Assembly: GCF_900103875.1 (NCBI RefSeq)
Contig: NZ_LT629705.1
Coordinates: 2,365,001 to 2,429,000 of the forward strand
DNA from: Pseudomonas arsenicoxydans
Lineage (GTDB): Bacteria; Pseudomonadota; Gammaproteobacteria; Pseudomonadales; Pseudomonadaceae
Length of the DNA stretch: 64,000 bases
Direction of reading: 5' to 3'
The notes under the pieces are model-generated. The model made no database searches, was not told the DNA's origin, and saw only the letters and a list, made by a program, of their open reading frames with translations. Of the stretch, positions 1-64,000 are shown piece by piece. Both the position numbers and the translations under genes were made by a program. Position 1 is the stretch's first letter. Every line of letters begins with the position of its first letter.

Positions 1-100
1 TGATCCCGCCTGCCAGCATGGCCAGGCCCATTAGCAGAAGCAGGATGCCGAGCAGGCTCGGCAGCAGACGGCTTCGACTCAAAGCACCATCAGTGCTCAT
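1..100 (-). CDS. gcd: PQQ-dependent membrane glucose dehydrogenase, N-terminal fragment
   Basis: The first 33 codons of a gene that continues past the left edge. The ATG is at 98-100 and is preceded by a GGAG ribosome binding site. The visible start reads MSTDGALSRSRLL followed by a hydrophobic stretch (LGILLLLMGLAMLAGG), which matches the first membrane helix of quinoprotein glucose dehydrogenase. That family oxidises glucose to gluconate in the periplasm and passes electrons to ubiquinone. The neighbouring upstream gene is an OprB-type glucose porin in the same orientation, the usual Pseudomonas order, which supports the call. The catalytic PQQ propeller lies outside the window. Confidence 0.75.
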   Translation of the reverse strand, partial: MSTDGALSRSRLLPSLLGILLLLMGLAMLAGGI

Positions 101-212
101 AGTGTGGTTCTCCGTGACGTTTTAAGTAGTCCCGCGCAAGTTCACTGTAGATGACGATCTGGCGTGGGCATGGTTCAGTTATAAAAGTGAAACTTGATGC
201 TTGTGGTGTGGG

Positions 213-1595
213 TTAGAACGATGACTGGATTTTTATCCCGCCAATCAACGCGTCATCGACCTTGTCCACGCCACCGGGGTGGCGGATGTATTGCAGATTG
301 GGGCGCACGGTCAGCCAATTCGTGACGTGCACGCCGTAATAGAGTTCGGCGCTGTATTCGGTGTCCTGCGGCGGCAGGAACGACGGGTCGTCGTAGTCGA
401 AGACTGCGTGGGCCTGATTGGTTGCCTCGGCGTTCTTGCGATAGGCCGGGTTGACGTGAACCCGCGCCAGAGCGAAGCCGATGTCGTCTTTGGCGCGTGC
501 ATCGAACAAGCCTTTGTAGACGACGCCGGCCTGGACATAGTTGTCGATGGCGTTGGTCTTCTTGTCGTGCATCGTGCCGTTGGCGAACACGCTCAAGCCG
601 CGCGAGTTGTCGCTGGCACGGCTGGTGATCTGCTGCTGCACACCGAGCCACACGCCGTGTTTGCTCGACGCGCTGCGGTAAGCCTCGCCACTGAGCGCGG
701 CAGGCTGGCCGTTGCTGTCCTTGTAGACATCGGTGGCGTTGGCGCTGCTGTAGTAATAACCGGCGCGGTATTCACCCGGCAGACCATTGAGCTTGGGCGA
801 CCACACCAGTTCCACCGGCAGGATCGCGCCCTGGGTGCCGCTGCCGCTGAGTTTGAAGCCGTTGCCGCGATCGAGGTTCGACGGGTTCTGCTCATACGCG
901 CCGATTTGCGCATACAGCTCTGGCGTCAGGTGATATTTGACGCGCATCGCCCACTGGCTGACTGGCCAGTTGTACCAGATGCCACCGACCCAGTTGCCGA
1001 CCTGGGAGCCGCAGAACGCCAGGTTCTGGAAGTCGCAAGGGAAGCTGTTGAAGTCCTCGCCTTCGCCAAAGCGGCCGACCTTGATATCGAGCTTCTGATC
1101 GAAGAATTTCTGCTGATACCACATCTGCGTCAGGCGCCAGGTTTGCCCACGGCCCCAGACTTCCTGGGCCGAGGTGAAACCACCGACGCGCGGATCGTTG
1201 ATGCGGTCATTGCTGATGTTGTTGCCGTTGCGCTCGGTGACGGTCAGCTGAAATTCAGCCGCATCCCAGCCCAGAATCTTCTGCAAGTCCAGGTGGGTGC
1301 CGAGGCCGAACTGATCGCTGTAGCGCGCCGTGCGGTCATGGTCGTAACCACCGTGCAGATTGCTGCCCATTTCGCCGGTGTAATCGACTTTGAAGTCGTA
1401 GCCTTTTTCCGAAAGTTCGCTGCGCGTGCCATTCCAGTCGCCGAGCATCCAGGGTGATTGGCTATCAAAGGCTGGCGCGGCCTGGGAGCAGGTGGCGAGG
1501 CCCAGCGCGGTGAAACCGCCCATCAGGTTCAGTGCTTTTCGGCTGGCAACAGCGATGCGGACAGCGCTGTCTCGCGAAGTTTGAAAATCAGGCAT
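213..1595 (-). CDS. oprB: OprB-family carbohydrate-selective porin
   Basis: A 460-residue outer-membrane porin for glucose and related sugars. The N-terminus is long, with basic residues around 19-20 followed by a hydrophobic segment and a probable cleavage site after CSQA, near residue 39. The mature part starts with the SPWMLGDWNGTRSEL type sequence typical of OprB, is rich in aromatic beta-strand segments, and ends in Phe (KIQSSF), as outer-membrane beta-barrels do. Gene order with gcd suggests a peripheral glucose-uptake role: sugar enters through the porin and is oxidised in the periplasm. No good Shine-Dalgarno precedes the chosen ATG; a later Met at residue 25 would remove the basic part of the signal peptide, so the longer start is kept. 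Confidence 0.9.
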   Translation of the reverse strand: MPDFQTSRDSAVRIAVASRKALNLMGGFTALGLATCSQAAPAFDSQSPWMLGDWNGTRSELSEKGYDFKVDYTGEMGSNLHGGYDHDRTARYSDQFGLGTHLDLQKILGWDAAEFQLTVTERNGNNISNDRINDPRVGGFTSAQEVWGRGQTWRLTQMWYQQKFFDQKLDIKVGRFGEGEDFNSFPCDFQNLAFCGSQVGNWVGGIWYNWPVSQWAMRVKYHLTPELYAQIGAYEQNPSNLDRGNGFKLSGSGTQGAILPVELVWSPKLNGLPGEYRAGYYYSSANATDVYKDSNGQPAALSGEAYRSASSKHGVWLGVQQQITSRASDNSRGLSVFANGTMHDKKTNAIDNYVQAGVVYKGLFDARAKDDIGFALARVHVNPAYRKNAEATNQAHAVFDYDDPSFLPPQDTEYSAELYYGVHVTNWLTVRPNLQYIRHPGGVDKVDDALIGGIKIQSSF

Positions 1596-1960
1596 AAAGG
1601 AGAAGTTCTGGGTCTTTTTCTAAGGGAGTGAACTGAACGCGGCAGGAGTAAACGGGGACAGCGGAAGCGTTTCAGCTGGACGGGCGCAAGGATAATGTCC
1701 CGTTACAAATAGAGAAAGCGCTTTTAGTGACATGAATTATTTCGTATTTGGTAACAGTCCATGGAAAGATCGCAGCCTCGTTTTACTCGACAGCTCCTAC
1801 ATTGGAATGCGTTCACCTGTAGGAGCTGTCGAGTGAAACGAGGCTGCGATCTTTTCCGTTTCACCTACATTTAACTGACCACGCACAGATCGCTTCCCCC
1901 GAACGAAGCCCTCGGCTAAGGTGCGCGGCTTCCCAACCTGACATCGCTCGAAGGCCCGGC
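1596..1960. promoter_or_regulatory. Intergenic region with a LacI-like palindrome and a repeat
   Basis: A 365-base gap between the divergent oprB and VF530-type genes. It holds a perfect palindrome AAAGCGCTTT at 1715-1724, about 120 bases upstream of the oprB start, which resembles LacI-family operators. It also holds one copy of the GAGGCTGCGATC palindrome (1765-1855). The operator call is inference from symmetry and position; no matching regulator gene lies in the window. Confidence 0.35.
1765..1855. repeat. GAGGCTGCGATC-family palindrome, copy 1
   Basis: Two inverted arms of about 36 bases (AAAGATCGCAGCCTCG... and ...CGAGGCTGCGATCTTTT) flank a short spacer. The same arms recur at five other gene ends in this window (20243, 31495, 41627, 43372 and 60602). 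This is an interspersed REP/BIME-like element. The T-run at the end of the arm would let it act as a terminator. Confidence 0.9.
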
Positions 1961-2191
1961 ATGACCGAACAGAACAACAACCCGCTGCACGGCGTGACGC
2001 TGGAGCAAATCCTCAACGTCCTGGTTGAACATTACGAATGGTCGGGGCTGGCCGAGCGCATCGATATCCGCTGCTTCAAGAGCGACCCGAGCATCAAGTC
2101 GAGCCTGACGTTCCTGCGTAAAACCCCGTGGGCGCGGGAGAAGGTCGAGCGCTTGTACGTGAAGTTGATGCGCACCAAGCGTCCGGTCTGA
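1961..2191 (+). CDS. VF530-family small protein
   Basis: A 76-residue protein matching the VF530 family (formerly DUF2132) throughout, with the family-typical segments [22 protein letters not shown] and [22 protein letters not shown]. It has no signal peptide or membrane segment, so it is cytoplasmic. VF530 proteins have a small helical fold and have been suggested to bind DNA, but the role is not established. It is followed two bases later by the start of the next gene, so the two are probably co-transcribed; a functional link is not evident. Confidence 0.85.
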
Positions 2192-2193
2192 AC

Positions 2194-2862
2194 ATGCTCA
2201 AGCTGTTGGCGCCTGGTGCTGTCGCGAGGCGCCGTGTCGTGGCGGTGGCGGCGGTGCTCGGGTGGGCAGGTTTGAGCATCCAGCTCTACCTGATTCTCTA
2301 CTCACGCTGGAGTCTGGAAGCCAGTTTGCTGGGCGGGCTGTTGAGTTTTTTCAGTTACTTCACGGTGCTGACCAATACGCTGGTGGCGACCGTCCTGACC
2401 TGCGAATGGACGTCCCGCGAATCGGCGGCGCGCCGCTGGTTTTTGCAGCCATGGGTGAGCAGTGGGATTGCCGTCAGCATTGCCGTGGTCGGCTTGGCGT
2501 ACAGCCTTTTGCTGCGCCATCTGTGGCACCCCGAAGGCTGGCAGTTTCTGGCCGATGAGTTGATGCATGACGTCATGCCGCTGCTGTTTCTGGCGTATTG
2601 GTGGTGCTGTGTGCCCAAGGGCACGTTGCGGGTAGGGCATATCGGCCGGTGGGTGATTTACCCGCTGGTGTATTTCGCCTATTCACTGCTGCGTGGGCAT
2701 GAGTTGGCGGTCTATCCCTATCCATTCATTGATGTGGACAAGCTGGGTTATCCACAGGTGTTTGTGAATGCCGCAGGATTGCTGGCGGGGTTTGTGCTGA
2801 TCTCATTGCTGGTGATCGGGTTGGATCGGTGGCTTGGGCGTCGTGCAAAGGTTAGTGGTTGA
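2194..2862 (+). CDS. Pr6Pr-type multi-pass membrane protein
   Basis: A 222-residue membrane protein with about six hydrophobic helices. It resembles the bacterial Pr6Pr group, distantly related to FAR-17a/AIG1 proteins. Characteristic parts are YFTVLTNTLVA near residue 55 and the tail motif with YPYPFIDVDKLGYPQV. No enzymatic function can be read from the sequence. The start at 2194 is chosen because it lies just after the upstream stop (2189-2191), suggesting translational coupling; the longer frame opening at 2128 overlaps the VF530-type gene and begins with non-hydrophobic sequence. Confidence 0.75.
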   Translation: MLKLLAPGAVARRRVVAVAAVLGWAGLSIQLYLILYSRWSLEASLLGGLLSFFSYFTVLTNTLVATVLTCEWTSRESAARRWFLQPWVSSGIAVSIAVVGLAYSLLLRHLWHPEGWQFLADELMHDVMPLLFLAYWWCCVPKGTLRVGHIGRWVIYPLVYFAYSLLRGHELAVYPYPFIDVDKLGYPQVFVNAAGLLAGFVLISLLVIGLDRWLGRRAKVSG

Positions 2863-2868
2863 TCCATC

Positions 2869-2895
2869 GCCATCGCGAGCAGGCTCGCGATGGCG
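2869..2895. terminator. Palindromic REP/terminator between convergent genes
   Basis: CGCCATCGCGAGC and its complement form a near-perfect hairpin with a 1-base centre. It lies 6 bases after the stop at 2862 and 12 bases before the convergent stop at 2908. It is probably a REP half used as a bidirectional terminator. There is no T-run. Confidence 0.6.
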
Positions 2896-2907
2896 CCCTG
2901 GAGTCGA

Positions 2908-3693
2908 TCACTCCTCGTCGCTGTCATCCGCGCGCCAGTAGCCGACCGCTTTGACGAATTGCTCGTTCAGGCCGTGCTCATCGAGCAGCACCCGACGGAT
3001 CTGCCGCGATACTTTGGTCTCGGTGGCCACCCAGGCGTACAGGCTGCCGCCGGGAATTTGCAGTTGCTTGACGGTGCTCAGCAGGTTGTTCCGGCCGCCC
3101 TCGCGCAGGACCCAGATCACGTTGACCTGAGCCGGGCTTTCGAGTTTTTGCTGTTCGGCGCCGTTTTCCACTTCGATGACCACCAACGCACGCCGATTGG
3201 CCGCCAGGCCTTCGAGACGCCGGGCGATAGCGGGCAGGGCGGTTTCATCGCCGATCAACAAGTAGCTGTCAAACATGTCCGGCACGATCATCGAGCCGCG
3301 TGGCCCGCCGATGTGCAGGAACTGGCCAGGTTGGGCCTGCTCGGCCCAGGTCGAGGCAGGGCCGTCACCGTGCAACACAAAGTCGATGTCCAGTTCCAGC
3401 GTGTCGAGGTCGTAACGACGTGGCGTGTAATCGCGCATTGCCGGCAGGGGGCCGTTGTCTTTGCCAGCACCGAGCACCAGAGTTTCCAGCGCCGCTTGTT
3501 CCGCCGCGTTTTGCGGGAACAGCAGTTTGACGTGGTCGTCCGTGCCGAGGCTGACGAAGCCGGCCAGCTCCGGCCCGCCCAACGTAATCCGGCGCATCCG
3601 CGGCGTCAGGTCAACCACCCGCAACACTTGCAGGCGACGGCGTTTGATTTCATGCATGACACGGTGAATGGATTGCACGATCACTTCAGTCAT
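2908..3693 (-). CDS. Siderophore-interacting protein / NAD(P)H ferric reductase
   Basis: A 261-residue flavoprotein of the SIP/ViuB/YqjH family. The FAD-binding segment RDYTPRRY lies near residues 87-94, the phosphate/adenine region HIGGPRGS follows, and the C-terminal half is the SIP domain ending in the conserved VKAVGYWRADDSDEE. Family members reduce ferric siderophores in the cytoplasm to release Fe2+. The start overlaps the upstream padR stop by four bases (ATGA), so the two genes form one translation-coupled operon. In E. coli the homologous reductase YqjH is controlled by the PadR protein YqjI, which supports a metal-homeostasis role here. Confidence 0.88.
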   Translation of the reverse strand: MTEVIVQSIHRVMHEIKRRRLQVLRVVDLTPRMRRITLGGPELAGFVSLGTDDHVKLLFPQNAAEQAALETLVLGAGKDNGPLPAMRDYTPRRYDLDTLELDIDFVLHGDGPASTWAEQAQPGQFLHIGGPRGSMIVPDMFDSYLLIGDETALPAIARRLEGLAANRRALVVIEVENGAEQQKLESPAQVNVIWVLREGGRNNLLSTVKQLQIPGGSLYAWVATETKVSRQIRRVLLDEHGLNEQFVKAVGYWRADDSDEE

Positions 3694-4259
3694 TCAGCTT
3701 TCTCCTGAACGGCAGGGCCGTCGACGATGGCTTTGGCGGTGTTGTTGAGCAGGTCGCGCACCCGCAGGATTTCTTCCGGGCTCCAGCGGCCGTGGTGCAT
3801 CTGCAAGGCGTGACGCAAGTTATGCACAGCCTCGTGGATCTCGGCGGGACGATCATGGCCGCGCAATGAGCGCTTGCTGACCTCGATGCGCATCCGCACG
3901 CCGTCCAGCGCAATGGCCTGGTCGGTCAACGACAGACGCCCGGCGTCGGTGATGCTGTAGCGTTTTTTGCCGCCCTCGGCATCGCCCAGGATCATTTCGC
4001 TTTCTTCAAGGAAGGTCAGGGTCGGGTAGATCACGCCGGGGCTGGGGCTGTAGGCGCCGTCGAACATGCTTTCGATCTGGCGGATCAGGTCATAGCCGTG
4101 GCAAGGCTGCTCGGCGATCAACGCCAGCAGCAGCAGTTTCAGGTCGCCAGGGGCAAATACGCGCGGGCCACGACCGCCGCGTTCGCGGCCGGGGCCAGGA
4201 CGTTTTTCGAAGCCGTCACGGCCGTCGCCGTGGTCTCGATGGGAATGATGGTCTCTCAT
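3690..4259 (-). CDS. PadR-family regulator with His-rich N-terminus (YqjI-like)
   Basis: A 189-residue regulator. Residues 1-33 are rich in His, Asp, Arg and Gly (MRDHHSHRDHGDGRDG...), as in the metal-binding tail of E. coli YqjI. A PadR winged-helix domain follows (LKLLLLALIAEQPCHGYDLIRQIE, YSPSPGVIYPTLTFLEE, KRYSITDAG) and then a helical dimerisation tail. YqjI represses its own gene and the ferric reductase gene yqjH and is relieved by nickel; the same gene pairing here points to a metal-responsive repressor. The start at 4259 is chosen because the His-rich sequence begins there and a AGAGAAG site precedes it; the upstream extension is unrelated sequence crossing the operator. Confidence 0.85.
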   Translation of the reverse strand: MRDHHSHRDHGDGRDGFEKRPGPGRERGGRGPRVFAPGDLKLLLLALIAEQPCHGYDLIRQIESMFDGAYSPSPGVIYPTLTFLEESEMILGDAEGGKKRYSITDAGRLSLTDQAIALDGVRMRIEVSKRSLRGHDRPAEIHEAVHNLRHALQMHHGRWSPEEILRVRDLLNNTAKAIVDGPAVQEKAE

Positions 4260-4282
4260 TTTTGCGTCTTCTCTCGTCGTGT

Positions 4283-4308
4283 TTAGATACAACTTAAGAT
4301 ATATCTTA
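4283..4308. promoter_or_regulatory. Probable PadR operator
   Basis: A 14-base perfect palindrome, TAAGATATATCTTA (4295-4308), lies 35 bases upstream of the padR ATG. A third, near-matching half-site, TTAGATAC (4283-4290), lies next to it. The position over the expected promoter and the AT-rich symmetric sequence fit autoregulation of the padR/SIP operon. Confidence 0.6.
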
Positions 4309-4769
4309 TGGCTTAGGCAAGCGTTCTTGACCAACGGTCGCCCTCCTGTCCGCCTTGAACGGCGCTTGAAGACCACGCGCAATGAATGAGGGGTTGATTG
4401 CTTTTTTAGAGTAATTGAACTAATTGTAAAGTTAATCTGCTGATTATTAAACGAGTGCCGGTAGTTAAGTAGTACCGGTCTGACGGAGGCTGGGTTAGTT
4501 ATTATCTGTGTGCTTTTTTAGTTAGAGCTGTGTGTAGTATTTCTCTGAGGGTAAAGAAGTTCTTTTAATGTTTTTTCAACTTTTTTCCTGCGGCTCGAAA
4601 GTCGTTGTTACTACATGTTCTTAGGAAGTTACGTACTTACTTTCTCGAGGGATTTGACGATCATTCTCTGGCGTCGAAAGTTAAGCGAAATCGCCATCTT
4701 CGTGTTGAGTGGTATTCGCGTTTCAAGACTTTTTTCGGCCCAATCCTTTGAATAGACAGGTACTTAACA
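4309..4769. other. AT-rich intergenic region upstream of fimbrial operon
   Basis: About 460 bases without a gene, clearly more AT-rich than the rest of the window and with several T-runs. It has a small inverted repeat (CCGGTA...TACCGG around 4457-4477). It must carry the promoter of the fimbrial operon, but no convincing -35/-10 pair can be singled out. The base composition hints at acquired DNA or H-NS/MvaT-type silencing. Confidence 0.5.
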
Positions 4770-5253
4770 ATGTTCAAGAAGCTTGCAATCACCGTTCCGA
4801 TGACCCTCTTGGCCCTGAGTTCCTCGGTGGCGTTCGCTGCGGACGAAATACGCTCGTCCATCAACATCAGCGCTAATATCCCCACCTGGGAATTCCACGC
4901 CCAACCGGTGAATCCTGACTTCGGTAAAGATGAAAAAATGGCCTGGAACGTGATAACCGAGAGCTTGGCCCCGCTGCGTGCGACTTACGATATTCGCCAC
5001 TCTCTCGGTTCGGTCAATGCTTATGTAAGGTGGTCCGCAACACCTGCAAAACGGCGCCAACTTCATCCCGCTGACCTACGTCTTCAACGGCGTAACCTTG
5101 ACCGGTGCTTCTCAAGAAGTGGTCGGCGATACCGAATCAAACGTGGGCATGCGAGCTGATCTGGTGATTAGCGCCGCCCTGCCCGGGACCAGACAGACAG
5201 GTCTCTACACGGCCAATCCAGTCGTGATCTTCGATGCCGTTCCGCGCATCTAA
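4770..5253 (+). pseudogene. Frameshifted CFA/I-like fimbrial pilin subunit
   Basis: The gene opens with MFKKLAITVPMTLLALSSSVAFA, a signal peptide, and a mature segment SSINISANIPTWEFHAQP resembling alternate chaperone-usher pilins such as CfaB/CblA. After GSVNAYV (codon ending 5027) the frame breaks. The pilin sequence resumes in the next frame at 5029 as GGPQHLQNGANFIPLTYVFNGV and ends at TAA 5251-5253, giving about 161 residues if repaired. The paralogue at 9982 has the equivalent GSIEARLEGRPYLSNG region in one frame. The defect equals two missing bases or one extra base near 5025-5028. It may be a true mutation, a switch or a sequencing error. It is the first gene of the operon, the usual place of the major pilin. 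Confidence 0.8.
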
Positions 5254-5362
5254 GTCAGCCATGACTTAAGGCTCGGCCTTATTCGTTAACACTCACCGGT
5301 CGATGGGTAATCACTGCCTGTCGATCGGGTTTCAACGCACTTATCTTCAGAGTATCCCGTTC

Positions 5363-7885
5363 ATGTTCCCGATGACTCCCATCGCGACGGCGCTTGCCCT
5401 ATGTTTTTGTGCAACCGCCCTGGCCGCGCCAGCGGACAACGGCCACACACCTCGAAGTTTGCTTGCGCAAGCCAAGGGGTTACCGAGCGAGTTCGAAGAG
5501 CACTTCTTTGATGTGCCGCTGGCGGTGCGCGTGGAACTTGATCAACAGTTTCTCGGTGAAGCGATGGTCGTGTTGACCCGCGACGATCGAATCACCTTAG
5601 TTGACTTCAATGATGTCAGCGACAGCACAATCAAGCCCAGCGAACGCGAGATCTGGGCCAACCATCTGAAACAAGGCGTGGCGCTGGGCGCCTGCCAAGC
5701 CAACTGCCCCGAACAACTGTTGGCCGTGCACTACAGCCTCGAAAACTCGCTGGTGTCGATTCTCACGGAGAACGCGGAACGGGACGATCAGGCGCAGCAG
5801 TATTACAACCTGCCCGAAGGTGGCAGCACTGGCTTGATCGTGCGCAACCAATTGAACCTCAATGGCGGCCAGAACCAGGACCTCGGTGGTCGTTACGGTC
5901 TGGAAGCCAGCAGCAGCCTGGGCAACTGGACCCAAGCGGTCAATATGCAGCTATCGCGCCTGGGTGGTGTCGACAACCAGACCTATCACGCCGTGCATGA
6001 GCTGTTTACCCAGCGTGAATTGCAGGGCAACTTTGTGCGTCTGGGCTACTTCACGCCCAACTCCGAAGGCCTGACCCGTCAGCCGCGTTCGTTTGGGGCG
6101 AGCCCCGATACCGCGTTGGGCGTCATGTATGGCAGCTCCGACAGCCTGGCCATCAACAATCCGAAACCGGCGGTTTATCCAATCTACGTCACAGCCAATC
6201 GACAGGGTTCTGTGGAGATATACCGCGACGGTTTGCTGATCAACACTCAGGCAGTCCCGGCAGGGTTGCAGACCCTCGATACGCGTCCGCTGCCCGGCGG
6301 TATTTATGAAGTGGAAGTGCGCCTGATCGAAGACAGCCAGATCACCTCCAGCACCCTGGAGCTGGTCTACAAACCGAACAATTGGCGCAATCATGACGAG
6401 CGCTGGCGCTACAACCTGTTCGCCGGTCGCGAATCCAAATTGCTCAGCAACTGGGAAGAGCAGGCCGACGGCGACATGACCGCCGGTGCCGCCTTCAACT
6501 TCCTGTGGCACCCGCGTGTGATCCTCGGCCTGACAGGGCGGCAGGTGCGCGACGCTCTGCAATACGGCACCTCGATTGACTGGGCAATCGTCAACAACGC
6601 CAGCCTTTTCGCCAACGTCTACAAGACCGAAGACTACGGCACCGGTCTCGATGTGCAGGGACTGTATTCCTATGGCAGTGGCAGCCTCGTCGCCAGCCAT
6701 AACCGCAGCTGGCTCGACACCACTCGGCTGTACGACACCTTGCCCGACGGCACGCGGGTGCAGCAGCGCAACGTATTCATTGGGCAAACCAGTAACTCGT
6801 CGTTATCGGTAAACCACCGGCTTACCAGCAAAAGTTCGGCTAATGTCCGGGTGTCCCACAGCGAAGGCAACACCAATGGGACGGGCGTGGATCTGGGATG
6901 GACTCAACGCACTCGGCTGTTCGGCAGTGATGCCAATTGGCGCCTGTCGCTGTTTGATCGTCCGGGCAGCGTGAGCTCGGGAGACGACCGTAATCGGGGC
7001 ATCGACTTGAGTGTGAACATTGCGTTGGGCGGCCCCGGTGAGCAGATCTCCGGCAGCATCGGCACGCGCACAGCCCGTGAAGGTGGCCGTGATAACAATG
7101 CCTCGCTCACCTACCGCAAAGACTTGCAGGATCATCTGCTGCAAAACGTCTCGGCCACGGTCATCAGCGACACCTACGGCATCGGTTTGAACGCGATGGG
7201 GTCGATGCAATCGGACCTGGCCAACGCTGACGGTTTTATTCAGCGCTCGTCGTTCAACAACGACCTCACCGGCGGTTTGAACCTGGACAGCACCGTGGCC
7301 GTCGGCGGTCAAAAAATGGTCGTGACCAGCCAATACCACCGCAGTGGTGCCGGCATGATCATCGATGTCGAATCGGACATCGACGGTATCGCCTTGCGCG
7401 CCGACGATTTGAGCGGTGGCAGTGCGGTGCTCAAACCCGGGCGCAATTTTGTGCCGATCACGGCTTACAAAAGCAGCTCGGTCAGTTTCGATTTCGAGGG
7501 CACCCACGTCCCCGCCGCGACCATTCAACCGGCCCGTTCCAGCTATCACCTGAACAAGGGCGGCGTGGGCTATCGGCAGATTCGCGTGATGCAAACCCTC
7601 ACCGTACTCGGTCGCCTGATCGACCCTCAGGGCAATCCGCTCAAGGGCCATCACATCATCAACCACGCGAGTCGCGGGGTGAGTGAGGTGGACGGGTTCT
7701 TCTCCATGGAAATGAACGCCGGCTCACCGACCCTGGAAGTGCGCCACGGCAATCAGTTGCTGTGTCAGTTCCGGCTGGACCCAAGCCGTGGGCGTACTGA
7801 AAACAATGTGTTGATGATCGGGGATTTGCGCTGCACTCCAGACACGTTGGCAGACGTTGGTGATGCCGTGCAGAGCGCCGGTTGA
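5363..7885 (+). CDS. Outer-membrane fimbrial usher, CfaC/CblC type
   Basis: An 840-residue usher of the alternate chaperone-usher class. It has a signal peptide (MFPMTPIATALALCFCATALAAP), an N-terminal periplasmic domain, a long beta-barrel with many alternating strands (for example LNLNGGQNQDLGGRYGLEASSSLGNW), an embedded plug-like segment (SVEIYRDGLLINTQAVPAGLQTLDTRPLPGGIYEVEV, near 300-340), and C-terminal domains (GRLIDPQGNPLKGHHIINH; NQLLCQFRLDPSRG). Ushers secrete and order pilus subunits across the outer membrane. The start at 5363 is preferred over 5303 because it places the signal peptide at the N-terminus. The order pilin, usher, tip subunit, chaperone makes this the assembly platform of the locus. 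Confidence 0.88.
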   Translation: MFPMTPIATALALCFCATALAAPADNGHTPRSLLAQAKGLPSEFEEHFFDVPLAVRVELDQQFLGEAMVVLTRDDRITLVDFNDVSDSTIKPSEREIWANHLKQGVALGACQANCPEQLLAVHYSLENSLVSILTENAERDDQAQQYYNLPEGGSTGLIVRNQLNLNGGQNQDLGGRYGLEASSSLGNWTQAVNMQLSRLGGVDNQTYHAVHELFTQRELQGNFVRLGYFTPNSEGLTRQPRSFGASPDTALGVMYGSSDSLAINNPKPAVYPIYVTANRQGSVEIYRDGLLINTQAVPAGLQTLDTRPLPGGIYEVEVRLIEDSQITSSTLELVYKPNNWRNHDERWRYNLFAGRESKLLSNWEEQADGDMTAGAAFNFLWHPRVILGLTGRQVRDALQYGTSIDWAIVNNASLFANVYKTEDYGTGLDVQGLYSYGSGSLVASHNRSWLDTTRLYDTLPDGTRVQQRNVFIGQTSNSSLSVNHRLTSKSSANVRVSHSEGNTNGTGVDLGWTQRTRLFGSDANWRLSLFDRPGSVSSGDDRNRGIDLSVNIALGGPGEQISGSIGTRTAREGGRDNNASLTYRKDLQDHLLQNVSATVISDTYGIGLNAMGSMQSDLANADGFIQRSSFNNDLTGGLNLDSTVAVGGQKMVVTSQYHRSGAGMIIDVESDIDGIALRADDLSGGSAVLKPGRNFVPITAYKSSSVSFDFEGTHVPAATIQPARSSYHLNKGGVGYRQIRVMQTLTVLGRLIDPQGNPLKGHHIINHASRGVSEVDGFFSMEMNAGSPTLEVRHGNQLLCQFRLDPSRGRTENNVLMIGDLRCTPDTLADVGDAVQSAG

Positions 7886-7916
7886 TGAAGGCCGCTGATT
7901 TTCTGGAGTTCGCAAA

Positions 7917-9182
7917 ATGATGAGTTTATTCACTGTGCCATGGCGCACGGCAAGAACGTTTTTCATCGCGGCCTGCCTGGTTGTCACGCCGTCGCAGGCG
8001 GGAGCGGTGGTTAAGCAGATCACCGCCACTTTCAACCCTGATCCGAGCAATCCGCAGAAAAACGAGTTCAAGAACACCACGCCCAATGCTGGGTTCTGTT
8101 GGTCCTACCCGGCGATCTGCAAAAGTTACGGCATATTCAGTTTGCGCTCTCACGTGAATGTTGGAGTCCAAGGCGCGATCCAGCCTAACCACGAGGATGT
8201 ACGAAAAGGCGCGATGATCAAGACGCCCGCCGCCTGGCGAGCGTTGACGGTGTTGAACCGCGAGACCGGTGAACCCGCCACGGTCGAGGTGCGTATTGCC
8301 GGGATGGGCGGTGTTTACACGCTCAGCGATTCTGTGATGGAGCTGACAGGGGAAACGGAGTATGTCAGGGCGCATACGGCATTGTGGGGAAGCGACTGGC
8401 GAACAGCGCCGGGGCCATGCGTGGCCATTGGCACCACAACCTATTACGGTCACACCGGTTTCCAATTTTTCTGGCTGACCCCTGAAGAAGCGGTGTGTGG
8501 CAAGCAGGCCAAATTCCTCATTCCCGGGTTCGGTTACGGCGCTCTGGATTTTACCTACGAGCTGCGCACGCCGGACCCACTGAAGATGTCCTCGGGCGTC
8601 TATCAGGGCACGCATGTCTACACCATCGGCCCTGGCGGCGACTTCGATCTGGGCGATGTCGTCGCGCCCTCGGACAACATCATTCAGCTCGACTTCACCC
8701 TGACAGTCGAACACACCCTCAAAGTCGAGATTCCTCCCGGCGGCAATCGGGTCGAGCTGTTGCCACAAGGTGGCTGGCAAGCCTGGTTGCAGCAGGGGCG
8801 CAGACCCACGCGCCTGTTCCGCGACCAGAGCTTCAATATCTCGGCCAGTTCGCGCTTCAAGATGAATCTGGAGTGTGAATACACCCAGGACGGCAAGACC
8901 TGCTCGTTACGCGAGCCGGTGTCCGGCCACATCGTGCCCTTGAACGTCAGCGTCAGTCTGCCTCGCGGATTGAGTGATGCCAATGGCCTCGCCGTCGAAC
9001 GGCGCCCCCTGCTGCGTGACGGCAGCGGCACCGGATTATTTCAACCGGCTTTCTATGTGGATCGAAAACCGGGAACGCTGCACTTCGAGATTCCTCCCGA
9101 CGAAGTCGCGGAAATGATACGGCCCGGGCGACAACGGCAGTACTCCGGGAATGTGACGGTGATCTGGGATTCAGACATCTAG
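7917..9182 (+). CDS. CfaE/CblD-like fimbrial tip subunit 1
   Basis: A 421-residue exported protein with a signal peptide ending near residue 30. The first half (about 31-235) is a variable, cysteine-containing domain (NEFKNTTPNAGFCWSYPAICKSYGIF), likely the adhesin part. The second half (about 240-421) is pilin-like and ends in GNVTVIWDSDI. It is homologous to the protein at 10533: the C-terminal halves are almost the same in long stretches (TLTVEHTLKV, QGGWQAWL) while the N-terminal halves diverge. This fits the two-domain tip adhesin/initiator of CFA/I and Cbl pili (CfaE, CblD). The receptor cannot be predicted. Confidence 0.7.
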   Translation: MMSLFTVPWRTARTFFIAACLVVTPSQAGAVVKQITATFNPDPSNPQKNEFKNTTPNAGFCWSYPAICKSYGIFSLRSHVNVGVQGAIQPNHEDVRKGAMIKTPAAWRALTVLNRETGEPATVEVRIAGMGGVYTLSDSVMELTGETEYVRAHTALWGSDWRTAPGPCVAIGTTTYYGHTGFQFFWLTPEEAVCGKQAKFLIPGFGYGALDFTYELRTPDPLKMSSGVYQGTHVYTIGPGGDFDLGDVVAPSDNIIQLDFTLTVEHTLKVEIPPGGNRVELLPQGGWQAWLQQGRRPTRLFRDQSFNISASSRFKMNLECEYTQDGKTCSLREPVSGHIVPLNVSVSLPRGLSDANGLAVERRPLLRDGSGTGLFQPAFYVDRKPGTLHFEIPPDEVAEMIRPGRQRQYSGNVTVIWDSDI

Positions 9183-9225
9183 CGGGCCGCACTTTGCAGC
9201 ATTCAATTCAATGAGGTTCAGTACG

Positions 9226-9966
9226 ATGAAACACCTGTTGGCACTGTTTGGTTTTTATCTTTTCGCGCAACTGGCTCACGCGGCACCGAGCATCAATATC
9301 GGGACCGTTTACGACTATCTGGACGGCGACAAAAGTACCTACTTGAAACGCGTGTTCAATGGCGGCGACAGCACGGCCTTCGTCAAGGTCAACATCCTTG
9401 AAATCCTTTATGAGGCTGACGGCACCTCGCGCGAAGTGCCGCTCAAGACCCAGGCCGACGGCAATGCCCGGGATGGCTTGATGGCCAGTCCGGCGCGGCT
9501 GATCGTGCCGGCCAACGGCATGCAGGGCACACGGTTGCTGTACATGGGGGAACGCGACCGAGAGCGCTACTTCCGGGTACGTTTCGTGCCGGTCGTACCG
9601 GAGAAGGAAGACGAATTCGCCGTCTCCAGCGAAGACCGCGAAGACTACAAAAAGTCCTTGTCCGCCGGGGTCACCGTGCTGGCAGGTTACGGTGCGGTGT
9701 TTTTCGTGCGGCCCAAGGACATGCGTTTCGACAGCGCGATCGAGAACGACGCGGGCAAATATCGCATCCGCAACAACGGCAACACGGTGGTGGTGATCGA
9801 CGAGTTCAAGGATTGCTCGATCAAGAACGAGCAGGACTGCCAGCCGACGACCAAGCATCACATTCTGGCCGGTCGCACGTTTCAGTTCGAGAAGCAGGCC
9901 GGTCGCGAATACCGCTTCACCTTGGTCGAAGGTGAGAGCAGCAAAAACATCGACGTGAAGGGCTGA
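9226..9966 (+). CDS. Periplasmic fimbrial chaperone, CfaA/CblB type
   Basis: A 246-residue chaperone with a signal peptide (MKHLLALFGFYLFAQLAHAAP). Two immunoglobulin-like domains follow. The first contains the family features VKVNILEI, SPARLIVPANGMQGTRLLYMG and YFRVRFVPVVPEKE; the second contains KYRIRNNGNTVVVIDEFKDC. Such chaperones donate a strand to pilin subunits and deliver them to the usher. The start at 9226 has a GAGG site 9 bases upstream; the ATG at 9211 would put that site inside the gene. The gene lies between the first tip subunit and the second pilin. Confidence 0.85.
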   Translation: MKHLLALFGFYLFAQLAHAAPSINIGTVYDYLDGDKSTYLKRVFNGGDSTAFVKVNILEILYEADGTSREVPLKTQADGNARDGLMASPARLIVPANGMQGTRLLYMGERDRERYFRVRFVPVVPEKEDEFAVSSEDREDYKKSLSAGVTVLAGYGAVFFVRPKDMRFDSAIENDAGKYRIRNNGNTVVVIDEFKDCSIKNEQDCQPTTKHHILAGRTFQFEKQAGREYRFTLVEGESSKNIDVKG

Positions 9967-9981
9967 CCCCGGGTGGTGACC

Positions 9982-10482
9982 ATGTTCAAGAAACTGACTG
10001 TCACGCCCGTGTTGGCTGCCGCCCTGTTGGCAAGCTCGTGGGCCTATGCGGCCAGAGAAGTGCGCACGTTCGACGTGTTCGTGACGATTCCGACCCTGGC
10101 GTTCTACGTGATCCCCTCTGACCCTGGGTGGATTCATCTTGAACAACGCCTGCCGTGGAACCTCACGGCGTCGACACTGGGCAGTCTGCGCAAGTACTTC
10201 GATGTGAAAAACGAGGCCGGCTCGATTGAAGCAAGGCTTGAGGGCCGGCCTTATCTTTCGAACGGCACCGATGCCCATGACATTGGCTTGCGAGTGCTAT
10301 TCAACGGCGTTCTGTTGAGTGAACTGGATAACCGCGAAGTGTTGCCGATGAGCGAAGCGGCGTTGGGTAAACGGGTCCTGCTGGAGGTCTTGCCATTTCC
10401 ACCGGTCGACGGCGTTTACAAGCCTGGAAATTACTTTGGAAGCGTCAATCTGATTTTCAATGCGGTGTTGCCGGGGGCGTGA
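9982..10482 (+). CDS. CFA/I-like fimbrial pilin subunit 2
   Basis: A 166-residue pilin with a signal peptide (MFKKLTVTPVLAAALLASSWAYAA) that is closely similar to that of the broken pilin at 4770. The mature protein REVRTFDVFVTIPTLAFYVIP... has the short length and single-domain character of CfaB/CblA pilins and ends in NLIFNAVLPGA. It lacks cysteines, as major pilins of this class often do. Because the first pilin gene is frameshifted, this may be the only functional shaft-type subunit, or a minor one. It starts 16 bases after the chaperone stop, within the same operon. Confidence 0.8.
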   Translation: MFKKLTVTPVLAAALLASSWAYAAREVRTFDVFVTIPTLAFYVIPSDPGWIHLEQRLPWNLTASTLGSLRKYFDVKNEAGSIEARLEGRPYLSNGTDAHDIGLRVLFNGVLLSELDNREVLPMSEAALGKRVLLEVLPFPPVDGVYKPGNYFGSVNLIFNAVLPGA

Positions 10483-10532
10483 TGCGCACCCACCGGCTAT
10501 GCATGGAAACACCCAAAAGGACTGTATGAATC

Positions 10533-11750
10533 ATGGACAAAATCAGAATAACGAGCCAGTTGAGTGCGCTGTTATTGACGGGGGGATTTACTGTATCGGC
10601 GGGCGCGGCAACTGTAGATCTAACGGCAGTGTTTCGGCCGGACCCGGCAAAGCCCATGCACAACGAATTCAAGAACACGACCCCACAAGGGGGGTATTGC
10701 AAGGATCATCCGGCTTATTGCGCCGATGGCATCTTCAGCATCGCTCTACCGATTCGATTCAGATCCATCGCGCCTATCTTGCCTGGGCATGCCGAACGTC
10801 AAGGCGCGATGTTCCGGACACCGTCCTACTGGAAGGAAGTCACGGTCATCCATGACGACACCGGAAAAGCCGAGACGTTAAAAATGCGCGTCAACGGCAT
10901 AGGGGCGGCTTACACAATCAAGGAAGCGCTTCCTGTAGGTGTTTGGGACGCCTCTTGGGTCAATGCGCCTGCACCGTGCAATTATGGCGGCGTGGGTTAC
11001 GGGACCACCTATTACTACGCGTTTTTCTGGCGAGTGCCGGCTAATGCGGGGAGCTGTGCGAAACGGGCTTACCAACCGATTCCCGAGACGCTTGGATTTG
11101 CCTATCAGGATGTCGGTTTTTCATATGAACTGGTCACACCTGATCCGCTGAAGATGTCGACAGGCACTTACCGGGGCGCCACGAACTACACCGTAGGGCC
11201 GCAGCAGGATTTTGATATGGGTGATGTCATGTTGCCCGATGACGATTTGATCAACCTCAACTTCACCCTGACGGTCGAACACACCTTGAAAGTGGATATA
11301 CCTCCTGGCGGTGATCGTGTGGAACTGGTCCCGCAGGGCGGCTGGCAAGCCTGGCTGACCCAAGGGCGTAAACCGACGCGACTGTTTCGTGATCAGACGT
11401 TCAATATCTCTTCGTCGAGCCGTTTCAAGATGCAGCTGCAGTGTGAAATTACCGGGTTGTTCGACTGCATGATTCGCGACCCCGTTTCGCAACGCGCGGC
11501 GGTGGTGCAACTCAGCGTCAGTTTGCCGCCCGGTTTGACGGATACCAACGGGCAACCGGTCAATCGTCGTCCGTTGCATGTCGGGCAAGTGAACGCGCAA
11601 ACATTCAACCCGGGGTTTTACGTGGAGCGCGCGCCGGGCACCCTGCATTTCGAGATTGCACCTTATTACGTGAACTACATGATCAAACCCGGCGAGGCCT
11701 CTCGCTACTCTGGAAATATCACCGTGATCTGGGACTCCGACGTCGGGTAA
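10533..11750 (+). CDS. CfaE/CblD-like fimbrial tip subunit 2
   Basis: A 405-residue paralogue of the protein at 7917. It has a signal peptide (about 1-27), a divergent cysteine-containing N-terminal domain (NEFKNTTPQGGYCKDHPAYCADGIF), and a highly conserved C-terminal pilin domain (from about residue 225; NFTLTVEHTLKVDIPPGG, QGGWQAWLTQGRKPTRLFRDQ) ending NITVIWDSDVG. Two tip-type genes in one operon with a conserved assembly half and a diversified binding half suggest alternative tips with different specificity. A hairpin follows 10 bases after its stop. Confidence 0.7.
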   Translation: MDKIRITSQLSALLLTGGFTVSAGAATVDLTAVFRPDPAKPMHNEFKNTTPQGGYCKDHPAYCADGIFSIALPIRFRSIAPILPGHAERQGAMFRTPSYWKEVTVIHDDTGKAETLKMRVNGIGAAYTIKEALPVGVWDASWVNAPAPCNYGGVGYGTTYYYAFFWRVPANAGSCAKRAYQPIPETLGFAYQDVGFSYELVTPDPLKMSTGTYRGATNYTVGPQQDFDMGDVMLPDDDLINLNFTLTVEHTLKVDIPPGGDRVELVPQGGWQAWLTQGRKPTRLFRDQTFNISSSSRFKMQLQCEITGLFDCMIRDPVSQRAAVVQLSVSLPPGLTDTNGQPVNRRPLHVGQVNAQTFNPGFYVERAPGTLHFEIAPYYVNYMIKPGEASRYSGNITVIWDSDVG

Positions 11751-11759
11751 TCAAAGCCT

Positions 11760-11786
11760 GCCCTGGAGGCGTGCTGCCTCCAGGGC
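11760..11786. terminator. Hairpin between convergent genes
   Basis: GCCCTGGAGGC, five-base loop, GCCTCCAGGGC: an 11-base-pair perfect stem in the 44-base gap between the fimbrial operon and the convergent NEL-effector gene. There is no clear T-run, so termination efficiency is uncertain. Confidence 0.6.
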
Positions 11787-11794
11787 AAGCGCTG

Positions 11795-14700
11795 CTACCC
11801 GGCGTTGAGCAGCGCCTGTCGGGTCAACCGCCTGCTCAGCTGTTTCTCCTCGTAGCCGATGTCATTCAGCAATGCGCCGTAGACCTCGTCGGTCATTTCT
11901 TCATCGGTGAGCACACGGTCTTCCTGGACGTTAAGTTGATTGGCAAGCTCCAGCAGTCGCTTCTTGAGTGCCTGTCTTTGCGCAATCACCCGCCCTTTGG
12001 AATTCGCCCAGGAACCCTGGGCCTCGCGCAATTCATCCAATTGATCGGTTCTGATTTCATACGTCCGGGCATTGCCCCTGAACTCCGTGGGATAGGTGTC
12101 ATGCAGGTATTTTTCCCAGAACGACTGCTCGATCATGTGATTGATCAAACCGTCACCGTCTTCCATCGACATCACGGTATCGAAGGCCGTATCGAGCGTT
12201 TTGGCACTCACGCCGGCCACGGGTCGATAAAGCATGGTCTCCGATTGCCAGGGTAAGCCGAGACGCTGGGCAAGGCCCGTCTCGTAAGCGAGGAACACTT
12301 CGACTTCATCGGGGTTACCTTGTCGGCTGGCGAAATCCGCCCGGGCGATGTCATCCACCCGTTCGAGACGTGCAGCGCCTTTGGCCAGGGCCACCAGCTT
12401 GCTTTCCAGAATCGCCGCCGATGTCGACTGGGCATAGGCCTCGCTGGCCAGGACTTTGATGCCCATGTTGTTGAATACCTGGGCACCCGCGTCAGCGCAG
12501 GTGGTCGGTGCGGTCGCCATCTCGAACAACTCTTTGCGCAATGTCGTGTCCAGGTCGATGGCCTCGATCATTCGCCATACGCGATCACTCAGTTGTTTGC
12601 GGCGCTCGCCACCGGCGCGGTAGTCGGCAGATTCGGTCTGCTTCTGGATCAAGCTGAAGAACCCTCGCGAATGTGGCTCGGTCATCAGGTCGTGCCAGGC
12701 TTCTACCCTGAAGATGCCCACGCCTGCGGCCTTGTCGCTCCACCATCGGGAGTCGTCGGACATGGGCCACTGATCGATCGCATGCTTGGCAATGGCCGAA
12801 TAAGGGTGATCAGGGCTGATGCCCACTGACCTTCGGTAGTTTTTGTAAACAGTCAGATTGGCGTCCGAAAGGTCTGTCGGAAACAGTCGCGTGCGTCCTA
12901 CGAGGCGCGCGGCCTCCGAACCGGGAACGACCATGGGGATGTCGCGTAGCGGGTTTTGCATCAAGTCCAGATAGAACCCTCGCGGGCGACGCCTCGCGAA
13001 CAGGCCCTCGGGCCAAGCAGTTGCGCCGGTGTTGCTCAAACTCAGAATCTTCAGTTTCGGCATGCGTTCGACGTTCGGCAGCAGACCGAGCTGTGGGTTG
13101 TCATCGAGCCTGAGCGTCTCCATGTGCGTCAAATGCCGCAATTGCTCAACGGTCGAACGGGTCAGCCGGATCCGGTTGTTTATCAAGCGCAGCGTACGAA
13201 GGAAATGCATTTTGCCAATCGTTACCGGCAGCTTTTCCAAACCGCAGCCTCGAGCACTCAGTTGCCGAAGATTAGGGAAATCCTTCAACAGTCCCGTGGC
13301 GCTGCCGGAAAAGTCGGTGCGGTCCAGATTCAGCGTACTGACCTGGTCGAGGTAGTACTTGAGATCAGGCAGCTCACTCCACCACCGCTCCAGATCGAGC
13401 GTGTTGAACTCCGTTGAAAGGTCCAGCACATACCCGCCTTCGAGTGTGGAGCTGCGCTCGCCAAAAGCCCTCGATTTTCTTTGAAAACAGGCGATGAGCC
13501 GCTCGCAAATGTGCCGTCCGCCACCATTCACGAACCCGTTACGATCCGGGCCCGAGGTTTCAGGTTGGCGACGCCGCCATTTGTTGAGTGTGACTTGAAG
13601 ATCGTACAGTTCGCGGTCTAGTCGATCGAGGGTCTGGCGCGCCTGAGGTTCTTCGCCCAGCGAGCGGACAAAGGTGCTGACCTCGCGCTCGTTCAAGTGC
13701 GGGTAAATACCCTGCACCCGTTCCGCCAGGGTGGCCCTTTGTATGGAAAAGCCCGGGCCACGCAACAACAGCAAGGTGTCCGGGTCGCCGACCGGGCGAA
13801 TCGGCGGCTCAGCCAGCGCGACCCGGCGCTCGGCAGGGGCTTCGGTTTTGACCAGCACCCATTGTCTGAACAAGGCTCCCTGGCCGGGTCGATACCCCAG
13901 TTGCCGACGTTTGCCGGTTGGCAGGGCATTGAGTACCGATTCGTAAAAGTCGTCGGCTTCGTGCAATTTGTGGTTGTCGGCGTCCCACACTTCGTACCGT
14001 GCCCCGGCGTCCTTGATCAATACCCGGACGACCGACGCGTCTTCTGCTCCCACGCTGCATCGTAGCGGCCCGATGTCGGAGCCCTGGCGAACGTCGATAC
14101 GCAAATCGCCGAATGCGTCGGTGTGAATCCTGAGCGCGTTGAGCACCAGTCGCTCGGTCTCAGGCACCCAGCGCGCCTCATCGGTGAAACCTTCATAGGC
14201 GTGGTTGGCCCGGGTTTCGAAGGCCGCTTCACGCGCTTGGTTTTTCAAGTTCAGTGGCAGGCGTTTGTCCTGTGTCATGCGTTTGAGCTCGGCGCCGCTG
14301 GCATTGTTGAGCAGTATCGTTGCCGCTCGGGTCGGTAGTTCTGGAGCCACCTCGCGCAGCCGTTGGACCTGCGAGTTGGCGCTTGCTTGTGCGGCCTGAT
14401 AGCGCTGATTGAAGATGTCGGGTCGCAGGCGTTCTGCCTCGTCAGCCAGTTGATTGCGCAGCGCCTGGAGCTGTTCTTCCCTGGCGACACCCGGGCCGAG
14501 CAGCGCTTGAAGTTCTGCTTCGCTCAGGAACTCGACGAGCTGCTGTGGCAGGTCACCCTGCATGAGGCGCGACAGGCTTGTCGTGAGCGTCTGTTCGTCG
14601 CTCGCCAGGGCATTACCGTAGGTGCGAAAGCGGCCCCTCAGTTCGGCGTTTTCGTAGACCCTCAGGGCCTTGTCCGAGGGCCAGTCTTCAAGGTACGTCG

Positions 14701-16855
14701 CCAGCGGTTCGAACCAGTAAGAAGCGGGATCTATTGGCCGTCCGTAGCGAATGTCATCAATAGCCTGATCGGTTTGCTGCTGGATTTCTGCGCGATCAAG
14801 ACCATCGGTGAGCAACGGCGGCGGTGCGCTGTTTTCGACGTACATTTGGCGTAATGCCGCCGCCTCGGTGCCGCTGGCAATTCGAATCTGCTCCAGCTGC
14901 GCATCGTTGAAAGCGTCGACGCGGTAACCAAGACGTCGCATCAGTGTCGGGTGATCCCAGTCTCGCGGGTTTTCCGCTTCATGTGTCCAGGCACCGAAAC
15001 CGTTGTGTTTCAGCTCGGGTAAATAGGCCTCGCCGCGATGGGGATGTCTGACACGGTAGGTGCCCGTTTTCGGGTCCTTTTGCACGGCGTAATGTTTGTT
15101 GTCCAGCGGCAGAATTTTCTGACTTGCGTGGGTATGCAGACCCAATGCGTCAGGTACGGAGTCGGCTGGCAACTCGACGTTCGGCAGCTCGTAGGGCTTG
15201 AGGTCGGGATGCCACAGGCGTTGCTGGCCGCTGGGCAGTTCCACCGGTTTCATGCCTTCGATCAGCGGTGAGAGTTTGAGGCGGGCGATCTGACCGATCT
15301 GCGCTCCGGCGGCGAAGGCGGCCAACTGAATGACATCCGTCACAACCCCGACAATATGTTCGGTGGCCTCAATCCACAGGCCTAGCGTCAAGTCGACGAT
15401 GCCTTCGATGACATCGCTGGCCATCTGATAAGCGGTGTACGCCATCATCAATTCACCCAGCCCCGGAACGAATGGCGTGAGGACCAGCAACGCGACATTG
15501 AAGATGTCCGAGACGACTTTCTTGAAGTTTTCCCACCAGGCCCATCGGGCATTGCGATCGGTATCGGCGGTGGATACGGCGATATGCCGCGCATCATTGA
15601 GGATCTTGTTCAGCTTCTGCTGATAGAGGTGCTCCCACACGTCACCGCTGATCGGTTCGGCGCTGAACTGCAGATTGGGACTGCTGACCGGCTCTTCCCG
15701 CCAGCTCGGGCGTGAGTCCAGCGGCTCTTTGGGATGCCATTTGACCTCGAACAGACGTTGCTGCAAACCGCCGAAAAAATGCCCGCGCGCGGATTGGTCG
15801 ACGAACCGGCTGAAGTATTGGCGATAAGTCAGAGCGGTCGACGAGACGACCTTGTTGTCACGCAGCTGGCGAGTCAGCTCATTCATGAACACGACGGTTG
15901 ACGGATATTCTTTGAGGGGGTGTTCGGGGTCTTGCGGGACGTAGGCAAAAATCGGCACGACGTCGCGGGTTCGTTCCAGGTCCGGGGTGATCAACACGAT
16001 CCCGGTCAGCAAGCTGTCCTGCATGAACAATTGAGTGAATTGCATTACCCGGCCCTTACGGGTGAGGTTGCGCTGACCCTCGAGCATTTTCAGGATCAGG
16101 TCGCAAGCGTCGGCGTCGATGTCATGGGTCATCACGGCCTGTTGCGCAGCCGCCTTGAACGCGGCTCTCTCGTGTTCGACGACGTTACGTTTCAAAAAAA
16201 TCCGGGCCAGACCGTCGCTGGGTAGCAGCTGTTCGTTGAGGTAGCGGGAGTAGCGCGCGCCGATGTCCAGTTCGCGACATAACGCCTGGAACTGTGCGAT
16301 GGACATTTTCTGTTTGATCGGCTGAATGTCGAAGTGCCCGCGTGCATCTGGCTGACTGATGAAGTCCGAATCGGCTTCGCAGGTTTCGCTCAACGCGAAG
16401 TTGTGCAGCGCCGCATCCAGCAGGGAGACCGTGCGGGTTACCGCACCGCCGGAGAGGTCAACCACATACCACGGGCGCTCTTTGGGCAAGTAAAGGTGTA
16501 GATACGTCGTCTTGACGTCCACATGGACGCCGTACTGTTTACTTAATGCGTCGGAGAGTAACGGTTCGGCGAACTTATAGATGTTTTGTAACTTATCAAT
16601 AAAACCATCCACCCTGTTTTGAGTGGACCAAAGTTTGAGATTGGCTTCTTGTAACCGGTCATGATCAAAGTCGCTGGCGCTCTTTATCCATTGCCCGGTT
16701 GCGTTATGAGTGAGGCTCAGCTCCCTGGCCCTTTGCAATGAAGCGCTGGTGAAGGTGGGGTGGATCCGGTTTTTTATGAAGGGGTAATGGCGGCCTTTGG
16801 TATCGTCGGCTCCCTGCAAGGGGCCGTTGAATATACTTCCTTGTATTTCAGGCAT
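11795..16855 (-). CDS. Leucine-rich-repeat protein with NEL-type E3 ubiquitin ligase domain
   Basis: A 1686-residue protein, probably an effector. Residues about 100-600 resemble the dermonecrotic-toxin-like N-terminal region (DUF6543) found in large Pseudomonas LRR proteins. A hydrophobic stretch at about 450-525 (VALLVLTPFVPGLGELMMAY...) could insert in membranes. Leucine-rich repeats occupy about 1155-1310 (for example LRQLSARGCGLEKLPVTIGKM). The C-terminus is a NEL domain like that of IpaH/SspH: the catalytic motif Cys-x-Asp is present as TTCADAG with Cys1453. Family members ubiquitinate host proteins. There is no signal peptide, so delivery would need a contact-dependent system not seen here. 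An AAGG site lies 10 bases upstream of the ATG. The gene stands alone. Confidence 0.8.
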   Translation of the reverse strand: MPEIQGSIFNGPLQGADDTKGRHYPFIKNRIHPTFTSASLQRARELSLTHNATGQWIKSASDFDHDRLQEANLKLWSTQNRVDGFIDKLQNIYKFAEPLLSDALSKQYGVHVDVKTTYLHLYLPKERPWYVVDLSGGAVTRTVSLLDAALHNFALSETCEADSDFISQPDARGHFDIQPIKQKMSIAQFQALCRELDIGARYSRYLNEQLLPSDGLARIFLKRNVVEHERAAFKAAAQQAVMTHDIDADACDLILKMLEGQRNLTRKGRVMQFTQLFMQDSLLTGIVLITPDLERTRDVVPIFAYVPQDPEHPLKEYPSTVVFMNELTRQLRDNKVVSSTALTYRQYFSRFVDQSARGHFFGGLQQRLFEVKWHPKEPLDSRPSWREEPVSSPNLQFSAEPISGDVWEHLYQQKLNKILNDARHIAVSTADTDRNARWAWWENFKKVVSDIFNVALLVLTPFVPGLGELMMAYTAYQMASDVIEGIVDLTLGLWIEATEHIVGVVTDVIQLAAFAAGAQIGQIARLKLSPLIEGMKPVELPSGQQRLWHPDLKPYELPNVELPADSVPDALGLHTHASQKILPLDNKHYAVQKDPKTGTYRVRHPHRGEAYLPELKHNGFGAWTHEAENPRDWDHPTLMRRLGYRVDAFNDAQLEQIRIASGTEAAALRQMYVENSAPPPLLTDGLDRAEIQQQTDQAIDDIRYGRPIDPASYWFEPLATYLEDWPSDKALRVYENAELRGRFRTYGNALASDEQTLTTSLSRLMQGDLPQQLVEFLSEAELQALLGPGVAREEQLQALRNQLADEAERLRPDIFNQRYQAAQASANSQVQRLREVAPELPTRAATILLNNASGAELKRMTQDKRLPLNLKNQAREAAFETRANHAYEGFTDEARWVPETERLVLNALRIHTDAFGDLRIDVRQGSDIGPLRCSVGAEDASVVRVLIKDAGARYEVWDADNHKLHEADDFYESVLNALPTGKRRQLGYRPGQGALFRQWVLVKTEAPAERRVALAEPPIRPVGDPDTLLLLRGPGFSIQRATLAERVQGIYPHLNEREVSTFVRSLGEEPQARQTLDRLDRELYDLQVTLNKWRRRQPETSGPDRNGFVNGGGRHICERLIACFQRKSRAFGERSSTLEGGYVLDLSTEFNTLDLERWWSELPDLKYYLDQVSTLNLDRTDFSGSATGLLKDFPNLRQLSARGCGLEKLPVTIGKMHFLRTLRLINNRIRLTRSTVEQLRHLTHMETLRLDDNPQLGLLPNVERMPKLKILSLSNTGATAWPEGLFARRRPRGFYLDLMQNPLRDIPMVVPGSEAARLVGRTRLFPTDLSDANLTVYKNYRRSVGISPDHPYSAIAKHAIDQWPMSDDSRWWSDKAAGVGIFRVEAWHDLMTEPHSRGFFSLIQKQTESADYRAGGERRKQLSDRVWRMIEAIDLDTTLRKELFEMATAPTTCADAGAQVFNNMGIKVLASEAYAQSTSAAILESKLVALAKGAARLERVDDIARADFASRQGNPDEVEVFLAYETGLAQRLGLPWQSETMLYRPVAGVSAKTLDTAFDTVMSMEDGDGLINHMIEQSFWEKYLHDTYPTEFRGNARTYEIRTDQLDELREAQGSWANSKGRVIAQRQALKKRLLELANQLNVQEDRVLTDEEMTDEVYGALLNDIGYEEKQLSRRLTRQALLNAG

Positions 16856-16984
16856 CTTTTTAAACCTTGAGCGTTGAAGAGAGGCATCAGCCTAACGCCC
16901 AAGGCTCAAAGTAAAAGTTTGAATTCCTGCTGTTGAATACAGCTGAATACGTGTCGACGCATTGAGATTATCAATGTTGAAAAT

Positions 16985-17018
16985 AATTAATTACCGCCCG
17001 TATTAACGTCGGGCAACT
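16985..17018 (-). terminator. Terminator at the end of the PBP-like gene
   Basis: On the minus strand GCCCG (17014-17010) and CGGGC (17000-16996) form a stem whose loop holds the TAA stop. An AT-rich TAATTAATTATTTT tail follows. This looks like an intrinsic terminator overlapping the stop codon. Confidence 0.5.
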
Positions 17019-20000
17019 TCAACAGGCAGGCATCCTGTGTTGCTCCCTGGCTGCAGATACGGCGTCAGGATCGGCGCCATGCCCTTGAGCACTTGCACCG
17101 GCAACGCCGAGGTGAATTTAAAAGCTTCGGCAGTACGCCCGGGAACAAAGGCTGTCAGGGTGCCGAAATGGTTGTCGCCGATGTAGAACACGAAGGTCGC
17201 CGTGCGGTTAATCGACTTCGAACTGAGAATCCGTCCGCCCGAACCAATGGCTTCAATGCGGTTGTCGCCGGTCCCGGTCTTGCCGCCCATGGCCAGTGGT
17301 TTGCCATCGGGGCTCACGAAACTGCCGGAAACACGTTTGGCTGTACCGGCGTCCACCACTTGCGACAAGGCTTCACGCATCGCCGCCGCCACTTCGGAAG
17401 GCATCACCCGTTTGCCGACATCCGGGTCGTTGATCAACTTGGTTTCATACGGTGTGTTGGCGGCGAAGTGCAAGGTGTCGATACGCAGCGTCGGCATGCG
17501 CACGCCATCGTTGAGGATGGTGCCGATCAGCTCCCCCAGCGCAGCGGGGCGGTCGCCGGAGCTGCCGATGGCGGTGGCCAGCGATGGCACCAGGTGATCG
17601 AACGGATAGCCGACTTTCTGCCAGCGTTGATGAATGTCGAGAAACGCCTCGATCTCCAGCATGGTGCGAATGCGGCTGTCGCGGGCGCCTTTGTGACGGC
17701 TCTTGAACAGCCAGCTATACACTTCCTGGCGTTCGAACTGGCTGGCTTTGACGATCTGGCTCCACTTGGCATCCGGGTTGTTCAACAGATAACCCATCAG
17801 CCACAGGTCCAGTGGGTGAACCTTGGCGATAAAGCCCTGATCCGGCAGGTCATAGGCGCCGGGGCTGTAATTTTCGTAGAGGCGTTGCAGGCGCTCGTCG
17901 GTGAGTTTTTCAGTGAGCTTGGCGCCTTTGAGGTGCGAGCGCACGAAGGTGTTGAAGCTTTCCTGACTGGCCTGAGGCAGCAGATAACGGTGCACCGCCG
18001 CCATGCGAATCGGGGTCGGGTGAATGCTGTCGAGGAAGGTGTCGAGTCGTGCCTGGGTGTCCTTGTTCTTGTACTTCTTCCAGAACTTCAGCAGGAACGA
18101 TGTGCCCTCGCGGTCGGCGAAATCGGCCAGGTACTCCTGACGCCGAGGGTCGCGGTCGTCCCCGAGCAATTCAGCGCTGTTGTTGGGCCCCGAGTAGGTG
18201 GCGTAGCGCACCAGGTCACGCATCAACCGAATGAACGGCAGGTTGATCGATTCGCGCAGGGCATCGCGCAGAGTCGGCATGCGGCCGTTGTCTTCCTTGC
18301 GGAAGTTATGGAACACGTGCAGCCCGCCACCGGTGAAAAACGCTTCGCCGGGGCTGGCCGAGTATTTGCGATCCAGTGCGGCGCCGAGCATGGCCGGCAG
18401 GTTGCGATCCTTGTTCTGGATCAGGTAATCGACGGCCCAGCGGCTCAGGCGATCCTGTTCCGGGACGTTGACTTTCTTCAATTCCGGAACCGTCATGCCG
18501 GCGTATTTGTCGTGCAGCTCGGCCATGATTTGCAGGTAGGTGGTGAGCACACGCATTTTCGCGGTGGAGCCCAGCTCCAGCTTGCTGCCTTCGTTGATAT
18601 CGAACGGCTGATCGGTACTGTCGGTCTGCACCCGCACCCGGGCGCCGTCCGGTGTCAGTTCGAACAGCGTGAAACTGTAGCGCACCTGGGTGGTGCTGGT
18701 GGGGGTGAGCAAGCGTTCACCCATCAAGCCGATCTGCGTTGCAAACGCCGGATCCGCCAGGTGCTTGAGGTATTCGGTGGCCTTCGATTGCAGGTCGCCC
18801 TGCAGGGTGCTGGTGGCGGACAAGTCGAGGCGGTCGAGGTCGTACAACGGACGATTGAGCAACCCGCCCAGACGGCTGCGCGCCACACTGATGCCTTTGT
18901 TGGTTTCGATGGGCTGGATGGTGGGCTGGGTTTGCCAGTCGCGATACGTCACTTTACTGGCCAGGGCTGCGGCGGCGAACTGCGCATCGATCACGCCGTT
19001 CTGTGCCAGCAGACGAATATGGCTGTCAGTGAGGTCAGCCAGTTCATCACGACCCTTGGTCAGGTAATGGGAAGGGCGGCGCTGGGCAATCATCAACGAC
19101 AGCATCTCGCGCAGTGCCAGGCCTTTTTCGGCCATGGTCTTGGGATCGGTGGCGTTGCTGTTCAGCCGTTCGTTGGCCGCGTTGAAATCGGCGCCGTACC
19201 AAACGCGCAAGCCTTCGGCCATGCCATGCACTTCACCGTGGCCCGGTACTGCCGACAGCGGCACGCTGTTGAGGTAGTCGCGAACCACATTTTGCCGGAC
19301 TTGCAGGGTTTCGGGGCCGGATTGATAAGCCCGCACGGTGGCGGAAATCATCTGCCGGATCTTTTCCGCGCCCGATACCGTCAGCCCATCGGGCGAGTGC
19401 CGGTATTTCTCAAGCTGCGTCGCCAGCGTACTGCCGCCCGCCGACTGCCCCGGCAGGTGGATCAGCTTGGCTACCTGCGACCAGATCGCCATGCCGAATC
19501 GCGGCCAGTCCACCGCCGGGTTGGCCATTGGCTGACGAGGGTCGAGCAAAAAGCGGTTTTCAATAAACAACAGACTGCTGACCACCACGGGCGGGATGGC
19601 CTCAAAGCTTGAATACAGCTGTTGTGGGTATTTGTACTGGTAGAGCGGTTCCGCACGGCAGTCGGTAATCGACAGGCCTGCCTGTATTTTCTCCGCGTAG
19701 GGTACGAAGAAACCTCTGTCGGTGTAGTCCATCAGTTTCTGTGAAAAGCGGGTCTGTGACGCCACGACGTAGTTGCGTTTGATCAAGCGTGGCAGGAACT
19801 CACCCAAAGAGCTGTAGCCCAGACGCAGGTCGAAAGGACCCGCGCCGGGATAGTGAATGGCATTGCTGGGACCGGGTTGCAAGTCGTAGCTCAGGGACGC
19901 GGCAAACTTGCTGACTTCCCGGGATTGAAAACTGGACGTGCGCATTTCCTTGGCGGCGGCGAGGCCCAGCACCAACAGGATAATCAACAGCAGCAACCAG

Positions 20001-20134
20001 AACGCACCCCAGCCGTGTTTGATGCGACTGCGAGGCGGTTTTTCGGGTATAGGCGCTTCATCCACACGCTCAGTCGGGACCACAGTTTTACTCGTATCGG
20101 TTTGCCACAAAGCGCCCATAGTCGATTGATCCAT
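17003..20134 (-). CDS. Class A penicillin-binding-like protein (GT51 + transpeptidase)
   Basis: A 1043-residue inner-membrane protein. One helix lies at about 45-62 (FWLLLLIILLVLGLAAA). A GT51 transglycosylase domain follows, with catalytic Glu192 in FIENRFLL and the motif GGSTLATQLEKY. The C-terminal half is a penicillin-binding transpeptidase with the S-x-x-K motif STAK (Ser523, Lys526) and KTG in GGKTGTGDNR. Such enzymes polymerise and cross-link peptidoglycan in the periplasm. It is longer than PBP1a/1b and the GT motif differs from the usual EDxxF pattern, so it is a divergent, accessory member. It is flanked by unrelated genes and is probably monocistronic. Confidence 0.82.
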   Translation of the reverse strand: MDQSTMGALWQTDTSKTVVPTERVDEAPIPEKPPRSRIKHGWGAFWLLLLIILLVLGLAAAKEMRTSSFQSREVSKFAASLSYDLQPGPSNAIHYPGAGPFDLRLGYSSLGEFLPRLIKRNYVVASQTRFSQKLMDYTDRGFFVPYAEKIQAGLSITDCRAEPLYQYKYPQQLYSSFEAIPPVVVSSLLFIENRFLLDPRQPMANPAVDWPRFGMAIWSQVAKLIHLPGQSAGGSTLATQLEKYRHSPDGLTVSGAEKIRQMISATVRAYQSGPETLQVRQNVVRDYLNSVPLSAVPGHGEVHGMAEGLRVWYGADFNAANERLNSNATDPKTMAEKGLALREMLSLMIAQRRPSHYLTKGRDELADLTDSHIRLLAQNGVIDAQFAAAALASKVTYRDWQTQPTIQPIETNKGISVARSRLGGLLNRPLYDLDRLDLSATSTLQGDLQSKATEYLKHLADPAFATQIGLMGERLLTPTSTTQVRYSFTLFELTPDGARVRVQTDSTDQPFDINEGSKLELGSTAKMRVLTTYLQIMAELHDKYAGMTVPELKKVNVPEQDRLSRWAVDYLIQNKDRNLPAMLGAALDRKYSASPGEAFFTGGGLHVFHNFRKEDNGRMPTLRDALRESINLPFIRLMRDLVRYATYSGPNNSAELLGDDRDPRRQEYLADFADREGTSFLLKFWKKYKNKDTQARLDTFLDSIHPTPIRMAAVHRYLLPQASQESFNTFVRSHLKGAKLTEKLTDERLQRLYENYSPGAYDLPDQGFIAKVHPLDLWLMGYLLNNPDAKWSQIVKASQFERQEVYSWLFKSRHKGARDSRIRTMLEIEAFLDIHQRWQKVGYPFDHLVPSLATAIGSSGDRPAALGELIGTILNDGVRMPTLRIDTLHFAANTPYETKLINDPDVGKRVMPSEVAAAMREALSQVVDAGTAKRVSGSFVSPDGKPLAMGGKTGTGDNRIEAIGSGGRILSSKSINRTATFVFYIGDNHFGTLTAFVPGRTAEAFKFTSALPVQVLKGMAPILTPYLQPGSNTGCLPVEVARR

Positions 20135-20242
20135 TCACGCAGATTGATCGGACTTGTCTGAAGCTTAGACGGTGGTTGGCGATGGTGAAAAAATTGTGGA
20201 CGAGGAAGGCGTGAATTTTTCTGGATCCAGCATGCCTTCCCG

Positions 20243-20342
20243 GTAGGCGCTGTCGAGTGAAACGAGGCTGCGATCTTTTGACTTTGATTTTTTAAAAACA
20301 AGATCAAAAGATCGCAGCCTCGTTTTACTCGACAGCTCCTAC
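20243..20342. repeat. GAGGCTGCGATC-family palindrome, copy 2
   Basis: Same arms as copy 1, with a spacer that itself pairs (GATCTTTTGA... / ...AGATCAAAAGATC). It lies in the intergenic region upstream of the PBP-like gene. Confidence 0.9.
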
Positions 20343-20610
20343 GTGGCTCCTGCATGGGTGTTCTTGCTCGAAAGGCTTGAGGTAGAGCCATCCGCTAGTG
20401 AGAATTGCTTGGGCGTGGGCATGACGATGCACCAATGCTGTGCAATACTCGCCGCCGTTTCAGCCGCGAGTAAACACGGCAAAAGCCAGGTAATGCCCCT
20501 CCGTAAACCGCGCTTTTCCCGAGAGTTATGGCTGAATGTTGCGGTTTATAGAGTGAAAACTCCTGCCTTAAGCTTTTTATACTGCACGCCCCGCTGATCC
20601 TGGAGGTTTT

Positions 20611-20680
20611 GTCCTACAGGACGGTTCTGCCCACGAAGCAGACCGGTTTTTCACAAGCACTGGCTTACCGGTCAGTGCTT
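20611..20680 (+). promoter_or_regulatory. Hairpin-rich leader, possible attenuator of the permease gene
   Basis: Three stems in a row: GTCC/GGAC (20611-20622); GGTTCTGC/GCAGACC (20623-20643), followed by GG and a run of five T, like an intrinsic terminator; and AAGCACTG/CAGTGCTT (20655-20662 with 20673-20680), an 8-base perfect stem. The two copies of ACCGGT (20642-20647 and 20668-20673) are self-complementary and could pair with each other instead, giving a competing fold. The permease ATG is 46 bases downstream. Confidence 0.45.
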
Positions 20681-20726
20681 CGACACTCGGTGGTCATATC
20701 CAATAACAAGACGAGGATGTCCCCCT

Positions 20727-22148
20727 ATGCCAGTCGGCAATCATCTGCCCCACGGCGAGACCGCTCAGGGCGGCCCGCTTAAACGCGAACTCGGTGAACG
20801 GCATATTCGCTTGATGGCGCTGGGCGCCTGTATCGGCGTCGGCCTGTTCCTCGGTTCGGCCAAGGCCATCGAAATGGCCGGCCCGGCCATCATGCTGTCT
20901 TATATCATCGGCGGTCTGGCGATCCTGGTGATCATGCGCGCCCTCGGTGAAATGGCTGTGCACAATCCGGTGGCGGGCTCTTTCAGCCGTTACGCTCAAG
21001 ACTACCTCGGGCCGTTGGCCGGCTTTCTGACGGGTTGGAATTATTGGTTCCTGTGGCTGGTGACCTGCGTCGCGGAAATCACCGCGGTGGCGGTGTACAT
21101 GGGCGTCTGGTTCCCCGATGTGCCGCGCTGGATCTGGGCACTGTCGGCGTTGGTCAGCATGGGCACCATCAACCTGATCGCGGTCAAGGCCTTCGGTGAG
21201 TTCGAGTTCTGGTTCGCCTTGATCAAGATCGTCACCATCATCGCGATGGTGATCGGTGGCATCGGCGTGATTGCTTTCGGCTTCGGTAACGATGGCGTGG
21301 CCTTGGGGATTTCCAATCTTTGGGCCCATGGCGGCTTCATGCCTAACGGCGTGCAAGGTGTATTGATGTCCTTGCAAATGGTGATGTTCGCCTACCTCGG
21401 CGTCGAGATGATCGGCCTGACCGCCGGTGAAGCGAAGAACCCGCAGAAGACTATTCCCAATGCGATCGGCTCGGTGTTCTGGCGGATTCTGTTGTTCTAC
21501 GTCGGCGCGTTGTTCGTGATTCTGTCGATCTACCCGTGGAACGAGATCGGCACTCAGGGCAGCCCGTTCGTGATGACCTTCGAGCGTCTGGGCATCAAGA
21601 CGGCCGCCGGTATTATCAACTTCGTGGTGATCACTGCGGCGCTGTCGTCCTGCAACGGTGGCATCTTCAGTACCGGGCGCATGCTTTACAGTCTGGCGCA
21701 GAACGGCCAGGCCCCGGCCGGTTTCGCCAAGACCTCAAGCAACGGCGTGCCGCGTCGTGCATTGCTGTTGTCGATGGGGGCTTTGTTGTTGGGTGTACTG
21801 CTCAACTATTTGGTGCCTGAGAAGGTGTTTGTCTGGGTGACTGCGATTGCCACCTTCGGTGCGATCTGGACCTGGGTGATGATTTTGCTGGCCCAGCTCA
21901 AGTTCCGCAAAGGCCTGAGTGCGAGTGAACGTGCCGGTTTGAAATACCGTATGTGGTTGTACCCGGTCAGTTCGTATCTGGCGCTGGCATTTTTGGTGTT
22001 TGTGGTGGGGTTGATGGCGTACTTTCCGGATACCCGTGTGGCGTTGTATGTCGGGCCGGCGTTTCTGGTGCTGCTGACGGTGTTGTTCTATGTGTTCAAG
22101 TTGCAGCCGACCGATGTGTCTCAGGGGGTGGTGCGTTCGGCTTCTTAA
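20727..22148 (+). CDS. AAT-family amino-acid permease (ProY-like)
   Basis: A 473-residue inner-membrane transporter with 12 predicted helices. The N-terminal family signature is clear: LKRELGERHIRLMALGACIGVGLFLGSAKAIEMAGPAI, with the helix-1 GxGLFLGS substrate-binding turn. EMAVHNPVAGSFSRYA and EMIGLTAGEAKNP are further AAT family motifs. Members are proton symporters for amino acids such as proline, GABA, aromatic amino acids or D-serine. The sequence looks closest to the proline-type ProY group, but substrate specificity cannot be fixed from sequence. The structured leader suggests post-initiation control. Confidence 0.85.
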   Translation: MPVGNHLPHGETAQGGPLKRELGERHIRLMALGACIGVGLFLGSAKAIEMAGPAIMLSYIIGGLAILVIMRALGEMAVHNPVAGSFSRYAQDYLGPLAGFLTGWNYWFLWLVTCVAEITAVAVYMGVWFPDVPRWIWALSALVSMGTINLIAVKAFGEFEFWFALIKIVTIIAMVIGGIGVIAFGFGNDGVALGISNLWAHGGFMPNGVQGVLMSLQMVMFAYLGVEMIGLTAGEAKNPQKTIPNAIGSVFWRILLFYVGALFVILSIYPWNEIGTQGSPFVMTFERLGIKTAAGIINFVVITAALSSCNGGIFSTGRMLYSLAQNGQAPAGFAKTSSNGVPRRALLLSMGALLLGVLLNYLVPEKVFVWVTAIATFGAIWTWVMILLAQLKFRKGLSASERAGLKYRMWLYPVSSYLALAFLVFVVGLMAYFPDTRVALYVGPAFLVLLTVLFYVFKLQPTDVSQGVVRSAS

Positions 22149-22180
22149 GCTGTGGCGTTTGGGCTGTTTGCTGGTAGGGC

Positions 22181-22411
22181 GGGGGCATATCCGTTTCTGC
22201 GGTGATGGCTTGTATTGGTTCCGCCTTTACGGCGGGTCACTTGGAAAAGCGCCAAGTAACCAAGCGCTTGCGCCCCTGACGTACGGTGCCTCGCTGTGGC
22301 TCGGCATTCCCTCACTCCGGTCCTGCTCCGTGGGCCCGCCGCCATCGGCCATCCATGGCCGGGGGCGGCTAACCCGGCATCCATGCCGGGTTGCCCACTG
22401 CGCAGAACCTG
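22181..22411 (+). repeat. Large inverted repeat, left arm
   Basis: From GGGGGCATATCCGTTT to GCGCAGAACCT. The reverse complement recurs at 22787-23019 with high but imperfect identity, including the block around GGCCATCCATGGCC. Near the ends both arms carry sequence of the form GGTTCCGCC...GGCGGGTCACTT...GCGCCAA. Confidence 0.85.
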
Positions 22412-22563
22412 CGTTCGGCCTCCCGACGGGGCAGATCAAGATCAAAATCAAAAGCGGAAGGCGAGCTAACGCTCGACCTGAAGAGTGGTGAGGAGCAACT
22501 GCGGTGCGCCGGTCTGCTTTTTGTGGGAGTGAGCCTGCTCGCGATGCTGTTTGCTGTCGCTGT

Positions 22564-22699
22564 TGATCGTTCCCACGCTCCGCGTGGGAATGCCGCCGGG
22601 GACGCTCTGCGTTCCGCTGTCGACACCGGCTTGAGTCTTGCGCAAGGGTGACGCGGAGCGTCACGGGATGCATTCCCACGCGGAGCATGGGAACGATCA
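22564..22699. repeat. REP pair, GATCGTTCCCACGC family, copy 1
   Basis: GATCGTTCCCACGCTCCGCG begins the block and its inverted copy (…CGCGGAGCATGGGAACGATC) ends it. A second stem (GACGCTC/GAGCGTC) lies inside. It matches the element at 53197-53315. Confidence 0.85.
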
Positions 22700-22786
22700 G
22701 GACGCGAAAGCGTTGAGCAAACAGGTCGGCCCGTAGGCCGCCTCGCTTTGCTTTTGCAGTGCACGCCGCCTCGAGAGGCCGAGTGG

Positions 22787-23019
22787 AGGTTCTGCGCAGT
22801 GGGCACCGCGGCAAGGATGCCGCGGTAGCCGCCCCCGGCCATGGATGGCCGATGGCGGCGGGCCCACGGAGCAGGACCGGAGCGAGGGCATGCCGAGCCT
22901 AGGCGAGGCACCGAACGTCAGGGGCAAGAGCCCTTTGGTTACTTTGGCGCTTTTCGAAAGTGACCCGCCGTCAGGGCGGAACCAATAGCCGCCGTTACCG
23001 CAAAAACGGATATGCCCCC
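22787..23019 (-). repeat. Large inverted repeat, right arm
   Basis: Reverse-complement partner of 22181-22411. It ends 34 bases before the stop of the OpgC-type gene. Confidence 0.85.
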
Positions 23020-23052
23020 AATCCCAATCCCAACCCCCAAAGCCTTTCGGCT

Positions 23053-24177
23053 TCAGACCGCCGCAACATACGGAACCCGATTCAACCGCTTATTGAACTC
23101 CAGCCAAACCCCCAACAACCCCATCAACCCAGCGCCCACCAACGCAGTGAAAATCTGCATGACAAAGGCATCATCAGCCATGGCATTGACCATATCCGCC
23201 AATGGCGCCAGCAACACCCCGAGGCAAAACACTTCCAGCGAATAACGCCCCATCCGACAGCATTGCTGCGCCAGCCAGTTGCGCGTCCAACCCCTGTCCG
23301 GCAACAGCTTCGCCGCCACATACGCCAACGCCAGAAAGTGCAAAAGCCGCACGGGCGACAGATCCGTCTTGCTGATCGGGTACAGCAAATTACTCAGACT
23401 GGCCGGCATCAGCGCATCGTGAATGTGCGGCCAACGCCACAAGACAGTAATCACACCAGTGACCACCACATACACCGCCGCGCTGACAAACAACGGCCGG
23501 CGCAGCAACGGACGAGTGTCGACCTGCCGTGGCCGCTGCCCATGAATCGCCGCGGCACCGCCGAGCACAAACAGCAATTGCCAAGTGACCGGGTTGAAGT
23601 ACCAAACACCGTCCTTGATCGCCGCCAGGTTCCAGCCAAACGACGGCGCCAGCAGATACACCGTCAACGACACCGCGACCACCGCCCAGGCCTTGCGCAC
23701 CAGCATAGGCAGCACCAGCGGCAGCCCGGCCAGCAGCACGATGTACAACGGCAGCGGGTCCATCAGGTTGGGTTTGAAGCGCAGCAACAACTCATCCGTC
23801 AACGCTTGCTGCGGGTTAGTGATGAAGTGATGCAGGCCCATTTCCTCGACCAGGTCGCGGGTTTCCACATGGCTGTTGGCGAAGAACACGATGCCCATCA
23901 GCATCGCCAGCAGGAAAATATGCACCACATACAACACCCAGGCGCGGCGCAGGATTTTCACGCAGGCGATCAGAAAACCGTCACGCGCCAGGATCTTGCC
24001 GTAGGCCAGGACGGCCGCATAACCGGCGAGAAACACGAAGATTTCCGCGGCATCGCTGAAGCCGAAATTGCGCAGGGTGATTTGACCCAGCGGGTTGTGG
24101 GGCACGTGATCCCAGAAAATGAAGATCAGCGCCAGGCCCCGGAAAAAGTCGATTCGGTGATCGCGTTCAGTCGTCAT
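23053..24177 (-). CDS. OpgC-domain membrane acyltransferase
   Basis: A 374-residue integral membrane protein with about ten helices. The N-terminal RDHRIDFFRGLALIFIFWDHVPHNPL and the following GFSDAAEIFVFLAGY are the hallmark of the OpgC family, which adds succinyl groups to osmoregulated periplasmic glucans. The conserved His in FWDHVP is in place. Other OpgC-domain proteins act on different polysaccharides, so the acceptor is uncertain; no opgGH genes are in the window. The start at 24177 is chosen because MTTERDHRIDFFRG is the normal family N-terminus; the 36 codons upstream are not hydrophobic and are not conserved in type. Confidence 0.85.
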   Translation of the reverse strand: MTTERDHRIDFFRGLALIFIFWDHVPHNPLGQITLRNFGFSDAAEIFVFLAGYAAVLAYGKILARDGFLIACVKILRRAWVLYVVHIFLLAMLMGIVFFANSHVETRDLVEEMGLHHFITNPQQALTDELLLRFKPNLMDPLPLYIVLLAGLPLVLPMLVRKAWAVVAVSLTVYLLAPSFGWNLAAIKDGVWYFNPVTWQLLFVLGGAAAIHGQRPRQVDTRPLLRRPLFVSAAVYVVVTGVITVLWRWPHIHDALMPASLSNLLYPISKTDLSPVRLLHFLALAYVAAKLLPDRGWTRNWLAQQCCRMGRYSLEVFCLGVLLAPLADMVNAMADDAFVMQIFTALVGAGLMGLLGVWLEFNKRLNRVPYVAAV

Positions 24178-24426
24178 GGTGGCGGGCTCTTGAACGGGTT
24201 TGAAGTAGAAACGCTCGGCGCTGAAAAAGGGGGGGCGCCGCACATTGGCGGCGCGCAGGGTGCAGGGATTCGCCGGCAATTGCAAAACGTGGATATTACG
24301 GAATGTCTCTGAGCGTCGTCATGCGATGACCGCTTGTCTAAAAGCCGTACACACCTGCTATCTCTGACTAACGTCGGGGTTCAAAGCTTTATCGATTGAA
24401 GGCGGAATTCCCCCAGAGGCGCCGGC

Positions 24427-25932
24427 ATGAAGATCAGCGAATGGCTCGACAAAGAGCTCACCGGCCGTCAGGTCTGGCTGTTGTTTGTTTTTGCGACGCT
24501 GATTTACATCCTCCCGTTGATCCTCGCGGACTTCCCCTACATCGATGACAACTGGCGCGCCCTGGCGGCGGGCACAGGCTGGGCGGGCGAGGGGCGTCTG
24601 TTCGCGCAATGGTTCTACAACTTCCTGACGTTCAGCAGTGCTGCGCCCAATATCTTCCCGCTGCCCCTGTTGATCACCACGCTGGCCATGAGCGTGGCGC
24701 TGACCCGCCTGACGTTCCACTACTTCCCCGAACCGACGTTTGCCCATTGCCTGGTGGTGTTGCCACTCTGGTACAACCCGTTTTTTCTGCAGAACCTGTC
24801 GTATCAATACGACGGGCCGACCATGGCGCTGAGCATTGTCGCGGTGATTTACGCGATCATTTATCGAAGCCCTTCACCCGTCCGGCGATGGGTCGTGCCG
24901 GCTGTGCTGATCGCGTTGGCCGCCGGCTTGTATCAGGTCAGTATCAATGTGTTTCTCGGGCTCTGTTGTCTGGAGTTGCTGCGCGGTGCCAACGACAAAT
25001 TACCGTGGCCCGCGTGGTGCGCAATGATCGGCTGGAAAGTGGCGCAGACGGCGCTGGCCTGGTTGATCTACTACGCCACGGCCTATTCCTACATGACTCA
25101 GGACCGAACCGACTTTTTGAACGGGGCGGCGGCACCGCTGCTGCAAATTGAAGCCAATGCGGGGCGGGTGCTGGAAAAAATCGTGCTGCTGTTTCATGGC
25201 GGGTTGGCCTGGGTGTTCGCCGGATTGTTGTTGTGCGCCATTGCGGGTGCCGTGCGTGTGGGGCAGCACGTGATGGAACGACCCGAGACTGGCCTGAAGA
25301 AAACCGTGATCGGCCTGCTGTGTCTTTTGCTGCTGCCCGTGCTGATGTTGCTGGTGCCGGGCGCAACCTTGTTCTTCCGCGATTTCAACGAAGGCGCCCG
25401 AACGTTGATGGGCTTTGCGGTCGTGCTGGTGCTGCTGTTTTACCTCAGCCATCTGGCGCTTGCGCCGGCACACGGAAAACTGCCGCTGTTGTTGCTGGTT
25501 CCCTTGCTGGCAATTCTGTCGCTGTCCTTCGCTTACGGACGGGTACTGACGCAGCAAAAAACCTTCGCGACTCAGGCGCTGTTTGCCCTGAGTGCGGACA
25601 TCGCCTCCCGCCCGGCATTGCGCCAAGCCAAGCGAATCTACCTATCGGTGACGTACTCCGACCACTGGCTAGTGTCAGCCGCCGGGGCGTTCAAGCAGAT
25701 GCCGGTGTTGCACTATTTGTTGAACAACGACTTTTACATGCTCGCCGAAAACCTGCCGAAAACCGGCATCACAAACGTGGTCCGGGAAAACGAACGGCGC
25801 AATGCCACGCGGGTGGGCTACCTGGGTTATCCACCGCTGGTGGACAGCCTGTTCTATCGCATTTATCTGCTGGGGGATTACGGCTTCATCGTCATGAAAG
25901 AACCGGTTCCGGTTAAAGCGCTGCTGTGGTGA
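24427..25932 (+). CDS. GtrII-like membrane glucosyltransferase
   Basis: A 501-residue polytopic membrane protein with at least ten hydrophobic helices. It resembles the glucosyltransferase domain family Glucos_trans_II, to which phage-type Gtr enzymes belong. The first periplasmic loop contains the acidic motif DFPYIDDNWRAL (about 36-47), typical of GT-C enzymes that use a lipid-linked sugar; LWYNPFFLQNLSYQYDGPTMAL is a second conserved block. It probably transfers glucose from undecaprenyl-phosphate-glucose to O-antigen or another surface glycan. It is followed by a GtrA gene, but no GtrB (which makes the lipid-linked glucose) is seen, so GtrB must be supplied elsewhere. Confidence 0.78.
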   Translation: MKISEWLDKELTGRQVWLLFVFATLIYILPLILADFPYIDDNWRALAAGTGWAGEGRLFAQWFYNFLTFSSAAPNIFPLPLLITTLAMSVALTRLTFHYFPEPTFAHCLVVLPLWYNPFFLQNLSYQYDGPTMALSIVAVIYAIIYRSPSPVRRWVVPAVLIALAAGLYQVSINVFLGLCCLELLRGANDKLPWPAWCAMIGWKVAQTALAWLIYYATAYSYMTQDRTDFLNGAAAPLLQIEANAGRVLEKIVLLFHGGLAWVFAGLLLCAIAGAVRVGQHVMERPETGLKKTVIGLLCLLLLPVLMLLVPGATLFFRDFNEGARTLMGFAVVLVLLFYLSHLALAPAHGKLPLLLLVPLLAILSLSFAYGRVLTQQKTFATQALFALSADIASRPALRQAKRIYLSVTYSDHWLVSAAGAFKQMPVLHYLLNNDFYMLAENLPKTGITNVVRENERRNATRVGYLGYPPLVDSLFYRIYLLGDYGFIVMKEPVPVKALLW

Positions 25933-26049
25933 ATGCATGACCGTTGGTCTGGGAGAGTGCGCTACCTGTTATTTCTGACAGTAGACGCATACCGGCCCCT
26001 GACTTTAGGTTTGCAACACCCCGGAAACAGGACTGGTCAAGGAACGGAC

Positions 26050-26424
26050 ATGAAAGCTTTATGGAAAGAGTTTTCCACTTTTGCGGTAGTTGGCGTCGCC
26101 AGTTCGCTGATTCATTGGCAGCTTTTTTACGTGCTCGTCACCGCGGCCCGACTCAGTCAAGCCGTCAGTAATTTTTCGGCATTTTGTGTCGCCGCGACAT
26201 TCTCGTTCTATGTGCATGCGCTTTACACCTTTGAGGCAGGCGCGTCTGCACTTCGTTATCTGGTGTACGTGTTCTTTATGGGGGTAATGAGTTTCGTGGT
26301 CGGACATTACGCTGATGTCTGGAAAATACACGGGCTGGTGACCGTCGCATCGTTCTCGCTGTTGAGCCTGATCTGCGGAATGTTCTTTTCCAGGTTGATC
26401 ATGTTCAAGGAGCGGGAAGGATGA
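26050..26424 (+). CDS. GtrA-family flippase
   Basis: A 124-residue protein with four transmembrane helices. It opens with KEFSTFAVVGVASSLIHWQLFYVLV and has the typical SNFSAFCVAATFSFYVHALYTF in the middle and FSRLIMFKE at the end, all as in GtrA. GtrA proteins are thought to move undecaprenyl-phosphate-glucose across the inner membrane. The start at 26050 is chosen because it gives the family N-terminus; the frame open from 25933 adds unrelated residues. It lies 117 bases downstream of the GtrII-like gene, its likely partner. Confidence 0.88.
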   Translation: MKALWKEFSTFAVVGVASSLIHWQLFYVLVTAARLSQAVSNFSAFCVAATFSFYVHALYTFEAGASALRYLVYVFFMGVMSFVVGHYADVWKIHGLVTVASFSLLSLICGMFFSRLIMFKEREG

Positions 26425-26474
26425 AGGTATCGCTGATGCCAGCCTCCCCATAAGGCTGGCATGCAGAACAAACT

Positions 26475-28094
26475 TTATGCAGCAACCACCTCATTCGGCT
26501 CAAAACTATCCGCCCGCGCCATCTGCCACATCCGCGAGTAGAACTCGCCGTTCACTTCCCCGGTGAGCAATTCCCCCGGCTTCAAGAACACATGCAACTG
26601 CGAAAACAATTTGATCTCGGTCGCCGACATGCGTCGCACCAGATGCTTGGCCGACAACTGCGACGGGTGATCGAGCCCGGCCGCCGCGAGCATTTCCGCC
26701 AAGGCCTTGAGCGTGTTGCGGTGGAAGTTGAACACCCGCTGAGCCTTGTCCGGAACTACCAAAGCGCGTTGACGCAGGGTGTCCTGGGTGGCGACACCGG
26801 TCGGGCATTTGTTGGTATGGCAGCTTTGCGACTGGATGCAGCCGATGGCGAACATGAAGCCGCGTGCCGAGTTGGCCCAGTCGGCGCCGATGGCCAGTAC
26901 GCTGGCGATGTCGAAGGCGCTGACGATCTTGCCGCTGGCGCCGAGTTTGATTTTGTCCCGCAGGTTCAGGCCGACCAGGGTGTTGTGCACGAACAACAAG
27001 CCTTCGCGCATCGGTACGCCGATGTGGTCGGTGAATTCCACCGGGGCGGCGCCGGTGCCGCCTTCCTTGCCGTCGACCACGATGAAGTCCGGGAGGATGC
27101 CGGTTTCCAGCATGGCCTTGGCGATGCCCATGAATTCCCATGGGTGACCGAGGCAGAACTTGAAGCCCACCGGTTTACCGCCGGACAGTTCACGCAATTG
27201 CTGGATGAAGTGCATCAGTTCGATCGGCGTGGAAAACGCGCTGTGGCGCGAAGGTGAGATGCAGTCTTCGCCCATCATGATGCCGCGGGTTTCGGCGATT
27301 TCCTTGGTGACCTTGTGCTTGGGCAGGATGCCGCCGTGACCGGGTTTGGCCCCTTGCGACATCTTGATTTCGATCATCCGCACTTGCGGCGTCTGCGCCT
27401 GGGCGGCGAAGCGTTCCGGGTCGAAGCGTCCGTCTGCGGTGCGACAGCCGAAATAGCCGCTGCCCAGTTCCCAGGTCAGGTCGCCGCCGTTTTCCCGGTG
27501 ATAAGCGCTGATGCTGCCTTCACCCGTGTCGTGGGCGAAATTGCCGAGTTTGGCGCCCTGGTTCAACGCGCGAATGGCGTTGGCGCTGAGCGAGCCGAAG
27601 CTCATCGCCGAGATGTTGAACACCGACGCCGAGTACGGCTGGGTGCACTGCGGTCCGCCGACGATGACCCGGAAGCTGCTCGGGTCGCTCAACGGTGCCG
27701 GGCGCATGGAGTGGCCGATGAACTCAAAACCCGATTGATAGACATCAATCAGCGTGCCGAACGGTTTGTCGGCGGTTTCATTTTTGGCTCGCGAATAGAC
27801 CAGCGAACGCTGGGACCGGGAGAAGGGCAGGGCGTCGCTGTCGGATTCGAGCAGGTACTGGCGGATTTCCGGGCGAATGCCTTCCACCAGGTAGCGAATG
27901 TTGCCCAGGATCGGGTAGTTGCGGCGCACCGCGTGGGGGCTTTGCAGCAGGTCGAAAATGCCGATCAGGCTGAGCACTCCGGTGACAGCGGTGATCGGCC
28001 AGAGCCAGTCGTGTTGCAGAAAAGGCAGGCTGGCGAGGGTGAAGATCACGCAAGCGGCAAAGAAGGCGTAGCGGCTCAGGAGTGACAGGCTCAT
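26475..28094 (-). CDS. FMN-binding glutamate synthase-like protein
   Basis: A 539-residue protein. Two hydrophobic helices lie at about 7-50, then comes the synthase domain of the GltB large subunit. The FMN-barrel motifs are present (FNISAMSFGSLSANAIRALN, KMSQGAKPGHGGILP, VDGKEGGTGAAP). The iron-sulphur cysteines occur as CIQSQSCHTNKCPTG (C-x5-C-x4-C). It lacks the amidotransferase and C-terminal domains of true glutamate synthase, so it cannot be assumed to make glutamate from glutamine. Archaeal-type and other short GltB homologues have uncertain roles. The membrane helices suggest an inner-membrane location. It appears monocistronic. Confidence 0.87.
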   Translation of the reverse strand: MSLSLLSRYAFFAACVIFTLASLPFLQHDWLWPITAVTGVLSLIGIFDLLQSPHAVRRNYPILGNIRYLVEGIRPEIRQYLLESDSDALPFSRSQRSLVYSRAKNETADKPFGTLIDVYQSGFEFIGHSMRPAPLSDPSSFRVIVGGPQCTQPYSASVFNISAMSFGSLSANAIRALNQGAKLGNFAHDTGEGSISAYHRENGGDLTWELGSGYFGCRTADGRFDPERFAAQAQTPQVRMIEIKMSQGAKPGHGGILPKHKVTKEIAETRGIMMGEDCISPSRHSAFSTPIELMHFIQQLRELSGGKPVGFKFCLGHPWEFMGIAKAMLETGILPDFIVVDGKEGGTGAAPVEFTDHIGVPMREGLLFVHNTLVGLNLRDKIKLGASGKIVSAFDIASVLAIGADWANSARGFMFAIGCIQSQSCHTNKCPTGVATQDTLRQRALVVPDKAQRVFNFHRNTLKALAEMLAAAGLDHPSQLSAKHLVRRMSATEIKLFSQLHVFLKPGELLTGEVNGEFYSRMWQMARADSFEPNEVVAA

Positions 28095-28166
28095 ACGGTT
28101 TCCCTGGGTTCGGACTCGGTTGGCAGCTTCACACAGGATCCCTGTGGGAGCGCTCGGGGCACGGTG

Positions 28167-28967
28167 TCAGGCATTCTGCGCCTGGAGAAAAATCGAAAAC
28201 AGCTCGGACTGGGATTTGATCCCCAGCTTGCTGTACATGTGTTTTTTATGGACTTTCACGGTTTCTACAGAGATTTCCAGCTTACGGGCGATTTCTTTAC
28301 TGGAGCAACCGCTGAGCATCAAGCGCCCGACGTCCAGCTCCCGCGCAGTCAATTGCGCACCTTTGAGTTGCTGCACCGAAGCTTCCAGCTGCACCCGCCA
28401 GTCACCTTGGGTCGGCGCTGGCGCAAGGGCCACGACTTCGTTGATTTCGTAGGGCAGGCGTTGGCGCAACAGGCCCAGCACCCAAGGCTGGATCAGCGAC
28501 AGCAAGGCAATCTGCTGGCCACTGAAACGCTGTCGGCTGCCCAATGACAGGCACAGCGTGCGGTCGCCTTCGAGCTGGCAATTGAACTGGATTTCATCGG
28601 CCACCACATTCAGACGAAAGTAGCGCTGGTAATACTCGGTCAGCTCGAAGTGCTCCGGCGCCACTTCCGACAGACGATAGAGGCCGGTGCGCGATTGCTC
28701 GCGGCAGGCGATGTAGAACGGGTCCAGCAAGTACAGGCCGCGCAGGTAATCCTGGAAGAGCTGATCCGGGCTGCCGTCCAGACCGGGGCATTCGGCGAAC
28801 ACTTGCGGGTGCTGGTCGGCGCTGAAAAGCAGGGCCACCCAGCTGTCGAAGGTCACGTACTGATCCAGCAGGCGCACCAGTTGCGTCCAGAAATTGGGCT
28901 TGTCCAGCGCATCGATCAGTTGTCCGACCGAGCGGTGCCAAGCGATGTCGTCTAACGAAAGTGTCAT
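28167..28967 (-). CDS. LuxR-family transcriptional regulator
   Basis: A 266-residue regulator. The N-terminal 190 residues form a sensory region without clear acyl-homoserine-lactone features. The C-terminal LuxR helix-turn-helix is clear: LTARELDVGRLMLSGCSSKEIARKLEISVETVKVHKKHMYSKLGIKSQSELF (about 205-255). It is divergent from the nitrilase-family gene at 29092, with a 124-base gap, and an APC permease follows that, so it most likely controls their expression in response to a substrate. There is no receiver domain, so it is not a response regulator. Confidence 0.85.
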   Translation of the reverse strand: MTLSLDDIAWHRSVGQLIDALDKPNFWTQLVRLLDQYVTFDSWVALLFSADQHPQVFAECPGLDGSPDQLFQDYLRGLYLLDPFYIACREQSRTGLYRLSEVAPEHFELTEYYQRYFRLNVVADEIQFNCQLEGDRTLCLSLGSRQRFSGQQIALLSLIQPWVLGLLRQRLPYEINEVVALAPAPTQGDWRVQLEASVQQLKGAQLTARELDVGRLMLSGCSSKEIARKLEISVETVKVHKKHMYSKLGIKSQSELFSIFLQAQNA

Positions 28968-29091
28968 GCCTCTACCCCTATCGGGTTACCCCAGCGGCGT
29001 GATTCCCCGGCCCGCTGCTTGCTGCGCATACTGGCGCACAGACACAGACCGGGCAATCTTTCTGCCGCCCGGTCCATAACAAGGATTCCCA

Positions 29092-29913
29092 ATGAAAGTC
29101 GAACTCGCCCAGTTGGCGGGCCGTGACAACGGCACTGCGTACAACCTCGAACGCGCCTTGGCAGCGATTGCAGCCTGCGCCGCCGACACACAACTGATCG
29201 TCTTCCCGGAAACCCACCTGATGGGCTTTCCTACCGCCGCAACCGTGGCCCAGACCGCCGAACCGCTCAACGGGCCGACCGTCAGCGCCATCGTTGCGGC
29301 TGCCCGCGAGCGCAACATCGCAGTGGTGATCGGCATGGCCGAGAACGACAACGGCCGCTTCTACAACACCACGCTGCTGATTACTCCCGAAGGCATCGCG
29401 CTGAAATACCGCAAGACGCACCTGTGGGCTTCGGATCGCGGCGTGTTCGAGGCCGGTGACCGTTACGCCACCTGCCAGTGGAACGGCGTGCGGGTCGGCT
29501 TGCTGATTTGCTACGACATTGAATTCCCGGAAACCGCCCGAGCCCTGGCGCAGCTGGGCGCCGAACTGCTGATCGTCACCAACGGCAACATGGACCCTTA
29601 CGGCCCGACTCACCGCACCGCGATCATGGCCCGCGCCCAGGAAAACCAGGCATTTGCGTTGATGGTCAACCGCGTGAAAGACAGCGATGACGGGCTGGTA
29701 TTTGCCGGTGGCAGTGCGCTGGTGGATCCGCTGGGCACGTTGCTGTTCGAAGCCGGACGGGAGGAGGGGCAGTTTGCGGTTGAACTGGATTTCAGCCAGT
29801 TGGAAGCGGCACGCAAGGACTATCGGTACCTGGATGATCAACGGCTGAAGTTGCCGGGGGAAATCGTCGAGCAGGCTTCTGGCGTTCGGGAGTTGCTGAT
29901 TCCTTTGCGCTGA
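29092..29913 (+). CDS. Nitrilase-superfamily carbon-nitrogen hydrolase
   Basis: A 273-residue cytoplasmic enzyme with the full catalytic set of the nitrilase superfamily: Glu40 (VFPETHL), Lys108 (YRKTHLW) and Cys140 (LLICYDIEFPE). The CYDIEFPE form is typical of aliphatic amidases and N-carbamoyl-type amidohydrolases rather than of true nitrilases. It probably hydrolyses an amide or carbamoyl derivative to acid and ammonia; the substrate is not evident. The downstream APC permease and the divergent LuxR regulator suggest a small uptake-and-hydrolysis module for a nitrogenous compound. Confidence 0.88.
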   Translation: MKVELAQLAGRDNGTAYNLERALAAIAACAADTQLIVFPETHLMGFPTAATVAQTAEPLNGPTVSAIVAAARERNIAVVIGMAENDNGRFYNTTLLITPEGIALKYRKTHLWASDRGVFEAGDRYATCQWNGVRVGLLICYDIEFPETARALAQLGAELLIVTNGNMDPYGPTHRTAIMARAQENQAFALMVNRVKDSDDGLVFAGGSALVDPLGTLLFEAGREEGQFAVELDFSQLEAARKDYRYLDDQRLKLPGEIVEQASGVRELLIPLR

Positions 29914-29942
29914 TCCGGATTCAGTGTCGTCAGGGCTGACGC

Positions 29943-30040
29943 CTTCGCGGGCAAGCCCGCTCCCACAGGGGATCTTCGGCGGACACAGGATGAGTGAACG
30001 ACAGCAATCAAATGTGGGAGCGGGCTTGCCCGCGAAGAGG
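29943..30040. repeat. REP pair, GCGGGCTTGCCCGC family, copy 1
   Basis: CTTCGCGGGCAAGCCCGCTC and its inverted partner (GAGCGGGCTTGCCCGCGAAG) face each other over a spacer of about 40 bases. This has the REPIN form. It lies between the nitrilase and permease genes. Confidence 0.9.
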
Positions 30041-30155
30041 CCAGCCCAAACAAGACACCTGTTTGACCTTGCACCCAATTACAACAACGAAACACCCGAA
30101 ATTTAGCGCCGAACTCGGCTCTGCCATAAATCTAATAAATTCGGAGTAGTCGCTC

Positions 30156-31481
30156 ATGGCTCGTTTGCAACGCACCCTGTCATTGGGTTCGGTGGTGCTG
30201 TTCGGCATTGCCTACATGACGCCGATCATTGTGCTCGGCACCTTTGGCATCCTCGCTCAATCCACCGCCGGCATGGTGCCAGCCGCGTACCTGGCGGCGC
30301 TGGTGGCGATGTTTTTCACGGCCATGAGCTATGGCCGAATGGCGTCGGCGTTCCCCGTCGCCGGTTCCGCCTACAGTTATGTGCGCAAGGCGATCAGCCC
30401 CAAACTCGGTTTTATCGCCGGGTGGGCGGTGCTGCTCGATTACCTGTTCCTGCCGATGGCGATCTGGCTGATCGGTGCGGCCTACCTCAACTCCGCGTTC
30501 CCGGCCGTGCCGCAGTGGATCTGGGTGCTGGCATTCATCGGCATCACCAGTGCGATCAATATCGTCGGCCTGAAACTGGCCAACGGCATCAACGCCTTGC
30601 TGATGCTGGTGCAGTTCCTGGTGCTGATCGCCTTCGTCGCGCTGTGCATCCACTACGTCGGTGGCGATGCGAGCACGCCGTTGTGGTCGATCAAGCCGTT
30701 CTTCAACGGCGACATGCAGATGCCGCTGATCATGAGCGGTGCGGCCATCGCCTGTTACTCGTTCCTTGGATTTGATGCGGTCAGCACCCTGACCGAAGAG
30801 ACCCGCGATCCGCGCCGCACCATTCCGCGGGCGATCATGCTGATTACCCTGATCGGCGGGCTGATCTTCGTCAGCGTCTCGTACTTCGTGCAGATCGCGC
30901 ATCCCTCGTTCCAGTTCGACAGCGTCGACTCGGCGGCCTATGAAATCGCCCGCAACATCGGTGGTGACCTGTTCGTGACGATCTTCCTGATCGGTCTGAT
31001 CGTCGGCCAGTTCGCGTCGGGCCTGTCGGCTCAGGCCAGTGGTTCGCGTCTGTTGTTCGCCATGGGCCGCGACGGTGTGCTGCCCAAGTCGTTCTTCGGC
31101 ACGTTGCACGAACGCTTTGGCACCCCGGTCAACAGCATCCTGTTGTGCGCCGTGGTGGCGTTGCTGGCATTGAAACTCGACGTCACCACCTCGACCTCGT
31201 TCATCAACTTCGGCGCGTTCCTGGCGTTCAGCCTGGTGAACCTGTCGGTGATCTTTCATTACTGGATCGGCGGTGAAAAGAAGGGCCTGCGAGAGTTCGT
31301 ACTGTTCCTGTTGTTCCCGTTCATTGGCCTGGCCGCCGATTTGTGGCTGATGGTCAGCCTCGATCACCTGGCGATTTACCTGGGCTTGAGCTGGCTGGCG
31401 ATTGGCGTGGTGTACCTGGCCGTATTGACCGGTGGTTTCCGCCGCCAGCCACCGGAGATGGATTTCCAGGAAGCCACGTAA
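30156..31481 (+). CDS. APC-family permease (PuuP-like)
   Basis: A 441-residue transporter with 12 hydrophobic helices. It starts RTLSLGSVVLFGIAYMTPIIVLGTFGILAQSTAG, typical of the putrescine-importer PuuP-like subset of the amino acid-polyamine-organocation superfamily, and has SFLGFDAVSTLTEETRDPRRTIPRAI in the middle. It probably imports an amine or amino acid by proton symport. Its place after the amidohydrolase suggests the imported compound, or its product, feeds that enzyme, but a REP pair lies in the 240-base gap, so co-transcription is uncertain. Substrate unproven. Confidence 0.83.
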   Translation: MARLQRTLSLGSVVLFGIAYMTPIIVLGTFGILAQSTAGMVPAAYLAALVAMFFTAMSYGRMASAFPVAGSAYSYVRKAISPKLGFIAGWAVLLDYLFLPMAIWLIGAAYLNSAFPAVPQWIWVLAFIGITSAINIVGLKLANGINALLMLVQFLVLIAFVALCIHYVGGDASTPLWSIKPFFNGDMQMPLIMSGAAIACYSFLGFDAVSTLTEETRDPRRTIPRAIMLITLIGGLIFVSVSYFVQIAHPSFQFDSVDSAAYEIARNIGGDLFVTIFLIGLIVGQFASGLSAQASGSRLLFAMGRDGVLPKSFFGTLHERFGTPVNSILLCAVVALLALKLDVTTSTSFINFGAFLAFSLVNLSVIFHYWIGGEKKGLREFVLFLLFPFIGLAADLWLMVSLDHLAIYLGLSWLAIGVVYLAVLTGGFRRQPPEMDFQEAT

Positions 31482-31494
31482 CCCTGCTGACCCC

Positions 31495-31599
31495 TGTAGG
31501 AGCTGTCGAGTGAAACGAGGCTGCGATCTTTTGATCTTGTTTGTAAAAAAACCAAAGTCAAAAGATCGCAGCCTCGTTTCACTCGACAGCTCCTACAGG
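31495..31599. repeat. GAGGCTGCGATC-family palindrome, copy 3
   Basis: Begins 14 bases after the permease stop and ends 8 bases before the convergent stop of the REC-histidine kinase gene. The arms pair almost perfectly over more than 35 bases and are flanked by T/A runs, so it is well placed as a bidirectional terminator. Confidence 0.9.
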
Positions 31600-31606
31600 T
31601 GAGTAT

Positions 31607-33013
31607 TCAGGCGGCGGGTTTTGTCTGGTGCACGGGTAACTCGACGCGGAATGTGCTCCCTGCGCCCACCTCGCTACGCACCGTGATCTCCCCTCGGTGT
31701 TTTTTGACGATGCCATAGGACAGGGACAAACCCAGCCCTGTCCCCTGGCCCACCGGTTTGGTGGTGAAGAAGGGGTCGAATATTTTTTGCAGGGTCTCCG
31801 GTGCGATACCCGAGCCGGTGTCTGCCACCTCGATCCAGACCTTTTGCCCCTCAACCCCGGTGCGCAACGTAATGGTGCCCCGTTGCGGTCCCACTGCCTG
31901 AGACGCGTTGACGATCAGGTTCATGATGACCTGATTGATTTGTGATGGCAGGCACTCGATCTCGGGCAACACCTGATATTCCTTCAGCACGTCGGCCTTG
32001 TACTTGAGTTCATTGGCGACGATGTTCAGGGTCGATTCGATGCCCTGTTGCAGATTGGCCCACTGCCATTCCTGGTTCGAGTCCACGCGGGAGAAGTCCT
32101 TCAGGTCCTTGACGATCTGCCCGACGCGGTTGATGCCGTCCTTGGATTCCTTGATCAGTAACGGAATGTCCTCGCGCAGAAACTCCAGCTCGACCCGTTC
32201 GCGTAACTGTCCAAGCCGTTCGAGCACCTCGTTTGAGGCAATCGCCTCTTCGGCATCGCGATAGGCATCGAGCATGGACTGCAGTTGCGTGAAGTAACCT
32301 TCGAGGCTGCCGAGGTTGGAGGAAATAAAGCCGATGGGGTTGTTGATTTCATGGGCGACGCCGGCTGCCAACTGGCCCAGGGAGGCGAGTTTTTCCGATT
32401 GCACCAATTGCGATTCAAGCTGTTTGCGCTCGTCGATTTCTCGCTGCAACGCCACGCTGGCCTGTTTGAATTCGGCCGTGCGCAGGTTAACCAGGTGCTC
32501 CAGGTGGCTCATCTGCACAAAGGCCCGTTCGGTCATTTCCCACTTGGTCAGCAGAGTGCTGGCCATCTGCTGGACTTCGATGTTGTCGAACGGTTTTTTC
32601 AGAATCAGCAAGCGGTCATGCGCGTGTAGACGGTCCAGCAGTTCATCCCAGGAATAGTCGGAATACGCAGTACACACCACCACTTGCAGGCGCGGGTCTT
32701 GCTGCCACAAATGTTCGATGGTCTGCGCGCCGTCCCAGCCCTCAGGCATGCGCATGTCGACGAAGGCGAGGGCGTACGGGCGGTTTTGCTGCAATGCCTG
32801 ATTAAGCTGTTCCAGGCCTTCCTGGCCGCCGTAAGCCGAGTCCAGTTCGAACAGGGCCCCCGCGGCTTTGACTTCGCTGCCAAACAGCGCGGCTTCCATT
32901 TCGTCCAGTTCGACTTGCTGCACCTCCACCGGCGTGAGGATCTTGCGAAAGTCCTCATGAATGGACGGCGTGTCGTCGATCAGAAGAATGCGTCGGTTCG
33001 AAGATCCGTTCAT
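31607..33013 (-). CDS. REC-histidine kinase hybrid
   Basis: A 468-residue soluble protein. REC domain at 1-130: acidic pair Asp13-Asp14 ([12 protein letters not shown]), phospho-acceptor Asp86 ([12 protein letters not shown]), then CTAYSDYSW and LKKPFD. About 30 extra residues sit between the acidic pair and the acceptor compared with an ordinary REC. A coiled-coil follows, then a HisKA domain with [14 protein letters not shown] and an ATPase domain ([32 protein letters not shown]), both intact. It should receive phosphate and also autophosphorylate. The start at 33013 overlaps the upstream kinase stop (ATGA), so it is the last gene of the signalling operon. Its REC is a close paralogue of those at 35822 and 37693. 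Confidence 0.88.
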
Positions 33014-34821
33014 GCCTTCTCCGTAACGGTTTTCAGCGGGATCTGCAGCGTGAACTGCGCCCCTTTGCCAGGCCCGTCGCTGTGCGCGCTGAGGTGGCCG
33101 TTCATCTCGATAGCCGCCAGGGCGCAACTGTGCAGGCCGAAGCCGTGACCTTCCTTGCGGGTGGTAAAACCGTGGGCAAAGATTCGGGTCATGTTTTCGG
33201 GCGCGATGCCTTCGCCATCATCTTTGACGCTGATTTGCAGGGTGGTGTCTTCAATGATTTTCACCCCCAGCGTCATTTTTCGCGGGCGATTGCTGAGGTC
33301 GGACATGGCGTATTTTGCATTGCTGATCAGGTTGATCAGGATCAGCAGCAAGCGGTGCTTGTCTCCCATGACCTGCGGCACATCGTTGTACTCCTTGATC
33401 ACCGTCACGTGGTGCCGGGTCAGGGCGCCGGAATTCATGCGCAGGGCATCTTCGAGCAACTCGCTGATGTGCAGCGGTTCCGTCAGATTGTTGGCTCCGG
33501 CGTAGGACTGCTGGGTGGCGACAATGTCCTTGATGTGATCGACGCTCTTGGTCAGTTGGGCGAGTTCGTCGGTCATGCTGTGTTGTTCGAGTGCAATGGC
33601 ATCGACCAGTTGGTTCAGGTAGCCGGGCAGTAACTTGCCTTTCTCGTCCTGGGTCAGGAAAGTGCCAAGGTCGCCAGAGCGCGCGTTGATCAGTTGCATG
33701 GCCTTGCCCAGCCCTTGAGCCTTGCTGCTGCGCAGTTTGCGCGAGACCAGGTCGGCGGAAATGTTCACGCTGTTGAGCACATTGCCGACGTTGTGCAACA
33801 CATTGGTGGCGATCTCGGCCATGCCGGCCAGGCGTGCGGTATCGAGCAGTTCGCTCTGGGTATCCTTGAGCTCGCGGGTGCGTTCTTCGACCCGTTGTTC
33901 GAGGTCGTCATTGGCAGTTTTCAGGGCTTTGTTGACGCGGTTGATCACCGTGAAACTGCGCATCAAGTGAATCGCCAGGTACACCAGCAACAACACCAGC
34001 AGCACGGAAAACACCAGCATGTAGAAGTGGTAGCGCTGATCGATCGCATCGGCCTGCTGCTGATCCTTGTTCAGCAGGTCGGTGATATCGTCCAGCCGTT
34101 CGGCCACGGGAATGGCTTCGATGTTTTCCAGCAAGCGGTTGACCACTGGCTGTTCACGCAGGATCAACGCGATGTGATTGCTCAGGATATCGATCGGACG
34201 GTGGAACTGCTCCGGCAGGCGCAACTTGTTCACGCTCAGTTTGTTCAGGCCCACCAGGATATCGGCGGCTTTGTCATCGGAGGTGACCTGGGCAAATTCC
34301 AGGCCGCTGAGCAGCAGGTCATAGGTGTCGGTAGCAATGTTTTGCAGCTGCAGTTTGTCGCTGTCCAGCAACCGGGCAAGGGGTTGCTGAATGTCATCTT
34401 CGGCGGTCGGCAGAAACGCCAGGGAGTTACGCAAGACGGCATTGTGCGATTTGAACTGTTCCACCAGCCGGGATTTTTCCTCGAAAGCGCTCAGGTAGGC
34501 ATCATGACTGGCGCGCCAGACGGGCGATTCGTTACGGCCGTGACTGGACTCCATCGTGTCGAACCGTTCCCACAACCGAGTCATCTCGGTCAGCGGCGTG
34601 ACCAGCGGATCGTAGTTGTGGTTGGTGTCTATCCGCGCCTTGAGGATTTCCGTTTCCCATTGTGCGTTCAGCTGTTTGATCCGGGAAATCAGATATCGGG
34701 ATTCGGTGTAGGTCGACGTCTGGTTCGAGCTGGACTTGAGGTACAGAAACAACAGCGTCGAGGCCAGTAACAGCGCCACGATGCCGAGGAGTGCCAGGCT
34801 GCTGCGATGGGACATTTTCAT
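33010..34821 (-). CDS. Membrane sensor histidine kinase with helical periplasmic domain
   Basis: A 603-residue sensor kinase. The first helix lies at about 9-28 (LALLGIVALLLASTLLFLYL). A long all-helical periplasmic domain follows, of the kind found in DAHL-type kinases, then a second helix near 265-285, a coiled-coil, and a phosphotransfer helix AEIATNVLHNVGNVLNSVN with the unusual His-Asn-Val-Gly-Asn box. The ATPase domain is complete (LINLISNAKYA, DDGEGIAPENM, GFGLHSCALAA). It probably phosphorylates the REC proteins encoded in the same operon. The start at 34821 overlaps the stop of the upstream di-haem peroxidase gene (ATGA), which suggests the peroxidase and the kinase are made together and may interact in the periplasm. 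Confidence 0.86.
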   Translation of the reverse strand: MKMSHRSSLALLGIVALLLASTLLFLYLKSSSNQTSTYTESRYLISRIKQLNAQWETEILKARIDTNHNYDPLVTPLTEMTRLWERFDTMESSHGRNESPVWRASHDAYLSAFEEKSRLVEQFKSHNAVLRNSLAFLPTAEDDIQQPLARLLDSDKLQLQNIATDTYDLLLSGLEFAQVTSDDKAADILVGLNKLSVNKLRLPEQFHRPIDILSNHIALILREQPVVNRLLENIEAIPVAERLDDITDLLNKDQQQADAIDQRYHFYMLVFSVLLVLLLVYLAIHLMRSFTVINRVNKALKTANDDLEQRVEERTRELKDTQSELLDTARLAGMAEIATNVLHNVGNVLNSVNISADLVSRKLRSSKAQGLGKAMQLINARSGDLGTFLTQDEKGKLLPGYLNQLVDAIALEQHSMTDELAQLTKSVDHIKDIVATQQSYAGANNLTEPLHISELLEDALRMNSGALTRHHVTVIKEYNDVPQVMGDKHRLLLILINLISNAKYAMSDLSNRPRKMTLGVKIIEDTTLQISVKDDGEGIAPENMTRIFAHGFTTRKEGHGFGLHSCALAAIEMNGHLSAHSDGPGKGAQFTLQIPLKTVTEKA

Positions 34822-35777
34822 AAGGGTTTGCCTTCCCATTCACCGGTCAAGGTCTTGAGAAACTGGATGATCAGGCCCTTGTCGTCTGCGGAGGGGATGC
34901 GTCCCAGCTGAAAGGTGAACATCACGTCCACGGCGTCCTCGAGGGTTTTGGCCGAGCCGTCGTGAAAGTACGGCGCGGTCACGGCGACGTTACGCAGGCT
35001 CGGGACCTTGAACACGTTGCGGTCCTCTTCGTCCTTGGTCACCAGATAGCGCCCCAGGTCGGTTTCGGTCGGGTTGCCGCGCGCCTTGAAGTAATCGCCC
35101 ATCACGCCGAATTTCTGGAACATGTTGCCGCCGATGTTGACGCCTTGATGGCAGGTTATGCAGCCGTAATCCTTGAAGCGTTGGTAGCCGTATTTTTCTT
35201 CGGTGGTGAGAATGTCGGTATTGCCTTTCAGGTACTGGTCGAAACGCGAATTGGCGCTGAGCAGTGTGCGCTCGTAGGTGGCCAGGGCATTTTGCACATT
35301 GAGCTGGGTTACGCCGTCCGGGTAGGCGTTGACGAATGCGCGGTGATACGCCGGATCGGCCGACAAGGTCTGCACCACGTGTTCCCAGTTGCTCCCCATT
35401 TCACCAGGGCTTTGCACCACGGTGTGGACCTGGGTTTCCAGGGTGTCGGCGCGTCCGTTCCAGAACTGTCGGAAGTTCAGGCTGGCGTTGAATACGCTGG
35501 GGGTGTTGATTGTCACTGGCTGGCCGTTGAAGCCAATGGAAAATGCCTTGTCATCGGCGCCACCGTTTTCCAGGTGATGACAGCTGGCGCAGGACAGGCT
35601 GTTGTTGACCGACAATCGGGATTCGTTGAACAACTGGCGACCCAGTTCGACACGCTGCGGGTTTTGTTCCGGAGCGGCCGGCAGCGGTTTGAGCGGTTCA
35701 TTCAGCGGCTCGCCGACCGCGCCCGCACTGAGCCCGAGCAAAGGAACAAGCAACAGGCAGTAGAAGAATGGCGACAT
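34818..35777 (-). CDS. Di-haem cytochrome c peroxidase-family protein
   Basis: A 319-residue exported protein with a signal peptide (MSPFFYCLLLVPLLGLSAGAVG) and two c-type haem sites, CASCHH and CITCHQ. It has the layout of bacterial cytochrome c peroxidase/MauG proteins (ELGRQLFNESRLS; FKVPSLRNVAVTAPYFHDGS; VDVMFTFQLGR). Such proteins reduce hydrogen peroxide or oxidise a partner in the periplasm. Being sandwiched between c-di-GMP and kinase genes with a four-base overlap is unusual and suggests a sensing or signal-generating role. The start at 35777 is chosen for its AAGGA site and signal peptide; 35816 would add 13 residues. Confidence 0.86.
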   Translation of the reverse strand: MSPFFYCLLLVPLLGLSAGAVGEPLNEPLKPLPAAPEQNPQRVELGRQLFNESRLSVNNSLSCASCHHLENGGADDKAFSIGFNGQPVTINTPSVFNASLNFRQFWNGRADTLETQVHTVVQSPGEMGSNWEHVVQTLSADPAYHRAFVNAYPDGVTQLNVQNALATYERTLLSANSRFDQYLKGNTDILTTEEKYGYQRFKDYGCITCHQGVNIGGNMFQKFGVMGDYFKARGNPTETDLGRYLVTKDEEDRNVFKVPSLRNVAVTAPYFHDGSAKTLEDAVDVMFTFQLGRIPSADDKGLIIQFLKTLTGEWEGKPL

Positions 35778-35821
35778 CTTATGATTCCTTGGCGGATGGC
35801 CGAAGCGTCGCTTCATATCGG

Positions 35822-37696
35822 TCAGGTGGTTGCGAACGGGAGAGACTTCACCGATGTCATGTACTGCACAAAGGCCTCTGGTTCGACGGCTTTGCTGAAG
35901 TAATAACCCTGGCCTTCCTCGCACTGATGGGCCTTTAGAAAATCCAGTTGTTCGAGGGTTTCCACTCCTTCGGCGATGACGGTCAGCTTGAGGCTCTTGC
36001 CCAGGCTGATGATGGCGCTGACCAATGCCGCATCGCTGCTGTCGCGGGTCAGGCCGCGAATGAACGACTGGTCGATTTTCAGCACGTTGATGGGGAACCG
36101 TCGCAGGTAACTAAGGCTGGAATAACCGGTGCCGAAGTCGTCGATGGCCAGCCGCACACCCAACGCTTTTAGGCGATTCAGAGCGGAGACGGTGGCGTCG
36201 ACGTTCTGCATCAACACCCCTTCGGTGATTTCCAGTTCCAGCAATGATGGGTCCAGGCCGGTTTGCTCAAGGACCTGTTCAATGCCTTCGACGAAACCGC
36301 GCTGGCGAAAATCGATGGCCGATACGTTCACCGACATGCACAGCTTGGGCAGTCCCGCGGCCTGCCAGGCGCAGGCTTGCCGACAGGCCTGGGCCAGTAC
36401 CCATTTGCTCAACGGCACGATCAGGCCGCTGTCTTCGGCGACACCAATGAAGTCGGACGGATAAACCAGGCCATGCCCGGGTTTGAGCCAGCGGATCAAG
36501 GCCTCCGCACCCACCACCTGACCCGTGCCCAGGTCGAGCTTGGGCTGGTAATGCAGGACAAATTCGTCGCGCTCCAGTGCCAGGCGAATCCCTGTTTCGA
36601 TACTTTGCTGATCCCGGGCACGCTGGTTCATTTCGTCGAGGAAGAAGCTGAAGTCGTTCGGGCCGATTTCCTTGACGTTGCGCATCGCGGTTTCGGCTTT
36701 CTTGATCAGCGCGATGGCATCGAAGCCGTCATCGGGATAAATGCTGATGCCCAGGCTGGCGGTCACGCTCAGGTCATGGCCGGCGATGTGCTGGGGTGCG
36801 CGAATGGCGCTCAGGATTTTTTCGGCGATGCCTTTGGTTTGTTGCGGGTGGCGGATATCGGCCAGGATCACCACGAACTCATCAGAGCCGTAGCGAAACA
36901 CCGAATCGGATTCGCGCACCGTGGACACCAGGTTTTGCCCGACCCGTTTGAGCATCTCGTCTCCAGCTGGGTGCCCCAGTGCATTGTTGATGCGCTTGAA
37001 TCGGTCAAGGCCCAGAAACATCACCGCCAGTTGCTTGTCATGGCGGCGGGACAATGCCAGGGACTGGTTCAGCCGATCACCGAGCAGCGTGCTGTTGGGC
37101 AGCTCGGTCAATACGTCATATTGCAGCAGGTGAGACACCTTGAGCAGTTCGTGGACGCGTGCCTCGATGGTTTGCTCCAGGCTTTGCACTTTCGTCTCGG
37201 CGTCCTGGGTCATCTGCCATTTCCAGGTCAGGGCGCTGGCCATCTGGCGGATTTCCACACTGTCGAAGGGCTTTTTCAACACCAGCAATTGGTCGCCGTA
37301 CTCGAGCCGCTCGGCCATTTCTTCCCAGCTGTAATCCGAAAAAGCCGTGCACAGGGCGATTTGCAGATGCGGGTCGACCTTCCAGAGTTTTTCGACGGTT
37401 TCCAGGCCGTCCCAACCCGGCGGCATGCGCATGTCGGTGAAGGCCATCGCGTAGGGGCGACCTTCGGCCTGGGCGCGCTTGACCAGTTCGAGCGCTTCCT
37501 GGCCCTGGTAGGCCGAGTCGAGCTGGAACGTCAGCCGGTCAGGCTTGGGCGTGCCAAACAGCGTTTCTTCAGTGCCGGCCAGGGACAGTTCGTCTTTGGT
37601 GTCAGGGCCGAGGATCTTGCGAAAGTCCTGATGGATCGAGGGCGTGTCATCAATGATCAGGATGCGCCGGTTGGTCTGCACGGAGGACGTCTTCAT
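35822..37696 (-). CDS. REC-GGDEF-EAL protein with degenerate GGDEF (likely phosphodiesterase)
   Basis: A 624-residue cytoplasmic response regulator. The REC domain (about 1-140) has [13 protein letters not shown], the acceptor Asp in FTDMRMPPGWDG and LKKPFD, with the same insertion as its paralogues. A GGDEF-type domain follows at about 185-345, but its signature reads RYGSDEF (270-274), with Ser for the second Gly. The EAL domain (about 360-615) is intact: EAL at 398-400, DDFGTGYSS and EGVETLEQ. The expected activity is c-di-GMP hydrolysis, with the GGDEF part regulatory or weakly active. It overlaps the upstream paralogue by four bases and is followed by the di-haem peroxidase gene. Confidence 0.88.
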   Translation of the reverse strand: MKTSSVQTNRRILIIDDTPSIHQDFRKILGPDTKDELSLAGTEETLFGTPKPDRLTFQLDSAYQGQEALELVKRAQAEGRPYAMAFTDMRMPPGWDGLETVEKLWKVDPHLQIALCTAFSDYSWEEMAERLEYGDQLLVLKKPFDSVEIRQMASALTWKWQMTQDAETKVQSLEQTIEARVHELLKVSHLLQYDVLTELPNSTLLGDRLNQSLALSRRHDKQLAVMFLGLDRFKRINNALGHPAGDEMLKRVGQNLVSTVRESDSVFRYGSDEFVVILADIRHPQQTKGIAEKILSAIRAPQHIAGHDLSVTASLGISIYPDDGFDAIALIKKAETAMRNVKEIGPNDFSFFLDEMNQRARDQQSIETGIRLALERDEFVLHYQPKLDLGTGQVVGAEALIRWLKPGHGLVYPSDFIGVAEDSGLIVPLSKWVLAQACRQACAWQAAGLPKLCMSVNVSAIDFRQRGFVEGIEQVLEQTGLDPSLLELEITEGVLMQNVDATVSALNRLKALGVRLAIDDFGTGYSSLSYLRRFPINVLKIDQSFIRGLTRDSSDAALVSAIISLGKSLKLTVIAEGVETLEQLDFLKAHQCEEGQGYYFSKAVEPEAFVQYMTSVKSLPFATT

Positions 37697-39990
37697 CCCT
37701 TGTCCTCCGTAGAGTGCGGGTTGTCCCGGATCGGTCCGGTTTGAAAGCTGGCGGGCATGATACTGCCGGCTTTGAGCAAGTGAGCGGCCTGCTGGCTGCT
37801 GACCGCTTTGCTGAAGAAGTAACCCTGTGCGTTCATTGGCGAGCCTGTGGCCATCAGCGAACTACGCTGTTCCTGGGTTTCGACACCTTCGGCGATGATT
37901 CCGATCCCTACCTCACGTGCGAAATTGATGATGGCACGCAATGTGTTGGCGCAAGCCGGGTCCCGGGCCGCGGTATCGATGAACGCCTGGGCGAGTTTCA
38001 GGTGATTGACCTGGTAAGTCTTGAGGTAATCGAAGGAGGAATATTCGGTGCCGAAGTCATCGATGGCGATCTTCACCCCCAACTCGCGCAGGCGCGGCAG
38101 CACATCGTTGTGGGTCCACTTGGTCTGGGCCAGGGTCGCTTCGGTGACATCGAAACGCAGGTCCCAGGGGCACAGTTCATAGCGCGCGGTGGTGCGCAGC
38201 ACGTCATAGATCAGTTCGGGACCACTCTTGAGCTGGGCCAGTGACAGCTTGATGGCAATGACCGGCGGCGCCATGCCTTCATCGCGCCACTGGCGCATTT
38301 GTTGGCAGGCGCGATCCAGTACCCAGTGACCGAGGGCGATAATGGCACCGGTTTTTTCCGCCGCCGGCAAGAACGTCGGTCCCTCCAGCAAGCCCCGTTC
38401 GGGGTGATTCCAGATGACCTGGGCTTCCATGCCGAGGATCTTGCCGCTGCTCAGTTCCACCTCGGGCCAGTAATTGAGCTCGAGCTCTTCATGCTTGATG
38501 GCGTCTTTCAAGTCACTGGCGATGGCCATGCGCTCGACCACCTCCTGATTGATCTCCTCGGAATAGAAGTGGTACTGGTTGCGGCCCTTTTCCTTGGAGC
38601 GATAGAGCGCCATGTCAGCCTGGCCTAGCAGACCGTCGGCACTGGTGATGAGCGGCGAGTAGCTGCTGATGCCGATGCTCACTGAAACGCGCACGTCATT
38701 GCTGGCGAGGGAGTAAGGCAACACCAGGGCATCGCGGACCTTGGCGGCCAGCGCGGCGGAATGGGTCGGGTCGCTGACGTCAAGTTGCAGGATGGCGAAC
38801 TCGTCGCCGCCGAGGCGCGCGACCACATCGTTTTCCCGCACGCAGGCCTTGATGCGCCGGGACACCTCTTGCAGCAACAGGTCGCCCACCGGATGACCGA
38901 GGGTATCGTTGATCCGTTTGAAGTGATCCAGGTCCAGGTAGAACATCGCGAACGGTGTGGCCCCCCGGCGGGCGGCGGCGAACGCCTGGTGCAGGCGCTC
39001 GATCAGGGTGGCCCGATTGGCCAGTCCGGTGAGTCCGTCGGTGCGGGCCAGCAGGGCGATTTTCTCTTCGGCGACTTTGCGCTCGGTAACGTCGATGATG
39101 ATGCCTTCGACTTCCAGCAAGCGTCCTTCATCGTCGCGCACCGGGATATAGCGGTTCTCCACCCAGCGCCAGGCGCCGTCGCTGGTGCGCATGCGGAACT
39201 CGATGGAGGCTCCCGCCGCGTGCCGGTCCAGCACCCGGGCCATCGCCGTGTCGACTTTCGGTTGATCGTCGGGATGAATCAGCTCCCGGGCCCAGTTGGC
39301 CGAGGCGACCAGGTTCGCCGCGACGTGACCGTACTTGGTGATGTTGTGGGAGATGTACATCAGCGGAAACGAGGGTTCGCCGCGCAGGCGATACAAAATG
39401 GTCGGGCTGTTCTGCACGATGATGTTGGCATCGGACAGCTCCCGGGTGCGTTCCTCGACCGCCTGCTCAAGCAGCGACATCTTCAGCGCCGCATCTTCGG
39501 TCATCTGCCATTTGGCGGTCATGGCACTGGCTATCTGTCGGATTTCAATGGCATCGAAGGGTTTTTTCAGAATCAGCAACCGATCGCCCAGCTCCAGGCG
39601 TTCATCGATGTCTTCCCAGGAATAGTCGGAATAGGCGGTGCACAGCGCCACTTGCAGCTTGGGATCAACCTGCCACAGCCGTTCGATGGTTTGCAGACCG
39701 TCCCAGCCCGGCGGCATGCGCATGTCGATGAACGCCAGCGCGTAGGGCAGGTCGTTGGCCAGTGCTTGTTCGACCTTGCTCAGGGCTTCAAGGCCCTGAA
39801 ACGCCGAATCGAGCACGAAGCTTTGCAGAACGGCCGTCGCTTGCGTTCCGAACAGGGCTTTTTCGGCGTTGGTCAGGTCTTCGTCATCGATCGATGGCGG
39901 ACTGAGGATCTTGATGAAGTCCGCATGGATCGAAGCGGTGTCGTCGACGATGAGAATCCGACGATTGGTTCGTGCCAGCAACGTACTCAT
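37693..39990 (-). CDS. REC-PAS-GGDEF-EAL protein with degenerate EAL (likely diguanylate cyclase)
   Basis: A 765-residue protein, first gene of the five-gene operon. The REC domain (1-145) has LIVDDTASIHADF, FIDMRMPPGWDG and LKKPFD. A PAS/PAC domain follows (about 190-310; FRMRTSDGAWRWVENRYIPVRD), then a GGDEF domain with intact RLGGDEFAIL (394-398). The EAL-type domain is degenerate: EAL is EAQ (522-524), and the usual Asn of the VNxS motif is replaced (IKLSLAQL), although DDFGTEYSS and EGVETQEQ remain. The expected activity is therefore c-di-GMP synthesis only. PAS may sense oxygen, redox state or a ligand. It is divergent from the REC/HD-GYP-like gene at 40255. Confidence 0.88.
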   Translation of the reverse strand: MSTLLARTNRRILIVDDTASIHADFIKILSPPSIDDEDLTNAEKALFGTQATAVLQSFVLDSAFQGLEALSKVEQALANDLPYALAFIDMRMPPGWDGLQTIERLWQVDPKLQVALCTAYSDYSWEDIDERLELGDRLLILKKPFDAIEIRQIASAMTAKWQMTEDAALKMSLLEQAVEERTRELSDANIIVQNSPTILYRLRGEPSFPLMYISHNITKYGHVAANLVASANWARELIHPDDQPKVDTAMARVLDRHAAGASIEFRMRTSDGAWRWVENRYIPVRDDEGRLLEVEGIIIDVTERKVAEEKIALLARTDGLTGLANRATLIERLHQAFAAARRGATPFAMFYLDLDHFKRINDTLGHPVGDLLLQEVSRRIKACVRENDVVARLGGDEFAILQLDVSDPTHSAALAAKVRDALVLPYSLASNDVRVSVSIGISSYSPLITSADGLLGQADMALYRSKEKGRNQYHFYSEEINQEVVERMAIASDLKDAIKHEELELNYWPEVELSSGKILGMEAQVIWNHPERGLLEGPTFLPAAEKTGAIIALGHWVLDRACQQMRQWRDEGMAPPVIAIKLSLAQLKSGPELIYDVLRTTARYELCPWDLRFDVTEATLAQTKWTHNDVLPRLRELGVKIAIDDFGTEYSSFDYLKTYQVNHLKLAQAFIDTAARDPACANTLRAIINFAREVGIGIIAEGVETQEQRSSLMATGSPMNAQGYFFSKAVSSQQAAHLLKAGSIMPASFQTGPIRDNPHSTEDKG

Positions 39991-40254
39991 AAGCGTACGG
40001 CCGGAACGGATGCAATGCGGTGTAATGTGCTCATAGGGGCATCCTTTCCCTGATCACGTGGCCATGCGTTGCAGATAATGGATCCGAGTGATTGCAGCAT
40101 AGTCCCCTGTGCAGCACTTCGCCTACCCGACTCAAACGAATCATTTCCAGAAGAAGTGTGCAAAATCATCTAGCCTGTAGCTCAGGCTTGGCCAAAGGGG
40201 ATTGTTTGGCTGCGACCTGACGCACGATCTACCCGTTTCGCTTGAGGTTATGCC

Positions 40255-41613
40255 ATGGAAGAGCAACTCCCCCCCACGATCACCGATAGACCCAGGGTGT
40301 TACTGGTTGATGATGAGGAATCGATCCTCAACAGTTTGCGTCGGCTATTACGCGGCCAGCCCTACGAGGTGTTATTGGCCACCAGCGGTGCCCAGGCGCT
40401 GGAAATCATGGCGCGTGAGCCCGTCGACCTGGTAATGAGCGATGCGCGCATGCCCAACATGGACGGCGCGACGCTGCTGGCGCACATTCACCAGCACTAT
40501 CCCGATACGCTGCGCATTTTGCTGACCGGGTACGTCGACCTGACAACGATCGTGAAAGCGATCAACGAGGGGCAGATTGACCGTTACATCAGCAAACCCT
40601 GGCACGATGAGGAATTGCTGCTGACGTTGCGACAGTCGCTCGCCTACCAGCGCTCCGAGCGCGAACGGCTGCGTCTGGAGCGCGAGACGTGGCATCGCAA
40701 CGAAGAATTGAAGGTCCTGAACGCGACCCTGGAAAAACACGTCGCGGCCCGCACTTCTGAACTGCAACAGACCGCCGACATGCTCGACCTGGCGTACGAA
40801 GAGCTCAAACACAGCTATGTCACCGGCACCGAGGTGTTCTCGTTGCTGGCCAACCTGCGCTTGCCGCCTGCCAAGCAGACGAACCGGCAGATCATTGAGC
40901 TGGTGCGGGTTTACTGCAAACTCCATGGCGTGGACGAGGCCAGCACCCGCGACCTGGCCATGGCCGCAGCGCTCTACAACATCGGCAAGCTGAGTTGGAC
41001 CGATGGCATGATGAATACGCCTTCGGACCTGCTGCACCACACCGATCGCGAGCGCTATCGCGGTTATCCGAAGCAAAGCGAATCGTTGCTGATGACCCTC
41101 GATCCGATGAAGGACGCCGCGCGCCTGATCCTTCACCATCAGGAGCGCTGGGATGGCAGCGGGTTCCCCGACCGGCTCAAGGGCGAGGCGATTCCGCTTG
41201 GATCGCGCTGGCTGAAACTGGCGGTGGATTTCATCGAGTTGCAGCGCGGGCTGATCCTTGAGCGCCAGATGAACAGCGATGAAGCACTGGTCTATATCCG
41301 CCAGTACGCCGGGCGACTGTATGACCCTGATCTGGTCGAGGATTTCATTCAGGTCTGCGCCGCGTACCTGAGCGATGTCTCGCTGGCCGATCCGACGGTC
41401 AAAGTGCTGACCACCCGGGACCTGGCCGCCGGCATGCTGCTGGCACGCAACCTCAATGCCGATAACGGCATGTTGCTGCTCAACGCGGGCAAGGTGCTGA
41501 GTGGGCCTCTGATAGAGAAGCTGATCGCGTTCGAGGCGATGGAAGGGGCGAAATACAGCATTTTCGTGAAAGTGCCGGAGGAAGTTGAGGGCCTGGAGCT
41601 GTTAGCGAATTAG
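40255..41613 (+). CDS. REC protein with degenerate HD-GYP domain
   Basis: A 452-residue response regulator. The REC domain is ordinary (LLVDDEESILNSL, acceptor Asp in VMSDARMPNMDG, SKPWHDEEL). A coiled-coil follows at about 140-190, then an HD-GYP-like domain. The metal-binding HD pair is replaced by Tyr241-Asn242 (AAALYNIGKLSW), while GYP (270-272, RGYPKQS) and HHQERWDGSGFP remain. The loss suggests the domain no longer cleaves c-di-GMP and may act as a binding or protein-interaction module. The gene is divergent from the REC-GGDEF-EAL operon with a 264-base gap and is likely part of the same signalling system. Confidence 0.85.
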   Translation: MEEQLPPTITDRPRVLLVDDEESILNSLRRLLRGQPYEVLLATSGAQALEIMAREPVDLVMSDARMPNMDGATLLAHIHQHYPDTLRILLTGYVDLTTIVKAINEGQIDRYISKPWHDEELLLTLRQSLAYQRSERERLRLERETWHRNEELKVLNATLEKHVAARTSELQQTADMLDLAYEELKHSYVTGTEVFSLLANLRLPPAKQTNRQIIELVRVYCKLHGVDEASTRDLAMAAALYNIGKLSWTDGMMNTPSDLLHHTDRERYRGYPKQSESLLMTLDPMKDAARLILHHQERWDGSGFPDRLKGEAIPLGSRWLKLAVDFIELQRGLILERQMNSDEALVYIRQYAGRLYDPDLVEDFIQVCAAYLSDVSLADPTVKVLTTRDLAAGMLLARNLNADNGMLLLNAGKVLSGPLIEKLIAFEAMEGAKYSIFVKVPEEVEGLELLAN

Positions 41614-41626
41614 GGCTTCATGATTG

Positions 41627-41716
41627 AAGATCGCAGCCTCGTTGCACTCGACAGCTCCTACAGATGTACGCCGGACCCTGTAGGAACTGTCGAGTGCAAC
41701 GAGGCTGCGATCTTTT
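41627..41716. repeat. GAGGCTGCGATC-family palindrome, copy 4
   Basis: Variant arms (CGTTGCACTCGACAG and CTGTCGAGTGCAACG) with matching changes on both sides, so pairing is kept: compensatory change points to selection for structure. It lies 14 bases after a stop codon. Confidence 0.9.
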
Positions 41717-41775
41717 GATCTTGACCCGCACCCATGTGATCCTTTGCGCCCTTCACTCAAAACCATTTCAAATCC

Positions 41776-42210
41776 ATGACCCTTTCATCCGCCGTTTCCC
41801 CCCGCATCATCCGCATTGCCGCCGCCCTGTTGATCGGTCCTGACGGTCGTACTTTACTGGTGCGCAAGCGCGGCACCGCAGCGTTCATGCAACCCGGCGG
41901 CAAGATCGAGCCCCATGAGCAACCGGTCCAGGCCCTGGCCCGTGAACTGGAAGAAGAGCTGGGCCTGCTGATCGACCCCGCCTGCGCGCAGTATCTGGGA
42001 CCCTTTTCGGCACCGGCCGCCAACGAGCCGGGCTATGTCGTCCAGGCGGAACTCTTTCAGCTGACCATCGACGCAGACGTGTCCCCTGCCGCGGAGATCG
42101 AAGAGGTGCGCTGGATTGACCCGGACACCGACGGCGATCTCACGCTGGCGCCATTGACACGAGACCTGATCCTGCCGTTTTATCGAGCTTCGCTGACCGC
42201 GACCACCTGA
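41776..42210 (+). CDS. Nudix hydrolase
   Basis: A 144-residue protein with a perfect Nudix box at residues 42-64 (G-x5-E-x7-RELEEELGL; starts GKIEPHE). Nudix enzymes hydrolyse nucleoside diphosphates linked to another moiety using Mg2+. The flanking sequence (VRKRGTAAFMQPGGKIE before the box; EIEEVRWIDP after it) fits the small MutT/ADP-ribose-type group, but the substrate is unknown. It is followed 25 bases later by the LysE-family gene and may share its transcript. Confidence 0.9.
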   Translation: MTLSSAVSPRIIRIAAALLIGPDGRTLLVRKRGTAAFMQPGGKIEPHEQPVQALARELEEELGLLIDPACAQYLGPFSAPAANEPGYVVQAELFQLTIDADVSPAAEIEEVRWIDPDTDGDLTLAPLTRDLILPFYRASLTATT

Positions 42211-42235
42211 TCATTTACGGACTAGGATTGCCCCC

Positions 42236-42886
42236 ATGATCCCGCTACAAGACTTGCTGATTTTCGCTGCCGCCGCGCTGTTGATGGTACTGACGCCGGG
42301 GCCGAACATGATCTACCTGATTTCCCGTTCGATCTGTCAGGGGCGCAAGGCCGGCGTGACCTCGTTGCTTGGCGTGGTCGCGGGCTTTTTCGTGCATTTG
42401 TTCGCCGCCGCTGCCGGCTTGACCGCAGTGTTTCTGGCGGTGCCGATGGCCTATGAAGTGTTGAAGTGGGCAGGCGCGCTTTACCTGCTGTGGCTGGCCT
42501 GGCAGGCCATCAAACCCGGCGCACGTTCGCCGTTCGAAGCGCAGCAATTACCGCCGGACTCGTCGCGCAAACTGATCACCATGGGCTTTCTCACCAGTGC
42601 CCTGAACCCGAAGATCGCAGTGTTTTACCTGTCGGTGTTTCCGCAATTCATCACCCCTGAACACGGTTCGGTGTTCACCCAGAGCATCGTGCTGGGCCTG
42701 ACCCAGATCAGCGTCAGTTTCAGCGTCAATCTGCTGATCGCGATCTTCGCAGCGGGCATCGCCTCCTGGTTCGTCAACAACCCGTCCTGGCTGGCGGTGC
42801 AGCGCTATTTCATGGGTTTTGTCCTGTCAGCGCTGGCGGTGCGATTGATGCTTGAACAGCGGCGGATGGCGCTCAATGTGGATTGA
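42236..42886 (+). CDS. LysE/RhtB-family exporter
   Basis: A 216-residue inner-membrane protein with about six helices. The N-terminal family signature is clear (LLMVLTPGPNMIYLISRSICQGRKAGVTSLLGVVAGFFVH), as is GFLTSALNPKIAVFYLSVFPQF in the middle. Family members export amino acids or their derivatives by proton antiport. The acetyltransferase gene downstream starts inside its last codons, indicating translational coupling. Confidence 0.9.
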   Translation: MIPLQDLLIFAAAALLMVLTPGPNMIYLISRSICQGRKAGVTSLLGVVAGFFVHLFAAAAGLTAVFLAVPMAYEVLKWAGALYLLWLAWQAIKPGARSPFEAQQLPPDSSRKLITMGFLTSALNPKIAVFYLSVFPQFITPEHGSVFTQSIVLGLTQISVSFSVNLLIAIFAAGIASWFVNNPSWLAVQRYFMGFVLSALAVRLMLEQRRMALNVD

Positions 42887-43373
42887 GCGCCTGGATGCCA
42901 GCCATGCCCTGGACTATCGCGCACTGATGCTGGAAGCCTACGACCTGCACCCGCAGGCGTTTACCTCAAGCGTGCGCGAGCGCGCCACGATGCCGCTGAG
43001 TTGGTGGGAGTCGCGCCTGACCAGCAAGCTGGAGGTGGTGTTCGGCGCGTTCGAAGAGGGCGCGCTGGTGGGCATCGTCGGTCTCGCCTTCGAACCTCGG
43101 CAAAAGGCCTGGCACAAGGCAACGCTGTTTGGCATGTACGTGTCCGGCAAGGCCCGGCAACGCGGGTTGGGTTATCGCCTGGTGCAGGCGGCACTGGCCG
43201 AGGCGCAGAACCATGAACGCCTGAGGCTGATCCAGCTGACCGTCACCGCCGGCAACGAGGCGGCGTTCAACCTGTACCAGCGCTGCGGCTTCATCCAGTT
43301 CGGCCTCGAACCGATGGCGGTGCGCGTCGGCGAAGACTACTTCGACAAAATCCACATGTGGCGTGAGCTTTAA
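42876..43373 (+). CDS. GNAT-family N-acetyltransferase
   Basis: A 165-residue protein with the GNAT fold: an N-terminal substrate part, the acetyl-CoA loop in GMYVSGKARQRGLGYRLVQAAL (R/Q-x-x-G-x-G/A form, QRGLGY), and the motif NEAAFNLYQRCGF near the C-terminus. The acceptor is unknown. The start at 42876 (MWIERLDASHA) overlaps the exporter gene by 11 bases; an upstream ATG at 42852 would extend further into it. Coupling to an amino-acid exporter may mean the two handle the same compound. The stop codon is shared with the left end of a palindromic repeat. Confidence 0.87.
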   Translation: MWIERLDASHALDYRALMLEAYDLHPQAFTSSVRERATMPLSWWESRLTSKLEVVFGAFEEGALVGIVGLAFEPRQKAWHKATLFGMYVSGKARQRGLGYRLVQAALAEAQNHERLRLIQLTVTAGNEAAFNLYQRCGFIQFGLEPMAVRVGEDYFDKIHMWREL

Positions 43374-43462
43374 AGATCGCAGCCTCGTTTCACTCGACAG
43401 CTCCTACAGGGTTTGGCGTAAACCTGTAGGAGCTGTCGAGTGAAACGAGGCTGCGATCTTTT
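43372..43462. repeat. GAGGCTGCGATC-family palindrome, copy 5
   Basis: Its left arm begins within the TAA stop of the acetyltransferase gene (43371-43373). Arms of about 36 bases pair almost perfectly. It separates this gene from the convergent metR and is well placed as a terminator. Confidence 0.9.
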
Positions 43463-43503
43463 AATGAACACGACTGACCGCGGATCAAGTTCGATAGGTG
43501 TTG

Positions 43504-44421
43504 CTAGCGAACGGCGCTGACCCCGTCCAGGGTCGAGAACGATGTGTCCTTGGCCGTCAGCAAGAAATCGCGCATGTACGGCGCATCCAGCATGTCCGCG
43601 CGAATCGCCGCATACAGCGTCGCAAACAATCCCTTCTCGCCCAGCCGCTTGGCCTTCACATAGCCGCGTGAGCTGTATTCATGCAGCGCCCAATGCGGCA
43701 TCCCGCACACGCCGCGCCCGCTGGCCACCAATTGCATCATCATTACCGTCAGTTCCGAGGTGCGGACCTGCGCCGGTTCGATGTCGGCGGGTTCCAGGAA
43801 GCGGGTGAAGATGTCCAGCCGATCACGTTCCACCGGGTAGGTGATCAGCGTTTCCGTGAGCAAGTCTTCCGGAACGATGTAGGCCTTGCTCGCCAAACGG
43901 TGCTGGTTGGCCACCGCGAGCATCGCTTCATAAGTGAACAACGGCACATAGGTGATCCCGGCCAGTTCCAGCGGATCGGAGGTCACCACCAGGTCCAGAT
44001 CGCCCCGGGCCAGGGCCGGCAGCGGGGCGAAGGAGAAGCCCGAGGCCAGGTCCAGCTCGACTTCCGGCCAGGCATCGCGGAACTGGTCGATGGTTGGCAT
44101 CAGCCATTGGAAACAACTGTGGCACTCGATTGCCATGTGCAAGCGGCCCGCCGTACCGCCCGCCAGGCGTGCGATATCACGTTCGGCGCCACGCAGCAGC
44201 GGCAAGGTCGCGTCAGCCAATTGCAGCAGGCGCAAACCGGCACTGGTGAAACGCACCGGTTTGGTCTTGCGCACGAACAACGGCATGCCCATGCGCTCTT
44301 CCAGTTCCTTGAACTGGTGGGACAGGGCTGACTGCGTCAGGTGCAGCCGGTCGGCGGCGTCGACCAGGCTGTCGGCTTCGCGCAAGGCGTGCAGGGTCTT
44401 CAGGTGACGGATTTCAAGCAC
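43504..44421 (-). CDS. metR: LysR-family activator of methionine biosynthesis MetR
   Basis: A 305-residue LysR-type regulator. It has an N-terminal winged helix (LKTLHALREADSLVDAADRLHLTQSALSHQFKELEERMGMPLFVRKTKPVRFT) and a C-terminal effector domain that in MetR binds homocysteine. Divergence from metE is the classic arrangement, and MetR activates metE. The start chosen is GTG at 44421 (VLEIRHLKTL), because this matches the family N-terminus and length; ATG starts further up would run into the operator region. A MetR-type palindrome lies 44 bases upstream. Confidence 0.93.
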   Translation of the reverse strand: MLEIRHLKTLHALREADSLVDAADRLHLTQSALSHQFKELEERMGMPLFVRKTKPVRFTSAGLRLLQLADATLPLLRGAERDIARLAGGTAGRLHMAIECHSCFQWLMPTIDQFRDAWPEVELDLASGFSFAPLPALARGDLDLVVTSDPLELAGITYVPLFTYEAMLAVANQHRLASKAYIVPEDLLTETLITYPVERDRLDIFTRFLEPADIEPAQVRTSELTVMMMQLVASGRGVCGMPHWALHEYSSRGYVKAKRLGEKGLFATLYAAIRADMLDAPYMRDFLLTAKDTSFSTLDGVSAVR

Positions 44422-44464
44422 CGGATGGCTCCATGAGGAAAACTTGTGATCAACACGAAAAGGT

Positions 44465-44477
44465 TGAGTTTGTCTCA
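44465..44477. promoter_or_regulatory. Probable MetR operator
   Basis: TGAG-N5-CTCA (TGAGTTTGTCTCA), a 13-base dyad matching the MetR consensus form TGAA-N5-TTCA with one symmetric change. It lies between the divergent metR and metE starts, 63 bases before metE. Confidence 0.65.
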
Positions 44478-44540
44478 TGTTGGGTTGACTGTCGACAATA
44501 GCGCCATGTTTTACAGCCTCTTTATTGGAAGACACTCATC

Positions 44541-46853
44541 ATGGCTCTGGCGCACACACTTGGTTTCCCCCGCATCGGCGCGGACCGCGAATTGAAAAAA
44601 GCCCTCGAATCCTACTGGAAGGGCGATCTGGATCTGGACGCGCTGAACAACGTTGGCCGCCAATTGCGCGCCAGGCACTGGCAATTGCAGAAAGACGCCG
44701 GCATCGACCTGCTGCCCGTTGGCGACTTCGCCTGGTACGACCAGGTCCTGACCCATTCCCTGACCTTCGGTGTGATTCCCGAGCGCTTCGACAGCGCCAA
44801 GGATGCCCAAGGCCTGCCGACCCTCGACACTCTATTCGCCATGGCCCGTGGCGCCACGGCGACCTGCTGCGGCGGCGAACACGGCACAGCGCAATACGCC
44901 CAGGAGCTGACCAAGTGGTTCGACACCAACTACCACTACCTGGTCCCGGAATTCAGCGCTGACCAACAATTCAAGCTGAGCTGGGAACAGCTGTTCGACG
45001 AAGTCGACGAAGCCAAGGCGCTGGGCCATGAGGTCAAACCGGTCATCATCGGCCCGCTGACCTACCTGTGGCTGGGCAAAGCCAAAGGCAACGACTTCGA
45101 CAAGCTCGAATTGCTCGAACGCCTGCTGCCGGTCTACAACGAAATCCTCGGTCGCCTCGCCGCGCAAGGCGTGGAATGGGTGCAGATCGACGAACCGATC
45201 CTGACCCTCGACCTGCCGCAAGCCTGGAAAAACGCCTTCGAACGCGCCTATCACATCCTCCAGTACTCGCCGCTGAAGAAACTCGTGGCGACCTACTTCA
45301 GTGGTCTGGAAGACAACCTCGGCCTGGCCGTGGGCCTGCCGGTGCAAGGCCTGCACATCGACGCCGTACGTGCGCCGGATCAACTCGGCCAAGTGCTGGA
45401 TCGCCTGCCGACCTACAAGATTCTTTCGGTCGGGCTGGTCAACGGCCGCAACGTCTGGCGCTGCGAGCTGGAGCAAGCCCTCGCACAATTGGCGCCGGCC
45501 CAGGAACGTTTTGGCGAGAACCTGTGGGTCAGCAGTTCCTGCTCGCTGCTGCACAGCCCGGTTGATCTGGAGCGCGAAGACAAGCTCGACCCTGAACTGA
45601 AATCCTGGCTGGCCTTCGCCGTGCAAAAGTGCGGAGAAATTGCCGTGCTGCGCGATGCCCTCAACGACCCGCAATCGCCCAAGGTGCAAGCCGAACTCGC
45701 GCAAAGCCGTGCCATTGCGACCAGCCGCGCCGAGTCGCCGCGCATCCACAAAGCCGAAGTCCAGGCGCGCATCAAGGCCATTGGCGCAGCGGACAGCCAG
45801 CGCCAGTCGCCGTTTGCCAAACGCATCGCGCAGCAACAGGCGCGCTTGCAACTGCCGGCATTTCCGACCACCACCATCGGCTCGTTCCCGCAAACCGGTT
45901 CGATTCGCCTGGCGCGTCAGGCTTTCAAGCAAGGCAAGCTGTCGGCCAACGATTACACCGACGCCATGCACAGCGAAATCCGCCACGCCGTGCAAATCCA
46001 GGAACGCCTGGGCCTGGACGTGCTGGTGCACGGTGAAGCCGAACGCAATGACATGGTCGAATACTTCGCCGAGCAACTGGACGGCTACCTGTTCACCCGT
46101 TTCGGCTGGGTCCAGAGCTACGGTTCGCGCTGCGTCAAACCGGCGATCATCTACGGCGACTTGAGCCGCCCGAACGCCATGACCGTCGACTGGATCACCT
46201 ACGCGCAAAGCCTCACCGACAAGGTCATGAAAGGCATGCTCACCGGTCCTGTGACCATGCTGATGTGGTCGTTCCCGCGCGAAGACGTCTCGCGCAAAAT
46301 CCAGGCGCAGCAGCTGGCGTTGGCCCTGCGTGACGAAGTGGTCGACCTGGAAGCCGCCGGCATCAAGATCGTGCAGATCGACGAAGCCGCATTCCGCGAA
46401 GGCTTGCCGCTGCGCAGGGCGCAATGGCAGGAATACCTCGATTGGGCCGTGGAAGCATTCCGCCTGAGCGCCTCCGGTGTGCGCGATGAAACCCAGATCC
46501 ACACGCACATGTGCTACAGCGAGTTCAACGACGTGATCGAGTCCATCGCGGCGATGGACGCCGACGTGATCACCATCGAAACCTCGCGCTCGGACATGGA
46601 ATTGCTGGAAGCCTTCGAAGCCTTCGACTACCCGAATGACATCGGGCCAGGGGTTTATGACATTCACTCGCCACGGGTGCCGGACACCGCCGAGATGGTC
46701 AAGTTGATGAGCAAAGCGGTGAAGCGGATTCCGGCTGAGCGGTTGTGGGTGAATCCGGATTGCGGGTTGAAGACCCGGGCGTGGCCGGAGACTGAAGCGG
46801 CGTTGGTGAACATGGTGGCGGCTGCGCGGCGGTTGCGGAGTCAGTTGGCCTGA
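44541..46853 (+). CDS. metE: Cobalamin-independent methionine synthase
   Basis: A 770-residue enzyme that transfers a methyl group from 5-methyltetrahydropteroyl-triglutamate to homocysteine. It has the normal full length. The N-terminal half opens with [26 protein letters not shown], and the C-terminal barrel opens with [12 protein letters not shown]. The zinc ligands are in place: His656 and Cys658 (HTHMCYSEF) and Cys741 (NPDCGLKTR), with the same 83-residue spacing between the cysteines as in the E. coli enzyme. It is expected to be activated by the divergent MetR. Confidence 0.97.
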
Positions 46854-46922
46854 CGCTCTGCCGCGCTTGCACTGGCGCCATCGCGCAGTCCCGGGAGTCA
46901 ATGTCACTTAGCCCATCACGGT

Positions 46923-49900
46923 CTATGGCAATGCCAGTCTATTAAGATCGATGTATTCCATGTGCCAATCATTACCAACGCCTGAGGCCTGGTGGTTGAT
47001 TAGCATCAACTGCATGGTGGGCGTCGTTGCCACAAACTGGAGTCGTAGGGGCACTATTTGATGAACGATCGAAAGCGTGTAAATACCGGAAAATACGCCA
47101 CTGCTGGTCCCCAGCTGAAGTTGCGGGTGAGCGAACGGTGTATTTGAACGGAACATGTTGGATGTCAGCAGATAGGTCGCCCCGGGTGTCAGATCGGTGA
47201 AAGTCCTTACCAGCACATTGCCGTTGGATCGGTCGGTATACGTCTGATTATGAAGGGCCCAGTAATTTTGGGCCGGGTGAATGACCCACGCCAGATCGTT
47301 TGGCCCTCCGGCCCCTCCCCATACCCAACCCCCGGCGTCCCGATACTGGAAAGACGCGATATGGTACTGGAGACCCTCCTGCACCAAAAAGCTGAAAGGC
47401 GGCGAGGTCAAATTGCTGCCATCGACAGTCCTGGCAGTGATGGAATGACCGGTGGGGCTAAACCTGCCAGCGGGCATCGTCCATATACCGTCGCCATTGC
47501 TTGTGTAACGCCCCAAAGAACTGATGCCGTCCATGACTTCCACCGACTGATTGGGTTCGGCGCTCCCGCTGATGGCAAACCCGGTGCGGTAATAGGTGCT
47601 GCCACCGGGCTGGAGAGAGACTTCGCCCGCCACGATGGAGGTGATGATCGGCGCCTGGGCCCGCCGCAGCACACTGAGATCAAGAGGGCGCGATGTTGCT
47701 TGGGCGTCGCCGTGGATTAACAGGTAAGTGATGTTGACTTTCTGCCCCAGATTGGCATTGATAAAGGCCAGGCTCAGCGGGAAATCCGCTTGACCGGTAG
47801 CGCTCAAGGGCAGGGGGCTGAAGGTGGGAGAGCCGTCACCGGCGCTACCGCGCACCAGCAATTGCACACGATCGCCCGGGGTAAACCCTGGCACGATCAC
47901 CCGACCCGTGGCCCCTTCTGGGTTGTCCCTCGGATTCAGTACACCCTTGGGTGCGATCAGCACAAGAGGGGGAGGGCAATCCGGCATACCTTGGCCGATG
48001 ACGCGGGCCGTGGCGATTCTCGAGTTGGCAATCACTACCCCGTTTCTGGATTGCACATAACTGCCGGTCACCACGCGCCCGGAGATCACCAGGTTGTTGC
48101 GTACCTCCAGCGCAAGCGGGCTGGGTTGACCGAACTGTCCGGTAATCGTCCCGTCGACAAAGAAATCAGGACTGGGTGGGCTGCTGTACCTGGCCCTGAT
48201 GGTGTCGCCGATGGCAAATTGCGGGACAAAGGTTCTGACTAGCATGGTCAGGTTGTTACTGCCCAACCGCTCCAGATCAATGATGGCCGGGTCATCATCG
48301 GTCGGGTTATCGAAGAAGATCGGAGCAGGACGACGCACCCCGGCGAGATCGACATCAATCACCACGGGCACCGAAAACGGGTCGGAGGGGTCTGCACCGT
48401 TGGTGATCTGGTCATGAACGGTGTAGGTCAAAGTGAACTGCGGATTGTCGCCAGCCTGTTGAAACTGCTGCGCTGTCAACGTGCGCACGATGCAGATTGG
48501 CGCAATACCTCCGAACAGCGGTGCCTCGGTCGATAGCACCGTGAAACGAGCGGTCAGGGTGCCCATGCGCAACTCGATGACGTCGTACGCGCGGCAATAG
48601 GGGTAGCAGAAACTCACCTCGACACCCAGTGCTGCGCGAGCGGCGTCCAAGCCATTGTCGATGACGTCCTGCGGCAACTTCAGTTGCAGCTCCGAGTGCC
48701 CCGGGATGGAATTGATGTCCCTGCTCCCGGGGCGGATGGCGTTGTACAGAATTGCCAGCAACGGGGTGGACCTTTGGGTATTGCCACCGACCCGGGTGAC
48801 CGTGGTCTCCAGTGTGTTCACAGCGTTCGGGTTGAGTAGCCCATTGGGGATTGTCATCAAGTGCCGGTCATTCTCTGTCCCGGGTTGAACAAACTCCGTG
48901 TCGACGATGTTTCCGTTGAGCAGCAGGTCGATGACATCGAACTCTTCCGCGCCAATGATGGGATCGATAACGACATTGGCCCCGTTGGGGGCGTTGTCGT
49001 CGTAAATCCGTAGTGGTACCCCGAAATCGCCTCCCACCACCGCACGGGTCCAGCCGGGGATGAGGGGCGGGAAAATCTGCAGGACACTGTTTTCAGGGGC
49101 CGCAAGGATACCGCCAACCGCTTCCTGATTCTGCGCCTCGTTCGAGGCGCTGATCCTGCGCGTGTTGCCGACAATGAGAAATTCTTTGGACGGTAATTGC
49201 TGCTTACCGCCCTGGGCGTAGGTGCGGGTGAAAAACAGTCGGGCGCTGCCCCCGGCGAGTTGCTGGATGACGGCGTTGGTAATGATGAAATCCAGCGTCG
49301 TTTCGGATTTCAGGGTTTGCTTCTGGGTGAGCGACTTGGGCATACCCGTGCAGTCCAGAACCTTCAAGGACATTGTCAGCACGTCGCCGGGGCTAAAGGC
49401 CTGGGTGTCGAGGCTGACATTGACCGGTTGGCTCCCCAACTGACTCAAGTGGAGGGTGTTCTGTTCATCGATGCCTGTCACCGTCGGCGGTATCGGCGCA
49501 GCGGTGCCGGTCTGGATCATCACCGAAACACCCAGTGAATGATCGGTGGCGTGATTGTCGACTTCATCGCAGAGCGTGTAGTACAGCACGCCCCCGCCAT
49601 CGCCATTGCTGGTCACCAGCTCCGTTGACAGGGTAAACGTCAGAGGCTGCCCGACCTCGGTGGCTGTTACGGTGTGGGGCAAGGCCCAGTTGCCGACGAT
49701 CAGCGTGACTACATCGTTTTGTCGCATGCCGTCATAGGGCGCGACATAAACTGTTTCATCCTGTTGGCCGTTCAGGGTGGTCGAGGTGAGCTGCGGCGGG
49801 GGCAACAGGTAGTGTCCCGCAGCGTCCGGTTGCGGATCGATGCCACCGGGCAACAGGGTTTTGACCAGTACTTTCAAGGGGCCTGACATTTCAACGTTTA

Positions 49901-50219
49901 CCCTGTAAGTCAGGGTGATAAATCCTTCCGGTATTAACTTTGCCGGGATGTATTTGCTGATGGGCTGGCCGCTGTAATCGTTCTCGACCGGCCACACCAA
50001 AACCAGTTGGTTATCGATGTACACCAATACCTTGTCGCCGGGGTGGATGGCGGAGGACGGGATGACAATCCTTAGACCTTGCGCTCCGATCAAGGCTCGA
50101 TTGACACCAACATCCGCACCGTCGACCGGCGAAATCGCGCCGGGAATTTCAAGTGCTGGGCAAATAAGGCCTCCGACCGCCGGAGCTTGAGAAGTTTCGT
50201 ACCGATTAGCAATGCTCAT
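46923..50219 (-). CDS. Large Ig-like repeat protein of unknown function
   Basis: A 1098-residue protein made of many beta-sandwich segments of about 90-130 residues. Recurrent phrases such as [30 protein letters not shown] and [13 protein letters not shown] look like tandem, diverged immunoglobulin-like repeats. A bacterial Ig-like repeat near 880-960 ([15 protein letters not shown]...[12 protein letters not shown]) precedes a C-terminal domain of about 145 residues rich in Trp and Tyr ([20 protein letters not shown]) that could bind carbohydrate. There is no signal peptide and no membrane anchor, so surface location would need a non-Sec route. The start at 50219 has a GGAG site; 50294 would add 25 residues. 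The function is not recognised. Confidence 0.7.
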
Positions 50220-50482
50220 GGAAGTCTCCGGCGGGTGGCGATACTGGCTTGTTTGCTCCGGGTTGATTGAATACTCAGCACGGGTGACTGCCAACTGTCA
50301 GAACTAACAGGTAAGGGGAGACTTCCGATGAGTGGTTCGTGTTTCTCCCGACAGGAACGGTAAAGGCGCAGGGGCGACCACTCGGCAATCTTCATCAAAC
50401 TGTCACGTAACTGTGGCAGCGCGCTTGAACAAACTTCATCAGACTCGCGCTCTACTGGGGTTCTGCGTTTCGGTGTTTTTTC

Positions 50483-51502
50483 ATGCGTGTATTCATTTTT
50501 CTGGCCGCTCTGTTGTTTGGCCTGCCGTCTTTGGCGGCGTCTCGTTGCGACGTCAATGTTCCAACCGAACATGCCGATCTGGCGCAGGTGAGCTTGGCGT
50601 ACCAGAGCATCGGCCGTGCTTCCGACCCTGCGTTGTTGCTGGTGATGGGCCTGGGCGGGCAGTTGATTCACTGGCCGGACGAGGTGGTGGTCGCGTTGTG
50701 TGAGCAGGGTTTTCGGGTGATTCGTTATGACAATCGCGATGTCGGCCTCTCCACGTGGCGGCAAACGCCTGCCGATGCCAACCTGACCTTCGAAGTGCTG
50801 CGCTACAAACTCGGGCTGCCGGTGTCGGCGCCGTACACCCTGACCGACATGGCAGACGATGCCTTTGGCCTGATGGACGCGTTGCACGTCGAGCAGTTCC
50901 ACGTGTTGGGCGCGAGCATGGGCGGGATGATTGCCCAGCACATGGCCGCAATGGCGCCGCAACGGGTCGAGAGCCTGACCCTGATCATGACCAGTTCCGG
51001 GGCCGAAGGCTTGCCGGCGCCGAGTGCGGCGCTGTTGCAGTTGCTCGCCCGTCGTAGCGCGCCAAGTCGTGAAGTGGCGCTGGAACAGCAGGCCGATTTG
51101 CTGGCAGCGCTGGGCAGTCCGTCAGTGAGTGATGATCGTCAGGTGCTGCTGCATCAGGCGGCGCTGTCTTATGACCGGGCGTTCAACCCCGAAGGCGTGA
51201 AGCGCCAGATCATGGCAATCCTCGCCGAGCGCAGTCGCGTGGCGCTGCTCAACCAACTGCGGGTGCCGACACTGGTGGTTCACGGCACGGCCGATCCGTT
51301 GTTGCCGGTGATGCATGGCGTGCACCTGGCGGCGCATATCCGTGGCAGTCAGTTGAAGCTGATTCCGGGGTTGGCGCATCGCTTCCAGGAAGCGTTCAAG
51401 GCGCCATTGCTGGCGGCGGTGTTGCCGTATTTGCAGGCGCACCGTGAAGACAGATCGCATTGGGCGCAGATCGATCCGGTGCCGAGCCCCAATCTCCTGT
51501 AA
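50483..51502 (+). CDS. Exported alpha/beta hydrolase
   Basis: A 339-residue hydrolase with a signal peptide ([20 protein letters not shown]). The nucleophile elbow is GASMGG with Ser145, the oxyanion region is [10 protein letters not shown], and [21 protein letters not shown] and GLAHRF supply the usual acid and His positions. The layout resembles the DhmA/aclacinomycin-methylesterase-like branch of alpha/beta hydrolases. The substrate is unknown. It is divergent from the Ig-like repeat protein across a 263-base gap. Confidence 0.85.
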
Positions 51503-51517
51503 CCCGCAAACCAAAAC

Positions 51518-51543
51518 TGTGGGAGCAAGCCTGCTCCCACAGT
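51518..51543. repeat. Single REP hairpin
   Basis: CTGTGGGAGCAAGCCTGCTC then CCACAG: a perfect hairpin 15 bases after the hydrolase stop and 35 bases before the convergent DUF6124 stop. It probably acts as a terminator. Confidence 0.75.
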
Positions 51544-51577
51544 TGGATTTTGCTGTCAGTGAAATCTCACTCGCCAG

Positions 51578-51946
51578 TTAGACGGTGCAACCCGGTGGAT
51601 CGAGGTTGTCCAGCAAGCGGTTCACCGCCAGTTCACCCAGCATGACCGATTGCTGAATGCCGAGCAGGGTGTTGCGGTGCGTGCCTTCGACCAACCCCGC
51701 AAAATCACTCAGCATCACGCTCGCCGAGGCCAGCGACTCGCAGGCGTTGGCCAGCAGGGTTTCGTTATCGATGTCGGGGGCGATCAGGAAAATGGTGCTG
51801 GGTTTGCGTGGAGTGGTTTGGGGGATGACCGGTTTGAGGTAGAAATCGAGGGCGCGGTCGGCGGCTTCGTTGAGCTTTTTGGGATCGGTGGATTCGTAGG
51901 GGGAAACGTCGTCGGTTTCCGGGGGATTTGGAGTAATTTTGAACAT
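51578..51946 (-). CDS. DUF6124 family protein
   Basis: A 122-residue small acidic protein of a family common in Pseudomonas. Typical parts are the N-terminal FKITPNPPETDDVSPYES, the Ala-rich segment LNEAADRALDFYL, and the helical centre DIDNETLLANACESLASASVMLSDFA. There is no signal peptide and no known function. A strongly folded intergenic element starts 14 bases upstream of its ATG. Confidence 0.8.
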   Translation of the reverse strand: MFKITPNPPETDDVSPYESTDPKKLNEAADRALDFYLKPVIPQTTPRKPSTIFLIAPDIDNETLLANACESLASASVMLSDFAGLVEGTHRNTLLGIQQSVMLGELAVNRLLDNLDPPGCTV

Positions 51947-51959
51947 TGAGGGATATACC

Positions 51960-52173
51960 TTTAGTAGAGCTACAACCTCTCTCGCTACTAAACGGAAGGG
52001 GTGGCAGCTGTGCGCAAGTTAGTAGACCGGTGATTCCCTCAAACCCGGCGCACCCGAGGGTGCCATGCACACAGCCACCATCAAGTACAGGTGAAAACCT
52101 GTCTGAATGACGCTTATGCAACCGTCTTGAGGGTTAATCCGGGCTACTAAACCCGATCACTGGGAATCAGTGA
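51960..52173. ncRNA. Candidate structured RNA element
   Basis: A multibranched fold can be drawn by eye. The closing helix pairs TTAGTAG (52019-52025) with CTACTAA (52144-52150), extended by CCGG (52027-52030 with 52139-52142) and CCCTCAA (52036-52042) with TTGAGGG (52127-52133). Inside are three hairpins: GCACC/GGTGC (52050-52063), ACAGGT-GAAA-ACCTGT (52087-52102) and GACG/CGTC (52109-52126). A flanking hairpin TTTAGTAG/CTACTAAA (51960-51992) lies on one side and TCACTG/CAGTGA (52157-52173) on the other. The GAAA loop is GNRA-like on the plus strand, which favours that strand, but a leader of the minus-strand DUF6124 gene is also possible. No known RNA family is recognised. Confidence 0.45.
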
Positions 52174-52313
52174 CACGAACCAAGTTACCGACGGCCCCCC
52201 AGGCGCACAAGCCGGCGGATTCTGACGTGGTTGTAGGCGACGGCGCAAGGCGCTGTAGCTTTCAGGAAGTAACCTTAAACGGAACTAAACACGCTCCCCA
52301 AAACACCCCAAAA

Positions 52314-52409
52314 CCCTGTGGGAGCGGGCTTGCCCGCGATGGCGGCGTGTCAGTCGCTATCTACTTTTCTGATACACCGCCATCGCGGGCAAGCCCGCTC
52401 CCACAGGGA
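52314..52409. repeat. REP pair, GCGGGCTTGCCCGC family, copy 2
   Basis: GAGCGGGCTTGCCCGCGATG and its inverted partner about 40 bases on, of the same family and spacing as the pair at 29943-30040. The arms even share CGCCATCGCG beyond the core. Confidence 0.9.
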
Positions 52410-52524
52410 TAGTGGAATGGCTGCTACCTCTGTTCCACAGGGATTAGTGGAACGGCTGCCACCTCGGCCCTGTCAGGTGTATCGTTCGAACTTTCCGGCG
52501 CGATCCAAGCCTGCGAGGTGAATG

Positions 52525-53190
52525 ATGAGTACCCCCCTGAAAATCGATTTCGTCAGCGACGTGTCCTGCCCGTGGTGTGTCGTCGGCCTCTACGGCCTGA
52601 CCCGGGCACTGGACGAGCTGCGTGATGAGGTCCAGGCCGAGATCCATTTCCAGCCGTTCGAGCTCAACCCGAAGATGGGGCCTGAGGGGCAGAACATCAC
52701 CGAACACATCAGCGAAAAATACGGCTCGACCCCGGAACAGTCGCAGAAAAACCGCGAGATGATCCGCGCCCGTGGCGCCGAGGTCGGGTTTGCCTTTCGC
52801 ACCGACGGCAATAGCCGTATCTACAACACCTTTGATGCCCATCGGCTGCTGCATTGGGCGGGGCTGGAAGGGTTGCAGTTCAATTTGAAGGAAGCGCTGT
52901 TCAAGGCGTATTTCACCGATGGCGGCAATCCTTCTGATCATGGTCAGTTGGCGCGGATTGCTGAAAGCGTCGGGCTGGACCGGCAGCGGGCCGAGGCGAT
53001 TTTGGCTTCGGACGAGTTCGCCAAAGAGGTTCGCGAAGAAGAGCAATTGTGGTTGTCGCGCGGGGTGAGTTCGGTGCCGACGGTGGTGTTCAACGGGCAA
53101 TACGCGGTCAGCGGCGGGCAGCCGGTGGAGACCTTTGTCGCGGCGATCCGCCAGATCATGAGCGAAGCCAAAGGCGGCACGGTGACCTGA
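52525..53190 (+). CDS. DsbA-family oxidoreductase (FrnE-like)
   Basis: A 221-residue cytoplasmic thioredoxin-fold protein of the FrnE branch. The active site Cys-Pro-Trp-Cys is at residues 15-18 (DVSCPWCVVG); FQPFELNPKMGPEGQNI and the cis-Pro region GVSSVPTVVFNGQYAVSGGQP are characteristic. It lacks a signal peptide, unlike periplasmic DsbA. Members act in thiol-disulphide exchange, often tied to oxidative stress. An AGGTGA site precedes the ATG; the ATG one codon earlier (52522) is also possible. Confidence 0.9.
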   Translation: MSTPLKIDFVSDVSCPWCVVGLYGLTRALDELRDEVQAEIHFQPFELNPKMGPEGQNITEHISEKYGSTPEQSQKNREMIRARGAEVGFAFRTDGNSRIYNTFDAHRLLHWAGLEGLQFNLKEALFKAYFTDGGNPSDHGQLARIAESVGLDRQRAEAILASDEFAKEVREEEQLWLSRGVSSVPTVVFNGQYAVSGGQPVETFVAAIRQIMSEAKGGTVT

Positions 53191-53196
53191 CCGTAC

Positions 53197-53315
53197 GAGA
53201 TCGTTCCCACGCTCTGCGTGGGAATGCAGCCCGTGACGCTCCGCGTCACTGGACGCGGAGCGCCCCTTGAGGCATTCCCACGCAGACGGTTCGACGCCTC
53301 GACGTGGGAACGATC
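53197..53315. repeat. REP pair, GATCGTTCCCACGC family, copy 2
   Basis: Opens GAGATCGTTCCCACGC and closes with the inverted GTGGGAACGATC. An inner GACGCTCCGCGTC/GACGCGGAGCG stem is present. The right arm is interrupted by an 18-base insertion-like segment (GACGGTTCGACGCC). It lies between the DsbA-family and response regulator genes. Confidence 0.8.
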
Positions 53316-53326
53316 AGCGCCAAGGG

Positions 53327-54715
53327 TCAGCGGACGATTTTGTCGACGTGGATGCCGAGTTTCTTCAAGCGATACCAGAAGCTGCGTTCGGATATCCCGA
53401 TCAACTGAGCCGCTGCGGCCTGCACGCCATTGCTCTGCGCCAGCGCCGCCAGAATGTAGGCTTTCTCGACCTCGGCCAGCGCCGCGTCCAGATCCGCCGG
53501 CACGTTGCCTTCAATGATTGGCGCGCCACTGTTGCCGGGGTTTGAGGCAAACAGATAAGCAGGCAGGTCTTGCTCTTCAATCACCGCGCCACTGGCGACA
53601 ATCGTTGCCCGTTCCACGCAATTTTGCAGTTCACGAATATTGCCCGGCCACGAATAACTGGCCATCGCCTGCAAGGCTTCGGCGCTGAATCCGGTAAACC
53701 GCTTGCCCGCCGCGGCGCCCAGGGTATGCGCAAAATGCCGGGCCAGCGGCGCGATGTCTTCCGCCCGCTCGCGCAGGGCCGGCAGCGGAATCGGGAACAC
53801 ATTGAGGCGGTAATAGAGGTCTTCGCGAAATTCCTTGTTGGCCACCGCGTCCAGCAGGTTTTTGTTGGTCGCGGCAATCACCCGCACATCCACCTTGCGT
53901 TCGCGCGTATCGCCCACCGGTTCGATCACCCGTTCCTGCAACGCGCGGAGGATCTTCGCCTGCAAGGCCAACGGCATTTCGCCGATCTCATCGAGAAACA
54001 GCGTGCCCTCGTCAGCCTGCATGAAACGCCCGACTCGGTCCGCCACCGCGCCGGTAAAGGCGCCTTTGCGGTGGCCGAACATTTCGCTTTCCAGCAACCC
54101 TTCCGGGATGGCCGCGCAGTTCACGGCCACGAACGGCTTGTCGGCACGATTGCCGTGTTTGTGGATCGCCCGTGCAACCATTTCCTTGCCGGTGCCGCTT
54201 TCGCCGGTCAGCAGTATCGTCGCGTTGCTGTCGCGCACCGAGTCGATGGCGTGCAGCACCCGCCGGAACGTCGGGCTGTCACCGATCAAACTGTCGATCT
54301 GCTGATGCTCGTCGAGTTCGGCGCGCATGCGCTGGTTGTCTTTGAGGATGTCGCGAAATTGCAGGGCTTTGCTGACGGTGATGTCCAGTTCGTCGATGTC
54401 GAAAGGCTTGGCGATGTAGTCGAAGGCGCCGTTGCGCATCGACTGCACGGCGTTTTTTACCGTGCTGTAGGCCGTCATGACAATCACCGGCAGCTGTGGG
54501 AAACGGCTTTTGATTTCAGCCAGCAATTGCGGACCGTCCATGCCGGGCATGCGCCAGTCACTGATCACCAGGTCGATGTTTTCCGCTTCCAGCACCTTGA
54601 GCGCGTGCAAGCCATTGCCGGCGGTGAACACCGTAACGCCGTTCTGACTCAAGGCCGATGCCAGCAGGTCGCAGAGCTTGGGTTCGTCGTCGACCACCAG
54701 TACGTTATGTGTCAT
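53327..54715 (-). CDS. Sigma-54-dependent response regulator
   Basis: A 462-residue NtrC-type regulator. REC domain with acceptor Asp53 (VISDWRMPGMDG); AAA+ domain with Walker A GESGTGKE, an intact sigma-54 loop GAFTGA, and Walker B GTLFLDEIGEMP; Fis-type helix-turn-helix at the end (VQAAAAQLIGISERSFWYRLKKLGI). When phosphorylated it should activate sigma-54 promoters. The start at 54715 (MTHNVLVVDDE) is the family start. It overlaps the upstream kinase gene by 11 bases, so the two are a coupled two-component pair. The target genes are not evident nearby. Confidence 0.92.
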   Translation of the reverse strand: MTHNVLVVDDEPKLCDLLASALSQNGVTVFTAGNGLHALKVLEAENIDLVISDWRMPGMDGPQLLAEIKSRFPQLPVIVMTAYSTVKNAVQSMRNGAFDYIAKPFDIDELDITVSKALQFRDILKDNQRMRAELDEHQQIDSLIGDSPTFRRVLHAIDSVRDSNATILLTGESGTGKEMVARAIHKHGNRADKPFVAVNCAAIPEGLLESEMFGHRKGAFTGAVADRVGRFMQADEGTLFLDEIGEMPLALQAKILRALQERVIEPVGDTRERKVDVRVIAATNKNLLDAVANKEFREDLYYRLNVFPIPLPALRERAEDIAPLARHFAHTLGAAAGKRFTGFSAEALQAMASYSWPGNIRELQNCVERATIVASGAVIEEQDLPAYLFASNPGNSGAPIIEGNVPADLDAALAEVEKAYILAALAQSNGVQAAAAQLIGISERSFWYRLKKLGIHVDKIVR

Positions 54716-56477
54716 CGCTGTCCTCGTCGAAGTCTTTCCCATTGGCCGGAATGTACAGCGTGAAGGTGGTTCCGGCATCCTTTTCACTGATGCATTCGAT
54801 GCGCCCGTCATGGTTTTCCATGATCGAAAATACCTTCGCCAGGCCCAGCCCGGTGCCCGAGGCCTTGGTGGTGACGAACGGTGTGAAAATCCGTTCGAGC
54901 ATGTCCGGTTCAATGCCCGTGCCGGTGTCCGCCACGCTGATCACGGTGTAGGCGCCCTCACGGCGAATGCCCAGGGTCAGTTGTCCGCCGTCGGGCATGG
55001 CGTCGATGGCATTGACGATCAGGTTCAAACCGGCCTGTTTGAGCTGGCGCGCATCGGCGTAAAGGGTTGCGCCGGGGGCCTGGTCGTCGATGTGCACGTC
55101 AATGTGATGGCTGGCCAGTTCCGGAGCGCAGAACCCGACCAGTTCATCGACCAACAGTCGAGCCGGTTCGGTCGAGCGCAGGGGCGCGCTGGGTTTGGCG
55201 AAGTCGAGGAAATCGGTGATCAGGTCGTTGATCCGGCTGACTTCGCTGACCACGTATTCCAGGTGACGCTTATCGGTCTCGGGCAAATCGGCGCGGCGGT
55301 GCAGCAGCTGGGTCGCGGTTTTGATGATGCCCAAGGGGTTACGGATTTCATGGGCCAGGCCCATGGCAACTTCGCCCAGGGCGTGCAGGCGGTCGCGGCG
55401 GCGCAGCTGCGATTCGAGGTTTTGCAACTCGCCGAGGCGTTCGCTCATGTGGTTGAAGGTGCTGCTCAGTTCCGCCAGTTCATCGCCGCCGGTCACCGGC
55501 AAACGCTGGCGATAATCCCCGGCAATCACCGCTTGTACGCCTTTGGACAAGCCGCGCAACGGTTGGGTCAGGCGTTGCGACACCAGCCAGCCAACGCAGA
55601 GAGAGGCGGCCGAACTGAGCAGGAAAATGAGGATGAACAGGTTGCTCTGGTTCACCAGCCCGACCAGGCTGGAGTGGCGCAACAGGCCACTGAAAATCAC
55701 GCCTTGAAGGTCGCCATTCTCGTTGAAGATCGGCCGATAGATGCCGCTGTAACTGCTGGTGAATTGCTCGGTCGGCTGCTTGGTGGTACGCAGGATCTGC
55801 TCGATTTGTTCCGGCACGGCCGCCGGGTGATTTTCGAAACGCTGACTGGAGAAGATCTCCGAAAAATCGTCGCCCTTGGCCAGGTACAGACGCAAGTCCA
55901 ACGAGTGGACGTCGGAGACGCTGGTCAGGAAGCTGTTGTCGAGGTAGGTGGCAATCACCAGTTTGTAAGCGACGCCGTCCTGCTCGTTCTCGAAGGTCGA
56001 GACCACTGCGCCGGTGGCGACACCGCCGATTTGCAGGGTTTGCAACACGGCTTTGGGCGCGGTGCTGATTTGCCGGACGATGTCGTCGGCGGCGGTGCTG
56101 AACATCACGGCATGGTCGCTGTTGCGCACCAGGGCAACCACGTCGATGCCCATGGAGTCTGCGATGTCGGTGGTCATGCGGTTGTGGCGCGACGAAAACC
56201 CATCAACCTGTGGGTGGGTGTAACGCAGAAACAACTGCGCAACCCTGGCGTTGTCACGCAGGATTTCGCTGATCTCGTCTTCGACGATCTTGGTCGACTC
56301 TTGCAGCCAGATGCGCACGTTGCTGTCGAAGATCTGCGACAGGGTAGTGGCCGCGAGTTCGGCGGCGATCATGGTCGGGATCACGCTGACCAGCCAGAAG
56401 GCCAGGACCAGTTTACGTTGCAGGCTCCAGCCGGAGAGGGCGAAGGGGCGGGTTTTGGCAGGTCGGTGTTTGGTCAT
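54705..56477 (-). CDS. Membrane sensor histidine kinase, partner of the sigma-54 regulator
   Basis: A 590-residue kinase. Helix 1 at about 22-42 (KLVLAFWLVSVIPTMIAAELAA), an extracytoplasmic sensing domain of about 230 residues (dCACHE-like in layout), helix 2 near 275-300 (NLFILIFLLSSAASLCVGWLV), HAMP, then HisKA with GLAHEIRNPLGIIKTATQLL and ATPase motifs NLIVNAIDAM, DTGTGIEPDM and GTGLGLAKVFSIM. The ligand is unknown. The start at 56477 is one of two candidates (56501 adds eight residues); neither has a good Shine-Dalgarno. Four GGTTC repeats lie just upstream. Confidence 0.88.
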   Translation of the reverse strand: MTKHRPAKTRPFALSGWSLQRKLVLAFWLVSVIPTMIAAELAATTLSQIFDSNVRIWLQESTKIVEDEISEILRDNARVAQLFLRYTHPQVDGFSSRHNRMTTDIADSMGIDVVALVRNSDHAVMFSTAADDIVRQISTAPKAVLQTLQIGGVATGAVVSTFENEQDGVAYKLVIATYLDNSFLTSVSDVHSLDLRLYLAKGDDFSEIFSSQRFENHPAAVPEQIEQILRTTKQPTEQFTSSYSGIYRPIFNENGDLQGVIFSGLLRHSSLVGLVNQSNLFILIFLLSSAASLCVGWLVSQRLTQPLRGLSKGVQAVIAGDYRQRLPVTGGDELAELSSTFNHMSERLGELQNLESQLRRRDRLHALGEVAMGLAHEIRNPLGIIKTATQLLHRRADLPETDKRHLEYVVSEVSRINDLITDFLDFAKPSAPLRSTEPARLLVDELVGFCAPELASHHIDVHIDDQAPGATLYADARQLKQAGLNLIVNAIDAMPDGGQLTLGIRREGAYTVISVADTGTGIEPDMLERIFTPFVTTKASGTGLGLAKVFSIMENHDGRIECISEKDAGTTFTLYIPANGKDFDEDSDDT

Positions 56478-56504
56478 CGGGTTTCGCTTGTCGAAAGCCA
56501 TGGC

Positions 56505-56524
56505 GGTTCGGTTCGGTTCGGTTC
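56505..56524. repeat. Four tandem GGTTC pentamers
   Basis: Four perfect GGTTC units directly upstream of the sensor kinase start. Short tandem repeats of this size can slip. Confidence 0.85.
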
Positions 56525-56633
56525 GAATCGATAAACAGGTTCACTACAGGATATTGGGTGTTGCCTTGGTCAATACAGTAGCCGACATTGCCCCGCCAGT
56601 GGCGACCCGTCTACAACCGGGTTCGCCAGGCTG

Positions 56634-57512
56634 TCAGGCTAACTGCCGATACCCTTCTTGCAGGGGGGGCGGGGCGCAGCGTTGTTGCATGAAACGTTGT
56701 GCGATGAAGTCTACGCTCAGTTCGATCACCCGACGGTATTGCAGGTCGACGGTGATCATGTGATAGCAGTCATCCAGCAACACTTTGACCACCGGGCCGC
56801 CGAGCTTGCGTTCGACGTAATCGGCGTTCCAGCGACTGGTAATGTCGTCTTCGATGGAGTGCACCACCAACGTAGGCGTGGTGATCGACGGCATGCGTTT
56901 TTTCACGACGGCGTTCAGACGATGCAATTCGCGCACAGTAACGCCTTCCATGGTCAGCAAACCCGCCTGGCTGCTTTCGCCTTCTTTCATCTGACGCTCG
57001 ACGATCGCTCGCAGGCGTTCGTTCTTGATGCCGTAAGGGGGTTTTTCTTCGAAACTGCACAGGTTCACGCCGAACGGTATTCTCATCAGCAACGGCGTGA
57101 GGAATGCCAGTTTGTGGATGCTCCAGCCGTCGTAGCGCAGGGTGGTCGAATACAGCATCAACCCTTCGATTTGCCCCGGATGCTCGGCGGCCATGTACAT
57201 CGACATGACTGCGCCCATGGACAAGCCACCGACGAATACCCGCTCGTGCTTGCGCCGTACACCGACGAACGTGTTGCGGGCGCTCTCGTACCAGTCGCGC
57301 CAGCCAGTGGCTTGCAGGTCGGCGTTGCCACCGCAGTGCCCGGCCAGGGTGGGCACGTAGACCGTGTGCCCGGCTTTCGCCAGGCCCATGGCCACCCGAC
57401 GGAGTTCCGTCGGGGTGCCGGTGAGGCCGTGGATCAACACCACCGCGACCTCCCCTGTGCCGAGAACGAAACCGGCGTTGCCTTCGCCAAGATCGATCTC
57501 GTCGTGATTCAT
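56634..57512 (-). CDS. Alpha/beta hydrolase (carboxylesterase/monoacylglycerol-lipase-like)
   Basis: A 292-residue cytoplasmic hydrolase. VVLIHGLTGTPTELRRVAMGLAKAGHTVYVPTLAGH opens the fold; the nucleophile is Ser98 in GGLSMG; the acid is in VVHSIEDDITS and the His in DDCYHMITVD. The small cap resembles Est30-type carboxylesterases. The start overlaps the aminotransferase stop by four bases (57509-57512), making this the third gene of a coupled operon. It may cleave an ester, thioester or amide in that pathway; substrate not known. Confidence 0.87.
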   Translation of the reverse strand: MNHDEIDLGEGNAGFVLGTGEVAVVLIHGLTGTPTELRRVAMGLAKAGHTVYVPTLAGHCGGNADLQATGWRDWYESARNTFVGVRRKHERVFVGGLSMGAVMSMYMAAEHPGQIEGLMLYSTTLRYDGWSIHKLAFLTPLLMRIPFGVNLCSFEEKPPYGIKNERLRAIVERQMKEGESSQAGLLTMEGVTVRELHRLNAVVKKRMPSITTPTLVVHSIEDDITSRWNADYVERKLGGPVVKVLLDDCYHMITVDLQYRRVIELSVDFIAQRFMQQRCAPPPLQEGYRQLA

Positions 57513-58903
57513 CGCTTCATGGCCCGATGCAGCAGACGGTCGAGCAGGGCCAGGCCGAGGTCGATTTCCGGGTAGCTGATTTCCAGCGACGGCGCCAAAG
57601 TGATCACGTTTTTGTAGTAACCGCCTACGTCGAGGATCAGGCCCAGGCGCTTGCCGTCGATTTCGATGTCGCCCTTCATGCCTTCGTCGACCATGAAGTC
57701 CAGGGTGGCCTTGTCCGGAGTGAAACCATCCGGGCCACAGATTTCGCAGCGCAGCGCCAAGCCCAGGCCGTCGACATCGCCGATGATCGGGTAGCGTTTT
57801 TGCAGGTCTTTCAGGCCTTCCAGGAAGTATTTGCCCTTGGCCATCACCATCGCGCCGTAATCGACTTCGCTGGTCATTTTGAACATTTCCAGACCGACCG
57901 CGGTGCCCAACGGGTTGGACGCGAAGGTGGAGTGAGTCGAACCTGGCGGGAAGATTTTCGGGTTGATCAGTTCTTCTTTAGCCCAGATGCCGCCCAGTGG
58001 GTTCAGGCCGTTGGTCAGCGCTTTACCGAAGACGATCACGTCAGGTTTGACGTCGAAGTGTTCGATCGACCACAGCTTGCCGGTACGCCAGAAGCCCATC
58101 TGGATTTCGTCGACGACCATCAAGATGCCGTGCTGATCCAGCACTTGCTTGAGTTCGCTGTAGAAGTTCATCGGCGGGATCACGTAGCCGCCGGTGCCCT
58201 GGATTGGCTCGACGTAGAAGGCTGCGTATTCGCACTGGTTGGTTTTCGGGTCCCAGACACCGTTGTATTCGGTCTCGAACAGGCGCGCGAAATTTTTCAC
58301 GCACTCGCTGCCGTATTCTTCCTTGGTCATGCCTTTCGGGCCGCGGAAGTGGTACGGGAACGGGATGAAGTTGGCGCGCTCACCGAAGTGGCCGTAGCGG
58401 CGACGATAGCGGAAGCTGGAGGTGATCGACGAGGCGCCGAGAGTCCGGCCGTGATAACCGCCCTCGAAGGCGAACATCAGGCTTTTGCCGTTGGAAGCGT
58501 TACGCACGACTTTCAGCGAGTCTTCGATGGACTGTGAACCGCCGACGTTGAAGTGCACGCGACCGTCGAGGCCGAATTTTTTCTTGGCGTCTACGGCGAT
58601 CATTTCCGACAGCTCGATCTTGCCTTTGTGCAGGTATTGGCTGGCGATCTGCGGCAGGGTATCGATCTGCTGTTTCAGCGCATTGTTCAGGCGCGGGTTG
58701 GCGTAACCGAAGTTAACGGCCGAGTACCACATTTGCAGGTCGAGGTACGCCTGGTCTTCGGTGTCCCAGACGTAGGAGCCTTCGCAACGGCTGAAAATAC
58801 GCGGCGGATCGATGTAGTGAACGGTGTCGCCGTAGGAGCAGTACTTGGCTTCTTTATCCAGAAGCACCTGGTCTTCGGGAGTAGCAATTCGGATATCAGA
58901 CAT
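57509..58903 (-). CDS. Class III PLP-dependent aminotransferase
   Basis: A 464-residue fold-type I enzyme of the acetylornithine/diaminobutyrate/glutamate-semialdehyde class. The cofactor-binding blocks are intact: GGSQSIEDSLKVVRNA, AFEGGYHGRTLGA, VVDEIQMGFWRTG and the PLP lysine in VIVFGKALTNGLNP. The amino donor and acceptor cannot be read from sequence. The start at 58903 (MSDIRIATPED) is chosen over 58951. It overlaps the HAD phosphatase gene by eight bases and the hydrolase gene by four. The trio looks like part of a small biosynthetic or salvage pathway. Confidence 0.9.
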   Translation of the reverse strand: MSDIRIATPEDQVLLDKEAKYCSYGDTVHYIDPPRIFSRCEGSYVWDTEDQAYLDLQMWYSAVNFGYANPRLNNALKQQIDTLPQIASQYLHKGKIELSEMIAVDAKKKFGLDGRVHFNVGGSQSIEDSLKVVRNASNGKSLMFAFEGGYHGRTLGASSITSSFRYRRRYGHFGERANFIPFPYHFRGPKGMTKEEYGSECVKNFARLFETEYNGVWDPKTNQCEYAAFYVEPIQGTGGYVIPPMNFYSELKQVLDQHGILMVVDEIQMGFWRTGKLWSIEHFDVKPDVIVFGKALTNGLNPLGGIWAKEELINPKIFPPGSTHSTFASNPLGTAVGLEMFKMTSEVDYGAMVMAKGKYFLEGLKDLQKRYPIIGDVDGLGLALRCEICGPDGFTPDKATLDFMVDEGMKGDIEIDGKRLGLILDVGGYYKNVITLAPSLEISYPEIDLGLALLDRLLHRAMKR

Positions 58904-59618
58904 GATTGAAGAGTTCCTGATTGTTTGATGCGTAGTCAGAAGAGGTTTCAAGCGCGAAAGCGGTAGCGTTGGCTGCGCGGCCGGCCGGCAGTTGGGCCAG
59001 CAGGGCCGGAATCTCGGCGAAGCTGTCGAAGCGGGCGAAGGCGATGCCGTTGCGCTCGCAGTGTTCGGCCAGGCGATCCTTGGCGAACACGAAGTCAGCG
59101 GAGGAGGCCACGCACATGTCGGACTGACCGTCGCCGATCACCAACACGCGTTTGGTCTTGGGCGTGGACTTGCATTTGCAGTTGCCGGAAGCGGCGCGGC
59201 AGGCGTCGCTGGAGTACGGAAAGTCGATGCGCCAGCTATCGTGATCGAGTTGACGCAAGCGGTTGGCGAGGATCGGCAACAAGGTCACGTAGTTGCGCGC
59301 GAGGATCCGCGCAATACCTTGTTCGATGCCGTCGCTGACCACTTCCAGGGACGCGCCGAGGCCGATCACGTGATCGACGAAGTCAGGGAAGTCCGGGTCG
59401 ATTTCTATCGTGTCGAAGAAGGCGAGCAGTTCGGTCGGCGTGGCCTTGACCAGCGAGAGCTGGCGGCTAAGGCATTCACGGGAACCAATGTCACCTTGCA
59501 GCCACTCATCTTCGATCGCTTCCCAACTGGGGTCGGCGAAACGCTGGAGGATGCTGTCGATCACGTCGGTGCGGGTGATGGTCCCGTCAAAATCACAAAC
59601 GATATGCCAATCATTCAT
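58896..59618 (-). CDS. HAD-IB phosphatase (MtnX-like)
   Basis: A 240-residue phosphatase of the HAD superfamily. The nucleophile motif is DFDGTIT near residue 9, and VLVIGDGQSDMCVASSADFVFAKD carries the acidic metal site. The insert and overall length fit the subfamily that contains MtnX and phosphoserine-phosphatase-like enzymes. A cysteine cluster (GNCKCKS) precedes the last motif. The other methionine-salvage enzymes are absent, so an MtnX role should not be assumed. The start at 59618 has AGG at good spacing; the ATG at 59624 is too close to it. First gene of the three-gene operon. Confidence 0.82.
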   Translation of the reverse strand: MNDWHIVCDFDGTITRTDVIDSILQRFADPSWEAIEDEWLQGDIGSRECLSRQLSLVKATPTELLAFFDTIEIDPDFPDFVDHVIGLGASLEVVSDGIEQGIARILARNYVTLLPILANRLRQLDHDSWRIDFPYSSDACRAASGNCKCKSTPKTKRVLVIGDGQSDMCVASSADFVFAKDRLAEHCERNGIAFARFDSFAEIPALLAQLPAGRAANATAFALETSSDYASNNQELFNHV

Positions 59619-59734
59619 CTGCATTACCTATTGAGCAGGGCGCGCTGTTTGCGCTTGCCAAGGGGTAGAGCAGGGACTGTGCCAACCCTGTTCGGGCCAG
59701 TATTACCGGGGTTTTGGCAGGGGGATGGGTGAGG

Positions 59735-59763
59735 CAAGCTACAATTTTTGTAGCTTGCTACAA
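59735..59763. promoter_or_regulatory. Three-half-site palindromic operator
   Basis: CAAGCTACAA-TTT-TTGTAGCTTG (59735-59757) is a perfect 10-base dyad. Its right arm also forms a second dyad with the next half-site (TTGTAGC-TT-GCTACAA, 59748-59763). It lies between the divergent HAD/aminotransferase operon (start 59618) and the MipA/OmpV gene (start 59835), at promoter distance from both. The CTACAA/TTGTAG core resembles GntR-family sites. Confidence 0.6.
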
Positions 59764-59834
59764 ACAACATGAGTGCTTGCGCATAACGGGCAAACCGAGG
59801 ATTGATGCGCGCATGTTCAGATAAGGAATGCCTC

Positions 59835-60587
59835 ATGGTGAGGATTACAGTTGTTCTATTCGCGGCGCTGACGTGCCTGTCGGCCCAGGTGATGGCCGAT
59901 GGCATCAAGGGTGAAGCGGGTTTGGGCCTGAGTTATCAGCCTCACGACCCGACCGGCAGCCGCTATGAAACCCGGCCGGTGCCGTATCTGGATCTGGATT
60001 GGGGTGATGTCAGCCTCAGCACTGATGACGGGTTGACCTGGAGTGCCTTGAAGACCAATGGATTCAGCGCCGGGCCGTTTCTGAATTACCTGCCGGGGCG
60101 CACCGCCAACGGCGATTTGCAGGGCTTGCACGACGTGCCGGACATGGGTGTCGTCGGTGGTTTCGTGCAGTACGCGCCGGCTGATTTCTGGCGGGTGTTT
60201 GCCACGGTGGGCGAAGCCATCGGCGGGCCGGATGGGGTGGTTGGGCGCTTGGGTGGCGAGATTGGTTACCCGCTGGGTGGCGGCGTGATCGGCAGCACTA
60301 ACCTGACCGCGCACTATGCCGATGCCCAGCAGAATCAGGCGTTTTACGGCGTCGGCGCCCACGCGTCGCGGGCCTCGGGCATTGCCCGTTACAACGCCAG
60401 TGGCGGTTTTCAGAATGTCGCTCTGACCCAGAGCTTCGAGTTTCCTTTAACCCCGAAGTGGTCGCTGGTGACCAGCGCCAGTTGGATTCACCTGACCGGC
60501 TCGGCGGCGGACAGCAGCATCGTCAAAGCGGTCGGCGATACCAATCAGGGTGAGGTGCAGGCGGCATTGGCCTACAAATTCAACTAA
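59835..60587 (+). CDS. MipA/OmpV-family outer-membrane protein
   Basis: A 250-residue protein with a signal peptide (MVRITVVLFAALTCLSAQVMA) and an outer-membrane beta-barrel ending with an aromatic terminal region (ALAYKFN). The segments YETRPVPYLDLDWGDVSLSTDDG and LNYLPGRTANGDLQGLHDVPDMGVVGGFVQY are typical of the MipA/OmpV family, which includes scaffolding and porin-like proteins. The start at 59835 has an AAGGA site 7 bases upstream. It is divergent from the aminotransferase operon and shares the palindromic operator. Confidence 0.88.
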   Translation: MVRITVVLFAALTCLSAQVMADGIKGEAGLGLSYQPHDPTGSRYETRPVPYLDLDWGDVSLSTDDGLTWSALKTNGFSAGPFLNYLPGRTANGDLQGLHDVPDMGVVGGFVQYAPADFWRVFATVGEAIGGPDGVVGRLGGEIGYPLGGGVIGSTNLTAHYADAQQNQAFYGVGAHASRASGIARYNASGGFQNVALTQSFEFPLTPKWSLVTSASWIHLTGSAADSSIVKAVGDTNQGEVQAALAYKFN

Positions 60588-60601
60588 CCCACTGCCCTCC
60601 T

Positions 60602-60703
60602 TGTAGGAGCTGTCGAGTGAAACGAGGCTGCGATCTTTTGATCTTGTTTTTTAGAAGCAAAGTCAAAAGATTGCAGCCTCGTTTCACTCGACAGCTCCTA
60701 CAG
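60602..60703. repeat. GAGGCTGCGATC-family palindrome, copy 6
   Basis: Arms as in the other copies, with one mismatch (TTGCAGCC for TCGCAGCC) on the right. It lies between the convergent MipA/OmpV and EamA-like genes. Confidence 0.9.
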
Positions 60704-60712
60704 GAATCTGTT

Positions 60713-61093
60713 TCAGGCTTCGCCCTCGGCCAACAACGCAATCCCGCCAATAATCACCGCCACGCCCACCCAGTGCAGCAGGCTGATCTGTTCGCCAAGC
60801 CCCAGCCACGAACCCAACAACACCCCGACAAACACCAATGAGCTGAGCGGAAACGCCAGGGACAGACTGCTGCGGCGCAAAATCAGCATCCACACAAAGA
60901 ACGCGCCGATGCCGCAACCCACCGCAAACAGTACGCCGGGATCGACCACGACCGACTGCAACCATTGCAAGGTGAAGGTCATTTGGCCGATTTGATCACC
61001 GCCCACCTTCGTCGCGATTTGCCCGGCACTTTCCAGAAGAATCAACAGCGCCCAAAGCACAACAGTGCCGAATCGCCCGTGCAGCCAATCCAT
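60713..61093 (-). CDS. Half-size EamA/SMR-type transporter subunit B
   Basis: A 126-residue protein with four hydrophobic helices. LLILLESAGQIATKVGGDQIG at the start and PLSSLVFVGVLLGSWLGLGEQISLLHWVGVAVIIGGIALL at the end are typical of single-repeat EamA/SMR proteins such as ArnE/ArnF. Such proteins work as dimers. It follows the homologous gene at 61125 by 31 bases, so the pair probably makes a heterodimer. The start at 61093 has an AGGA site; the frame is also open from 61141, overlapping the upstream gene. Confidence 0.8.
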   Translation of the reverse strand: MDWLHGRFGTVVLWALLILLESAGQIATKVGGDQIGQMTFTLQWLQSVVVDPGVLFAVGCGIGAFFVWMLILRRSSLSLAFPLSSLVFVGVLLGSWLGLGEQISLLHWVGVAVIIGGIALLAEGEA

Positions 61094-61124
61094 CGAGAGG
61101 TTCCTTTTGCTGATCAATTGAGCG

Positions 61125-61520
61125 TCAGGCATGGCCGGCACACACGAGCATCACGCCCACCGTAATCACCAGGGTTGCGAGCCAGCGTCGGCGGCTGACG
61201 GTTTCACCGAGCACCACTTTGCCCGCCAGCACCACGCCGCAATAGGCCAGGGCGCCGGCGGGGAACAACAGGCTCAGAGGCGCTCGGGACAAGGCTTCGA
61301 GCCAGACGAAAAACTCCAGCGCATAAGCGCCGATACCGGCCCACAGCAACGGAGCGTTGAACACTTGGCCCCAGAATGCATTCAGCCGGAAACCGCCTTC
61401 CAGTTCTGGCAGTCGGTCCAGGCCGAGCTTGAAGCAGAGCTGGCCGATAACGTCCAGCACGATGGAAAAGGCGACCAGCAGCACGACGGTCAGCGTCAGG
61501 TCGGGATCTAGGAAGGTCAC
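61125..61520 (-). CDS. Half-size EamA/SMR-type transporter subunit A
   Basis: A 131-residue protein with four hydrophobic helices (VVLLVAFSIVLDVIGQLCFKLGLDRLP; ALSRAPLSLLFPAGALAYCGVVLAGKVVLGE; LATLVITVGVMLVCAGHA). It is homologous in layout to its downstream neighbour. The paired half-size arrangement resembles ArnE-ArnF and EbrA-EbrB. The substrate may be a lipid-linked sugar or a small cationic molecule; the sequence does not decide. Confidence 0.8.
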   Translation of the reverse strand: MTFLDPDLTLTVVLLVAFSIVLDVIGQLCFKLGLDRLPELEGGFRLNAFWGQVFNAPLLWAGIGAYALEFFVWLEALSRAPLSLLFPAGALAYCGVVLAGKVVLGETVSRRRWLATLVITVGVMLVCAGHA

Positions 61521-61664
61521 GGTCAGGATTCACCCTTTGGCGGGCGCTCTCAGACACCGGGTTCATCACACATGAAGGCCGGCCGAGAGGGCTTTGGGGG
61601 TAAATGCAAGGGCCGGGCCAGCGGCCTGTTCAGGCAACACTGAAGATCCCCTGAGGGAGCGAGG

Positions 61665-62002
61665 TCAGGCGTGAAGGCGAACCCAGACCGACACGAGCAC
61701 GGTCGCGGCGATCAACCAGCCTACGGCCGCTACCGCCAACGAAGCCTCCAGCCGCATCCGGTCCACCATCACGTACAACGTCGCCAAATAGACGAAGTAC
61801 GGGATGATCGACCACATGCCAAACACAATGGTGGTCTTCAAGTCATCGACCGAACGTCCCTTGCCGACGATGTAATGCGCGATCAATGCAAAGGTCGGAA
61901 ACAGCGGCACCAGGCCTGCGATGTAATAGTTTTTGGTCTTGGCCAGGGCGGCGAGGATCAGCACTACACCCGCACCCAGAGCAGCCTTGAGAATCAAATC
62001 CA

Positions 62003-62003
<1 letters not shown>
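61665..62003 (-). CDS. glpM: GlpM family membrane protein
   Basis: A 112-residue inner-membrane protein with four helices. NYYIAGLVPLFPTFALIAHYIVGKGRS and LKTTIVFGMWSIIPYFVYL match GlpM, a protein first linked to alginate production and glycerol metabolism in P. aeruginosa. Its biochemical role is not known. Its start codon touches the stop of the upstream response regulator gene, suggesting one transcript. Confidence 0.88.
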
Positions 62004-63327
<1,324 letters not shown>

Positions 63328-63331
<4 letters not shown>

Positions 63332-64000
63332 ATTGGCTCGGCGGGAGTGGGGCTTACCAACGGTAAACTGAGGACGAAGGTGGTACCACCGCTGGCCGGG
63401 TGTTCGACACCCAGGTGCCCGCCAGTGGCGGCGGCCAGGCTGGCGGACAGGGTCAGGCCGAGGCCCAGGCCCTGTTCGCCGGGCTTGGTGGTAAAGAACG
63501 GTTCGAACAAATGCTTGCGCGCTTCGGCGTCGATACCGTGGCCGTTGTCGCGAACGCGCAGACGGTATTTACCATCGAATGCTTCGCCTTCCAGCCACAA
63601 CTCAGGCAGCGGTTGGGCCTGCATGGCGTCGAGGGCGTTGCCGATCAGGTTGACCAGAATCTGCTCCAGGCGAGTCTGGTCGATGCACACCTGCACATCG
63701 TCGAATTGGCGATGCACTTGCACCGGGGCACTTTCCATGCGGCCGCCGAGCAGTTGCAGCGCCGCGTCCACCGCTTTGCCCAGGCAAGCCTGGCCCTTGT
63801 CGTCGCCACGGCGGGCAAAGGAACGCAGGCTGGCGGTGATCCGGCCCATGCGGTCGATCAATTCGTTGATGGTCTTGAGGTTGGTGCTGGCGACGTCCAG
63901 TTGACCGCGCTCCAGAAAGCGCACCGTGTTGCCGGACAACGTGCGCAGCGCCGCCAGCGGCTGATTCAATTCGTGGGCGATGCTGGTCGACATCTGGCCG
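63328..64000 (-). CDS. DctB/AauS-like sensor histidine kinase, C-terminal part
   Basis: The last 223 residues of a kinase that begins beyond the right edge. The phosphotransfer motif GQMSTSIAHELNQPLAALRTLSGN is of the DctB/AauS type. ATPase motifs are intact: NLIGNALDAM, DNGHGIDAEAR and GLGLGLTLSASL. The stop overlaps the start of the sigma-54 regulator (ATGA), so the two are a pair. The membrane and sensing domains are outside the window. Confidence 0.88.

Follow-up and report, generated by a model that had tools for sequence, protein, structure and literature searches.

Gene content and organization of the locus

Six genes are found at positions 31607..41613 of the window, the whole stretch of 64,000 nucleotides of Pseudomonas arsenicoxydans DNA that was analyzed:

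31607..33013, minus strand: REC-HisKA-HATPase, a soluble kinase (Pfam domains)
33010..34839, minus strand: DAHL sensor histidine kinase (PF19443 and HATPase_c)
33970..34758, minus strand: periplasmic DAHL region of this kinase with its flanks, residues 28-290, used for alignment and structure model
34818..35816, minus strand: HEM, di-haem c protein of the CCP_MauG family, 332 aa (Pfam PF03150)
35822..37696, minus strand: REC-GGDEF-EAL, predicted phosphodiesterase; EAL intact, GGDEF degenerate (GSDEF)
37693..39990, minus strand: REC-PAS-GGDEF-EAL, predicted diguanylate cyclase; GGDEF intact, EAL degenerate (EAQ)
40255..41613, plus strand: divergent REC/YN-GYP response regulator (degenerate HD-GYP) of the NosR family (NF053512)

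The original prediction had named a haem gene, two REC-GGDEF-EAL genes, a membrane kinase, a REC-kinase and a divergent REC/HD-GYP-like gene, all of which are present, the HD-GYP of the last being degenerate (YN, GFP). The HEM gene is immediately upstream of the DAHL kinase gene, which likely starts at 34821 (603 aa) and then overlaps HEM by 4 bp. With the likely starts, the minus-strand junctions are 4-bp overlaps, except for a 5-bp gap before HEM that widens to 44 bp if the later ATG at 35777 is used as the HEM start, yielding 319 aa. An uninformative promoter scan of the region returned no promoter, 2.8 being expected by chance, and Pfam reports no FIST or HNOB haem-sensor domain in any of the six proteins.

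The di-haem protein and the adjacent DAHL kinase

HEM scores 193.5 bits against CCP_MauG (PF03150, cut-off 25.6). It comprises two CXXCH motifs and an N-terminal hydrophobic signal-like segment (both identified by eye), and is predicted to be exported to the periplasm. Its model (pLDDT 87.3) has YhjA and the Nitrosomonas peroxidases as nearest folds. The ensuing kinase reaches 175.7 bits with PF19443 (cut-off 38) and is organized as a transmembrane (TM) segment, a periplasmic DAHL domain (residues 41-270), a second TM segment and the kinase, the TM segments being assigned by eye; H349 of the kinase is present in 112 of 112 orthologues. The model of residues 28-290 is all-helical (pLDDT 92.6); the helical periplasmic domain originally predicted corresponds to a named Pfam domain, DAHL. 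This model adopts a TorS-type sensor fold, with the TorS sensor as closest match and McpS next; McpS is a direct binder of small molecules, and DAHL could therefore bind a small ligand itself. The DAHL region of a HEM-paired Rhizobium kinase is homologous (36%) to the VirA periplasmic region, and the window kinase returns a sub-threshold hit with the VirA-like family NF010411 (142 bits against a cut-off of 647, with residues 20-341 as best stretch). A protein search with the DAHL region reports only close Pseudomonas kinases or near-copies among the best 120 of 934 matches. No description of a DAHL ligand was found in the literature searched, where the name of the domain turned up only in a table of one paper (PMC8998981, in part).

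Conservation of the HEM-DAHL pair

Far from being absent from most related operons, the outcome that was to count against the original prediction, the haem gene is conserved within Pseudomonas and class-wide. Across a draw of 298 genomes from the genus, 114 of 115 HEM orthologues abut a DAHL kinase, the sole exception lying on split contigs. Among 80 named loci, a few of them cut by contig ends, HEM-DAHL is present in 80, the REC-kinase in 77, YN-GYP in 75, the phosphodiesterase-type REC-GGDEF-EAL in 75 and REC-PAS-GGDEF-EAL in 47; the value of 80/80 is descriptive only, because these loci, all from Pseudomonas, are the best 80 of 552 and the scan patterns came from the paired family itself. 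The accessory genes thus vary between loci, and the whole six-gene operon was rejected as a conserved unit; the set of three REC proteins, originally included in the unit, is likewise accessory. Second DAHL kinases devoid of an adjacent HEM exist in Pseudomonas (L029-L040), and the 32 genomes listed with such second copies all carry HEM. These kinases were considered as further haem pairs and discarded, as none of the 12 loci showed a HEM match in its stretch; nine of the loci, listed gene by gene, exhibit varied neighbours, some of them ftsH-like by eye.

A reverse test anchored on DAHL, in a class-wide draw of 369 genomes, located HEM directly upstream at 55 of 60 DAHL loci, two of the 55 being imperfect (a haem gene in two frames in L114, a fragment at a contig edge in L115). 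Four loci lack an upstream HEM (L112, L119, L120 and L121), and one, which lies at a contig start, was counted as neither; L120 and L121, from related genomes, appear to represent a single system. This test, which is free of the control-picking fault discussed below, rules out chance adjacency or operon drift, and the near-complete adjacency in Pseudomonas together with its recurrence far outside the genus likewise argues against chance. Outside Pseudomonas, DAHL is present in 26/26 fetched HEM partners, with a kinase, GGDEF(-EAL) or cyclase output, and is fused directly to GGDEF in 14 of them; in one pair (L076) the DAHL protein has no recognised output. Named carriers include Rhizobium, Vitreoscilla and a cyanobacterium. 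On the HEM tree, a quick tree with an SH-aLRT of 86 for the paired/unpaired split, the output type changes at least 7 times, a count that leaves out two proteins without recognised output. No HEM-receptor gene fusion was noticed among open-frame lengths in a non-systematic inspection by eye. Persicobacter (L239) has a HEM-like gene that lacks the signature described below, next to an unscanned receptor-sized gene, and no claim is therefore made for Bacteroidota. It is the HEM-DAHL pair that is conserved as a core, and not the operon.

Haem-site residues and the nature of HEM

The residues of the CXXCH motifs are retained, per position, in 62 or 63 of 63 DAHL-paired HEMs. The distal His on the peroxidatic haem that defines a classical CCP is absent from the window HEM, which has Phe83 at this position; its bridging Trp, Met ligand and Gln-Glu loop are those of a CCP. 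The distal His occurs in 0/63 paired HEMs (one with a gap) vs 9/14 unpaired controls, these (L098-L111) being drawn from lower-ranked HEM matches, which partly confounds rank with pairing. The controls were assigned as lacking DAHL by the absence of a same-contig DAHL match (L098-L106) or by gene layout and a kinase search (L107-L111). After the second CXXCH, the paired HEMs exhibit a pair-specific signature, CHQGxxxGGN, which also fitted loci outside the set used for its derivation, in a test that was not strictly blind (sizes or annotations of genes beside L238, L249 and L250 were known beforehand) and in which six "unpaired" loci were judged by gene order. Both marks are imperfect, since 5/14 unpaired HEMs have no distal His and 4/37 non-Pseudomonas paired HEMs miss the full Q+N signature.

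HEM might be an ordinary periplasmic peroxidase, co-transcribed with the kinase as its target or as a regulon member and not a sensor, which we hold to be improbable. In its favour, the window HEM keeps both haem sites, W106, Q116, E126 and M286, and its model resembles the active peroxidases YhjA and those of Nitrosomonas; Gln and Glu are both retained in 48/63 paired HEMs. However, one or the other of these catalytic residues is lost in 15/63 paired HEMs vs 0/14 unpaired (for Glu alone, p = 0.06 in a Fisher test that treats sequences as independent and ignores relatedness), the gene order is fixed with overlapping genes, and the pairing tracks the DAHL sensor and not the output, be it a kinase, GGDEF-EAL, a cyclase or none (L076). 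The gene pairing can also reflect co-regulation instead of contact.

The absence of the distal His from paired HEMs, and of the catalytic Gln or Glu from some, makes an NO-type ligand possible. HEM could then be a sensor of a haem ligand (NO or O2), the periplasmic counterpart of H-NOX/NosP, with peroxide irrelevant, which appears rather unlikely. The divergent regulator is a NosR-family protein, and in Burkholderia NosR is phosphorylated by a kinase that has the NO-binding NosP as auxiliary sensor (PMC12570481, in part); the layout also resembles HnoX-HnoK-HnoB-HnoD (PMC8846402, in part). A simple ligand sensor would nevertheless need neither the second haem site nor the bridging Trp (63/63) and Met ligand (61/63), all retained, and YN-GYP matches lie near only some of the mapped non-Pseudomonas pairs.

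Very unlikely, in our estimation, is a MauG/MbnH-like enzyme that oxidatively modifies a DAHL residue or a periplasmic substrate, the modification being the signal. Superfamily members such as MauG do oxidise protein Trp (PMC6405878, in part), and HEM scores, below threshold, as related to both MbnH and MauG. Membership was rejected, since HEM is far below the NCBIfam cut-offs (192.8 vs 362.85 for TIGR04039, 136.3 vs 443.85 for TIGR03791) and has Met286, not Tyr, at the C-terminal haem. This ligand is Tyr in MauG (PMC6405878, in part), as in BthA, whereas Met prevails in the paired HEMs; in addition, no conserved Trp was found in the DAHL alignment.

Output and accessory proteins

Residue counts in ortholog sets, in which one species may appear twice, point to the roles of the remaining proteins. 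The soluble kinase has its REC Asp and H-box His in 96/96 orthologues and is a possible phosphorelay partner. REC-GGDEF-EAL retains the EAL residues in 88/88 while the second G of GGDEF is replaced by S or A in 88/88, suggesting a phosphodiesterase. Conversely, REC-PAS-GGDEF-EAL, the predicted diguanylate cyclase, has GGDEF in 57/57 and L as third EAL residue in only 11/57. The second residue of HD is N in 95/95 YN-GYP proteins, and the window protein belongs to the NosR family (NF053512, 584 bits, cut-off 400), described as degenerate HD-GYP (PMC12570481 and PMC8846402, in part).

Comparison with known systems

In the TorS-TorT system, whose TorS sensor is nearest in fold to the modelled DAHL region, TorS docks TorT, which binds TMAO in the periplasm, and neither haem nor c-di-GMP is known to be involved. 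Agrobacterium VirA, which docks ChvE and has a homologous periplasmic receptor domain, takes its input from this periplasmic protein (PMC9149312, in part). ChvE is, however, a sugar-binding protein, whereas the adjacent partner of the DAHL kinase is di-haem and outputs vary. A haem protein also modulates a kinase acting on c-di-GMP response regulators in H-NOX/HnoK/HnoB/HnoD, NosP/NahK/NarR and NosP/NosK/NosR (PMC8846402 and PMC12570481, in part), but these haem sensors are HNOB or FIST, while HEM is c-type, is predicted to be exported and has a TM receptor as its partner; NosK is reported to have no predicted TM region (PMC12570481, in part). The closest fold match to HEM, YhjA (9qdt, TM 0.86), also has a P haem without distal residue (PMC10301912, in part), but is a tri-haem enzyme, whereas HEM has two haems, bears the CHQGxxxGGN signature and is linked to a receptor. 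Lastly, sCache_heme ties extracytoplasmic c-haem, and NO, to kinases, GGDEF/EAL proteins and cyclases (PMC12889525, in part); its haem motif is within the Cache domain, whereas HEM is a separate two-haem protein with an all-helical receptor.

Proposed mechanism

Considering the gene anatomy, a pairing that is broadly kept while outputs are exchanged, the residue patterns, the VirA-domain homology and the modelled TorS-like fold, HEM is probably (about 0.75) the periplasmic sensory subunit, or co-receptor, of the DAHL kinase, here feeding c-di-GMP. The link originally drawn from the haem protein through the periplasmic domain of the kinase to c-di-GMP is strongly supported by comparison, the unit being the HEM-DAHL pair instead of the operon composition. 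In this scheme, HEM would be exported, loaded with two c-type haems and docked on the all-helical DAHL domain. The open site of its N-terminal haem would meet an oxidant, peroxide being favoured at perhaps even odds; NO or another haem ligand is a distinctly less probable input, and the general redox state of electron carriers takes the remaining share. Periplasmic electron carriers may feed the His/Met C-terminal haem. The redox or ligand state would shift the loop after the second CXXCH, the site of the signature, which DAHL may read in the way that TorT is read by TorS, or ChvE by VirA. The kinase would then set receiver phosphorylation in the soluble kinase, the diguanylate cyclase, the phosphodiesterase and YN-GYP, shifting c-di-GMP.

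Significance

No report in which a CCP-family protein serves a DAHL or VirA-like receptor as co-receptor was recognised among the titles and abstract starts searched (open-licence PMC only), and the words "kinase", "sensor" and "genome neighborhood" are absent from the main text of the superfamily network paper PMC6405878. More tentatively, and with somewhat less than even odds, DAHL domains may mark out a large and so far unrecognised family of two-piece TM receptors in Proteobacteria and Cyanobacteria, with a periplasmic di-haem oxidant-sensing co-receptor derived from peroxidases as ancestral input and interchangeable kinase, c-di-GMP or cyclic-nucleotide outputs, the plant-tumour sensor VirA being a derived member in which the haem protein was swapped for ChvE. 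If HEM is the DAHL partner, an entire class of kinases, diguanylate cyclases and cyclases would have an assigned input, and the signature would allow "cytochrome c peroxidase" annotations to be re-sorted into sensors and enzymes. A peroxidase fold would have been recruited as the antenna of a membrane receptor, periplasmic oxidant chemistry would be tied to lifestyle switching through c-di-GMP, and VirA would gain an evolutionary origin for its periplasmic arm.

Anatomy and predicted activities of the unit

The original prediction placed a haem gene within a c-di-GMP signalling operon, and this arrangement proves real and meaningful, with all six genes of the unit accounted for:

31607-41613; five genes on the minus strand, one divergent; six-gene unit

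The source genome comprises 6.5 Mb on one contig. Head to tail, the minus-strand genes encode REC-PAS-GGDEF-EAL and REC-GGDEF-EAL proteins, HEM (an exported di-haem c protein of the CCP_MauG family), a membrane kinase and a REC-kinase, joined mostly by 4-bp overlaps, and a REC/HD-GYP-like gene is divergent from this run. Pfam analysis assigns a DAHL domain to the periplasmic part of the kinase (175.7 bits), and the divergent regulator passes the NCBIfam NosR family cut-off (584 bits). By eye, the receivers of the REC-kinase and of both GGDEF-EAL proteins (31607-39990) are of one unusual type, beginning with similar NRRIL sequences and having a stretch that separates the first motif from the remainder, which suggests that one kinase serves all three. 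Elsewhere in the window (43504-46853), translations inspected by eye indicate a LysR-type and a metE-like gene in divergent orientation, an ordinary arrangement.

Among orthologues in the compared loci, the REC-PAS-GGDEF-EAL protein keeps GGDEF in 57/57 and has mostly lost the EAL motif, while the REC-GGDEF-EAL protein keeps EAL in 88/88 and GGDEF intact in none, its second G being S or A; the receiver Asp is invariant in both. Given these opposite losses, the pair reads as one predicted cyclase and one predicted phosphodiesterase, each under a receiver. The HD-GYP protein, in which Asn replaces the HD Asp in 95/95 orthologues (hence YN-GYP), is presumably non-catalytic. The H-box His is invariant in the DAHL kinase (112/112) and in the REC-kinase (96/96).

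HEM-DAHL pairing within Pseudomonas

Across 298 Pseudomonas genomes (kinase matches at E <= 1e-60, HEM orthologues at >= 60% identity), the kinase was matched in 118 and HEM orthologues were found in 115, of which 114 abut the kinase gene; the sole exception lies in a fragmented assembly with the kinase on a different contig. Three genomes have a kinase match and no listed HEM. Those in G149 and G180 are weak, their positions being absent from the listing, and in G222 (78% complete) both HEM and the periplasmic DAHL part of the kinase seem absent. At the latter locus the cyclase gene is directly followed by a C-terminal kinase remnant. In a contig scan anchored on HEM patterns, the best 80 of 552 loci, with P. 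mandelii and P. frederiksbergensis among the best named matches, carry HEM-DAHL (80/80), the REC-kinase (77), YN-GYP (75), the phosphodiesterase type (75) and the cyclase type (47), some loci being truncated by contig ends.

Variants of the unit also occur. The operons L021-L023 have no YN-GYP match within the stretch and possess an extra kinase-core gene that resembles the DAHL kinase's C-terminal portion. In the reduced units (L024-L027), HEM is accompanied by a single DAHL kinase, closer to the REC-kinase in its catalytic part, and by a divergent YN-GYP gene; HEM of L025-L027 has lost the catalytic Gln (3/3) and Glu (2/3). Second DAHL kinases, distant from HEM, are seen at L029-L040; 11/12 share 54-59% identity with the window kinase, L040 being a partial match only. 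Since HEM is present in 32/32 genomes with such second kinases among the matches listed, an orphan DAHL kinase may use HEM encoded elsewhere in the same genome.

Pairing outside Pseudomonas

In a class-level survey of 369 genomes (HEM query, E <= 1e-62), HEM was matched in 78, the window's own included, and a DAHL match directly follows it in all 32 best of the 103 places listed. At 26/26 loci fetched more widely, HEM is followed on its own strand by a gene that scores above the DAHL cut-off. These partners comprise nine kinases or hybrid kinases and 14 GGDEF proteins (most with EAL too); of the other three, one adds a guanylate-cyclase-type domain to DAHL, one adds PAS alone and one has DAHL by itself. 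At L076 (8904-9863) the gene after HEM encodes a 319-residue membrane protein in which DAHL is joined by no recognised output domain, and a DAHL-GAF-guanylate-cyclase-type receptor lies behind HEM at L083 (5869-8004), a possible haem-to-cyclic-nucleotide pathway. A DAHL neighbour is absent at all 14 lower-ranked control loci, as judged from gene layout for all, plus a DAHL search for L098-L106 and a kinase search for L107-L111; HEM identity in these controls (41-48%) overlaps that of paired loci (44-55%).

Searching the same 369 genomes from the DAHL side gave 60 places in 48 of them. A listed HEM is directly upstream at 48 of these places, and inspection added seven, including one haem gene split over two frames and one contig-edge fragment; four have no HEM upstream and one is not assignable. 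Among the four, G583, G353 and G490 carry another HEM-DAHL pair, and in G530 another HEM lies next to a short ORF whose start is hydrophobic. In a phylum survey of 299 genomes, HEM is directly upstream in 27/27 non-Pseudomonas loci examined (63 listed). Among the examples below, annotated haem genes are called 'cytochrome c peroxidase', and annotated receptors are named 'ATP-binding protein', 'DAHL domain-containing protein' or 'VirA-like sensor kinase'. Of the receptors scanned with Pfam, 10/10 carry DAHL.

Named examples of the HEM-DAHL pair
Rhizobium etli 8C-3, plasmid record
Rhizobium sp. WYJ-E13, plasmid record
Rhizobium sp. WL3, plasmid record
Agrobacterium fabrum 1D132, plasmid record
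Indioceanicola profundi, plasmid record
Vitreoscilla filiformis, plasmid record
Gloeocapsa sp. PCC 7428 (cyanobacterium), plasmid record
R. sullae, further example
A. vitis F2/5, further example
Pseudoalteromonas piscicida, further example

In an ML tree computed quickly from 92 HEM proteins, one branch (SH-aLRT 86) divides the 14 unpaired from the 78 paired. Output type changes at least seven times on this tree (43 rows with known output), or nine if L076 and L089 are scored as 'no output'. HEM therefore keeps its DAHL partner as the outputs change. HEM might instead be a regulated detoxification gene, a target and not a sensor; constant pairing with exchanged outputs is predicted by a co-receptor of DAHL, and not by such a gene.

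The haem protein

In an alignment of 63 paired and 14 unpaired proteins, the paired ones keep both CXXCH motifs (62 or 63/63 per residue), the bridging Trp (63/63) and the Met that ligates the C-terminal haem (61/63). At the N-terminal peroxidatic haem, the distal His is found in 0/63 paired (one gap) versus 9/14 unpaired proteins (p = 1.2e-8, uncorrected for kinship), Phe83 occupying this position in the window HEM. Loss of the catalytic Gln or Glu affects 15/63 paired and 0/14 unpaired proteins. For classical peroxidases, a section of PMC10094543 describes the distal His quitting its haem only upon reduction of the other one, a change in which loops near both haems move substantially; for YhjA, part of PMC10301912 describes no distal residue and a haem site available when oxidised. 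The HEM model (pLDDT 87.3, below 50 for residues 82-85 at the distal position) best fits YhjA (TM 0.86, 2.2 A) and the Nitrosomonas enzyme (0.86, 2.4 A). Most mixed-valence or reduced forms fit it well (0.81-0.85, 2.0-5.1 A), whereas oxidised forms (4aal, 1eb7, 2c1u) fit worse (0.68-0.72, 6.4-7.5 A). Taken with the residue pattern, these fits make HEM appear to be an open haem protein capable of redox chemistry.

Positions discriminating paired from unpaired proteins cluster after the second CXXCH (Y204, Q211, N214, N218, F230), with S260 beyond. Q211 plus N218 is found in 26/26 Pseudomonas, 33/37 other paired and 0/14 unpaired proteins, and, outside the derivation set, in 34/34 paired and 0/6 unpaired loci as called by gene order, a test that was not strictly blind since neighbouring gene sizes were already visible. 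Three of five unsettled loci have this signature, and each of the three then turned out to lie upstream of a DAHL receptor; in the two without, the next ORF is not receptor-sized. The signature stretch adjoins a C-terminal-domain loop that shifts on reduction in the peroxidase papers cited above, and is for this reason a candidate contact face.

Predicted signal and conserved core

That HEM keeps both haems, the Trp wire and the Met ligand speaks for redox chemistry and so for peroxide or electron-carrier state as the signal. With a NosR-type regulator and no distal ligand, NO is a further candidate. In Burkholderia, part of PMC12570481 describes the haem protein NosP as controlling NosK, which phosphorylates NosR, and NosR there, like the window's divergent regulator, is a degenerate HD-GYP protein. 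A peroxide or oxidant signal is given a probability of roughly 0.5; NO or another ligand seems rather unlikely, and redox poise takes the remainder. The operon as a unit was too narrow a frame, the pairing extending far wider, and what endures of it is the haem gene-kinase adjacency. On the sequence comparisons, the HEM-DAHL pair is the conserved core, with the pairing carried by the DAHL domain.
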